Shown: positions 1 through 45,796 of the stretch, piece by piece
How the letters are laid out: every line of letters starts with the position of its first letter
Position numbering within the stretch: position 1 is the stretch's first letter
Source of the DNA: Actinomycetes bacterium
GTDB lineage: Bacteria; Actinomycetota; CALGFH01
Assembly (NCBI GenBank): GCA_036000965.1
Contig: DASYUT010000109.1
Coordinates: forward strand, 1 to 45,796
DNA length: 45,796 bases
Direction: 5' to 3'
Position numbers and translations under genes: made by a program
Notes under the pieces: generated by a model
Databases searched by the model: none
Told to the model about the DNA's origin: nothing
The model's input: only the letters and a program-made list of their open reading frames with translations

Positions 1-1431
1 CAGCACGCCGACCAGGGCGTCGCCGACCACCAGGTTGCGGCCGAGGTCGGCGGGGGGCAGGCCGGGCACCAGGGTCGCCAGCCGCAGCGACAGCGCGGCG
101 ACCGCTGCGCCCATCGGGCTCACGTCGACCCCGAACACGCAGCGCTCCAGCACCAGCAGGCGCAGCAGGGCGAGGTCGCCGGCCTCCACGTCCCCCCCTG
201 CCGTGGCGCGCAGCCGGTCGAGGGCGGCGCGCAGCGGGGGCAGCGGGGTCCGGCCGAGGAAGCGGACCAGCTCGTCGGTCAGCTGGTCGACCGCCGCGAC
301 CAGGAAGCCGGCGCCGCCGCAGGCGGGGTCGAGCACGGCGAAGTCGAGCAGCCCGGCGGCGGCCGCCTGCTGGTCGGTGGCGGCCAGCTCCCCGATCCGC
401 TCCAGGTGCGCCCGGAAGGCCGGCACGACCGTCTGCCCGACCAGGTGGCGGACCAGCTCGGGGCGGGTGTAGTAGACGCCGCCGCCCTTGCGGTCCCCCT
501 CGTGGGCCTGCCAGCGCAGCTCGCCGGCGTCGCCGGCGGCCAGCCGCAGGGAGCGCAGGCCCTCGTAGAGGTGGCCGAGATCGACGGCCTCGAGGGCCGC
601 CGGGTCGCGCCCGAGGCCGAGCAGGACGGCGGCGACCTCGGGGTCGGCCAGCAGCGCCTGCTGGAGGCTGCCCGCGCCGGGGGCGCCGTCGCCGGCCGTC
701 TCGTCCAGGCCGCCGAGCGCGGCGCCGGAACGCTCCGCGCAGCGCTGGAACAGGGCCCGGAACAGCAGCGTGAGGGCCGCATGCTCCAGCTCCTGGCGGA
801 ACTGCCCGCCGGCCGGGTCGAGGCCCCGCGACCGCGCCAAGCGGCCGAGCGCCCGGCCGAGGGCCGGGAGCACGGTCTGCCGGATGGTCCCGTCCAGGCG
901 CCGGTGCAGGGCGGAGGCGGCCTCGCGGGCCTCCCGCTGGAGGGCGGCGAGCTGGCCGTCGGCCAGGTAGTCGGGGCCCAGCAGGGCCAGGTACGGCCGC
1001 TGGCCGTCCGGCAGGGCGCCGGCGTCCAGGTCGAGGAGGCGGGCCGAGGCGGCACCGGTCGCCGGGTCGTCGTGGAACAGCTGCAGGCGCCGCCGGCAGA
1101 CCAGCAGGCCGAAGGGGACACCGGCGGCGGCGCAGTGATGCAGCAGCACGCCGACGGGCGAGCGGCCGTCCTGGTCGAGGCGGTCGAACTCCGCCGGGTC
1201 CCCCAGCCGGTGGACCACCGCGACCGGCCGGCCGGCGTGGCGGGCGAGCCAGCCGCGCCGCCCCCGTCGCTCCAGCTGGTAGCCGAGCGCGGCGAGCACG
1301 CCACGCCAGTCGACGTCCCGACCGATCCCCTCGGTCGCCTCCCTGGCCCGCCGCCAGCGCGCCGGGTCTCCACTGAGGCGCCAGTCGAGGACGTCAAGGC
1401 TGAGCAGGTCGCGAAGCTCCAGGCCGGGCAC
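1..1431 (-). CDS. N6-adenine DNA methylase, Type IIG/Eco57I-like, partial (C-terminus off the window)
   Basis: A 477-codon open frame starts at a GTG and is still open at the left edge. The first 300 residues are an alpha/beta and helical region typical of Type IIG-like enzymes (GVPFGLLVCRRRLQLF, residues 104-119). Then come the linker GGGVYYTRPELV (316-327), SAM-binding motif I LDPACGGAGFL (367-377; family consensus DPACGSGAFL, so the serine is glycine here) and GVDVSPMGAAVAALSLRL (434-451). The catalytic NPPY motif would lie beyond the edge and cannot be checked. Family knowledge: such proteins are Type IIG restriction-modification enzymes or the methylase of larger defence systems. The GTG choice is tentative, since no strong ribosome site is visible. 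The other two minus-strand frames lack these motifs. Confidence 0.8.
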   Translation of the reverse strand, partial: MPGLELRDLLSLDVLDWRLSGDPARWRRAREATEGIGRDVDWRGVLAALGYQLERRGRRGWLARHAGRPVAVVHRLGDPAEFDRLDQDGRSPVGVLLHHCAAAGVPFGLLVCRRRLQLFHDDPATGAASARLLDLDAGALPDGQRPYLALLGPDYLADGQLAALQREAREAASALHRRLDGTIRQTVLPALGRALGRLARSRGLDPAGGQFRQELEHAALTLLFRALFQRCAERSGAALGGLDETAGDGAPGAGSLQQALLADPEVAAVLLGLGRDPAALEAVDLGHLYEGLRSLRLAAGDAGELRWQAHEGDRKGGGVYYTRPELVRHLVGQTVVPAFRAHLERIGELAATDQQAAAAGLLDFAVLDPACGGAGFLVAAVDQLTDELVRFLGRTPLPPLRAALDRLRATAGGDVEAGDLALLRLLVLERCVFGVDVSPMGAAVAALSLRLATLVPGLPPADLGRNLVVGDALVGVL

Positions 1432-1510
1432 GCCGGAACCATAGCAGCGACCTGCCGGCGTGGGCGGCGGTTGAGCTGGCGGGACGGGCGCTGCTACCCT
1501 CGGCGCGCGC

Positions 1511-1530
1511 CGGGCCTTGCCGGGCCTTGC
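1511..1530 (+). repeat. 10-bp perfect tandem duplication in the rplY leader
   Basis: The decamer CGGGCCTTGC occurs twice in a row, about 40 bp before the L25 start codon. It is one of several private tandem duplications in gene leaders of this window. Confidence 0.7.
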
Positions 1531-1571
1531 AGCGTTGCGTTTCCGAACCCGCCAGAGGAGGCCCGTTCCCG

Positions 1572-2246
1572 ATGTCCGAGTACAAGCTGGCAGCCGAGAG
1601 CCGCGCGGACGCCGGGAAGGGAGCCGCCCGCCGCCTGCGGGCCGCCGGGCGGGTCCCGGCCGTCCTCTACGGGCACGGCACCAAACCGAAGCACCTGAGC
1701 ATCAACGCCCGCGAGTTCACCCAGGCGCTGCGCACCGACGCCGGCAGCAACGTGCTGCTGGACCTGCAGGTCGGCCGGACCAGGCATCTGGCCCTTGCCA
1801 AGGAGATCCAGCGCCACGCCGTCAAGGGCACCCTCGTCCACGTCGACTTCCTGCTGGTCCGCCGGGGCGAGAAGGTCCGGGTGTCCGTCCCCGTCCACCT
1901 GGTGGGCGACGCCGTCGGGGTGCGCGAGGGCGGCATCATCGACCAGGACCTCTACCAGGTCCACGTCGAGGCCGAGGTGACCAACGTGCCAGAGGCGGTG
2001 GAGGCCGACGTCTCCGGGCTCGGCATCGGCGATGTGCTGCGGGTCGCCGACCTGAAGGCCCCCGAGGGCGCCACCATCCTGGAGGAGCAGGAGGCGTCGG
2101 TGGTCTCGGTGGTGGCGCCGGCGGTCGAGCCCGAGCCGGAGGAGGCCGAGGCGGCCGAGGCGGAGGTCGCCGAGGGCGAGGCGCTGGCCGCCGAGGCGGC
2201 GGGCGAGGGCCAGGCCGCCGAGGGCGAGGGCCGGACGGAAGGCTAG
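1572..2246 (+). CDS. rplY: 50S ribosomal protein L25/general stress protein Ctc
   Basis: The 224-residue product matches the long (Ctc/TL5) form of L25, which binds 5S rRNA in the large subunit. The N-terminal L25 domain (residues 1-95) holds the typical start MSEYKLAAESR and RVPAVLYGHG. The TL5 beta domain follows (about 100-190, with VHVDFLLVRRGEKV and PVHLVGDAVGV), then an acidic Glu/Ala-rich tail common in actinobacteria. ATG 1572 is chosen because AGAGGAG lies 12 bases upstream; an open TTG further upstream at 1527 has no such support. The stop is 7 bp before the TTG start of pth, and rplY-pth is a widespread gene pair, so they are probably cotranscribed. Confidence 0.93.
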   Translation: MSEYKLAAESRADAGKGAARRLRAAGRVPAVLYGHGTKPKHLSINAREFTQALRTDAGSNVLLDLQVGRTRHLALAKEIQRHAVKGTLVHVDFLLVRRGEKVRVSVPVHLVGDAVGVREGGIIDQDLYQVHVEAEVTNVPEAVEADVSGLGIGDVLRVADLKAPEGATILEEQEASVVSVVAPAVEPEPEEAEAAEAEVAEGEALAAEAAGEGQAAEGEGRTEG

Positions 2247-2253
2247 CGCCCGG

Positions 2254-2865
2254 TTGCGGTTCCCGTTCAGGCGACGGCGGCCGGCCATGGGCGACGACGG
2301 CGCTCCCTGGATCGTGCTCGGGCTCGGCAACCCCGACGACGAGTACGGCGGGACCCGGCACAACGCCGGGGCGATGGTGGTCGCCCGGCTGGCCGCACGC
2401 GCCGGCGTCACCTTGAAACGGTCCCGCAACCGCGCCCAGGTGGCCGAGATCCGGGACGGCGACGCCCGCGTCGTGCTCGCCCGGCCGACCAGCTACGTCA
2501 ACGAGTCCGGCGGCCCTGCCTCCCTGCTGGCCCGCTGGTACAAGACGCCGCCCGAACGGATCATCGTGGTCCACGACGAGATCGACCTGGCCGCCGGCAA
2601 GCTGCAGGTCCGCCGAGACGGGGGCACGGCAGGCCACAACGGCCTCAAGGACATCGTCAAGGCGCTCGGCACGCCCGACTTCCTCCGCGTGCGGATCGGC
2701 ATCGGTCGCCCGCCCGGGCGCCAGGACCCTGCCGACTACGTGCTCGACCGGATCCCCAGGCGGGAGGCGGAGGACTTCGACGTACTGCTGGAGCGGGCCG
2801 CCGACGCCGCCATGGACCTGGTGCACCTTCCGCTGGAACTGGCCCAGGACCGCCACAACCGCTAG
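2254..2865 (+). CDS. pth: peptidyl-tRNA hydrolase
   Basis: The enzyme releases tRNA from prematurely dropped peptidyl-tRNAs in the cytoplasm. Family signatures are all present: VLGLGNP (21-27), catalytic His in TRHNAG (H36), Asn in SYVNESG (N83), Asp in VVHDEIDL (D108) and GTAGHNGLKDI. The length of 203 residues is normal. Two starts are possible: TTG 2254, which has GGAAGG 10 bases upstream inside the end of rplY and gives an Arg-rich leader, or ATG 2287, which starts directly before the hydrolase fold but has no clear ribosome site. I report the longer form; the ATG form (192 residues) is nearly as likely. It follows rplY by 7 bp. Confidence 0.93.
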   Translation: MRFPFRRRRPAMGDDGAPWIVLGLGNPDDEYGGTRHNAGAMVVARLAARAGVTLKRSRNRAQVAEIRDGDARVVLARPTSYVNESGGPASLLARWYKTPPERIIVVHDEIDLAAGKLQVRRDGGTAGHNGLKDIVKALGTPDFLRVRIGIGRPPGRQDPADYVLDRIPRREAEDFDVLLERAADAAMDLVHLPLELAQDRHNR

Positions 2866-2870
2866 CGCCG

Positions 2871-2907
2871 TTGCCACATTGGCGTATAGCGATATAGCTT
2901 TACGTCT
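2871..2907 (+). promoter_or_regulatory. promoter of the phzF-arsR pair, leaderless type
   Basis: A -35-like TTGCCA (2871-2876) and a -10-like TAGCTT (2895-2900), 18 bp apart, sit in an AT-rich island. The start codon at 2908 is 7 bp after the -10 box, so transcription would begin at or beside the ATG. No Shine-Dalgarno site is present. The direct repeat TATAGCGATATAGC (2885-2898) over the -10 region is a plausible binding site for the ArsR protein encoded downstream. Confidence 0.55.
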
Positions 2908-3741
2908 ATGGACTACGTGATCGTGGACGTCTTCACCGACACGCCGCTGCAGGGCAACGCGCTGGCCGTCTTCACCGACGGCCGCGGCGTCCCCGCCGAG
3001 CGGATGCAGCAGATCGCCAGGGAGATGAACCTCTCGGAGACCGTCTTCGTGCTCCCCGCCGAGGCGGGCGGCGACGCGCGGGTCCGCATCTTCACCCCGC
3101 TCACCGAGCTGCCCTTCGCCGGTCACCCGACGCTGGGGACCGCCTGGGTGCTCGCCGAGCAGGCAGGGCAGGACGCGATCCGGCTGGAGACCGGCGCCGG
3201 CCTGGTCCCGGTCGCGTTCCAGCGGCAGGACGGGCGCATCGCCGCGGGGCGGATGCAGCAGCCGATCCCGACCTGGGAGCCCTACCGGCGCGCCGACGAG
3301 CTGCTGGCGGCGCTGCGGGTCGAGTCCTCGCGGCTGCCGATCGAGGTCTACCGCAACGGGCCGCAGCACGTCTACGTCGCCCTGGAGAGCGAGCAGGCGG
3401 TGGCGGCGCTGGAGCCGGACCTGGGCGCGCTCACCAGGATGCCCGGGGTCGAGGCCAACTGCTTCGCCGGCTCGGGCACCCGCTGGAAGACCCGCATGTT
3501 CGCCCCTGGCGACGGCGTCCCCGAGGATCCCGCCACCGGCTCGGCCGCCGGGCCGCTGGCGGTGCACCTGGCACGCCACGGCCGGATCGCCTTCGGCCAG
3601 GAGATCGAGATCCGCCAGGGCGCCGAGATCGGCCGCCCCTCCACCCTCTACGCCAGGGTCGAGGGGGACGGCGACCGGATCGACCGGGTCGAGGTCGCGG
3701 GCTCCGCGGTGGTCGTCGCCCGCGGCGAGCTCCTTGTCTGA
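2908..3741 (+). CDS. PhzF family isomerase/epimerase
   Basis: The 277-residue protein belongs to the PhzF/diaminopimelate-epimerase-like fold. It shows the N-terminal VDVFTDTPLQGNALAVF, the catalytic-glutamate segment NLSETVFVLP (Glu near residue 45), LPFAGHPTLGTAWVL, and the C-terminal-half motif GVPEDPATGSAAGPLAV. PhzF itself isomerises dihydro-3-hydroxyanthranilate in phenazine synthesis. No other phenazine genes are here, so the substrate is unknown. The ArsR-family gene overlaps its end by 8 bp and is probably its cotranscribed regulator. Translation is likely leaderless, as described for the promoter entry. Confidence 0.9.
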   Translation: MDYVIVDVFTDTPLQGNALAVFTDGRGVPAERMQQIAREMNLSETVFVLPAEAGGDARVRIFTPLTELPFAGHPTLGTAWVLAEQAGQDAIRLETGAGLVPVAFQRQDGRIAAGRMQQPIPTWEPYRRADELLAALRVESSRLPIEVYRNGPQHVYVALESEQAVAALEPDLGALTRMPGVEANCFAGSGTRWKTRMFAPGDGVPEDPATGSAAGPLAVHLARHGRIAFGQEIEIRQGAEIGRPSTLYARVEGDGDRIDRVEVAGSAVVVARGELLV

Positions 3742-4036
3742 CGTCGAGGTCTTCGGCGCGCTCGCCAGCCCGCGGCGGCTGCAGGTGCTTGCCTGGCTGA
3801 AGGACCCGCGGGCGCACTTCCCGCCACAGCGCGACGGCGACCTGGTCGAGGACGGCGTCTGCGTGCTGTTCATCGCCGAGAAGCTCGGCGTCGCCCAGCC
3901 GACCGCCAGCGCGCACCTGCAGGCGCTCGCGCGCGCGGGGCTCGTCACCGCCAAGCGCATCGGCCAGTGGACCTTCTACAGGCGCGACGAGACCGCGATC
4001 GCGGCGTTCAAGCATAGGATCCGGCAGGAGCTGTGA
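3734..4036 (+). CDS. ArsR/SmtB-family winged-helix regulator
   Basis: This 100-residue protein has the ArsR fold. ALASPRRLQVLAWLK forms helix 1-2, LFIAEKLGVAQPTASAHLQALARAGLV is the helix-turn-helix with its recognition helix, and WTFYRRDE is the wing. The segment with HFPPQRDGDLVEDGVCVLFIA is typical of a subfamily that carries a loop before the DNA-binding helices. One Cys is present in that loop, but no complete metal-site motif is evident, so the effector is unknown. It starts with TTG inside the last codons of phzF, implying translational coupling. It probably represses its own operon. Confidence 0.88.
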   Translation: MSDVEVFGALASPRRLQVLAWLKDPRAHFPPQRDGDLVEDGVCVLFIAEKLGVAQPTASAHLQALARAGLVTAKRIGQWTFYRRDETAIAAFKHRIRQEL

Positions 4037-4055
4037 TCACCACGAGGAGGTCAGC

Positions 4056-5012
4056 GTGAACCCAGAAGCGGTGCGGTCCGCAGCGGCGCGGATCGCTGGC
4101 CGGGTGCACCACACGCCGGTGCGGACCTCGGCCACCCTTGACGGCCGGACCGGCGCGGCCGTCCTGGTCAAGGACGAGGCGGTCCAGAAGACCGGCTCGT
4201 TCAAGGTCCGCGGGGCGTTGAACCGGCTGCTCACCCTGCCAGAGGAGGCTCGCGACCGTGGCCTGGTGGCGGTGTCGGCCGGCAACCACGCCGCCGCCCT
4301 GGCGTGGGCGGCAGCTCAGGTGGGCGCGAAGGCCACCGTGGTCATGCCCACCTACGCGCCGGCCGCCAAGGTGGCCGCCTGCTGGGGCTACGGCGCCGAG
4401 GTGGTCCTGCACGGCGACACCACCGGGGAGGCGTTCGCCGAGAGCGAGCGGCTGCAGCGGGAGCGCGGCCTGACCTTCGTCCACCCGTTCGACGACCCCG
4501 AGATCGTCGCCGGCCAGGGCACCGTCGGCCTGGAGCTGGTCGAGGACGCCGGGCCGGTCGACGTCTGGGTGGTCTGCGTCGGTGGCGGCGGCCTGACCTG
4601 CGGCAGCTCCCTGGCCATCCGCGACGCCAACCCCGGCTGCCGGGTGGTGGCGGTCGAACCGGAAGGGGCCGCCGCCCTGACCGCCGCCCTGGCGGCCGGC
4701 AGGCCGGTGCCGATCGTGCCCCGCTCGGTGGCCGACGGGCTGTGCGCGCCCTTCGCCGGACCCCTCACCTTCCCGCTCTTCCGCGACCTGGTCGACCAGG
4801 TGGTGCTGGTCTCCGAGACCGAGCTGCTGGCCGGCGTCCGCTTCGTGATGGAGCGGATGAAGGTGGTGGTCGAGGCGGCCGGCGCGGCCGGGGTCGCCGC
4901 CCTGCTCGCCGGCAAGGTCGGCGACGTCGCCGGGGCGCGGGTCGGGACGATCCTGTCCGGCGGCAACGTCGACCTCGGCGTGGTCGTCCCGCAGCTCCCT
5001 CCGGCCGACTGA
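4056..5012 (+). CDS. threonine/serine dehydratase-like PLP enzyme
   Basis: The 318-residue product is a fold-type II PLP enzyme. The Schiff-base lysine is in TGSFKVRGALNRL (K50), the substrate loop is SAGNHAAALAWAA, and the phosphate-binding loop is VGGGGLTCG. These match catabolic threonine dehydratase/serine racemase-type proteins, which convert threonine or serine to 2-oxoacids and ammonia. There is no C-terminal ACT domain, so the biosynthetic, isoleucine-inhibited IlvA type is less likely. GTG 4056 is supported by GAGGAGG (4044-4050). The gene follows arsR by 19 bp on the same strand and may share its promoter. The exact substrate cannot be decided by eye. Confidence 0.85.
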   Translation: MNPEAVRSAAARIAGRVHHTPVRTSATLDGRTGAAVLVKDEAVQKTGSFKVRGALNRLLTLPEEARDRGLVAVSAGNHAAALAWAAAQVGAKATVVMPTYAPAAKVAACWGYGAEVVLHGDTTGEAFAESERLQRERGLTFVHPFDDPEIVAGQGTVGLELVEDAGPVDVWVVCVGGGGLTCGSSLAIRDANPGCRVVAVEPEGAAALTAALAAGRPVPIVPRSVADGLCAPFAGPLTFPLFRDLVDQVVLVSETELLAGVRFVMERMKVVVEAAGAAGVAALLAGKVGDVAGARVGTILSGGNVDLGVVVPQLPPAD

Positions 5013-5018
5013 CGCGCA

Positions 5019-5062
5019 GGCCGGCGGCAGGGGAGCCTAGCCGCTCGACCCCGCCGCCGGCC
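5019..5062 (+). terminator. hairpin terminator after the dehydratase gene
   Basis: GGCCGGCGGCAGGGG (5019-5033) pairs with CCCCGCCGCCGGCC (5049-5062) with one bulged base and a 15-nt loop. It begins 7 bp after the stop codon. There is no U-tract, as is usual for GC-rich actinobacteria. Confidence 0.55.
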
Positions 5063-5163
5063 CTACCTATGTCGGCGCCAGCCTCCGCGTCTTGACAGCC
5101 CCGCCCGAGCCTTGCCGGCCGAGCCGGCTTCGTCGGAATGCTGCGGTAGTCTGGACGTTGTAG

Positions 5164-5201
5164 CAGGTAGCCCCCCGGCCTCGGCCGTCGGGGGCTACCT
5201 G
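5164..5201 (+). promoter_or_regulatory. strong hairpin in the mfd leader
   Basis: CAGGTAGCCCCC (5164-5175) and GGGGGCTACCTG (5190-5201) form a perfect 12-bp stem with a 14-nt loop. The hairpin ends 25 bp before the mfd ribosome site. A -10-like TAGTCT lies just upstream at 5147-5152, which would put the hairpin inside the mfd 5' UTR. It could act as a stabilising or attenuating structure, or be a second terminator of the upstream operon. Confidence 0.45.
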
Positions 5202-5239
5202 TGTGCGCCCACACCGCCGCGTTCCGGAGGACCCCGAAG

Positions 5240-8794
<3,555 letters not shown>

Positions 8795-8797
8795 GCG

Positions 8798-8867
8798 GTC
8801 GTCCTCGCCGTCCCGGCGCGGTCGCTCCCGGGTCCGTGGCGCCGTCGTCCTCGCCGTCCCGGCGCGG
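8798..8867 (+). repeat. 24-bp direct repeat in the parvulin gene leader
   Basis: Two perfect 24-bp copies (8798-8821 and 8844-8867; core GTCGTCCTCGCCGTCCCGG) are separated by 22 bp, giving a 46-bp period, in the spacer between mfd and the next gene. Confidence 0.75.
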
Positions 8868-8957
8868 CCGGGCGGAGGCGCCCGAGCCGGCAGGCGGGCC
8901 ACGCCGAGTGACAGGGACGGCTATCCTTGACCGTCGCCAACCGCTGGATCCAAGAAC

Positions 8958-10016
8958 GTGAGGTTCGTCGTGCGCCGTCTCCTGCCTGCCCTCGTCATCC
9001 TGGTCGCCCTGGTGGCCGCCGGCTGCGGTTCCGGTACGAACACGGTCGCGAGCGACCAAGCCGCCACGGTCGACGGCACCGCCATCCCGGTCAAGGAGCT
9101 CACCGCGCTGGTCGAGGTGGGCAGCAGCCAGCAGCAGTCGCGGCCGGCCAACGACACCACCCGCCAGGCCCTCGAAGGACTGATCCAGTCCCAGATCGTG
9201 CTCGGCGGGGCCAAGGGCGAGGGCGTGACGGTCGCCGACGCCGACGTCGACGCCCGCCTCTCCCAGCTCAGGGAGCAGGTGGAGGCTCAGGGCGGCGCCT
9301 TCGAAGAGCTGCTGCGCCAGCGCAACCTGACCGTGCCGATCCTGCGCAACCAGCTCCGCGTCCAGCTCGCCGCCGAGCGGGTCGCGGCCAAGCTGGTGCC
9401 CGGCCCGAGCGACGCGGCGCTGACCGAGACCCTCGGCAAGCGCAAGGCCGAGTTCATGCAGCTCCACATCCGCCACGTGCTGGTCAAGGACGAGGCCACC
9501 GCGGACAAGGTCCGCCAGCTGCTCGAGGGCAAGGGCGACTGGGCCGGGGTGGCCAGGCAGTACTCGACCGACCCCGGAAGCAAGGACAAGGGTGGCGACC
9601 TCGGCTTCCAGAGCAAGGGCCAGACCGTGGCCGAGTTCGACAACAAGAGCTTCGAGCTCGCCGGCAAGGGCGACTGCAAGGGCAAGACCGAAGGGCCGTG
9701 CGCCTCGCCGATCTCCGAGCCGGTCAAGACCCAGTTCGGGTGGCACGTGATCCAGGTCACCGGGGTGCAGCTCCCGAAGCTCGACGACCAGCTCCGCGGC
9801 CAGCTCGACCCCGGCCTGCAGCAGCGCAGGCAGACCGCGGTCCAGGACTGGTTCTCCAAGCGGCTCAAGGCGGCCAGCGTGACCGTCAACCCGCGCTTCG
9901 GCCGCTGGGACGCTGCCGCGGGCAAGGTGGTCGACCGGGAGACGGCCCCGCAGAGCACGGCGCCCCCCACCAGGCAGCCCTCCGAGGGCCCGGCCACCAC
10001 CACGTCCCGGCCGTAG
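8958..10016 (+). CDS. SurA/PrsA-like parvulin peptidyl-prolyl isomerase lipoprotein
   Basis: A basic N-terminus and hydrophobic segment end in the lipobox LVAAGC, so the protein is exported and anchored on the outer face of the membrane. A SurA_N-like helical region (about 30-160) is followed by a PPIC rotamase domain (about 160-275: LHIRHVLVKDE, YSTDPGSKDKGGDLGF, FGWHVIQV). It should help fold secreted proteins. The domain has an insert with two cysteines (GDCKGKTEGPCAS) that could form an extracellular disulfide. The start is GTG 8958; GTG 8970 is equally possible because GAGG lies 6 bases before it. A -10-like TATCCT is at 8922-8927. The C-terminus is Pro/Thr-rich. It stands between mfd and mazG. 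Confidence 0.88.
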   Translation: MRFVVRRLLPALVILVALVAAGCGSGTNTVASDQAATVDGTAIPVKELTALVEVGSSQQQSRPANDTTRQALEGLIQSQIVLGGAKGEGVTVADADVDARLSQLREQVEAQGGAFEELLRQRNLTVPILRNQLRVQLAAERVAAKLVPGPSDAALTETLGKRKAEFMQLHIRHVLVKDEATADKVRQLLEGKGDWAGVARQYSTDPGSKDKGGDLGFQSKGQTVAEFDNKSFELAGKGDCKGKTEGPCASPISEPVKTQFGWHVIQVTGVQLPKLDDQLRGQLDPGLQQRRQTAVQDWFSKRLKAASVTVNPRFGRWDAAAGKVVDRETAPQSTAPPTRQPSEGPATTTSRP

Positions 10017-10028
10017 GGCCGCACGGCC

Positions 10029-11210
10029 ATGGCCAGAGTCGTCCTCGTCGCGTCCAGCCCGCGCTTCCCGCTGCTGTTCCCGCCCCAGACCTGGCGGGCG
10101 CTGGACGCCGGGCACCCGGTCTACGTGCTCGACGCCGGCCACCCGTCGCTCCCGGCCCTGGACGTCGCCGAGATCCCCTGGGAGGTGCTGCCCGAGGCCG
10201 AGGACACCGGCCCGGCCGGCCGGGACCTGCTGCTGGTCGGCCAGGGCCTCGACCTCGAGGGCGTGGCCGCGGCCAGGCGGCGGGCCGACGCCCTGCTCGA
10301 CCTGGCCAGCGAGCGCGGCACGGCCACGCTGCTGCTCCCGCCGGTGAACGACGGGCCGCTGGTCCAGATGGTCTCCGACCGGGCCGCGCGCCAGCACGTC
10401 GAGGTGGAGGCGGTGTACCCGCTGGGCGAGCCGAAAGGCTCCGCCCTGCTCGACCTGGTCGAGACCGAGACCCGGCTGCGCGGCCCGGGCGGCTGCCCGT
10501 GGGACCGCGAGCAGACCCACGCCTCCCTGGCCAGGCACCTGGTCGAGGAGTCCTACGAGCTGCTCGACGCGATCGACGAGGGCGACCCCGACCACCTCCG
10601 CGAGGAGCTCGGCGACCTGCTCCTGCAGGTCGTGTTCCACGCCCAGATGGCCGAGGACGCCGGCACGTTCGACGTCGACGGGGTGGCCAGGACCATCACC
10701 GAGAAGCTGGTCCGCCGCCACCCGCACGTCTTCGGCGACGTGCGGGTCGGGTCGGCCGGGGAGGTCGTCCGCAACTGGGAGGCGATCAAGCGGGAAGAGG
10801 AGGGCCGGACCGACCCGCTGGCCGGCATCCCGTCGGCCCTGCCGTCCCTGCAGCTCGCGGCCAAGCTGCAGCGGCGCGCGGCCGAGGGCGGCTTCGCCTG
10901 GCCCAGCCGGCACGGCCCGGCCGACAAGGTGGCCGAGGAGCTCGAGGAGGTACGCGGGGCGTCCACGCCAGCCGACCTCGAGTGGGAGGTGGGCGACCTG
11001 CTGTTCGCGGTGGTGGCCCTGGCCCGGTCCGTGGACGTGGACCCGGAGGCGGCCCTGCGCCGCACGGCCCGCCGGTTCCGGGCCCGCTACGCCGCCGCCC
11101 GGGCCGCGGCCGAGGCCGAAGGCAAGGACCCGGCCACCCTCGACCTCGACACGTGGCTACGGTACTGGAAGGCGGCCAAGCGCTCCCTCGCCACCCAACC
11201 GGAGGCGTGA
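10029..11210 (+). CDS. mazG: nucleoside triphosphate pyrophosphohydrolase MazG
   Basis: The 393-residue protein has two MazG domains after a 130-residue N-terminal region resembling a shrunken tetrapyrrole-methylase domain. The first MazG domain shows CPWDREQTHASLARHLVEESYELLDAI and REELGDLLLQVVFHAQMA. These contain the E-x-x-E and E-x-x-D metal-binding motifs of dNTP pyrophosphatases. The second repeats the pattern weakly (KVAEELEEV, EWEVGDLLFAVVALAR). The enzyme hydrolyses (d)NTPs to monophosphates and cleans damaged nucleotides. The start ATG 10029 lies 12 bp after the parvulin stop, suggesting one transcript. No clear Shine-Dalgarno site is visible there. The stop converges on the lipoprotein gene. 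Confidence 0.93.
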   Translation: MARVVLVASSPRFPLLFPPQTWRALDAGHPVYVLDAGHPSLPALDVAEIPWEVLPEAEDTGPAGRDLLLVGQGLDLEGVAAARRRADALLDLASERGTATLLLPPVNDGPLVQMVSDRAARQHVEVEAVYPLGEPKGSALLDLVETETRLRGPGGCPWDREQTHASLARHLVEESYELLDAIDEGDPDHLREELGDLLLQVVFHAQMAEDAGTFDVDGVARTITEKLVRRHPHVFGDVRVGSAGEVVRNWEAIKREEEGRTDPLAGIPSALPSLQLAAKLQRRAAEGGFAWPSRHGPADKVAEELEEVRGASTPADLEWEVGDLLFAVVALARSVDVDPEAALRRTARRFRARYAAARAAAEAEGKDPATLDLDTWLRYWKAAKRSLATQPEA

Positions 11211-11223
11211 GCCCGGGCGCCGG

Positions 11224-14007
<2,784 letters not shown>

Positions 14008-14041
14008 CCCTGGGCGGGCCCTGATTCCGCAAGTGCGTTTG

Positions 14042-14070
14042 TTGACGGCCTGAATTGCCGTCCCTACGAT
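14042..14070 (+). promoter_or_regulatory. sigma-A-type promoter of the S1-domain gene
   Basis: TTGACG (14042-14047) and TACGAT (14065-14070) are separated by exactly 17 bp, a near-consensus housekeeping promoter. Predicted transcription start is near 14077, giving a leader of about 60 nt with a GAAGGAG ribosome site. It lies just after ftsB and would let the S1 gene and those after it be expressed independently. Confidence 0.7.
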
Positions 14071-14137
14071 GGACCCGAGCCCAGCACCGCTTGGCTCCGT
14101 GGAGTTCCCCACAGCAGAAGGAGTGTCGGTCGCCAGC

Positions 14138-14509
14138 ATGCCTGCCGAGATCGGGGCCATCGTCCCGGGCACGGTCGTTCGCCTCGCCCCCTACGGTGCA
14201 TTCATCAAGCTCGAGACGGGCGAGACGGGTCTCGTCCACATCTCCGAGATCGACCGCAACTACGTCCGCTCGGTCGAAGAGCACCTGCGCATCGACGACC
14301 CGGTGGTCGTCAAGGTCGTCGGGATGAAGGACGACGGCAAGATCGACCTGTCGATCAAGCAGGCCGCCCCCGACTGGCAGCCCGAGGTCTCCCGGCCCCG
14401 GCGGGCGGCCAAGGACCCCGAGTTCGAGCAGAAGCTCAAGCGGTTCATGCGCTCGAGCGAGGAGCGGCTGGTCGACGTCAAGCGGCAGCGCGAGGGCCGG
14501 CGCGGCTAG
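14138..14509 (+). CDS. S1-domain RNA-binding protein (YabR-like)
   Basis: The 123-residue protein is one S1 OB-fold (IGAIVPGTVVRLAPYGAFIKL, GLVHISEID, VVVKVVGMKDDGKIDLSIK, about residues 4-73) plus a basic C-terminal helix region (FEQKLKRFMRSSEERLVDVKRQREGRR). Single-S1 proteins of this kind bind RNA or ribosomes. In Firmicutes the same gene (yabR) also follows divIC, supporting the family call. The ATG at 14138 begins at the usual family N-terminus, but GAAGGAG (14117-14123) is 14 bases away. GTG 14123 would be 5 codons longer, so the start is uncertain by a few codons. Confidence 0.85.
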   Translation: MPAEIGAIVPGTVVRLAPYGAFIKLETGETGLVHISEIDRNYVRSVEEHLRIDDPVVVKVVGMKDDGKIDLSIKQAAPDWQPEVSRPRRAAKDPEFEQKLKRFMRSSEERLVDVKRQREGRRG

Positions 14510-14516
14510 CCGGCCG

Positions 14517-15257
14517 TTGCCCCGCACGCCGAACCGGTCGCCGCGCCGGCCCGATCCGGCGGCGCCGCCCGACCCCCTGCACGCCACCTGGATACCGTCC
14601 CGGGCCGCCCAGCCGGGTGCGGACACCCGCGCCGAGCCGGGCTGGGCGGCGTCGCTCCCTGAGGCCTCGCCTGCCGAGCGCGGGCTGGTCGAAGCCCAGC
14701 TCGGCCGCGAGGCGCGCGGCTCGCTGGCGGTCGCGGCCCGCTGCCGCTACGGGCTCCCAGCGGTCGTGCGCACCGCCCCTCGCCTCCCCGACGGCACGCC
14801 GTTCCCCACCCTGTACTGGCTGACCTGCCCGGCCGCCAGGGTCGCGGTGGGCCGGCTGGAGGCGGCGGGCTGGAACGCCCTTCTCTCCGAGCGGGTCGCG
14901 GACGAGCCCGACCTGGCCCGGGCCCATGCCGACGCGCACGCGGGCTACCTCGCCCAGCGCGACGCCCTCGGCCGGCTGCCCGGCGACCCGGGGGTCGGCG
15001 GCCTTCCCGGCCGGGTCAAGTGCCTTCACGTCCTGTACGCCCACGAGGTGGCCACCGGGTCCGACCCGGTCGGCCGCATCGTGCGGCGGGCCGTCGACCC
15101 CGTCGACTGCCCCGGCCCGTGCGTGGACCCGTCCCGCGCCGCCACCCCGGCCGCCGAGCCGTCGTATCCTTCCCGCGCCGCCATGCCGGCCGCCGAGCTC
15201 GCGGACCCTGCCGCGCCGCCACGCCGGCGCCGGCCGCCTGGCCCCCGGGCGGGCTGA
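14517..15257 (+). CDS. DUF501 domain protein
   Basis: The 246-residue product has the DUF501 core at about 50-205. Its marks are RYGLPAVVRTAP, FPTLYWLTCPA, VGRLEAAGWN, YLAQRDALGRLPG, GVGGLPGRVKCLHVLYAHEVA and DPVGRIV. The function is unknown, but the gene is conserved between ftsB and ppx in actinobacteria. Both ends are longer than usual: a Pro/Arg-rich N-terminus and a C-terminal tail. The tail contains a 28-bp direct repeat (15132-15159 and 15171-15198, period 39 bp, in frame) encoding PSRAATPAAE and PSRAAMPAAE. The start is TTG, 7 bp after the S1 gene stop. The first 30 codons look compositionally weak, so a later start cannot be excluded. Confidence 0.82.
   Translation: MPRTPNRSPRRPDPAAPPDPLHATWIPSRAAQPGADTRAEPGWAASLPEASPAERGLVEAQLGREARGSLAVAARCRYGLPAVVRTAPRLPDGTPFPTLYWLTCPAARVAVGRLEAAGWNALLSERVADEPDLARAHADAHAGYLAQRDALGRLPGDPGVGGLPGRVKCLHVLYAHEVATGSDPVGRIVRRAVDPVDCPGPCVDPSRAATPAAEPSYPSRAAMPAAELADPAAPPRRRRPPGPRAG
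15132..15198 (+). repeat. in-frame 28-bp direct repeat in the 3' end of the DUF501 gene
   Basis: Copies at 15132-15159 and 15171-15198 differ at two bases. The period is 39 bp, thirteen codons, so the tail of the protein is duplicated without a frameshift. Confidence 0.7.
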
Positions 15258-15264
15258 GGTCGCC

Positions 15265-16278
15265 GTGCGTCTGGCCGCCGTCGACGTCGGGACCAACTCC
15301 ACCCGCCTGCTCGTCGCCGACGTCGCCGGTGGCCGCATCGTGGCCGAGCCCGCCCGCGAGATGGTCATCACCCGGCTCGGCCGGGGCGTCGACCGTACCC
15401 GCCGCTTCGACCCGGGCGCGCTGGCCAGGACCCTGGAGGTGCTCGGCGGCTACGCCGCCACCTGCGACCGGCTCGGCGTCGAGGCGGTCCGCGTGGTCGC
15501 CACCAGCGCCACCCGCGACGCCCGCAACCGGGAGGAGCTCGCCGCCGGGGTGCGCCAGCGCCTCGGCGTGGCGCCCGAGGTCCTCACCGGCGACCAGGAG
15601 GCGGTGGCCACGTTCGCCGGCGTCACCGGAGCACTGGCCGGGCCCGGCGCCGGCCGTACCCTCGTGGTCGACATCGGCGGCGGCTCGACCGAGTTCATCA
15701 TCGGGGGCCGGCCGGCGCCGGGCCCGGTCACCACGACCCCAGCGTCACCCGGCCTGGTGCTCTCCCCGCCACCTGCGGTCCCGGCCTCGTCCGGGGCGCC
15801 CGGAGTCCCCGACGCGATGATCTCGCTCGACATCGGCTGCGTCCGCCTCACCGAGCGCCACCTCCACACCGACCCGCCCACCCCCGAGGAGCTGGCCTGC
15901 CTGCGCGCTGACGCGCGCGTCCACCTCGACCGGGTGCCTGCCGTGCTCGACCCGGCGTCCGCCGACCGGGTGGTCGGGGTCGCCGGCACGGTCACCACGG
16001 TCGCCGCCATCGCGCTCGGCCTGGACCGCTACGACCCGGCTCGGATCCACCTGGCCACCGTGGACACAGCCCAGGTCGCCGCCACCGCCGACATGCTCTG
16101 CGCGATGACGGTAGCCGAGCGGGCGGCGCTGCCGGTCATGGCCGCCGGGCGCGAGGACGTCATCGCCGCCGGTGCGCTGCTGCTCGCCGAGGCCTGTAAA
16201 TTGTTCGGATTCATGCAAATCATGCCGAGCGAAACGGATATCCTGGACGGCGTGCTCCTCGGGTTAGCAGGATGCTGA
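15265..16278 (+). CDS. Ppx/GppA exopolyphosphatase-family protein
   Basis: The 337-residue protein has the ASKHA fold of Ppx/GppA phosphatases, which hydrolyse polyphosphate or pppGpp. Visible are the phosphate-1 loop AAVDVGTNSTRLLVADV, VVATSATRDARNREE, the phosphate-2 loop LVVDIGGGSTEFIIG, the LDIGCVRLTERHL strand, GVAGTVTTVAAIAL and GREDVIAAGALLL. An insertion of about 35 Pro/Ala/Ser-rich residues separates GGGSTEFIIG from SLDIGCVRL, where relatives normally have a short turn. GTG 15265 has GAGG 5 bases upstream and follows the DUF501 stop by 7 bp. At about 300-340 residues this is the short actinobacterial form without the C-terminal HD domain. Confidence 0.9.
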   Translation: MRLAAVDVGTNSTRLLVADVAGGRIVAEPAREMVITRLGRGVDRTRRFDPGALARTLEVLGGYAATCDRLGVEAVRVVATSATRDARNREELAAGVRQRLGVAPEVLTGDQEAVATFAGVTGALAGPGAGRTLVVDIGGGSTEFIIGGRPAPGPVTTTPASPGLVLSPPPAVPASSGAPGVPDAMISLDIGCVRLTERHLHTDPPTPEELACLRADARVHLDRVPAVLDPASADRVVGVAGTVTTVAAIALGLDRYDPARIHLATVDTAQVAATADMLCAMTVAERAALPVMAAGREDVIAAGALLLAEACKLFGFMQIMPSETDILDGVLLGLAGC

Positions 16279-16297
16279 CCTGGACCAGGAGGTGGAC

Positions 16298-17230
16298 GTG
16301 CGCACCGAGCGCTCGGCGACGGAGCCAGTCCGGGAACGGGCGGAGACGGAGCTCCAGCCTCGCTACCGCGTGACGGCCGTGGAGGCCATGACAGGCATCC
16401 CCGCGAGCACCCTGCGCTCCTGGGAGCGGCGCTACGGCTGGCCCCGCCCGGCCCGCACCCGGTCCGACCAGCGGCTCTACTCCGACCACGACGTGGCCGT
16501 CATCCACTTCCTGGTCCAGCGGAGGACCGAGGGCATGTCCATCGCCCAGGCCACTGGCCTGCTCGGCACGACCTCCGCGGTCGAGGAGCGCGACCCCGAC
16601 CGCATCCTCGCCGACCTGGTCGACGCCTTGCGCGCCTTCGAGGAGGCCGCCGCGGAGACGGCGTTCTTCGCCGGTGAGCGCCTGCTCGGCCTGGAGGGCG
16701 CCGTCCGGGAGCTCGTCCCCCGGGCGATCGCGACCACCGCCAGCGGCGCCGGCCCGCCGATCGCCGCCGAGCACTTCGCCTCCAACTTCCTGCGCAGGCA
16801 GGCGCTCCGCCTGCTCGACGGGCTCCCGGCAGCCCGCGGCTGCCCCCTGCTGGTCGGCTGCGGTCCCGACGAGCAGCACGAGCTGGGCGCGCTGCTGCTG
16901 ACACTGCTCCTGCGCATCCGCGGGCACCGGGTGGTCTACCTGGGCGCCCGCCTGCCCGGTTCGGCAGTCCAGCGCGCCGTGGCCGCCCTCGAGCCCTGCG
17001 GCGTCGCGATCAGCATCACCATGCCCGAGTCGCTCGAGCAGGCGGTGGCCTGGACGCGGGCCGGCGGGGGCCGGCCCGCGGGCGGCGGCCCCCGCTACTG
17101 GTGGGGCGGCCCAGCCGTCACCCAGGCGCCCGACCTCGCCAGCCGCCTGCCCGACGACGTCCTGGTCGAGCCGGCCATCGACGGTGCCGCCACGATCTCC
17201 AACGCCGTGTCCACCACCCGGCGCCGCTGA
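16298..17230 (+). CDS. MerR-family regulator with B12-binding domain (CarH/LitR-like)
   Basis: The 310-residue protein has an N-terminal MerR helix-turn-helix (YRVTAVEAMTGIPASTLRSWERRYG, 23-47, with the SDQRLYSDHDV wing). A helical domain ending in AAEHFASNF (EH at 158-159) follows, then a cobalamin-binding Rossmann domain with E-x-H-x-x-G in DEQHELGALL (E192, H194, G197). In CarH these groups bind adenosylcobalamin and make it a light sensor. CarH has a Trp ten residues before the EH; here that place is Ala, so the upper-ligand pocket differs. GTG 16298 has AGGAGG 5 bases upstream; GTG 16292 overlaps the ribosome site. It is 19 bp after ppx. No carotenoid or B12 genes are in the window, so targets are unknown. 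Confidence 0.88.
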   Translation: MRTERSATEPVRERAETELQPRYRVTAVEAMTGIPASTLRSWERRYGWPRPARTRSDQRLYSDHDVAVIHFLVQRRTEGMSIAQATGLLGTTSAVEERDPDRILADLVDALRAFEEAAAETAFFAGERLLGLEGAVRELVPRAIATTASGAGPPIAAEHFASNFLRRQALRLLDGLPAARGCPLLVGCGPDEQHELGALLLTLLLRIRGHRVVYLGARLPGSAVQRAVAALEPCGVAISITMPESLEQAVAWTRAGGGRPAGGGPRYWWGGPAVTQAPDLASRLPDDVLVEPAIDGAATISNAVSTTRRR

Positions 17231-17258
17231 GTCTGCCTCGCCGTGCCGGGGAGCTGGC

Positions 17259-17367
17259 TCACGAAGCGGTCAGCGGCGGGCTCGGCCTCCAGGGCCCGAC
17301 CGCGACCGCCGACCCGAGGGTGTTTGGAGATCACGAAGCGGGTCAGCGGCGGGGCTCGGCCTCCAGG
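17259..17367. repeat. duplicated 3' end of greA in the spacer
   Basis: The greA C-terminal codons, stop and flank (17331-17367) recur almost exactly at 17259-17293, with two single-base differences in G runs. The period is 72 bp. The spacer copy lies downstream of the stop in the direction of greA transcription. Confidence 0.75.
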
Positions 17368-17828
17368 AGCTTCACCGGGAGCTCGCGGCCGGTCGGGGTC
17401 AGGTAGCTGAACTCCTCGCCGGGGCGGCGGCCGACGACTGCCTGGCCGAGCGGCGACTGCAGGCTGAGCACGTCCATGCCCTCGATCGCCTCCTCGCGGC
17501 TGCCGAGGAAGTAGGTCTCCTCGTCACCGGCGATCTCGAGGTGGACGACCATGCCCGGCGCCACCGTGTCGGACTCGGGGGCCTCGCCGACCACCGCCGA
17601 GCGCAGGATTGCCTCGAGCTGGCGGATGCGCGCCTCCATCATCCCCTGCTCGTTCTTTGCGGCGTCGTAGTCGGCGTTCTCCCGGATGTCACCGTGTTCC
17701 CGCGCCACGCCGATGACCTGGGCGATGCGCTCCCGCCCCTCGGTCTTCAGCGTCTCGAGCTCGGCCGCAAGGCGGTCGTACGCCTCCTGGGTCAGGTAGG
17801 TGGCGCGTTCGCTGGTTGGCTGGGACAC
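17343..17828 (-). CDS. greA: transcription elongation factor GreA
   Basis: The 161-residue factor rescues backtracked RNA polymerase by stimulating transcript cleavage. The N-terminal coiled coil holds YLTQEAYDRLAAELETLK and the acidic tip region GDIRENADYDAAKNEQG, whose acidic residues reach the polymerase active site. The C-terminal FKBP-like domain has GMVVHLEI, YFLGSREEA and SPLGQAVVGRRPGEEFSY. GTG 17828 is supported by AAGGAGG 9 bases upstream. Mycobacteria also have greA near mca and the transsulfuration genes. It is convergent with the MerR gene. Confidence 0.95.
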   Translation of the reverse strand: MSQPTSERATYLTQEAYDRLAAELETLKTEGRERIAQVIGVAREHGDIRENADYDAAKNEQGMMEARIRQLEAILRSAVVGEAPESDTVAPGMVVHLEIAGDEETYFLGSREEAIEGMDVLSLQSPLGQAVVGRRPGEEFSYLTPTGRELPVKLLEAEPRR

Positions 17829-18089
17829 GGTAATGAACCTCCTTGGCCGGCCGGACCTCGGGTGCAGGGGCGCTCGCACGTGCCCCATGCCGGCCGTCGA
17901 TGACGTGCTACGGGACTGCCTGGGCTCCTCCGTCGGCTGCAGGGTCGCGTTCCCGCGAGCCGGCGGCCGGGCACCGCCCCCCACCCCACCTCCACACAAG
18001 TGGCCGAAGGCCCGGAAAGCGCAGAGGCGGGCATGACGCCCGCGAACGCAAACGCTACCTTGAGAAAGGTGCCCGGTGCCAGGGTCTTG

Positions 18090-18902
18090 TCATCGGCTCG
18101 CGGCGACCGGGCTTGAGCCGGTACGAGGATACCCGCGCGCGTGGGCCTCGGCAGGCGCCTGGACTCCCTCGGCCCGGGGGAGGCGGAGCTCGAACCGGGC
18201 GCCGCCCCCGGCCGCTTCCTCGGCCACGAGCAGCTCGCCCTCGTGGGCGCGGGCGAGCTGGCGGGCGATCCACAGCCCCAGCCCGATCCCGCCGGCGCGC
18301 CTGGTCGCGCCGGCGTCCAGCTGGGCGAAGCGCTCGAAGATCCGGTCCCGGTCGCCTGGCGGCACGCCCGCGCCGGCGTCGGTGACAGAGATCACCACCA
18401 GGCCGCCGGTACTGGCCGCCTCGAGCCGGATCGGGGTGCCCTCGGGCGAGTACTTGGCGGCGTTGTCGAGCAGGTTGGTGACCACCTGAGAGACCGCCTC
18501 GGGCGCGGCGCGGACGGGCAGGGGGCTCGCCCGCACGGCGATGACGATGTCGCGGTCGGGGTGGCAGAGCTGGACGGCCCGCCCGGTCTGGCGGACCAGC
18601 TCGCCTGCCTCGACCAGGGGGCGGGCCTCGACCGGGTCCGCGGCCTCCTCCTCCAGCCGGGAGGCGAGCAGGAGCTGGTCGATCAGGCGCTTGAGGCGTT
18701 CGCCCTGCCGGTTGGCGATGCTGAGGAGCTCGTCCCGCTCGGCCGGGGTCAGGTGTCGGTCGCGACCGGCGAGGGCGGTGAGAGTGCCCAGGATGGCGGT
18801 GAGGGGCGTGCGCAGCTCGTGGGAGACGATGGCGAGCAGGTCGGCTTGACCGGAACGTCCCGCTGTGCGCACATCGTCGGCGAACCAGTTCAGACCCTTC
18901 AC
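18090..18902 (-). CDS. orphan soluble sensor histidine kinase
   Basis: The 270-residue protein consists of a HisKA dimerisation/phosphoacceptor domain (LLAIVSHELRTPLTAILG, His near residue 28) and a HATPase_c domain. The ATP-binding N, G1 and G2 boxes are VTNLLDNAAKYSPEG, VTDAGAGVPPGDRDRIFERF and GGIGLGLWIAR. There is no transmembrane segment and no recognisable PAS, GAF or HAMP input domain; only about 20 residues precede HisKA. No response regulator is adjacent. It could be the kinase part of a phosphorelay taking signal from a partner, or a gene that lost its sensor part. The start is GTG; a poly-G stretch just upstream is the only ribosome-site candidate. Confidence 0.87.
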   Translation of the reverse strand: MKGLNWFADDVRTAGRSGQADLLAIVSHELRTPLTAILGTLTALAGRDRHLTPAERDELLSIANRQGERLKRLIDQLLLASRLEEEAADPVEARPLVEAGELVRQTGRAVQLCHPDRDIVIAVRASPLPVRAAPEAVSQVVTNLLDNAAKYSPEGTPIRLEAASTGGLVVISVTDAGAGVPPGDRDRIFERFAQLDAGATRRAGGIGLGLWIARQLARAHEGELLVAEEAAGGGARFELRLPRAEGVQAPAEAHARGYPRTGSSPVAASR

Positions 18903-18925
18903 CCCCCCGAGTCGGTTCGTAGCTC

Positions 18926-18953
18926 AGTATACCTAAATAGGATCAAACGTCTA
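18926..18953 (-). promoter_or_regulatory. promoter of the histidine kinase gene in an AT-rich divergent spacer
   Basis: On the minus strand TAGACG and TATACT are separated by 16 bp. The predicted start point is about 17 nt before the GTG at 18902. The spacer 18912-18990 between two divergent genes is strikingly AT-rich for this window. Confidence 0.5.
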
Positions 18954-19000
18954 TTCCAAATAAGCCTCACCTATCTATCGAAACTCCGGATCGGAGCGAG

Positions 19001-19576
19001 ATGTTCCTGGTCGTGCTGGTCCTGACAGGTGCCCTCGCGGTGCCGCTGCTCGGGGGCCGGCTCTCCGCCCTGGCCGACGTGGAGGTGCGGCTTGGCTGGG
19101 TGCTGTTCGCGGCGCTCGCGCTCCAGGTGGTGAGCCTCTACCTGCCCGGGCTGCCGAGGGGGGCGCGGGTCGCTCTCGGGGTCGTCTCCTACCCGGTCGC
19201 GGGCGTGTTCGTGGCGGCCAACCGGCACCTGCCCGGCGTGCCGCTGGCCGCGCTCGGGGCCGCGCTGAACCTGCTTGCGATCCTCGCCAACGGCGGGGTC
19301 ATGCCGGCCTCGCTGTCGGCGCTGGCAACGGCCGGGCTGCCCGTGGACGCCTCCGGCTACCGGAACTCCGCCGCGGTCGCCGACCCGCGGCTCGCCTTCC
19401 TCGGCGACGTGTTCGCCATCCCGGCCTCCTGGCCGTTCTCCAACGTGTTCAGCGTCGGCGACGTGCTCCTCGGGCTGGGTGCCGTCTGGGGAGTGCACCG
19501 GGTCTGCGGCTCCCGCCTGGCCTCCCCGCCCCGGTTCCGCCGGCCCCGGCCGCCGTCGGCGCCCGACGGTCCCTGA
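19001..19576 (+). CDS. DUF5317 membrane protein
   Basis: The 191-residue protein has four or five hydrophobic segments (MFLVVLVLTGALAVPLL, LGWVLFAALALQVVSLYLPGL, VALGVVSYPVAGVFVAA, LAALGAALNLLAILA and a C-terminal VGDVLLGLGAVWGVHRV). Conserved DUF5317 landmarks are NGGVMPASLSAL, RLAFLGDVFAIP and FSVGDVLLGLG. The function is unknown. ATG 19001 has GGAG four bases upstream and is divergent from the histidine kinase across an AT-rich spacer. Its tail is Pro/Arg-rich. A 47-bp-period repeat starts at its stop codon. Confidence 0.8.
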   Translation: MFLVVLVLTGALAVPLLGGRLSALADVEVRLGWVLFAALALQVVSLYLPGLPRGARVALGVVSYPVAGVFVAANRHLPGVPLAALGAALNLLAILANGGVMPASLSALATAGLPVDASGYRNSAAVADPRLAFLGDVFAIPASWPFSNVFSVGDVLLGLGAVWGVHRVCGSRLASPPRFRRPRPPSAPDGP

Positions 19577-19665
19577 GCGGGCCTGGGTTGGGGATGCGCC
19601 GGGGGGCTTCGCCCAGCCCCTGAACGGGCCTGGTTGCGGGCGGCGCACCGGGGCGGGCTTCGCTA
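19572..19665 (+). repeat. imperfect 47-bp tandem repeat upstream of mca
   Basis: Two adjacent units begin CCTGAGCGGGCCTGG (19572) and CCTGAACGGGCCTGG (19619). Both end in a GGGGG/GGGCTTCGC segment. The first unit overlaps the DUF5317 stop codon. Confidence 0.65.
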
Positions 19666-19680
19666 CCCTTGCGGGCGACC

Positions 19681-19722
19681 CTGTCCTGGCTGAAGGAGCT
19701 GTCCTGGCTGAAGGAGCTGTCC
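19681..19722 (+). repeat. 18-bp tandem duplication carrying the mca ribosome site
   Basis: CTGTCCTGGCTGAAGGAG is present twice in perfect tandem (19681-19698, 19699-19716), followed by the first six bases of a third copy. Each unit ends in the Shine-Dalgarno sequence GAAGGAG. The second is 10 bases before the mca GTG; the first is 28 bases before it. Confidence 0.9.
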
Positions 19723-19726
19723 AACG

Positions 19727-20605
19727 GTGCCTCGTACCCTGCTCGCCGTGCACGCCCACCCCGACGACGAGTCGTCCAAGGGCGCGGGCACCTTCGCCCG
19801 TTACGCCGACGAGGGCGTGCACACCGTGGTGGTGACCTGCACCGGCGGGGAGGCTGGGGAGATCCTCAACCCGGCCATGGACCAGCCGGGCAACCTCGAG
19901 CGCATGCCCGAGCTGCGCAGGCAGGAGCTGGCCAAGGCGCTCGAGATCCTGCGCGTGGACGCCCACTACTGGCTCGGCTACCGGGACTCCGGCATGGCCG
20001 ACACCGAGCCCAACGCCCACTCGGACGCCTTCGCCAACGCCGACCTGGGCGACGCGGTCGGGCGCCTGGTACGGATCATCCGCGCCGAGCGGCCTCAGGT
20101 GATCGTCACCTACGACGAGCGCGGCGGATACCCCCACCCCGACCACGTCCGCACCCACGAGATCTCCGTCCCGGCCTTCGAGGCAGCCGCCGACCCGGCC
20201 CGCTACCCGGACGCCGGGCCGCCCTTCCAGCCGCTGAAGCTGTACTACCACGCGACCTCCACCAAGCGGCGGCTGGAGACCATCCACACCGGCGCCATCG
20301 CCCGGGGGGTCGAGAGCCCGTACGGGGAGTGGCTCGAGCACTGGAGCGACGACGCGTGGCCCGAGCCGGTCGTCACCAGCCAGATCGACGTGTCCCGGTG
20401 GCTGGCGCAACGCCGGGACGCCCTGATCGCCCACGCCACCCAGATCGACCCGAACAGCCGCGGGTTCGCCATCCCCGACGAGGTGGTGGCCGAGGTCTAC
20501 CCGTGGGAGGACTACACCCTGGTCCGCTCGCTGGTCCCCACCGGCGACCCTGAGACCGACCTGTTCGCGGGCATCGGCCCCGACGGCGAGCCCCTGGTGG
20601 GGTAG
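19727..20605 (+). CDS. mca: mycothiol S-conjugate amidase
   Basis: The 292-residue protein is a LmbE/PIG-L zinc amidase. The zinc-binding motif LLAVHAHPDDESSKG (H11, D14) and the second motif GGYPHPDHVRTHE (H140) are intact. The C-terminal part (LKLYYHATSTKRRLETIH, ESPYGEWLEHW, HATQIDP, YTLVRSLV, ETDLFAGI) matches Mca rather than the shorter MshB deacetylase. Mca cleaves mycothiol-toxin conjugates in the cytoplasm so they can be exported as mercapturic acids. The presence of mca indicates a mycothiol-using actinobacterium. The GTG start is set by the duplicated GAAGGAG sites just upstream. The downstream transsulfuration genes would supply cysteine for mycothiol. Confidence 0.93.
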   Translation: MPRTLLAVHAHPDDESSKGAGTFARYADEGVHTVVVTCTGGEAGEILNPAMDQPGNLERMPELRRQELAKALEILRVDAHYWLGYRDSGMADTEPNAHSDAFANADLGDAVGRLVRIIRAERPQVIVTYDERGGYPHPDHVRTHEISVPAFEAAADPARYPDAGPPFQPLKLYYHATSTKRRLETIHTGAIARGVESPYGEWLEHWSDDAWPEPVVTSQIDVSRWLAQRRDALIAHATQIDPNSRGFAIPDEVVAEVYPWEDYTLVRSLVPTGDPETDLFAGIGPDGEPLVG

Positions 20606-20629
20606 GGCGGGGACGGCGTCCGCGGGGAC

Positions 20630-20635
20630 TACAAT
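20630..20635 (+). promoter_or_regulatory. -10 element upstream of the cbs gene
   Basis: TACAAT stands 75 bp before the ATG in an otherwise GC-rich spacer, which predicts a start near 20642. No convincing -35 box is visible, so this is a candidate only. Confidence 0.4.
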
Positions 20636-20710
20636 TCCGGGACCGACCGGTGCCAGGGTCTGCGGCGGCAGCCGGTCGCGGCCGGGCCCCGACGAAGGAG
20701 GACCGCTCCC

Positions 20711-22099
20711 ATGCAGGTGCACGACTCGATCCTGGACACCATGGGAGGGACGCCGCTCGTACGCCTGTCGCGGGTCGGCCGCGGGCTGGCCCCGACGGTC
20801 CTGGCCAAGGTCGAGTACCTCAACCCGGGCGGGTCGGTGAAGGACCGCATCGGGCTTGCCATGGTGGAGCGGGCCGAGCAGGCCGGGCTGCTCGGGCCGG
20901 GCGGCACGATCGTCGAGCCGACCAGCGGCAACACCGGCGCGGGGCTGGCCATCGTGGCCGCCCTCAAGGGCTACCGCTGCATCTTCACCATGCCCGACAA
21001 GGTCAGCCAGGAGAAGATCGCCCTCCTGCGCGGCTACGGGGCCGAGGTCGTGGTCACCCCGACGGCGGTGGCCCCGGAGTCGCCCGAGTCCTACTACGCG
21101 GTGGCCGACCGGCTCGCCGCCGAGATCCCAGGGGCGTTCCAGCCCAACCAGTACGCCAACCAGGCCAACCCGGAGGCCCACTACCAGACCACCGGGCCGG
21201 AGATCTGGGAGCAGACCGGCGGGGCGGTGGACGTGTTCGTCGCCGGCGTCGGCACCGGCGGCACGATCACCGGGGTGGGCCGCTACCTCAAGGAGCGCAA
21301 GCCGGGCACGCTGGTGGTGGGCGCCGACCCGGAGGGCTCGGTCTACTCCCAGCCCGACGACGTGCACACCTACCTGGTCGAGGGCGTCGGCGAGGACTTC
21401 TGGCCGGCGACCTTCGACAAGTCGGTGGTCGACCGCTACGTCACCGTGTCGGACCGGGACTCCTTCCAGACGACCCGCCGCCTGGCCCGCGAGGAGGGGC
21501 TGCTGGTCGGCGGCTCGGGAGGGCTGGCCGTGCACGCGGCGCTGGAGGTGGCCCGCGAGCACGGTCCGGACGCCACGATCGTGGTGCTCCTGCCCGACTC
21601 CGGCCGCGGCTACCTCTCCAAGATCTACAACGACGACTACATGCGCGAGCATGGCTTCCTGCCCCGGCAGCGGAGAGGCTCCCTGTCCGACGTGCTCGCC
21701 GGCAAGCTCCACCACAACACCCCGCCGCTGCTCACCGTGGCCTCCCACCAGCAGGTCAAGGAGGCGATCGACCTGCTCCACACCTGGTCGGTGAGCCAGC
21801 TCCCGGTGGTGTCGGGCGACGACCCGTCCGACGTGTCCAGCGTGGTCGGCTCGGTCCAGGAGGGGTCGCTGCTCGAGCGCCTGTTCCGCAAGCCCGAGGT
21901 GCTCGACGCGCAGGTCGTCGACGTGATGGACGCGCCCCTGCCCACCGTGGAGCAGCACGAGGCCGTCGAGGACGCCTTCGAGCTGCTCTCCAAGGGCCGC
22001 TCGACCGCCGTGCTGGTCACCGAGCACGGCCGGGCGGTGGGGGTCATGACCCGCTCCGACATCCTCGACTACCTGGCCGCCAGCAGCCGCTCCCGCTGA
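20711..22099 (+). CDS. cystathionine beta-synthase with C-terminal CBS domain pair
   Basis: The 462-residue protein has a fold-type II PLP domain (1-315) with the Schiff-base lysine in NPGGSVKDRIG (K44), the substrate loop EPTSGNTGAG and the phosphate loop GVGTGGTITG. Two CBS domains follow (about 340-460: VKEAIDLLHTWSVSQLPVV and VEDAFELLSKGRSTAVLV). This layout matches cystathionine beta-synthase, which condenses serine and homocysteine. Plain cysteine synthases lack the CBS pair. AAGGAGG (20695-20701) precedes the ATG by 9 bases. The cystathionine gamma-synthase/lyase gene downstream makes a transsulfuration module next to mca. Confidence 0.93.
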   Translation: MQVHDSILDTMGGTPLVRLSRVGRGLAPTVLAKVEYLNPGGSVKDRIGLAMVERAEQAGLLGPGGTIVEPTSGNTGAGLAIVAALKGYRCIFTMPDKVSQEKIALLRGYGAEVVVTPTAVAPESPESYYAVADRLAAEIPGAFQPNQYANQANPEAHYQTTGPEIWEQTGGAVDVFVAGVGTGGTITGVGRYLKERKPGTLVVGADPEGSVYSQPDDVHTYLVEGVGEDFWPATFDKSVVDRYVTVSDRDSFQTTRRLAREEGLLVGGSGGLAVHAALEVAREHGPDATIVVLLPDSGRGYLSKIYNDDYMREHGFLPRQRRGSLSDVLAGKLHHNTPPLLTVASHQQVKEAIDLLHTWSVSQLPVVSGDDPSDVSSVVGSVQEGSLLERLFRKPEVLDAQVVDVMDAPLPTVEQHEAVEDAFELLSKGRSTAVLVTEHGRAVGVMTRSDILDYLAASSRSR

Positions 22100-22202
22100 G
22101 CCCGGCGCCGACCGGGGAAACCTCGCCGGGGTCGCCACCGGGTGGTGTTCAATGGCGGTCGCCTCGCGAGAGAGGCTCGCGACCAGAACGGAGCAGAGCG
22201 AC

Positions 22203-23381
22203 ATGTCCGCCAACCGCCACCTCGAGTTCGAGACCAGGGCCGTGCACGTCGGCTCGGCGCCCGACCCGCAGACCGGGGCGGTCATCCCGCCCATCTACCA
22301 GACCTCGACCTTCGCCCAGGAGGGGGTCGGTGGCCACAAGGGCTACGAGTACGCCCGCACCGGCAACCCGACCCGGGCCAACCTGGAGGCGCTGCTCGCC
22401 TCCCTGGAGGGCGTGCCGGCGGGCGGGCCGGGTGGCGGCCTCTGCTTCGCCTCGGGCATGGCCGCCACCACCACCGTGCTGCAGACCCTGCGCCCCGGCG
22501 ACCACCTCGTGCTGTCCAGCGACGTGTACGGGGGGACCTACCGGGTCGCGGCCCGGCTGTTCGCCGAGTGGGGCCTTGCCGTCACCGCCGTCGACATGAC
22601 CAGCCTGGACGCGGTCAAGCAGGCGGTCCGCTCCGAGACCCGGCTGGTCTGGGTCGAGACGCCGACCAACCCGCTGCTCGGCGTGGTCGACGTCGCGGCA
22701 ACGGCCCAGCTCGCCCACGGGGCCGGCGCCCTCTGCGCGGTCGACAACACCTTCGCCACCCCCTACCTGCAGCAGCCCCTCGAGCTCGGCGCCGACGTGG
22801 TGGTCCACTCGGCCACCAAGTACCTCGGGGGCCACTCCGACACGGTCTCCGGCGCGCTCGTGACCAACCTGCCCGAGCTGTATGACCGCTGCAAGTTCCT
22901 GCAGAACGCGGCCGGGGCGGTGCCCGGGCCGATGGACTGCTGGCTGGTGCAGCGGGGGGTCAAGACGCTCCCGCTGCGCATGCGGGCCCACTGCCACAAC
23001 GCGATGCGGGTGGCCGCGTTCCTGGCGTCGCGGCCCGAGGTGGTCGAGGTCCGCTACCCGGGCCTGCCCGGCGACCCCGGGCACGAGCTGGCCGCCCGCC
23101 AGATGACCGGGTTCGGGGGGATGGTGTCGTTCCGGCCGGCCGGCGGCGTGGCCGCGGCCAAGCGGCTGGTGGCCGCCACCCGCGTGTTCACCCTGGCCGA
23201 GAGCCTCGGGGGGGTCGAGAGCCTGATCGAGCTGCCCGGCGAGATGACCCACGCGAGCGTGGCCGGCACCGACGCGGAGGTGCCCGCCGACCTGGTCCGC
23301 CTCTCAGTCGGCATCGAGCACCCCGACGACCTGGTCGCCGACCTCCGGCAGGCCGTCGCCGCCGCGGACGCCGCCGGCTGA
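22203..23381 (+). CDS. cystathionine gamma-synthase/gamma-lyase (Cys/Met metabolism PLP enzyme)
   Basis: The 392-residue protein is a Cys/Met-metabolism fold-type I PLP enzyme. It shows the active-site tyrosine segment YEYARTGNPTRANLE, the cofactor-binding ASGMAATTTVLQ, CAVDNTFATPYLQQPLELGAD, and the Schiff-base lysine in VHSATKYLGGHSD (K206). ESLGGVESLIELPGEMTH near the C-terminus is typical of cystathionine gamma-synthases and lyases, which cannot be told apart by eye. ATG 22203 has GGAG 8 bases upstream; an in-frame ATG at 22152 is less well supported. It lies 103 bp after the CBS gene on the same strand. I looked for a SAM riboswitch in that gap and did not recognise one. Confidence 0.92.
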   Translation: MSANRHLEFETRAVHVGSAPDPQTGAVIPPIYQTSTFAQEGVGGHKGYEYARTGNPTRANLEALLASLEGVPAGGPGGGLCFASGMAATTTVLQTLRPGDHLVLSSDVYGGTYRVAARLFAEWGLAVTAVDMTSLDAVKQAVRSETRLVWVETPTNPLLGVVDVAATAQLAHGAGALCAVDNTFATPYLQQPLELGADVVVHSATKYLGGHSDTVSGALVTNLPELYDRCKFLQNAAGAVPGPMDCWLVQRGVKTLPLRMRAHCHNAMRVAAFLASRPEVVEVRYPGLPGDPGHELAARQMTGFGGMVSFRPAGGVAAAKRLVAATRVFTLAESLGGVESLIELPGEMTHASVAGTDAEVPADLVRLSVGIEHPDDLVADLRQAVAAADAAG

Positions 23382-23403
23382 CCCCGGCGACGCCTTGGAC
23401 CCT

Positions 23404-23952
23404 ATGGCGCACGGGGACCCCGGCCTGGCCCGCGGGGACCCCGGTCTGGTGGTCCGGACCGCCACCCAGGCCGACGTCGACACCCTGGTCGAGCTGTACG
23501 CCGCCGTCGCCGCCGAGGGGCGCTGGATCGCCGGGGAGGCGCCCGTGGACCGCGACCAGCGCCGGGCGCGCATGGCGGCGATGCTGGAGCGGGCCGACGT
23601 GGCCATGTTCGTGGCCGAGGCCGGCGGCCGGGCGGTCGGCCAGCTCGGCATCGAACTGGCCCGTTACGGCGTGGCCGACCTGGGGATGCTGGTGGCCGAG
23701 GGCTGGCGTGGCCGCGGCGTGGGCAGCGCCCTCATGGAGGCCGCCATCGGCTGGGCCCGCGACGCCGGCGCCCACAAGATCGCCCTGCAGGTGTGGCCGC
23801 ACAACCAGGCCGGCATCGCCCTGTACGAGAAGTTCGGCTTCGAGCGCGAGGGCTACCTGCGGCGGCACTACCGCCGGCGCAGCGGCGAGCTGTGGGACGC
23901 CGTGGTCATGGGTCTGCTGCTTCCCGAGCCCGGCTCCCCCGAGGCCCGCTGA
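23404..23952 (+). CDS. GNAT-family N-acetyltransferase
   Basis: The 182-residue protein has the GNAT fold. Motif A, the acetyl-CoA pyrophosphate loop, is LGMLVAEGWRGRGVGSALMEAAIGWAR, and motif B is IALQVWPHNQAGIALYEKFGFEREG. The end, YRRRSGELWDAVVMGLLL, resembles small-molecule or protein N-acetyltransferases whose substrate cannot be told. ATG 23404 and TTG 23395 are both possible; neither has a good ribosome site. It follows the transsulfuration genes by 22 bp and converges on arfB. Confidence 0.87.
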   Translation: MAHGDPGLARGDPGLVVRTATQADVDTLVELYAAVAAEGRWIAGEAPVDRDQRRARMAAMLERADVAMFVAEAGGRAVGQLGIELARYGVADLGMLVAEGWRGRGVGSALMEAAIGWARDAGAHKIALQVWPHNQAGIALYEKFGFEREGYLRRHYRRRSGELWDAVVMGLLLPEPGSPEAR

Positions 23953-24055
23953 CCCGGGCCGCCCAGCCGCCCACCTGGTTTGCCTGCAACGCCCGCGGGC
24001 TACGTGGGACCGGTGGGGACCCGATGCGAAGGAGCGGAGAGGACGTCGAGTCGGC

Positions 24056-24487
24056 TCACTCCTCGGGGTGAGGTGGCTGGCGCAGCCGCTTGGTGGCGGC
24101 TCGGCGCTGCTTGGCCGCGAGCCGGCGAGCAGCGGCCGCGCGGCTGGGTTGGGTGGGGCGGCGGGTGCGGGGCACGGCCAGAGCGGTGGCGAGCAGCTCG
24201 GCGAACCGCTCCACGGCCGCGCGGCGGTTGGCCAGCTGGCTGCGCTGGGTCTGGGCCACCACCCGCAAGGTCCCGTCCTGGCTGAGCCGTCCGCGCAGCC
24301 GGCGCGCGGCCCGCTCCTTCTCCTCGGCGGTCAGCGACTGGGAACCGGCCAGGTCGAACCGGAGCTCGACCCGCGAGTCGGTGGTGTTGACCCCCTGGCC
24401 GCCCGGCCCGGAGGAGCGGCTCGCCCTGAACTCGAGCTCCTCGACCGGGATCGCCACCCGGTCGGTGACCCGGACCGTCTCAGCCAC
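24056..24487 (-). CDS. arfB: ribosome rescue hydrolase ArfB (YaeJ-like)
   Basis: The 143-residue protein has the class I release-factor catalytic domain without a codon-recognition domain. The GGQ motif is in RASRSSGPGGQGVNTTDSRV (GGQ at 29-31), followed by VELRFDL. The Lys/Arg-rich C-terminal tail (RRLAAKQRRAATKRLRQ) is the part that ArfB inserts in the empty mRNA channel of stalled ribosomes. It frees ribosomes stuck on truncated mRNAs by peptidyl-tRNA hydrolysis. The start codon overlaps the end of the GH15 gene by 8 bp, so the two are translated from one message. Confidence 0.93.
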   Translation of the reverse strand: MAETVRVTDRVAIPVEELEFRASRSSGPGGQGVNTTDSRVELRFDLAGSQSLTAEEKERAARRLRGRLSQDGTLRVVAQTQRSQLANRRAAVERFAELLATALAVPRTRRPTQPSRAAAARRLAAKQRRAATKRLRQPPHPEE

Positions 24488-26279
24488 GGCCGCCGTCCGG
24501 AGCCCGGACCGACCGGCCCGCCACCAGGTGGCGGGCGGTGTTGACCAGGGGGACGTGGGAGAACGCCTGGGGGAAGTTGCCCAGCAGCCGGCCGGACTTG
24601 GGGTCGTACTCCTCGGCGAGCAGGCCGACGTCGTTGCGGAGGTCGAGCAGGCGCTCGAACAGCTCGAGGGCCTCGTCGTGCCTGCCGGTCAGGGCGAGGT
24701 TGTCGGCCAGCCAGAAGCTGCACGCGAGGAAGGCGCCCTCGCCGGCGGGCAGGCCGTCGACGGCCTCGGCCGCGTCCGGGGGGTAGCGGAGCACGAAGCC
24801 GTCCAGCATCAGCTCCCGCTCGATGGCGGCGATCGTGCCCCGCATCCGCGGGTCGGTCGCGGGCAAGAAGCCGACCAGCGGGATCATGAGCAGGCTGGCG
24901 TCGAGCTGCTTCGACCCGTAGTACTGCACGAACGACCCTAGCTCGGCGTCGTAGCCCTCGCGCAGGACCTCCTCGTGGATCTCGCGGCGGAGCGCGCGCC
25001 AGCGGCCGAGCGGGCCGTGCTCGCCGTAGAACTCGACCGCCTTGACCGCCCGGTCCACCGCCACCCAGGCCATCACCTTGGAGTAGGTGAAGTGCCGGCG
25101 CGGGCCTCGGACCTCCCAGATCCCCTCGTCGGGCTGGCGCCAGTTGGACTCGAGGAAGTCCATCAGGGCCCGCTCGAGGTCCCACGACGAAATGGCCGCC
25201 GGGACGCCGAGGGCGCGAGCCAGGTAGAGCGAGTCCATGACCTCGCCGTACACGTCGAGCTGGAACTGCTTGACGGCCGCGTTGCCGGTCCGGACCGGCG
25301 CCGACCCCTCGTAGCCGGGCAGCCAGTCCAGCGTCAGCTCGTCGATGCGCCGCTCGCCGGCGACCCCGTAGAGGATCTGTATCTGCTCGGGCGCACCGGC
25401 CACGGCCCGCAGCAGCCACTCGCGCCAGGCCCTGGCTTCCTTCTTGGCCCCGGCCATCATGAGCGCGTACAGGGTGAAGGTTGCGTCCCGGAGCCAGCAG
25501 TAGCGGTAGTCCCAGTTGCGCACCCCGCCGAGCGCCTCGGGCAGCGAGGTGGTCGGGGCGGCCACGATGCCGCCGGTCGGTATGTAGGTGAGCGCCTTGA
25601 GGGTGAGCAGGGAGCGGTACACGGCGTCCCGCCAGGGGCCGTCCCAGACGAGCTGGCCGGCCCACTGCCGCCACCAGGACTCGGTCTGCTGCACCGCCTG
25701 CACCGGGTCGATGGCGCGGGGCGCGGACTTGTGCGACCAGTGCCAGGTGAGCATGAACGGCACCTGCTCACCCTCGGCCACGGTGAACTCGGCCACGCTG
25801 GTGAGGTTGTGCCCCCGCACCTTGACCGGGGTGCGCAGCCATACCGAGTCGGGCCCGCCGATGGCGTGCAGCCCGCCGTCGACGTGGCGCACCCAGGGGA
25901 TGATCGAGCCATAGTCGAAGCGGACGATCAGCTCCATCCGCATGGGCACCCGGCCGCGCACCCCCTCCACCACGCGGGCGACGTCGGGGTCGTGCTGGCG
26001 GGGCGGCATGCAGTCGACCACCCGGACGACCCCGTCCCGGGTGTGGAACTCGGTCTCGAGCACCAGGGTGTCGCCCCGGTAGCGGCGCCGGACCCCGGTG
26101 ACCTCCGCGGCTGGGGCGATGAGCCAGCGCCCGTGGCGCTCGTCGCCGAGCAGGGCCGCGAAGCAGGCCCGGGAGTCGAACCGGGGCAGGCAGAGCCAGT
26201 CGACCGAGCCGCCGCGGCTCACCAGGGCCGCGGTGTGGGTGTCCCCGATGATCGCGTAGTCCTCGATCGGCGCTGGCAT
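24480..26279 (-). CDS. GH15 glycoside hydrolase (trehalase/glucoamylase-like)
   Basis: The 599-residue protein has the bacterial GH15 layout. An N-terminal beta domain (IEDYAIIGDTHTAALVSRGGSVDWLCLPRFDS) precedes an (alpha/alpha)6 barrel with TGGIVAAPTTSLPEALGG, RNWDYRYCWLRDATF, DWLPGYEGSAPVRTGNAA, EGIWEVRG, and the C-terminal AEEYDPKSGRLLGNFPQAFSHVPLVNTA. The close match in motifs to mycobacterial GH15 trehalases suggests trehalose or an alpha-glucan as substrate. No signal peptide is seen, so it is cytoplasmic. ATG 26279 is chosen because GAGGGA lies just upstream. With TreS elsewhere in the window it fits trehalose turnover. arfB overlaps its 3' end. Confidence 0.9.
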   Translation of the reverse strand: MPAPIEDYAIIGDTHTAALVSRGGSVDWLCLPRFDSRACFAALLGDERHGRWLIAPAAEVTGVRRRYRGDTLVLETEFHTRDGVVRVVDCMPPRQHDPDVARVVEGVRGRVPMRMELIVRFDYGSIIPWVRHVDGGLHAIGGPDSVWLRTPVKVRGHNLTSVAEFTVAEGEQVPFMLTWHWSHKSAPRAIDPVQAVQQTESWWRQWAGQLVWDGPWRDAVYRSLLTLKALTYIPTGGIVAAPTTSLPEALGGVRNWDYRYCWLRDATFTLYALMMAGAKKEARAWREWLLRAVAGAPEQIQILYGVAGERRIDELTLDWLPGYEGSAPVRTGNAAVKQFQLDVYGEVMDSLYLARALGVPAAISSWDLERALMDFLESNWRQPDEGIWEVRGPRRHFTYSKVMAWVAVDRAVKAVEFYGEHGPLGRWRALRREIHEEVLREGYDAELGSFVQYYGSKQLDASLLMIPLVGFLPATDPRMRGTIAAIERELMLDGFVLRYPPDAAEAVDGLPAGEGAFLACSFWLADNLALTGRHDEALELFERLLDLRNDVGLLAEEYDPKSGRLLGNFPQAFSHVPLVNTARHLVAGRSVRAPDGGRG

Positions 26280-26347
26280 CGCTCGTCCCTCGTGCGTGCG
26301 GCCACGTCCCGGCATTGGCTGATCTGGTTCGCAGTATGGCAAACGTC

Positions 26348-26415
26348 GTGCCGCCCGAGTGGGGCTCCCCGCGACCTGTGGGTGCCGCCCGAGCGGGGCG
26401 GCCCGCTACCCGTGG
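26348..26415. repeat. 34-bp tandem repeat between GH15 and MFS genes
   Basis: Two adjacent imperfect 34-bp units (26348-26381, 26382-26415) each start GTGCCGCCCGAG. A -10-like TACACT (26417-26422) follows immediately, so the units occupy the upstream promoter region of the MFS gene and could bind a regulator. Confidence 0.7.
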
Positions 26416-26454
26416 GTACACTGGCGGAGCCTCCCCTGCCCGCAAGGACGAGCC

Positions 26455-28128
26455 GTGGCCGCAGACCGCCCGACCCCGACCCCCCAGGCGTCGGCCTGGG
26501 CCCCGCTCGCCGAGCCCGCGTTCCGCGCCCTGTGGATCGCCGCGCTCGCCTCCAACATCGGCTTGTGGATGCAGAACGTCGGCGCGGTGTGGCTCATGAC
26601 CGAGCTGTCGCGCTCCGCGGTGCTCATCGCCTTGGTGCAGACCGCCACCAGCCTGCCCGTCATGCTGGTCGGGCTGCCCGCCGGGGCCATGGCCGACGTG
26701 TTCGACCGGCGCCGGCTGCTGCTCGCCACCCAGTCGTGGATGCTCGCCTCGGCCGCGGCGCTGGCGCTGCTCACGTCCGCCGGGGTGGCCACGCCCTGGC
26801 TGGTGCTGGCGCTGACGTTCGCGCTCGGGCTCGGCAACGCGGTCAACGGCCCGGCCTGGCAGGCGGTCATCCCGGAGCTGGTGGGGGCCGACCAGACGCC
26901 GGCTGCGGTGGCCCTGAACAGCGTGCAGTTCAACATCGGCCGGGCGCTCGGGCCGGCCCTCGGGGGCCTGGTCGTGGCCACGGCCGGCCCAGCCGCCGTG
27001 TTCGGCCTCAACGCACTGTCGTTCCTCGGCGTGATCGTGGTGCTGTGGCGCTGGCGCCGCCCCGAGCGGGACGTCCTGGGCGCCGGCGAGCGGGTGGTCG
27101 GGGCGATCGGCGCCGGCCTGCGCTACGTGCGCCACGCGCCCGCGCTACGGGCCGTGCTCTACCGCACCAGCCTGTTCGTGCTGCCCGCGAGCGCTCTGTG
27201 GGCGCTGCTGCCGCTGGTGGCCACGCGCGAGCTCCACCTCAGCGCGACCGGCTACGGCCTGCTCCTCGGCGGCCTCGGCGCCGGCTCCATCGTCGGCGCG
27301 ACCTTGCTGCCCAGGATCCGCAGCCGCCTGCCGATCGACCCGCGGCTCGTCGCGGGCACGCTCCTGATGGCCGCCTCGCTGCTGGTGCTCGCGCTGGTCC
27401 GGTCGTTGCCGGTGGTGCTCGTCGCCATGCTGGCCGCCGGCGTCGCCTGGGTGTCGGTGCTCACCAGCTTCAACGTCGCCACCCGCAGCGTGGTGCCCAG
27501 GTGGGTGCAGGCCAGGGCCCTTGCCGTCTACCTGCTGGTGTTCCAGGGCAGCCTCGCGCTCGGCAGCCTCGCCTGGGGGGTGGTCGCGGCCAGGCTCGGG
27601 GTCACCCGCGCGATCCTGGCCGCGGCGCTCCTGCTCGTGGCCGGCCTGGCCGGCGCGCTCCGCTGGCGCCTGCACGGCATCGCGTCGATCGACCTGACAC
27701 CCTCGGTCCGCCCCGAGCCGGAGGTGGTGGACGAGCCCGAGCCCGACGACGGTCCCGTGCTGGTCCTGGTCGAGTACCGCATCGAGCCGTCCCGGGCCGA
27801 GGACTTCGTGGTCGCCATGCGGGCCCTGCGCCAGGTGCGTCGGCGCGACGGCGCCTACCGCTGGGGGCTGTGGAGCGACGTGGTCGACCCAGCCCGCTAC
27901 GTCGAGACGTTCGTGGTCCGCTCCTGGGCGGAGCACCTGCGCCAGCACGAGCGGTTCACCGTCGAGGACATGCTCGTGCGCGAGCGCGTCCAGTCGTTCC
28001 ACGTCGGCGACGGGCCGCCGGCCGTCTCCCACCTGATCCATCCCGACGCCGCCATCGGCAGGCAGCGCCGCTGGGTGCGCTCGACCCGGCCCGGCACCCG
28101 CAGCCGCCCCGGCCCAGACCGCGACTGA
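26455..28128 (+). CDS. MFS_3-type transporter with C-terminal monooxygenase-like domain
   Basis: The 557-residue protein has about 11-12 hydrophobic helices (for example FRALWIAALASNIGLWMQNV, LPVMLVGLPAGAMADVFDRRRLL and GYGLLLGGLGAGSIVGATLL) and the MFS loop GAMADVFDRRRLLL. A soluble C-terminal domain of about 110 residues follows (VLVLVEYRIEPSRAEDFVVAM, RDGAYRWGLW, YVETFVVRSWAEHLRQHERF). It resembles the ABM domain often fused to this exporter family (PF05977/EntS-like). The transported compound is unknown. GTG 26455 has AAGGA 6 bases upstream. It is divergent from GH15. Confidence 0.88.
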   Translation: MAADRPTPTPQASAWAPLAEPAFRALWIAALASNIGLWMQNVGAVWLMTELSRSAVLIALVQTATSLPVMLVGLPAGAMADVFDRRRLLLATQSWMLASAAALALLTSAGVATPWLVLALTFALGLGNAVNGPAWQAVIPELVGADQTPAAVALNSVQFNIGRALGPALGGLVVATAGPAAVFGLNALSFLGVIVVLWRWRRPERDVLGAGERVVGAIGAGLRYVRHAPALRAVLYRTSLFVLPASALWALLPLVATRELHLSATGYGLLLGGLGAGSIVGATLLPRIRSRLPIDPRLVAGTLLMAASLLVLALVRSLPVVLVAMLAAGVAWVSVLTSFNVATRSVVPRWVQARALAVYLLVFQGSLALGSLAWGVVAARLGVTRAILAAALLLVAGLAGALRWRLHGIASIDLTPSVRPEPEVVDEPEPDDGPVLVLVEYRIEPSRAEDFVVAMRALRQVRRRDGAYRWGLWSDVVDPARYVETFVVRSWAEHLRQHERFTVEDMLVRERVQSFHVGDGPPAVSHLIHPDAAIGRQRRWVRSTRPGTRSRPGPDRD

Positions 28129-28262
28129 GCCGCGCTGGGGTGCTCGAGTCCGCCGCCGGGGAACCTGGCGCGTACCGGGGAAGCTGGCGCGCATCAGGCC
28201 CCGCTCGCAGGTTGCGGAACCTGGTCAGCGACGGGCGGAACCGGTTGAGGGAAACCCGGCGC

Positions 28263-28295
28263 GCGTCGGGCCCCCACTTGCTGGGGGCCCGACGC
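28263..28295. terminator. perfect 14-bp bidirectional hairpin
   Basis: GCGTCGGGCCCCCA (28263-28276) and its exact complement (28282-28295) enclose a 5-nt loop. It lies between the convergent MFS gene and sigma-factor gene, where it could end transcription from both sides. There is no U-tract. Confidence 0.7.
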
Positions 28296-28409
28296 GGCCT
28301 CGAGCACGTCGAGGCGGCGAGGGCGGGGTCTCGGCCCTCGCACCGGGCCTTGCCGCCGCGCCGGTGTTCCAAACGGGCGGCGGTTGACCCGGCGTGGCGG
28401 AACCGCCGG

Positions 28410-29237
28410 TCAGGCATCCACCAGCTGCGCCCGCATGCGCTCGATCGCGCGCCTGAGCAGGCGCGACACATGCATCTGGGAGATCCGCATGCGGACTGCG
28501 ATCTCGTCCTGGGTCAGCTCCTCGACGTAGCGGAGGAGCACGATCTCGCGCTCCCGCTCGGGCAGCCGGCTGACCAGGTGGGGCAGGACGAGCAGGTCCT
28601 CCCTCTCCTCGCGGAAGCCGGTCTCGACGACGAAGTCGCCGAGCACGGCGTCGCCGTCCTCGCCGGCCGGCTGGTCGAGCGAGGGCGCCGAACGGGTCTG
28701 GGCCACCTCGATCGCCTCGAGCACTTCGTCCTCGGTCGCCTTCAGGTGCTCGGCCAGCTCGGCCACGGTGGGGGAGTGCCCCAGCTGCTGGGGCAGCTCG
28801 TCGATGGCCCGGCACAGGCGCAGGGCCAGGTCCTTGGCGCCCCGCGGCACGCGGATGCGCCAGCTGGCGTCCCGCAGGTGGCGCTTGATCTCGCCGATCA
28901 CGGTGGCGACGGCGTAGGGGATGAACGGGTTGGCCCGGTCCGGCTCGTAGCGGTCGACCGCCTTCACCAGGCCGAGCCGGGCGACCTGGCGGAGGTCGTC
29001 GAGCGGGATGGAGCGGTTGCCCCTGTAGCGGTCGGCCAGCCGGTCAGCCAGGCCGAGGTAGGCCAGGATGATCCGCTCTCGCAGCGCGGGGTCCCTGGTC
29101 TGCGCGTACACCTGGAACCAGCCCTCGACCCGCTGCACCGCGGCCTCGTCGTCGGGGCGGACCTCCAGGGGGGGCTCGTCGTGGGGAACCGGAGCAGGGA
29201 GTCGCTCAAGCTCAGTTTCGAGGACTGCGGACGCCAT
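28410..29237 (-). CDS. SigB/SigF-type RNA polymerase sigma factor
   Basis: The 275-residue protein is a group 3 sigma-70 factor. Region 2 is LADRLADRYRGNRSIPLDDLRQVARLGLVKAVDRYEPDRANPF with IGEIKRHLRD. Region 3 is RVPRGAKDLALRLCRAIDEL with SPTVAELAEHL. Region 4 has LPEREREIVLLRYVEELTQDEIAVRMRISQMHVSRLLRRAIERM. These are the marks of the SigB/SigF stress and sporulation-type subfamily. No RsbW-type anti-sigma factor is beside it, unlike many such loci. ATG 29237 is preceded by ACGGAGG at 5 bases; an open frame extends upstream without support. Stress control of neighbours such as GH15 is possible but not shown. Confidence 0.92.
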   Translation of the reverse strand: MASAVLETELERLPAPVPHDEPPLEVRPDDEAAVQRVEGWFQVYAQTRDPALRERIILAYLGLADRLADRYRGNRSIPLDDLRQVARLGLVKAVDRYEPDRANPFIPYAVATVIGEIKRHLRDASWRIRVPRGAKDLALRLCRAIDELPQQLGHSPTVAELAEHLKATEDEVLEAIEVAQTRSAPSLDQPAGEDGDAVLGDFVVETGFREEREDLLVLPHLVSRLPEREREIVLLRYVEELTQDEIAVRMRISQMHVSRLLRRAIERMRAQLVDA

Positions 29238-29405
29238 CAGAACCTCCGTGAGGTGCTGCCGGCCCGCAGGGACAAGGCGGGACTCGAGCTCTTCGGTCTG
29301 GCTTCTCATTGTCCTGGACCCACGCGGGTAAACCTGCGCCGACACAGAACTTTCCTACCAAATCCGGCCTGCCACCAGGGTTGTATCCTGCTGCTCGGGG
29401 TTCAC

Positions 29406-29840
29406 TCACCGGGCCGACCACCAGGCCCAGGCGCGCGGGGTGACCGCGACGACCGGGCCGGGCGGGCGCTGGGACCGGTAGGCGGGGTAGCGGCCGGCCA
29501 GCGCGTCCAGGGCGGCGTCGGCCGCCCGGCCCTGGACCACCGAGGCCGTGCCCTGCAGCTCCACCCACCACAGCTCGGCCCAGTCGTCGCTGTAGTGGTC
29601 CACCAGCAGGGCGACCCGCGGCTCGGCCTCCAGGTCGGCCAGGCGGCGGAGCCGCCGGCCCCGCTTGGGCTTCACGGCGTCCACCGCCCACACCGCCACG
29701 CCCTCGTGCCAGGCGAACGTCACCGGGACGAGCCGGGGGCCGCCAGGCGGGGCGGTGGCCAGCCGGGCCACCCGGCCGGCCACGAACCGTGCCAGCACCT
29801 CCGTGGGCGGCCCCTCGGGTCCCGCGCGCCCGCCGGTCAC
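29406..29840 (-). CDS. PPOX-class, probably F420-dependent, oxidoreductase (TIGR03668-like)
   Basis: The 144-residue protein has a split-barrel flavin/F420-binding fold: VLARFVAGRVARLATAPPGGPRLVPVTFAW, then VKPKRGRRLRRLADLEAEPRVALLVDHYSDDWAELWWVELQG and YPAYRSQRPPGPVVAVTPRAWAWWS. HYSDDWAELWWV and the KYP/RYPAYR-like end are hallmarks of the actinobacterial Rv0121c group, proposed to use F420. The start is decided by the ribosome site: GGGAGG (29847-29853) is 7 bases before GTG 29840 but only one base before the in-frame ATG 29846. It lies 168 bp upstream of the sigma gene on the same strand. Confidence 0.85.
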   Translation of the reverse strand: MTGGRAGPEGPPTEVLARFVAGRVARLATAPPGGPRLVPVTFAWHEGVAVWAVDAVKPKRGRRLRRLADLEAEPRVALLVDHYSDDWAELWWVELQGTASVVQGRAADAALDALAGRYPAYRSQRPPGPVVAVTPRAWAWWSAR

Positions 29841-30490
29841 CGGCATCCCTCCCGCGTGCTCGGATCCGCATGGACCAATCAAACAGAATGTCTAGAAAAA
29901 CCGGATAGACATGGTAGAGCCCGTCGGCCATTTGAGAGGCACCCGTCCCTGCTCGGGATGGCCTCGTCCGACGAGCGCAGCATGCCACGCCGCATGCTGC
30001 TGAGCACCGGCGCGCACGCCCCAGCGCCAGGGAGGACCACGGGTGCGGCCATCGCTCACCGACGACGAGTGCCAGCGGCTGGCCGAACTCCTGGCGAGCT
30101 GCTCGACCAGGTGGCGGCCAGCATCCCGGCGCGGACCCGCCGGCGGGAGGAAGACGCCTCAGCTGCCACGGATCCCGCCTTTCGGGTCCGGGTTGAGCTG
30201 CCTGCAGGCGCGTGCGGACCGATGCTTAGGACCCGTCGGGGGAGCAGGCCGGCGATGACGACGCCGCTCGGAGCCTGGCGGCGATGGCACCGGCTTGGGC
30301 GCAGGCAGAGCCCGTCGTCGGTGACCACCTGCCTCGTTGGCAAGGGCTGCCGGCCCGCGGCAGCCAGGGTGGTGACACCTGACTCGTTGCGCTCCACGAT
30401 GGAGCGTCGAGACGGCGCGGTGCGGCGCCCAAGCGATGAGCGGTCACGGCAAACGCGCTGAGGGCTTTGGGTGGGGAGGGGGAGGTTGAG
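29841..30490. other. 650-bp spacer without a confident gene
   Basis: The left part is AT-rich (29876-29925) and probably holds the PPOX promoter. A hairpin with an 8-bp stem (29977-29984 with 29993-30000) follows. At 30043 a GTG with GGGAGG 8 bases upstream opens a frame beginning MRPSLTDDECQRLAELLA. After about 18 residues it turns into low-complexity Arg/Pro sequence, while a neighbouring frame continues sensibly (LLDQVAASIPARTRRREED). This may be a frameshifted, decayed small gene. Nothing else recognisable. Confidence 0.4.
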
Positions 30491-31240
30491 GTGGCTGACG
30501 AGAGGGAGGTCGCCGTCGGGCGGGCGCAGGAGGGCGATGCACCGGCCACGGCCTTGTTGGAGCGCAAGCACGACCCCTCGCGCGTCCTGGCCCTGTCCGA
30601 CGGTGTCTTCGCGATCATCATCACGCTGCTGGTGCTGGATGTTCATGTTCCGGAGCTCACCGAGGGCCAGTCGCTGGCTGCGGCGCTGCGGGAGATCCGG
30701 CCGTCGTTTGCCGCGTTTGTGATCAGCTTCATCGTGGCCGGGATGTACTGGGTGGGCCATCGTGACCTGTTCGGGCTGATCCGCCGGACCGATCGCGGCT
30801 TGGTCTGGCTGAACATCCTGTACCTGCTGCCGGTGTGCCTGCTGCCGTTCGGCGCCTCGCTGCTGGGCCGCTTCGACCGGGAGCCGGTGGCAGTGCGGAT
30901 CTACGGCCTGGTGCTGGTCGCGATCGCGGGCATGCGGGTGGCCATCTGGTTGTACGCCACCAGCCGCCCGCACCTACTGTGGCAGCGGCTTGATGATCGC
31001 CAGCGCCGCGCCGGGCTGGGCTTGGCCGTGTTCCCGGGGCTGGTCTACCTGCTCGCCATGCTGGTCGCATCGGTCGCGCCTGCGGTGAGCCTGGTGATCT
31101 ACGGGGGCATGCCGGTGCTGTACGTCCTCAGCATCACGGTCCTTCGCAGCGGCCGGAAGCGGAACCAGGAGTACGCGGACTTCACCGAACCCGCTCTGGC
31201 CGGTTCAGTGCCTCGACGGGTGAGCCGGCGACCACCGTGA
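30491..31240 (+). CDS. TMEM175-family (DUF1211) membrane protein
   Basis: The 249-residue protein has the signature LALSDGVFAIIITLLVLDVHVPEL in its first helix; the FSDGVFAI-type motif lines the pore of TMEM175 potassium channels. Five further helices follow (FAAFVISFIVAGMYWVGHRDLF, GLVWLNILYLLPVCLLPFGASLL, IYGLVLVAIAGMRVAIWLYATS, LGLAVFPGLVYLLAMLVASVA, VSLVIYGGMPVLYVLSITVL), making six in total, the usual bacterial count. It probably passes K+ across the cytoplasmic membrane as a tetramer. GTG 30491 has GGAGG 5 bases upstream; an earlier GTG at 30467 is unsupported. Confidence 0.85.
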   Translation: MADEREVAVGRAQEGDAPATALLERKHDPSRVLALSDGVFAIIITLLVLDVHVPELTEGQSLAAALREIRPSFAAFVISFIVAGMYWVGHRDLFGLIRRTDRGLVWLNILYLLPVCLLPFGASLLGRFDREPVAVRIYGLVLVAIAGMRVAIWLYATSRPHLLWQRLDDRQRRAGLGLAVFPGLVYLLAMLVASVAPAVSLVIYGGMPVLYVLSITVLRSGRKRNQEYADFTEPALAGSVPRRVSRRPP

Positions 31241-31287
31241 GAGGCGGTGTCGTCGAACACGGACTCGGCGGTCATGGCGGCTCCCTC

Positions 31288-31540
31288 TTATGTGTCGGCC
31301 GCTGAGCCGGCGCCGGGCTGGCCGGCAAGCTCGTCGTCCTCATCCTCGCCGGCCGCGCCCTGGTAGGTCTCGAACACGATGACGTTGCCGCTGGCGGGTC
31401 GGGCGCTGACCACGGCCTCCAACGCTTCGTCGCCGACGCCGGGGGACCGCCGCCGGCGAGCCGGCACCGGTAGACCGTCTTGGCGGGGACGCCGAGGTAG
31501 TCGGCGACCTCGGCGACGCTCAGCAGTCCTCTCGCCCTCG
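31288..31540 (-). pseudogene. decayed excisionase-like helix-turn-helix gene abutting tRNA-Leu
   Basis: Reading away from the tRNA, the frame encodes LLSVAEVADYLGVPAKTVYRCRLAGGGPPA, a clear excisionase/HTH_17 helix-turn-helix. After it the frame becomes nonsense. The +1 frame then gives a coherent acidic tail (GDEALEAVVSARPASG, GNVIVFETYQG, GEDEDDELAG) ending in TAA at 31288. There is no start codon: the HTH begins within a few codons of the tRNA 3' end. A GAGGGAG site and ATG (31275) follow, as if another gene once started there, but it runs into the TMEM175 gene on the opposite strand. This looks like the remnant of an integrated element whose att site was the tRNA. Confidence 0.6.
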
Positions 31541-31625
31541 TGCCGGAGGAGGGGCTCGAACCCTCATGCCCTGATGGGCCCAACGCTTTTAAGGCGTGGC
31601 TGTCTGCCGATTCCAGCACTCCGGC
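31541..31625 (-). tRNA. tRNA-Leu (anticodon UAA)
   Basis: The minus strand gives a complete 85-nt class II tRNA. The acceptor stem GCCGGAG/CTCCGGC has 7 pairs and the D arm contains CTGGAATCGGCAGACAG. The anticodon loop CTTAAAA has anticodon TAA (plus-strand 31589-31591). The long variable arm has the stem GCCC/GGGC, and the T arm GAGGGTTCGAGCCCCTC has 5 pairs. The discriminator base is A and CCA is not encoded. One pair at the base of the anticodon stem is mismatched. The long variable arm and the TAA anticodon identify leucine. It lies 63 bp downstream of the DtxR gene on the same strand. Confidence 0.93.
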
Positions 31626-31688
31626 CTGGGGTGCGGTCTTCGAGGCTACGGCAACCGGCCGGTCCGAGCGAGACCTGGGGTCATTCGC

Positions 31689-32417
31689 TCAACGGCTCCA
31701 GTGGCTCTCGCCGAGCAGGTAGGCGGTGGCGAGGCTCTCCGGGTCGCGCTCGGCCGGCTCACCCGTCCCTGCATGCTCGACGGCGACCGAGATGGTGCGG
31801 GCCTGGTGCAGCTCCAGGGTGGTGCGCTCGCCGTCGCGGTCGAGCAGCGTGCGGCCGTCCACGAAGTCGACCACCGTCCACGTCGACCTGGGCTCCACCC
31901 CCGCCCGCTTGAAGGCCCGGAGCAGGTCGTGGTCTTCGTTCTCGAAGCGGAGCACCCGCACCACGCTGCCGGTCGGGACGCTGGTCAGGGGCACGCCCGG
32001 CTCGCGCGGGTAGTCGCCGATGGGGTGGCCGTGCGGGCAGGTCCTGATCCTGCCGATCATCTCGAGCATGCGCTTCTCGAGGCCCTCGGTGACCCCCATC
32101 TCGAAGGTCTCCGCCTCCTCGTGCACCTCGTCCCAGGGGACGCCCATGACCTTGACGAGGAACGCCTCGACCAGCCGGTGGCGGCTGACCACGTGCTTGG
32201 CCACCGTCTCGCCCGACTCGGTGAGCGAGATGCGCTTGCCGGGACCGCGGGTCACGAGCTCCTCGGCCTCGAGCTTGCGCACCATCTCGGTCACGCTCGG
32301 GGGCGCGTATCCCAGGGCGCGGGCGAGGTTGGTCGGGCTGCGCTCGATCCCGGCCTCGTGCAGCCAGTAGAGCGCCTCCAGGTACTCCTGAACGGCTGAG
32401 CTGAGCGTCTGGGACAT
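31689..32417 (-). CDS. DtxR/MntR-family metal-dependent repressor
   Basis: The 242-residue protein has an N-terminal winged helix (VQEYLEALYWLHEAG, SPTNLARALGYAPPSVTEMVRKLEAEELV) and a dimerisation/metal domain (VVSRHRLVEAFLVKVMGVPWDEVHEEAE, then CPHGHPIG). A C-terminal FeoA/SH3-like domain follows (SVPTGSVVRVLRFENED to about residue 225). H80, E84 and H99 align with the DtxR metal ligands H79, E83 and H98. Such proteins sense Fe(II) or Mn(II) and repress uptake genes; which metal cannot be told. It starts 24 bp after the cupredoxin gene, so the two form an operon. Confidence 0.9.
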   Translation of the reverse strand: MSQTLSSAVQEYLEALYWLHEAGIERSPTNLARALGYAPPSVTEMVRKLEAEELVTRGPGKRISLTESGETVAKHVVSRHRLVEAFLVKVMGVPWDEVHEEAETFEMGVTEGLEKRMLEMIGRIRTCPHGHPIGDYPREPGVPLTSVPTGSVVRVLRFENEDHDLLRAFKRAGVEPRSTWTVVDFVDGRTLLDRDGERTTLELHQARTISVAVEHAGTGEPAERDPESLATAYLLGESHWSR

Positions 32418-32441
32418 GGCCCCATCCTACGCGGGCCTGGG

Positions 32442-32807
32442 TCACTTGGGGACGACCACCACGCGCCCGGCCATGCCGGCGTGCAGCGTGCAGCGGTACT
32501 CGAAGGTGCCCGGCCGGTCGAACCGGTGCTGGAAGGTCCCGTTGCGCACGGTCTTGGACTCGAAGCCGTCCCCCTTGACGTTGTGGGGGACGTTGCCGTC
32601 CTCGAAGGACCAGGTGACCGTGGTCCCGGCCGGCACCTGGACGGCGAGCGGGGTGAACACCGTGTCCTTGGCGACCACGCGCTGAGCGCCGACGACGGGC
32701 TCGGCCTGGGCGGCGCGGTTCTCGGGGTGGTTGGGCTGGCAGGCGGCGGCCAATATCGTGAACAAGATCACGAGCGCGGCCGTGAAGATTCGGGATCGGC
32801 TCGGCAC
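32442..32807 (-). CDS. cupredoxin (type 1 copper) lipoprotein
   Basis: The 121-residue product has a signal peptide with lipobox ILAAAC (C23) and a plastocyanin-like domain. The four type 1 copper ligands are visible: H75 in VPHNV, and C106, H109 and M112 in YRCTLHAGM. It should be a lipid-anchored extracellular electron carrier. GTG 32807 is preceded by AGGAGAG, itself part of a 13-bp unit present four times. The DtxR-family regulator gene follows by 24 bp, which links the copper protein to metal-responsive control. Upstream in frame are only repeat-derived codons, so a longer start is unlikely. Confidence 0.9.
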   Translation of the reverse strand: MPSRSRIFTAALVILFTILAAACQPNHPENRAAQAEPVVGAQRVVAKDTVFTPLAVQVPAGTTVTWSFEDGNVPHNVKGDGFESKTVRNGTFQHRFDRPGTFEYRCTLHAGMAGRVVVVPK

Positions 32808-32858
32808 TGAAGGTCTCTCCTGAAGGTCTCTCCTGAAGGTCTCTCCTGAAGGTCTCTC
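32807..32858 (-). repeat. four tandem 13-bp copies carrying the cupredoxin ribosome site
   Basis: The plus-strand unit CTGAAGGTCTCTC is present four times without a mismatch (32807-32819, 32820-32832, 32833-32845, 32846-32858). On the mRNA strand each junction forms AGGAGAG, a Shine-Dalgarno sequence. The one nearest the GTG is at correct spacing. Confidence 0.92.
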
Positions 32859-32863
32859 CTGAG

Positions 32864-32935
32864 GTGCGGGTCGGTGCCTGTCTTGCGGTGCGGGTCGGTG
32901 CCTGTCTTGCGGTGCGGGTCGGTGCCAGTCTGCCA
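32864..32935 (-). repeat. three tandem 24-bp copies further up the cupredoxin leader
   Basis: Units at 32864-32887 and 32888-32911 are identical (GTGCGGGTCGGTGCCTGTCT plus four bases). The third, 32912-32935, has three changes. This second tandem array lies 5 bp from the 13-bp array and is unrelated in sequence. Confidence 0.88.
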
Positions 32936-32971
32936 CCGGCGAGGCGACCAGGACGGCGGCCGCCCCGGCCG

Positions 32972-33952
32972 CTACGCGGCGTCGGTGGCGTCGAGTGCCG
33001 TCGACCAGCCGGCCTCGGGGTCGGCGACCGCCAGCCGGAGGGTCCAGCCGGTCCCGGGCATCCCGACGTCCCAGCACCACCACGACAGCCGCCCGACCGC
33101 CGCCCCGAGCTCGGCCGGGTCCGGGGGCCAGTCCAGGCCGGCCAAGGCCGCAGCCGCCCACCAGGCGTCGAAGCGCCCGAGCGCCGCCCCCCGGCGCACC
33201 CCGTGCGCCCCGCCGCTCGCAGCCGCCCACGCCATCCGCGCCATCGCTTCCGCCCCGGCGATCCTGCCCAGCCGGTGCCGGGGCACGCCCAGCGCGGACA
33301 CCGCGCTCGACGGCCCTCCCTCGACCACCACCGCCCGCGCGGTCCCGCCCGACTCGCTCGTCCACACCTCGACCAGGTCGGTCAAGGCACGCGCGACCTC
33401 GGGCCGGTCGAGCACCCGGCTGGGCAGGTCGCTCCCGGGTTCCATCGCGACCGGCTCGGCACCCGGGTCGGGCACCTCCAGCTTGTCGGCCGAGTAGGCG
33501 GCCAGCGCGTAGGCCGGCTCCCAGGAGGCCAGGGCGAGCGGCAGCTCGAGCACCTCGGGGTGGGCGCGCTGGTCGCCCCGCAGGTCCTCGCCGCGCAGCA
33601 CGCGCTCCTGGGCGACCGCGCCAGCGACGCCGGGCTCGCCGAGGTGGGGGGCCAGCTCCTCCCAGGCGTGAGTGGCCCCGGCCACCTCGGTGAGCGGGCC
33701 GAGCGCGAAGCGCCCGACGCCGGGGCGGAGCACCCCGGCCGCCTCCGGGCCCGGCGCCTCCAGCGCCGTGCGGTACTCGACGTAGGTGGTGACCGGCCAG
33801 AGCGGCTTGCCCCGCTCGACCGCCTCGACCAGCCGCTCGCGCAGCTCGACCATGCCCTGCCAGTCGCGGGTCGCGCACAGGCCGTCGACGGCGCGCAGCA
33901 GCGCCGCAGGGTCGGCCGCCTCCACCAGGTCGGCCAGGTACGGGTCGGGCAC
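32972..33952 (-). CDS. conserved actinobacterial hypothetical protein
   Basis: The 326-residue protein begins MPDPYLADLVEAADPAALLRAVDGLCATRDW and looks soluble and mostly helical. Conserved-looking blocks include WPVTTYVEYRTALEAP, FALGPLTEVAGATHAWEEL, ASWEPAYALAAYSADKLEVPDP, VVVEGGPSSAVSALGV, GAHGVRRGAALGRFDAWWAAAALAGL and WWCWDVGMPGTGWTLRLAV. I recognise it only as a type of uncharacterised actinobacterial protein and assign no function. GTG 33952 is set by GGAGGAGG 5 bases upstream. It stands upstream of the cupredoxin-DtxR pair, separated from it by the two repeat arrays. Confidence 0.75.
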   Translation of the reverse strand: MPDPYLADLVEAADPAALLRAVDGLCATRDWQGMVELRERLVEAVERGKPLWPVTTYVEYRTALEAPGPEAAGVLRPGVGRFALGPLTEVAGATHAWEELAPHLGEPGVAGAVAQERVLRGEDLRGDQRAHPEVLELPLALASWEPAYALAAYSADKLEVPDPGAEPVAMEPGSDLPSRVLDRPEVARALTDLVEVWTSESGGTARAVVVEGGPSSAVSALGVPRHRLGRIAGAEAMARMAWAAASGGAHGVRRGAALGRFDAWWAAAALAGLDWPPDPAELGAAVGRLSWWCWDVGMPGTGWTLRLAVADPEAGWSTALDATDAA

Positions 33953-34058
33953 GGGCGCCTCCTCCACGGGCAGGGCACCTCCCGGGTGCCACGAGCGTAC
34001 GGTCGGCCATCTTGCCACCGGCGCGAGTCTGGTGGAGACCCGCGCCGCCGGCGGGCCT

Positions 34059-34148
34059 GGGGCTGGCCCAGATCCCCCGTGGGGTTGCCTGCGCCCGCTG
34101 GCGGGCTTTCGGGGGCTGGCCCGGGTCCCCCATGGGGTTGCCTGCGCC
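34059..34148 (+). repeat. 37-bp direct repeat (53-bp period) upstream of tenA
   Basis: Copies at 34059-34095 and 34112-34148 match at 34 of 37 positions (core TGGGGTTGCCTGCGCC). The flanking GC-rich bases extend the similarity to a 53-bp tandem unit. The array ends 30 bp before the tenA start. Confidence 0.85.
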
Positions 34149-34165
34149 GCCGGCCGCGCCTCGGC

Positions 34166-34177
34166 TACGATCGGCTG
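34166..34177 (+). promoter_or_regulatory. -10 element giving a leaderless tenA transcript
   Basis: TACGAT (34166-34171) stands six bases before the ATG at 34178, so RNA synthesis would begin at the start codon. No Shine-Dalgarno sequence is present. No clear -35 box is visible at the expected distance. Confidence 0.5.
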
Positions 34178-34828
34178 ATGACCACCCCGGCCCGCCTCAG
34201 CGAGCGCGTGTTCGCGCTCGGCCGCGCCGGCCTCGACGCCCAGCTCGCGCACCCCACCGTGCGCGGCATCGCCGCCGGCACCCTCGACGAGGCGGTGTTC
34301 CGGCGCTGGCTCGTGCAGGACTGGTTGTTCCTGCACGACTACGTCCGCCTGTTCGCCCTCGCCGCCGCCCGGGCACCCGACGCGGCAACCCTCGGCCGCC
34401 TGGTCGACCTCGCCCACGCCACCTGGCACGACGAGCTGTCGCTGCACCGTGCCTACGCCGCCGAGTTCGGCCTGACCGACGCCGACCTGGACGGCCAGCC
34501 CAAGTCACGGACCTGTGCCGCCTACACCGACTTCCTCTTGCGGACCGCGGCCACCGGCGACTTCGCCGACGTCCTGGCAGCGCTGCTGCCCTGCATGTGG
34601 GGTTACTCGGAGCTGGGCCGGGCGATGGCGGCGGCCGGGATGCCGGCCGAGCCCCGCTACCGGCGGTGGGTCGAGGCCTATGCCGACCCCGGGTTCGCCG
34701 AGCTGGCCGCCTGGTGCGCGCGCATGCTCGACCGGGCCGCCGAGGGGCTGCCCGCGTGGCGGCTCGCACAGCTCGAGCGGTGCTTCACCGAGAGCCTGGA
34801 CCACGAGGTCGCGTTCTGGGACGCATGA
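34178..34828 (+). CDS. TenA-family protein (thiaminase II/aminopyrimidine aminohydrolase-like)
   Basis: The 216-residue all-helical protein has TenA marks: HPTVRGIAAGTLDEAVFRRWLVQDWLFLHDYVRLFALAAARAP, WHDELSLHRAYAAEFGL, the cysteine in AALLPCMWGYSELG that is the catalytic nucleophile in the TenA-C class, and the C-terminal ERCFTESLDHEVAFWDA with the conserved glutamate. TenA enzymes salvage degraded thiamine pyrimidines. No other thiamine gene is nearby, so a related hydrolase role is possible. Translation is probably leaderless from ATG 34178. A fragment of a phzF-like gene follows. Confidence 0.88.
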   Translation: MTTPARLSERVFALGRAGLDAQLAHPTVRGIAAGTLDEAVFRRWLVQDWLFLHDYVRLFALAAARAPDAATLGRLVDLAHATWHDELSLHRAYAAEFGLTDADLDGQPKSRTCAAYTDFLLRTAATGDFADVLAALLPCMWGYSELGRAMAAAGMPAEPRYRRWVEAYADPGFAELAAWCARMLDRAAEGLPAWRLAQLERCFTESLDHEVAFWDA

Positions 34829-34857
34829 GCCCAGCGCGCGGCCAGGAGGGAGCACGC

Positions 34858-34911
34858 ATGCCAACCCTGCAGGTCCTGTGCGTGTTCACCGGGTCCGACG
34901 GTGGCGGCTGA
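34858..34911 (+). pseudogene. 5' fragment of a PhzF-like gene, cut after 17 codons
   Basis: ATG 34858 has an excellent ribosome site (AGGAGGG, 8 bases upstream) and encodes MPTLQVLCVFTGSDGGG followed by TGA. This matches the first residues of a common actinobacterial PhzF-like subfamily, in which GNPLGV normally follows. No continuation is visible in any frame before the TreS end. It may be what is left after a deletion, or alternatively a genuine 17-residue peptide. It begins 30 bp after the tenA stop. Confidence 0.45.
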
Positions 34912-34949
34912 CCAGAGCCGTAGCCTCGGAATGCTGAACGGCTCCTCCT

Positions 34950-34971
34950 TCAGTGGTCAGTCAGTGGTCAG
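34950..34971. repeat. 11-bp perfect tandem repeat next to the treS 3' end
   Basis: TCAGTGGTCAG is repeated twice in tandem, followed by three more GGCGGCCGG-containing near copies (34973-35012) that run into the last codons of treS. Confidence 0.65.
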
Positions 34972-34995
34972 TGGCGGCCGGGTCATGGCGGCCGG

Positions 34996-36690
<1,695 letters not shown>

Positions 36691-36788
36691 CCGTTGCAGC
36701 TCCTCGACTCCGGCAGCGTACGCCCGCGTGGACAGGTGAAGCTCCCTGAAGCGGTGCTCCCCTTGCAAGTGTGCGCTGGGTCAAGCCA

Positions 36789-36817
36789 GTGTTAAACACC
36801 ACACGGTAGGCGTTCAA
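36789..36817 (-). promoter_or_regulatory. treS promoter with overlapping palindromic operator
   Basis: On the minus strand TTGAAC and TAACAC are 17 bp apart. The -10 region overlaps the perfect palindrome GTGTTTAACAC (36789-36799; 5-bp arms, 1-bp centre), a plausible repressor site. This is an AT-rich spot in a GC-rich spacer. Confidence 0.45.
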
Positions 36818-36972
36818 CCCCTGCGCATCCGGATCGCGGCGGTCGGCGGAAGCCGGCGTGGCAAGGTGCCCGGTGGGCGAGGGGTTTGTGCAGAGCGCGC
36901 TCGCTGCTCTCATCGGCTGCCGGGGGCCACGGCTACAGCACTTCCCTCCCGGCGGGCACGACCGGTGCGCCT

Positions 36973-37086
36973 GCGCCCGGACCTGACGCCGCTCCCCCTG
37001 GCGCCCGGACCTGACGCCGCTCCCCCTGGCGCGCCCGGACCTGATACCGCTCCCTCTCGCCCCCGGACCTGACGCTGCTCCCCGCC
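36973..37086 (-). repeat. four tandem 28-bp copies between YihY and treS
   Basis: Units at 36973-37000 and 37001-37028 are identical (GCGCCCGGACCTGACGCCGC plus eight bases). Units at 37031-37058 and 37059-37086 are diverged, with a 2-bp insertion before the third. Together with the treS promoter and a terminator they fill the 433-bp gap 36691-37123, which has no gene. Confidence 0.9.
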
Positions 37087-37108
37087 TCGGCCGAGGCGGG
37101 GAGCAGCG
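37073..37108 (-). terminator. 36-bp perfect palindrome, terminator of the PAP2-kinase-YihY operon
   Basis: The sequence centred at 37090/37091 is perfectly self-complementary over 18 bp on each side (arm CGCTGCTCCCCGCCTCGG). It starts 15 bp beyond the stop codon of the YihY gene in the direction of transcription. No U-tract follows. Confidence 0.7.
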
Positions 37109-37123
37109 AGGCAGGCCGGGCGG

Positions 37124-38101
37124 TCAGCGCAGCGCGGGACGGCTTCCAGGGCGCATGGTGCCCGTCCCGCCCCTCGGGTTCTCCCGCTCGCCGGTGACCG
37201 GCCCGGGGGTGCCAGCCCGGACGGCCTCGAGCTGGGCCGCGAAGGCGATTCCGAGGTAGATCGCGAGCGAGGTCAGGAACGTCCACAGCAGCAGGCCGAT
37301 CATGCCGGCCAGCGGCCCGTAGGTCTCGCCGAACGAGGTGCTCTGCGTCAGGTACAGCGAGAGCAGCCCGGTGAACAGGAACCAGAGCAGCACCGACACC
37401 CCCGACCCGAACGCGAGCCAGGAGGCGGCCGGCTGCCTGCGGCGGGGCGACTCCCGGAACAGCAGCGCCATCGCGCCCACGATCAGGCCGATCGCGACCG
37501 GCCAGCGCAGGAAGGCCCAGATCTCGCTTATCGCGCCGGACAGCCCGGTCGCCCGGCCGATGTCGGAGCCGATCACGATGAGCACGAAGGCGAGCACCGC
37601 GAGCAGGCCGGCCGTGCAGGCCAGCACCAGGCCGGTCAGGTACTTCTGCTGGGTGGGGCGGTCCTGCTCGACGCCGTAGATGCGGTTGGCGCCCCGCTCG
37701 ATCTGGGCGAAGGCCAAGGCGGCCGAGACCACCGCGGTGAGCAGCCCGAACACCAGCGCCGCCCTGGCCCCGCCGCCGCTGGCCCGCTGGCCCTGCCGGA
37801 AGGCGTCCCTGACGATGTCGCCGGCCGGCCCGGGCGCGAAGCGGTCGGCGGTCTGCAGGATGAGCGTGGAGAACTTCTTGGCGTTCAGGACGCTGGCGAG
37901 CCCCACCGTGGCGATCAGGGCGGGGAGCAGGGTCAGGGTCACCTGGAAGGCCAGGGCCCGGGCGTGGCTGAAGCCGTCGGCGGCCCGGAAGCGCTGGAAC
38001 GAGTCCTTCACGAGCCGCCCGATGCCGGTCCGGCGCAGCGTCTCCAGGGCGTCGTCACCCTCCAGGTCGTAGGTTTCGGGGACCGATGTTGCCGTGCTCA
38101 T
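37124..38101 (-). CDS. YihY/BrkB-family membrane protein
   Basis: The 325-residue protein has an N-terminal cytoplasmic part (LVKDSFQRFRAADGFSHARALAFQVTLTLLPALIATVG) and six hydrophobic helices. Conserved YihY/UPF0761 marks include ALAFQVTLTLLPALI, LVFGLLTAVVSAALAFAQIERGANRIYG and TSFGETYGPLAGMIGLLLWTFLTSLAIYLGIAFAAQLE. The molecular role of the family is unsettled. ATG 38101 overlaps the stop of the lipid kinase gene (ATGA), so it is the last gene of a coupled three-gene operon with PAP2 and the lipid kinase, hinting at a role with membrane lipids. The C-terminus is a hydrophilic Gly/Arg tail. Confidence 0.9.
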   Translation of the reverse strand: MSTATSVPETYDLEGDDALETLRRTGIGRLVKDSFQRFRAADGFSHARALAFQVTLTLLPALIATVGLASVLNAKKFSTLILQTADRFAPGPAGDIVRDAFRQGQRASGGGARAALVFGLLTAVVSAALAFAQIERGANRIYGVEQDRPTQQKYLTGLVLACTAGLLAVLAFVLIVIGSDIGRATGLSGAISEIWAFLRWPVAIGLIVGAMALLFRESPRRRQPAASWLAFGSGVSVLLWFLFTGLLSLYLTQSTSFGETYGPLAGMIGLLLWTFLTSLAIYLGIAFAAQLEAVRAGTPGPVTGERENPRGGTGTMRPGSRPALR

Positions 38102-39111
38102 CGCATGCTCCTCTCTGGGCCCGCCTCGGCCTTGGTGGCGGGCACGCACAGCGTCAGGGCGGACGGGACGACCTCGACCACGAGCCGGTCGGTCGGGCCG
38201 GCCGGGTCGCCGTCGCGCTCCATCGGCTGGGGGCGGTCGCAGCGCACCTCCACCCGCCGGACCCGGAAGGTCTCCATCTGGCGGTCGTCGCGCCGCCGCC
38301 GGGCCAGGACCCGGGCCGCCACCTTGAGCCAGTCGCCGACCGTCCGCGTGAGCAGCACGGCCACGTCGAGCAGGCCGTCGTCGGGCTGGGCGTCGGGCAG
38401 GACCGGCAGGCGGCCCTGGAGCCGGCCGAGGTTGGCGACGAGCACGCACTGACCGGTGCGGACGATCGGCTGCTGGTCGTCGGCGCGGATGTGGAACGTG
38501 GTCGGGCGGCGCCGCAGGTGCTTGAGCCCGCTGATCACATAGGCGAGTGCGCCGATGCGCTTCTTCAGCCCGGGGTCGGCGTCCCTGAGCATGGCCGCGT
38601 CGAACCCGATCCCGCTCATGACCACGAACCGGTCGTCGCCGATGGCGCCCACGTCGATCCGGCGCCGGTCGCCCCGCAGGGCGACCTCGAGCGCGCCCTC
38701 GACGTCGCTGGGGATGTCGAAGTTGTTGGCGAGCAGGTTGCCTGTGCCACCGGGCAGCACCGCGAACGGCACCTCGGTCCCGGCCAGGCCCGTGACGCAG
38801 GCCATCACGGTCCCGTCGCCGCCAGAGGCCATGACCAGGTCCACGCCCTCCTCGACGGCCCGGCGGGTCAGCCCCTGGCCCGGGTCCTCTCTGGTCGTCT
38901 CGAGCCAGAGCACGTCGAGGCCCGCGGCGGCCAGGGCGGCTCGGGTCTCGTCGGCGCGGCTGGGGGCGTCCTCCCCGCCGGTGGCGGGGTTGAAGATCAC
39001 CGCGACGCGCCGCGGGGCCGTCCCGCCCCGGCGGGCCTCACGCTGGAGCTTCTCGCGGGCCTCGCGCCGGAGCTTCTCGCCGGCCTCGCGCTCCACCTTC
39101 TCGACGGTCAT
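38098..39111 (-). CDS. diacylglycerol/lipid kinase (DAGK catalytic domain)
   Basis: The 337-residue soluble protein shows the DgkB/YegS fold: RRVAVIFNPATGG, the nucleotide motif MASGGDGTVMACV (GGDGT at 97-101), VLPGGTGNLLANNFDIP (PGGTGN 120-125), and the C-terminal PDDGLLDVAVLLTRT with DGDPAGPTDRLVVEVVP. It phosphorylates diacylglycerol or a related lipid. The start overlaps the PAP2 stop (ATGA) and its end overlaps the YihY start. PAP2 makes diacylglycerol from phosphatidate and this kinase could reverse it. The N-terminal 28 residues (EKLRREAREKLQREAR) come from three 24-bp in-frame tandem units (39035-39106) and may form a helix on the membrane. Confidence 0.92.
   Translation of the reverse strand: MTVEKVEREAGEKLRREAREKLQREARRGGTAPRRVAVIFNPATGGEDAPSRADETRAALAAAGLDVLWLETTREDPGQGLTRRAVEEGVDLVMASGGDGTVMACVTGLAGTEVPFAVLPGGTGNLLANNFDIPSDVEGALEVALRGDRRRIDVGAIGDDRFVVMSGIGFDAAMLRDADPGLKKRIGALAYVISGLKHLRRRPTTFHIRADDQQPIVRTGQCVLVANLGRLQGRLPVLPDAQPDDGLLDVAVLLTRTVGDWLKVAARVLARRRRDDRQMETFRVRRVEVRCDRPQPMERDGDPAGPTDRLVVEVVPSALTLCVPATKAEAGPERSMR
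39035..39106 (-). repeat. three in-frame 24-bp tandem units at the 5' end of the lipid kinase gene
   Basis: Units 39035-39058, 39059-39082 and 39083-39106 are imperfect copies sharing GCCTCGCGC and CTTCTCG parts. The period is eight codons and the last unit ends one codon from the start ATG. Confidence 0.8.
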
Positions 39112-39905
39112 CGCGCGCTCCCGCCGCGGGCCGGGGCGCCCTGAGGCCTGTCCGGGGACCGTTTCCGGAGCTGGTGGTGCAGGACGCCGAGGCGGACGGC
39201 CTTGACCGTCAGGAACAGCCAGATGGCGCCGAGCAGGATGCCGCCGACGACGTCGGACAGGTAGTGCATGCCACGGTAGACGCGGCTCACGGCGACCACC
39301 AGCGGGATCGCCAGCGCCAGAGCCACGAACAGCCAGCGCAGGGCGGCCGAGCGGGCTCGCTCCGAGGCGAGGATGGCGACCGCCCCGTACAGGGCGATCG
39401 CCGCCGCGGTGTGCCCGGACGGGAAGCTCGAGGTGGGCGGCGCCTCGTCGAGGTGCTTGACCGGCGGGCGGGCGCGGTCCACCAGCATGGTGACGCCGAG
39501 GAAGATGACCACCTCGCCGGCGACCGCGACCGCCACCAGCATCGGCTCGCGCCAGCGGCGCCAGGCCAGCGCCGCGCCCGCCACGACCAGCACGGCCATG
39601 GTCGCGACCGGCAGCGTCCCGCCCAGGGTGGTGGTCCAGCGGGTGACCTCGTTCATGTCCTCGGACCGGTGGGCCGCGAACCAGCGGGACAGGCTCGAGT
39701 CGGCGTTGCCCAGGGCGTCGTCGTTGGCCACGTTGGTGAGCAGGAAGCCGAGCAACACCAGCACGCCGAGCAGGACGACCGCACCGCCGACCAGGAACAG
39801 GGCCGAGGGGACGCCGTCGCGAAGGTGTCGCCAGCGCTCGGCCAGGGTCGCCTCCGGGTCCCGCCACGACGGGTCGAGCGGTCCGTGCCCTCGTGCTGCC
39901 TTCAT
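39108..39905 (-). CDS. PAP2-family phosphatase (first of two)
   Basis: The 265-residue integral membrane protein has the three-part PAP2 acid-phosphatase signature: VDRARPPVKHLD (KX6RP-like), SSFPSGHTAAA and SRVYRGMHYLSDVVGG. Five to six helices surround it (ALFLVGGAVVLLGVLVLLGFLL, VATMAVLVVAGAALAW, VAVAVAGEVVIFLGVTML and others). It should dephosphorylate phosphatidate, phosphatidylglycerophosphate or a prenyl diphosphate on the outer face. ATG 39905 has GAGAGG 8 bases upstream, within a duplicated unit. It is the first gene of the PAP2-kinase-YihY operon and is divergent from the PLD gene. Confidence 0.92.
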   Translation of the reverse strand: MKAARGHGPLDPSWRDPEATLAERWRHLRDGVPSALFLVGGAVVLLGVLVLLGFLLTNVANDDALGNADSSLSRWFAAHRSEDMNEVTRWTTTLGGTLPVATMAVLVVAGAALAWRRWREPMLVAVAVAGEVVIFLGVTMLVDRARPPVKHLDEAPPTSSFPSGHTAAAIALYGAVAILASERARSAALRWLFVALALAIPLVVAVSRVYRGMHYLSDVVGGILLGAIWLFLTVKAVRLGVLHHQLRKRSPDRPQGAPARGGSAR

Positions 39906-39906
39906 C

Positions 39907-39940
39907 TCGGTTGCCTCTCTCGGGTCGGTTGCCTCTCGGG
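39907..39940 (-). repeat. tandem 18/16-bp unit carrying the PAP2 ribosome site
   Basis: TCGGTTGCCTCTCTCGGG (39907-39924) is followed by the same unit lacking one CT pair (39925-39940). On the mRNA each contains GAGAGG; the proximal one is 8 bases before the ATG. Confidence 0.8.
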
Positions 39941-40051
39941 ATGGGCCGGCCAAGTCGGTCCGGGTACCACTCGCCTATGTACCCAAGAAGGCGAGCAAAC
40001 CACTTGAGGGTGCGAGCATTGCCATGCTCGGACCCTTCGGTGGGTGCGAGA

Positions 40052-40135
40052 TCCCGGGCCCGCGGCCCGGTGGCTGCGTTCCCGGGTCTGCGGCTCGGTG
40101 GACACGTTCCCGGGCCTGCGGCCCGGTGACCGTCC
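40052..40135 (+). repeat. three tandem 28-bp units upstream of the PLD gene
   Basis: Units at 40052-40079, 40080-40107 and 40108-40135 share TCCCGGG, TGCGG and CGGTG segments. Weaker copies follow to about 40205 (CTGCGGCCGGGTGGACGT). They fill most of the 338-bp gap 39906-40243, in which I see no gene. Confidence 0.85.
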
Positions 40136-40243
40136 TGGGTCCGTGGCCGGGTGGCCATGCAGTGGCCATTCAGGCCATTCATAGGCCTGCGGCCGGGTGG
40201 ACGTACAGTGAACCGACTCAGGCCGGATGACGAAGGAGTCGCA

Positions 40244-41053
40244 GTGCCGTCAGCACGCAGCGTACGCAACACCGCCGTCGTGGGAGGGCTCGGCCTGGCC
40301 GGCGTCTACGCCTTCGAAGCGGCCCAGCACCACCGCGGCGGCGCCAAGGGGTTCGAGCTGGAGGACCCGCCCGCGCCCGGCAGCCCTGACTTCGCCCGGC
40401 TGGTGGCGGCGCTCACGGCCGCGCCCCTGCGCCAGGGCAACCGCGTGACCGTGCTCCGCAACGGCGACGAGATCTTCCCGGCCATGCTCGACGCCATCAA
40501 GGCGGCCAAGCAGACGGTCGACTTCGCCACCTACGTCTACTGGACGGGCAGCATCGCCCCGAAGTTCGCCAACGCCCTGGCCGAGCGGGCCAGGGCGGGG
40601 GTGGAGGTCAACGTGCTGCTCGACGCGGTCGGCGCGGCCAAGATGGAGCGCGAGCTGGTCGAGCAGCTCGAGACGGCCGGCGCCAGGGTCGCCTGGTTCC
40701 GCCCGGTGCGCTGGTGGACGCTGCACAAGCTGAACAACCGCACCCACCGCAAGATCCTGGTCGTGGACGGCCAGCTCGGCTTCACCGGCGGTGTGGGGAT
40801 CGCCGAGGAGTGGACCGGCAACGCCGAGGACGCCGACCACTGGCGCGACACCCACGTCCGGGTCGAGGGCCCGGCAACGCGCGACCTGCTCGGTGGCTTC
40901 CTCGACAACTGGGCCGAGGCGACCCAGTGCATCCTCACCGGCCGCGAGCACCTGCCCGACATCCCCGGCTTCGACCTCGCCCGCTGGCGGGCCCGGCCCC
41001 TGTCGGCCAGGGCCAAGGAGCTGGGCAGCGCGCTCGTCCGCCGGGAGCTGTAG
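40244..41053 (+). CDS. half-length phospholipase D/cardiolipin synthase-like protein with one HKD motif
   Basis: The 269-residue protein matches the N-terminal half of PLD-type cardiolipin synthases. After a short N-terminal hydrophobic stretch (TAVVGGLGLAGVYAFEA), it has VTVLRNGDEIFPAMLDAIKAAKQTVDFATYVYW, VEVNVLLDAVGAAKMERELVEQL and one complete H-x-K-x4-D motif in NRTHRKILVVDG (H168, K170, D175). FTGGVGIAEEW and HWRDTHVRVEGPA follow. Relatives go on to a second HKD domain; this one stops about 30 residues after the first domain. It might act as a homodimer, or be a truncated gene. AAGGAG is 5 bases before GTG 40244. Its stop overlaps the next gene's GTG by one base. Confidence 0.87.
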   Translation: MPSARSVRNTAVVGGLGLAGVYAFEAAQHHRGGAKGFELEDPPAPGSPDFARLVAALTAAPLRQGNRVTVLRNGDEIFPAMLDAIKAAKQTVDFATYVYWTGSIAPKFANALAERARAGVEVNVLLDAVGAAKMERELVEQLETAGARVAWFRPVRWWTLHKLNNRTHRKILVVDGQLGFTGGVGIAEEWTGNAEDADHWRDTHVRVEGPATRDLLGGFLDNWAEATQCILTGREHLPDIPGFDLARWRARPLSARAKELGSALVRREL

Positions 41054-42270
41054 TGCCCGGCGACCTCGTGGACCTCGGCCCGGCCACCAGCATCGTGCTG
41101 CTCGGCTTCGTGATCGCCGCGGTGCTGGCGGCGGCCGGTGCCGCCCTGGTCCGCGCCCCGCACCTGCCCCCGGCCACCGGGCGCGGCGAGCAGGTGGCCG
41201 AGAAAGTCACCCGCTGGCTGCAGCTGCGCCGCCTCTTGCACCGGAGGCTCGACCCGGCCCAGGCCACCGGCCTCGCCCTGACCATCGCGCTCGCGGTCAT
41301 CTTCGTGGCGGCGCTCGTCTTCGGGCTGGTCGCCGACGCGTTCGCGTCCCGCAGCGGGCCGGCCCAGGCCGACGCGTCGGCGGCCGCCTGGGGTGTCCGC
41401 CACGCCACGCCCGAGACCGTTCGCCTCTTCCACCAGCTCACCCTGCTCGGCAGCACCCCTGTGGTGCTCGCCATCGTGGTGCTGTTCGGCGCCTTCGACG
41501 TGATGCGCCGCCAGCGCTGGTCGGGCGTTGCCTTCCTGGCGACCGTGGTCGTCGGCCAGAACCTCATCGCCAACGGGGTCAAGCTGCTGGTGCAGCGCGA
41601 GCGCCCGCCCGTGCCCCACCTGACCGGCGCCTCCGGGTACTCGTTCCCGTCCGGCCACTCGGCCGCTGCCGCGGCCACCTACGCCGCCCTCGCACTCCTG
41701 CTCGGCAGCGGCCGACGCTGGTCGGTGAAGGTGTGGCTGGGCACGGCGGCCGCCGCGGTGACTGCCGCCGTGGCCGCCTCCCGGGTGCTGCTCGGGGTGC
41801 ACTGGCTCTCCGACGTCGTCGCCGGGGTCAGCCTCGGGCTTGGCTGGTTCGCGGTCTGCTCGGTCGCCTTCGGGGGCTCGCTGCTCCGCTTCGGCACCCC
41901 GGCCGAGCGGGCCGAGGTCAAAGACCGGACGGCGGGCCGGGCGGGCTTCCGCTGGCCGTGGCGGCGCCCGCCCCCCGACACGCCCGGTCCGGGGCCGGTA
42001 GGCTTGCCAGCGTCCGAGCTGCCGACCGACGCGACGAAAGGCCGAAGCGCGATGCGTGACGCGGAGCCACAGCCCACCGAGGAGCAGGTCGAGTCGCGAG
42101 CCGGCTCGCTCGCGGCCGAGCCGGGCAACGGGGCCGACGACACCGGGGCGCAGGCCCGGGCCCTGCTGGAGGAGTCGGAGGAGCGCCTGGAGGACCCGGC
42201 CGCCCGCAACCCCCACGACCCGGGGGTCATCCGGCGCAGGTCCGACGAGGGCGTGCCGGTCGACGAGTGA
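41053..42270 (+). CDS. PAP2-family phosphatase (second of two) with acidic C-terminal extension
   Basis: The 405-residue frame has a PAP2 domain with helices (SIVLLGFVIAAVLAAAGAAL, GLALTIALAVIFVAALVFGLVA, VVLAIVVLFGAF and others) and the motifs KLLVQRERPPVPHL, YSFPSGHSAAAAA and SRVLLGVHWLSDVVAG. GTG 41053 overlaps the PLD stop by one base and has GGGAG just upstream, so the two are coupled. After the last helix comes a linker. The final 72 residues, from ATG 42052 (MRDAEPQPTEEQVESRAG to GVPVDE), look like a small acidic actinobacterial protein normally encoded alone. A TAGGCT -10-like box (41999-42004) before that ATG hints that it may also be made separately. Confidence 0.88.
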   Translation: MPGDLVDLGPATSIVLLGFVIAAVLAAAGAALVRAPHLPPATGRGEQVAEKVTRWLQLRRLLHRRLDPAQATGLALTIALAVIFVAALVFGLVADAFASRSGPAQADASAAAWGVRHATPETVRLFHQLTLLGSTPVVLAIVVLFGAFDVMRRQRWSGVAFLATVVVGQNLIANGVKLLVQRERPPVPHLTGASGYSFPSGHSAAAAATYAALALLLGSGRRWSVKVWLGTAAAAVTAAVAASRVLLGVHWLSDVVAGVSLGLGWFAVCSVAFGGSLLRFGTPAERAEVKDRTAGRAGFRWPWRRPPPDTPGPGPVGLPASELPTDATKGRSAMRDAEPQPTEEQVESRAGSLAAEPGNGADDTGAQARALLEESEERLEDPAARNPHDPGVIRRRSDEGVPVDE

Positions 42271-42295
42271 CTGGTCCTCGGTGCCCGAGGAGCGC

Positions 42296-43015
42296 ATGCT
42301 ACCGCCCATCATGACGATCTCATCCTCCGGTCTCAGGCAGGCACTCGACCAGCTCGCCGAGCTGCACGAGTCCGAGGCCACCCTGGAGGAGGCGATGCAG
42401 CGCATCGTCGACTCGACCGCGGTGCTGTTCGGGGTCGACGCGACCGCGCTCATGCTGGCCGACCGTGACCAGCTGCTGCGCAACGTGGCCGTGTCCGACC
42501 ACCTGGCCCGCACACTCGAGGAGCTGCAGATCGAGCACGGCGAGGGCCCCGGGGTGGAGGCGTTCGAGGACCAGCAGGTCGTCCCGGCCGACGACCTGGC
42601 CGCCGAGCGCCGCTGGCCGTCGTTCGCCCCCGCCGCCGTCCGGCGCGGGCTGGTCGCCGTGCTCGCCAGCCCCATCCCGTACTCGGAGCAGGCGGTCGGG
42701 GTGCTGGCCGCGCTGTCCTCGGCGCGCCACCCCTGGGAGCGGTCCGACCTCGAGGCGATCGCCGCCTTCACCGACCTCGCCGCCCTGCTGGTCCTGAACG
42801 CCATGCAGGCCCGGGAGCGGGGCCGCCTGGCCGGCGAGCTGCAAGGCGCCCTCGACTCCCGCGTGGTCATCGAGCAGGCCAAGGGGGTGCTGGTCGGCCG
42901 GCACGGGATCGCCCCGAGGCAGGCCTTCGAGCGCCTCCGCGGGCAGGCCAGGGACGAGCGCCGCCCCATCGCGGAGGTCGCCCGGGCCGTGGTCGCCCTC
43001 GCCCAGCGGCGCTGA
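42296..43015 (+). CDS. GAF-ANTAR RNA-binding antiterminator-type regulator
   Basis: The 239-residue protein has an N-terminal GAF sensor domain (LDQLAELHESEATLEEAMQRIVDSTAVLFGVDATALMLAD to about residue 170) and a C-terminal ANTAR domain (LQGALDSRVVIEQAKGVLVGRHGIAPRQAFERLRGQARDE). ANTAR domains bind paired hairpins in mRNA leaders and prevent termination. This GAF-ANTAR arrangement is common in actinobacteria. No neighbouring leader with the expected twin hexaloop hairpins was recognised. ATG 42296 follows GAGGAG closely (3-base gap); ATG 42311 is another candidate. No partner kinase is adjacent. Confidence 0.9.
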   Translation: MLPPIMTISSSGLRQALDQLAELHESEATLEEAMQRIVDSTAVLFGVDATALMLADRDQLLRNVAVSDHLARTLEELQIEHGEGPGVEAFEDQQVVPADDLAAERRWPSFAPAAVRRGLVAVLASPIPYSEQAVGVLAALSSARHPWERSDLEAIAAFTDLAALLVLNAMQARERGRLAGELQGALDSRVVIEQAKGVLVGRHGIAPRQAFERLRGQARDERRPIAEVARAVVALAQRR

Positions 43016-43065
43016 CCGGCTGGTCCGGCCTGCCTGAAGTGCGCCAGGCCGTGGTGGCTGACGTG

Positions 43066-43137
43066 CGCGAGGCCCCGGCGGCTCGCGAGGCCCCGGCGGC
43101 TCACGAGGCCACGGCGCCACACGAGGCCACGTCGGCT
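43066..43137 (+). repeat. four tandem 18-bp units upstream of the MTHFR-like gene
   Basis: Units 43066-43083 and 43084-43101 are identical (CGCGAGGCCCCGGCGGCT); 43102-43119 and 43120-43137 are diverged. A 24-bp variant flanks the array on both sides (GAAGTGCGC-AGGCC at 43036 and 43138). The array ends 48 bp before the start codon. Confidence 0.88.
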
Positions 43138-43173
43138 GAAGTGCGCGAGGCCCGCCGCCGGGTTCTCGGGTGG

Positions 43174-43185
43174 TAGCGTTGCGCC
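43174..43185 (+). promoter_or_regulatory. -10 element giving a leaderless MTHFR-like transcript
   Basis: TAGCGT (43174-43179) stands six bases before ATG 43186. No Shine-Dalgarno site is present. The geometry is the same as at tenA. Confidence 0.45.
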
Positions 43186-44028
43186 ATGTCCATCGACGCC
43201 CTCACCTCAGCCGAGATCTCGCTCCCGACCCGGCCCGACGCGGCCCGCGTGCGTGACCGCATCGCCGTCCTGGCCGCCAACGTCGACCTGGTCGGGCTCA
43301 CCGACAACCACGCCGGACAGCCCCGGATGTCGCCGCTGGCCGCGGTCGCGCTCGCCCGCGAGCAGGGCGTGGCCACCGTCGTGCACGTGTCCTGCCGGGA
43401 CCGCAACCGCCTCGCCCTGCAGTCGCAGGTCGTCGGCGCCGCCGCCCTCGGCTCCGAGGGCGTGCTGTGCCTGTACGGTGACCCGGTGGCCGGCGTGCCC
43501 CGGGTCAAGGACTACACCACCACCAGGCTGCTCACCGACGCCAAGGCGTGGGCCGCCCCCCACGACCTGGCCGTCGGCTGCGTGACCGACCCGTTCGGGG
43601 CCGACACCGAGGGCGAGCTGGCCCTGCTCGGCCGGAAGGTGGCGGCCGGGGCCGACTTCGTCCAGACCCAGATGGTCTTCGACGCCAACCGGCTGGCCGT
43701 GTTCCTCCGGCAGGCACGGGAGAGTGGCAAGCTCGAGGACCGCCGGGTGTACGCAAGCGTCGCCGTGCTGCGCAGCAGGCGCATGGCCGACTACGTCAAC
43801 CAGACGCTCCCTGGCTTCTCCCTGCCTGAGCACGCGTACCGGCGGATCTCGGGCGGAGGCGGGGTCGACCTCGCCATCGAGACGGCCGTGGAACTGGCCG
43901 GGGTGGCCGGAGTCGACGCCCTGCACGTCATGCCGCTCGGCGACGAGGCCGCGGCCGGCCGGGTGGCGGCCGCCTTCCGGGCCGCCCGTGGCGCCCCGGT
44001 GCAGCGCGACCGGCGCGGGCCGGGCTGA
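43186..44028 (+). CDS. methylenetetrahydrofolate reductase-family protein
   Basis: The 280-residue protein has the MTHFR (beta/alpha)8 barrel. It shows VDLVGLTDNHAGQPRMSPLAAVALAREQG, VVHVSCRDRNRLALQSQVVGAAALGSEGVLCLYGDP, KVAAGADFVQTQMVFDANRLAVFL and YASVAVLRSRRMADYVNQTLPGFSLPEH. These match the folate- and flavin-binding parts of MTHFR, which makes 5-methyltetrahydrofolate for methionine synthesis. It is shorter than MetF and may be a divergent paralogue such as those paired with corrinoid methyltransferases. Which coenzyme it uses is unknown. Translation appears leaderless. Confidence 0.82.
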   Translation: MSIDALTSAEISLPTRPDAARVRDRIAVLAANVDLVGLTDNHAGQPRMSPLAAVALAREQGVATVVHVSCRDRNRLALQSQVVGAAALGSEGVLCLYGDPVAGVPRVKDYTTTRLLTDAKAWAAPHDLAVGCVTDPFGADTEGELALLGRKVAAGADFVQTQMVFDANRLAVFLRQARESGKLEDRRVYASVAVLRSRRMADYVNQTLPGFSLPEHAYRRISGGGGVDLAIETAVELAGVAGVDALHVMPLGDEAAAGRVAAAFRAARGAPVQRDRRGPG

Positions 44029-44112
44029 GCCGCCGCCACCCGGCCGGACCCGGTTCCAGCGGCCGGGCGGGGTGGCCGCCTCGCGGGCCCGGGAGCGTTT
44101 CCCTGGGGCCTG

Positions 44113-44141
44113 TTGACGCCGTACTGGACAAGGCGCATGCT
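44113..44141 (+). promoter_or_regulatory. sigma-A-type promoter for the small SH3-like gene
   Basis: TTGACG (44113-44118) and CATGCT (44136-44141) are exactly 17 bp apart. They lie about 100 bp before ATG 44244. Confidence 0.5.
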
Positions 44142-44243
44142 CCGCCTCGCCAGCCTGTGACTTTGCCATCGATGGCCGTCGAGGATCCCCGGTCCCGGCG
44201 GCCGTTCGCGTCTGGACGTCCGGGCGTCCAGAAGGGAGCCGGC

Positions 44244-44474
44244 ATGACGACACCGCGCCGCTGGAAGGCTGGCGACCGGGTGATCCTCGACGGCGCATCC
44301 GGCGACCTGGCCCGGCTCCAGGGCGTGCGCGCGACCGTGGTGTCCGCCGGCGAGAGCGTCGCCCGCATCCGCTTCGACTCGGCGAAGCTGCTCGGCGGGC
44401 AGCTCCGGCACGAGATCGAGGTGGCGGCCGAGTGGCTCCTGCAGGAGCCCCCGCCTGTGGCCGACGCGGTCTAG
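44244..44474 (+). CDS. small SH3/KOW-like hypothetical protein
   Basis: The 76-residue protein reads as one small beta barrel: WKAGDRVILDGASGDLARLQGVRATVVSAGESVARIRFDSAKL followed by a basic-acidic tail. The start KAGDRV and the strand pattern recall KOW/SH3-like domains, but no family can be named. ATG 44244 has GAAGGGAG 5 bases upstream, giving good support for expression. A 17-bp-spaced promoter lies 100 bp upstream. Confidence 0.65.
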   Translation: MTTPRRWKAGDRVILDGASGDLARLQGVRATVVSAGESVARIRFDSAKLLGGQLRHEIEVAAEWLLQEPPPVADAV

Positions 44475-44823
44475 CGGGTTGCTGCGTTGCCAGCGAAGTC
44501 CATCAGGCACGCCGTGGAAGACCTGCTGGTCAGGGCGCCTGCACGCTGCGGCGCGGAGCGGGAGTGGGTGGGGACCGGTTTGCGAGCGTCGGTACCGGCC
44601 GGTCAATGCTCCGACCTGCGGGTTGGCTCGCGCCGGTGCAGGGCGGTGACCGCCTCGACGTGGGCGGTCTGGGGTCACGTCCTGCCAACAGGAACTACCC
44701 GATAGCAGCGTGATCGTGCAGGTGAAGGCGGTTGTGGGTTGACCGAGATTGCCCGCTCGTGACCGCTGGGTTCTAGGCTGGCGCGGACCAACTGCGGACC
44801 AGGACCGTTGCCTTAAGAGAGAG

Positions 44824-44837
44824 CGAACGCGCGTTCG
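44824..44837. promoter_or_regulatory. LexA/SOS-box-like palindrome
   Basis: CGAACGCGCGTTCG is a perfect palindrome that fits the actinobacterial SOS consensus CGAAC-N4-GTTCG. No gene starts directly beside it on either strand; the nearest confident gene is 337 bp to the right. Confidence 0.55.
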
Positions 44838-45102
44838 GACAAGGGTGAAGACTGCCCTGAACAGGGCGAATGCTGCGCTCCCTCGTGCCGTGAGGGCCTG
44901 GCCGCCGAAGGATGACGGAACACAGCCGGAACAGGGAGCAGGCCGATTGGCCAGCTCAGGCCGCATGATCTGGCCTGCTGTCGATCACGGGGGCGGAACG
45001 AACGGAGCCGGCTGCGGACCGAGCGCGGGCGAGGATAGCAGACCTCAACTACCACGCTGATTGCATGCGGTAGCCTCTGTTTGCTGCGAATTGGCCTTGG
45101 TT

Positions 45103-45153
45103 TGCGCGACAGTCGTCGCGTGTGAGATGATCAGGGTAATTACAATGCTGTAA
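45103..45153 (+). promoter_or_regulatory. promoter and operator of the Myb-like small protein gene
   Basis: TTGCGC (45103-45108) and GATGAT (45126-45131) are 17 bp apart. Just downstream the inverted repeat TTACA-ATGC-TGTAA (45140-45153) overlaps a second possible -10 (TACAAT, 45141-45146). It is a good candidate for autoregulation by the encoded DNA-binding protein. Confidence 0.45.
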
Positions 45154-45173
45154 CTAGCCCGGAAGGCAACAGG

Positions 45174-45386
45174 ATGGCCCCCAAGCCTAAGGAAAACGCC
45201 GGAAAGCCGTGGACCCCGGCCGACGAGAAGAAGCTGCGTGACCTCGCAGAGCACAACACGCCAGCGGGGCTGATTGCCCATGAGTTGGGGCGCAGTGAGG
45301 ATGCAGTCCGCTCTCACGCCTCTGAGACAGGCGTGTCCCTGAAGCCGACGAACCAGTCCCCGTATGGGCCTCGCAAGGAGAAGTAG
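45174..45386 (+). CDS. small Myb/SANT-like DNA-binding protein
   Basis: The 70-residue protein (KPWTPADEKKLRDLAEHNTPAGLIAHELGRSEDAVRSHASETGVSLKPTNQSPYG) is a single tri-helical Myb/SANT-like domain with a basic tail. Similar short proteins with the WTPAD start and the TNQSPYG end are widespread in proteobacteria and often lie in accessory DNA. GGAAGG is 7 bases before ATG 45174. Its base composition is lower in GC than neighbouring housekeeping genes, which fits transfer. Its role is unknown; it probably binds DNA, possibly its own operator. It ends at the break point of the truncated SLOG gene. Confidence 0.75.
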   Translation: MAPKPKENAGKPWTPADEKKLRDLAEHNTPAGLIAHELGRSEDAVRSHASETGVSLKPTNQSPYGPRKEK

Positions 45387-45499
45387 GCACCTCCCTCGAT
45401 GAGGGCAAAGTCCTCGGCGTGCCCGGCAACCTGGTCGATGACGCTGCGGAGCCGATCGGTGGCTGTCCAGGTCCGTGAGCCGCGTACCAGGAGCCGCAT
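45387..45499 (-). pseudogene. 5' fragment of a SLOG/DUF2493-family gene
   Basis: ATG 45499 has GAGGAG 5 bases upstream and encodes MRLLVRGSRTWTATDRLRSV, then IDQVAGHAEDFALIEGGA. This is the start of the SLOG-fold DUF2493 family (MRLLVTGSRDW-type), including the nucleotide-binding GSR and GGA turns. After about 38 residues the similarity stops. The continuing frame is antisense to the Myb-like gene and reads YFSLRGPYGDW before a stop at 45314. The gene was probably cut when the neighbouring segment arrived. DUF2493 genes are frequent in actinophages and mobile elements. Confidence 0.6.
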
Positions 45500-45613
45500 C
45501 TCTGCTCCTCTCCCCTGCTCGCGCATGCCTCCGCTGGCGGGCTGGCTGCTGCTCGCCCACCTGGGGGCGACGTGTCACGTCCATCAGGCGCCGGCAGGGG
45601 TCAATAGTCGGAG

Positions 45614-45671
45614 CGAAAAAAAGTCTCTGATCCCCTCGAAGGATTAGCTATAGGCGCACGACTTTTTTTCG
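45614..45671. repeat. 12-bp inverted repeat with A7/T7 tracts
   Basis: CGAAAAAAAGTC (45614-45625) and GACTTTTTTTCG (45660-45671) are exact complements around a 34-nt loop, which itself can form a small ATCC/GGAT stem. It could be a bidirectional terminator, a mobile-element end or a structured RNA. Confidence 0.6.
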
Positions 45672-45681
45672 GGGGAGGCTG

Positions 45682-45710
45682 TTGACGCCTGCCGGTTGGC
45701 GCCTGATATT
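45682..45710 (+). promoter_or_regulatory. sigma-A-type promoter pointing off the right edge
   Basis: TTGACG (45682-45687) and GATATT (45705-45710) are exactly 17 bp apart, predicting a start near 45717. Its gene would lie beyond the window. Confidence 0.5.
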
Positions 45711-45796
45711 GCCCAGCTCGTCAGCGGAGATCGGCCGGTCCGCGTCTTGGTGCAGGTTTCCAAGGCGCGGCGCGCGGAGCGCGAGGCCGATGCAGG

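Follow-up and report, generated by a model that had tools for sequence, protein, structure and literature searches.

Why does the leader of a predicted copper lipoprotein gene carry four perfect tandem copies of a Shine-Dalgarno (SD) sequence, and do the additional copies act on translation? The locus lies on contig DASYUT010000109.1 of an Actinomycetes bacterium (assembly GCA_036000965.1; genome G000 below), positions 1 to 45,796 of which, 45,796 nucleotides in all, are the stretch that was analyzed and are referred to as the window. Reading along the minus strand, we found a conserved gene that matches no Pfam family (33967-32972), an intergenic leader of 164 bp (32971-32808) that contains two tandem arrays, the cupredoxin gene (32807-32442) and, 24 bp downstream of the latter, a gene for a DtxR-family metal-dependent regulator (32417-31689; Pfam Fe_dep_repress, Fe_dep_repr_C, and FeoA). 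The cupredoxin, a protein of 121 amino acids initiated at the GTG at 32807, has a lipobox-like LAAAC motif and matches Pfam Copper-bind and Cupredoxin_1 (PF00127, PF13473). In a cupredoxin alignment, H75, C106, H109, and M112 were invariant across the three operon members. With the predicted lipoprotein, its Pfam domains, the 24-bp gap, and the retention of the pair in two genomes of a sister genus, the original prediction of a copper lipoprotein gene beside a metal regulator holds, and the two genes are probably cotranscribed.

The 13-bp array occupies positions 32807 to 32862 (minus strand), where TRF reported 4.3 copies at 100% identity of a unit that reads CTGAAGGTCTCTC on the plus strand. 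In the mRNA sense, the array is made up of TCAGGAGAGACCT, repeated four times without a mismatch, and of four remaining bases, TCAG, and it extends as far as the first G of the start codon, GTG. A second array (32863 to 32931, minus strand) of about three copies of GCAAGACAGGCACCGACCCGCACC directly abuts it (TRF: 2.9 copies, 97%) and is unrelated to the 13-mer in sequence. Every 13-mer contains AGGAG, with cores at 32821-32817, 32834-32830, 32847-32843, and 32860-32856, that is, at distances of 9, 22, 35, and 48 nt from the GTG, and only the nearest core has a usable spacing. As read from the sequence, this proximal AGGAG (32817 to 32821, minus strand) is the likely ribosome-binding site. The four identical units, the single SD at normal spacing, and the adjoining, unrelated three-copy array are thus all as had been described from the letters. 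We considered and rejected that the array is part of a coding sequence: On the minus strand, an open frame does run through both arrays, yet the 13-bp period shifts the frame, the lipoprotein signal begins at the GTG at 32807, and orthologues start at the corresponding codon. The two-unit junction, searched as a 20-mer with up to three mismatches, had no second site in the 6.47-Mb genome.

We compared the locus with its counterparts in two genomes of a sister genus, G001 and G002, both of them fragmented assemblies. The order of upstream gene, cupredoxin, and regulator is kept in both, with identities to the window of 76 to 77% for the upstream gene, 51 to 53% over the protein for the cupredoxin, and 73 to 75% for the regulator. 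We observed no array in the orthologous cupredoxin leaders of these two genomes, which are short and carry one SD, TCAAGGAG, 5 nt before a GTG at the corresponding position. Likewise, no array precedes the two cupredoxin paralogues of G000, whose leaders were read on contigs C53 and C163. In an alignment by eye, the proximal AGGAG corresponds to AAGGAG of the sister leaders, and TCAGGAG....CTTC, from the proximal unit, pairs with the sister sequence TCAAGGAGCTTC, which suggests that the proximal SD copy was inherited as the ribosome-binding site and that the other copies are later duplicates. In the sister genomes (G001, contig C253; G002, contig C900), the counterpart of the leader interval holds a proline-rich membrane-protein gene that is absent there in the window and whose end lies ~20 bp upstream of the cupredoxin start codon. 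A synteny breakpoint at the locus was ruled out, since the upstream gene is shared and the difference is confined to the interval with this single extra gene; a relative of it sits on contig C186 of G000. A DNA similarity search of the leader against 100 relatives, which hold no other member of the genus of G000, gave short matches only, none of them covering the arrays as a whole, and a scan of genome contigs gave matches limited to two contigs of G001 and one locus in a halophilic archaeon. Since the units are identical and missing in relatives, the array expanded in this lineage only and probably recently, in line with the recency that had been proposed for it.

To place the array among others of its genome, we sampled ~838 kb (13%) of G000, using a simple codon-usage gene caller made for the purpose and a TRF score of at least 80. 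We observed 171 arrays, as compared to 0 after order-1 Markov resampling, and hence the 13-bp array is not a product of chance sequence. Of these, 100 fell in intergenic DNA, at ~563 per Mb of such DNA, and 23 of the 100 were near-perfect. No other intergenic array matched the perfection of the one in the cupredoxin leader or reached four exact copies (among coding arrays, the one at L061 has 5.9 copies), and given this perfection, the leader array may plausibly vary in length. The periods of the coding arrays were all divisible by three (63 of 63), a sign that the gene calls are sound and the arrays real. This coding constraint, not to be expected from assembly error, also bears on the reading that the 13-bp array is an artefact of draft-genome assembly: G000 does consist of 358 contigs with an estimated contamination of 4.19%, but the locus lies well within its contig, the array spans just 56 bp, and arrays do not accumulate at contig ends (1 observed, as compared to 2.2 expected). 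We regard an artefact as extremely improbable. Intergenic densities comparable to that of G000 were found in three complete genomes of the same phylum (420 to 801 per Mb, small samples; G024, G031, and G062). The sampled sister-genus DNA held 16 arrays, 0 of them intergenic in ~52 kb of intergenic DNA, where the assemblies are very fragmented and assembly loss is possible. Loss of the mismatch-repair protein NucS was rejected as a cause of the abundance of arrays, as NucS is present in both G000 and G002.

Within the 838-kb sample of G000, intergenic arrays neither favored SD sites nor were richer in SD sequence than other intergenic DNA. Nine intergenic arrays overlapped SD windows, as compared to 14.4 ± 3.3 for random placement within the same gap or 10.3 ± 3.1 for placement in any gap, and the density of SD cores was 3.64 per kb in intergenic arrays versus 3.62 per kb in other intergenic DNA. 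Several further arrays do overlap gene starts. The window contains a second SD-bearing array (19681 to 19722, plus strand), with 2.3 exact copies of an 18-bp unit that includes AAGGAG, upstream of an mca-like gene (named by reading its translation, with no family search) that starts with the GTG at 19727. At L094:16613-16741, a short-chain-dehydrogenase-like gene (also named from its translation) begins with about six tandem SD-ATG units resembling GGGAGGCACCCATGACCGAA, which adjoin an apparent flagellar regulatory cluster with csrA. Two more gene-start arrays, at L085:2924-3022 and L080:2700-2768, have a start codon in every unit (RTGACC-type and SD-ATGACC). The genes whose starts carry the arrays in the window, at L094, and at L080 are unrelated.

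Could the number of units nevertheless control the operon? One explanation is a copy-number rheostat or phase-variable switch, in which slippage alters the unit number and thereby cupredoxin initiation, via RNA structure or SD availability. The exact copies make such slippage plausible, and with Turner 2004 parameters, the predicted opening of the region from -15 to +15 alternated between odd and even copy numbers by ~1 to 2 kcal/mol for leaders that included upstream sequence. The alternation vanished, however, under alternative energy parameters (one set at most, as three parameter files printed identical values), and it was lost or reversed when the leader began at the array. For this array-start leader, the parity contrast was ordinary in comparison to shuffled units, 128 of 150 of which gave a contrast at least as large (a calculation run after a parameter reload). 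A parity effect of copy number on folding was thus found with one energy model only and is not robust, and the predicted response of start-site accessibility to the number of units is small and depends on the parameters. Unlike in switches that change spacing, the nearest SD keeps its distance to the GTG at any copy number, as the sequence makes plain, and the absence of enrichment at SD sites likewise speaks against a rheostat or switch, which we consider unlikely. That the array serves as a slippage-prone tuner, where gain or loss of units would shift RNA pairing and hence translation of the operon while the spacing of the SD in use stays unchanged, appears distinctly unlikely.

The distal SD copies might instead be standby sites for ribosomes and so increase the concentration of 30S subunits nearby. 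Three extra AGGAG cores do lie upstream of the start, and upstream standby sites are known in bacteria (PMC3936740). Against this, the distal cores were mostly paired (~0.73 to 0.79 with four units) in a single-sequence thermodynamic prediction, and the sister genomes manage with one SD only; we judge a standby role very unlikely. A switch role of the array is possible but unlikely, because the accessibility effect is not robust, the distal cores are mostly paired, and the proximal spacing is constant. The suggestion that the extra copies are standby sites or a phase-variable switch was therefore not upheld, given that arrays are widespread, not enriched at SDs, and absent from the orthologous and the two paralogous leaders, and that predicted start accessibility lacks a robust dependence on copy number.

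The predicted folding also bears on whether the array provides several binding sites, as an operator or an RNA target, for CsrA (through GGA motifs) or for the cotranscribed DtxR-family regulator. CsrA is encoded in the genome, each unit contains GGA, and the regulator gene lies within the same operon. CsrA sites have the core ANGGA, whereas the units read CAGGA, and the GGA is predicted in stems, not in loops. Moreover, csrA is located near genes read as FliA-like and FlbD-like (with no family search), which suggests a flagellar role, and the orthologous operons have no counterpart of the repeat upstream. An operator or RNA target at this site is highly improbable.

We conclude that the 13-bp array is probably a lineage-specific minisatellite that expanded over an ancestral ribosome-binding site, with the distal copies as passengers. 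A tandem duplication would have amplified a 13-bp segment in which the cupredoxin-DtxR operon happened to have its ancestral ribosome-binding site, probably through replication slippage between short direct repeats, TCAG...TCAG. The array is still flanked by TCAG on both sides. In the sample, intergenic arrays of two exact copies had on average 4.0 nt of further repeat sequence, as compared to ~0.9 nt by chance, an average that partial third copies may inflate; together with the TCAG bounds, this overhang fits slippage at short direct repeats. Initiation would then use the GTG-proximal copy only, and the distal copies would have little effect. The array belongs to a population of intergenic tandem arrays that extends across the genome, and roughly one in ten of them would overlap a translation start by position alone. 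We infer that the array is most likely neutral. Three observations count against this explanation: The array is the extreme of the sample in its number of exact copies, it coincides precisely with a ribosome-binding site whose operon is conserved and metal-related, and the sister genomes lack intergenic arrays in the DNA sampled, where assembly loss is possible.

Arrays of this kind have been described before. Satellites as defined in PMC6749651 (head-to-tail repeats of at least four copies with a unit of 10 to 200 nt and internal regularity) are often intergenic and also occur in high-GC Actinobacteria such as Streptomyces coelicolor, and with 4.3 copies of a 13-bp unit at 100% identity, the present array fits that definition by copy number, unit length, and unit identity. 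It resembles the intergenic minisatellites of bacterial VNTR loci in its head-to-tail copies but differs in that its unit contains a ribosome-binding site; VNTR loci, moreover, are defined by polymorphism between strains, while the present array is known from one genome. In marine Beggiatoaceae, TAACTGA direct repeats with a 7-bp unit form 169 sets, mostly without SD character, that are concentrated at starts (PMC4679880). The 13-bp unit, in contrast, bears an SD and occurs at one locus, and the arrays of G000 are not concentrated at starts, and so do not form a start-associated repeat family. For UspA1 of Moraxella catarrhalis, PMC4679880 describes a mononucleotide G tract between promoter and start codon, 30 nt upstream, that was studied experimentally as phase-variable. 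Both that tract and the present array are repeats in the untranslated leader of a gene for a surface-exposed protein, but here the unit is 13 bp long, contains an SD, and is known from the sequence of a single genome. As in the standby sites of PMC3936740, a candidate ribosome-binding sequence lies upstream of the start; unlike in those, the distal SD cores are predicted to be mostly paired and are known from sequence alone.

Overall, the array belongs to a known kind: It is a minisatellite, specific to this lineage and probably of recent origin, that covers a ribosome-binding site, and it is most likely neutral. If it is neutral, a repeated SD would by itself be no evidence of regulation in genomes where arrays run to hundreds per Mb of intergenic DNA, as about a tenth of the intergenic arrays in such a genome would overlap a ribosome-binding site by position alone. 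At the same time, the tandem ribosome-binding sites that occur naturally and independently at several loci of this genome, some of them with start codons in all units, could be used to test the effect of extra SD copies in a high-GC actinobacterium.
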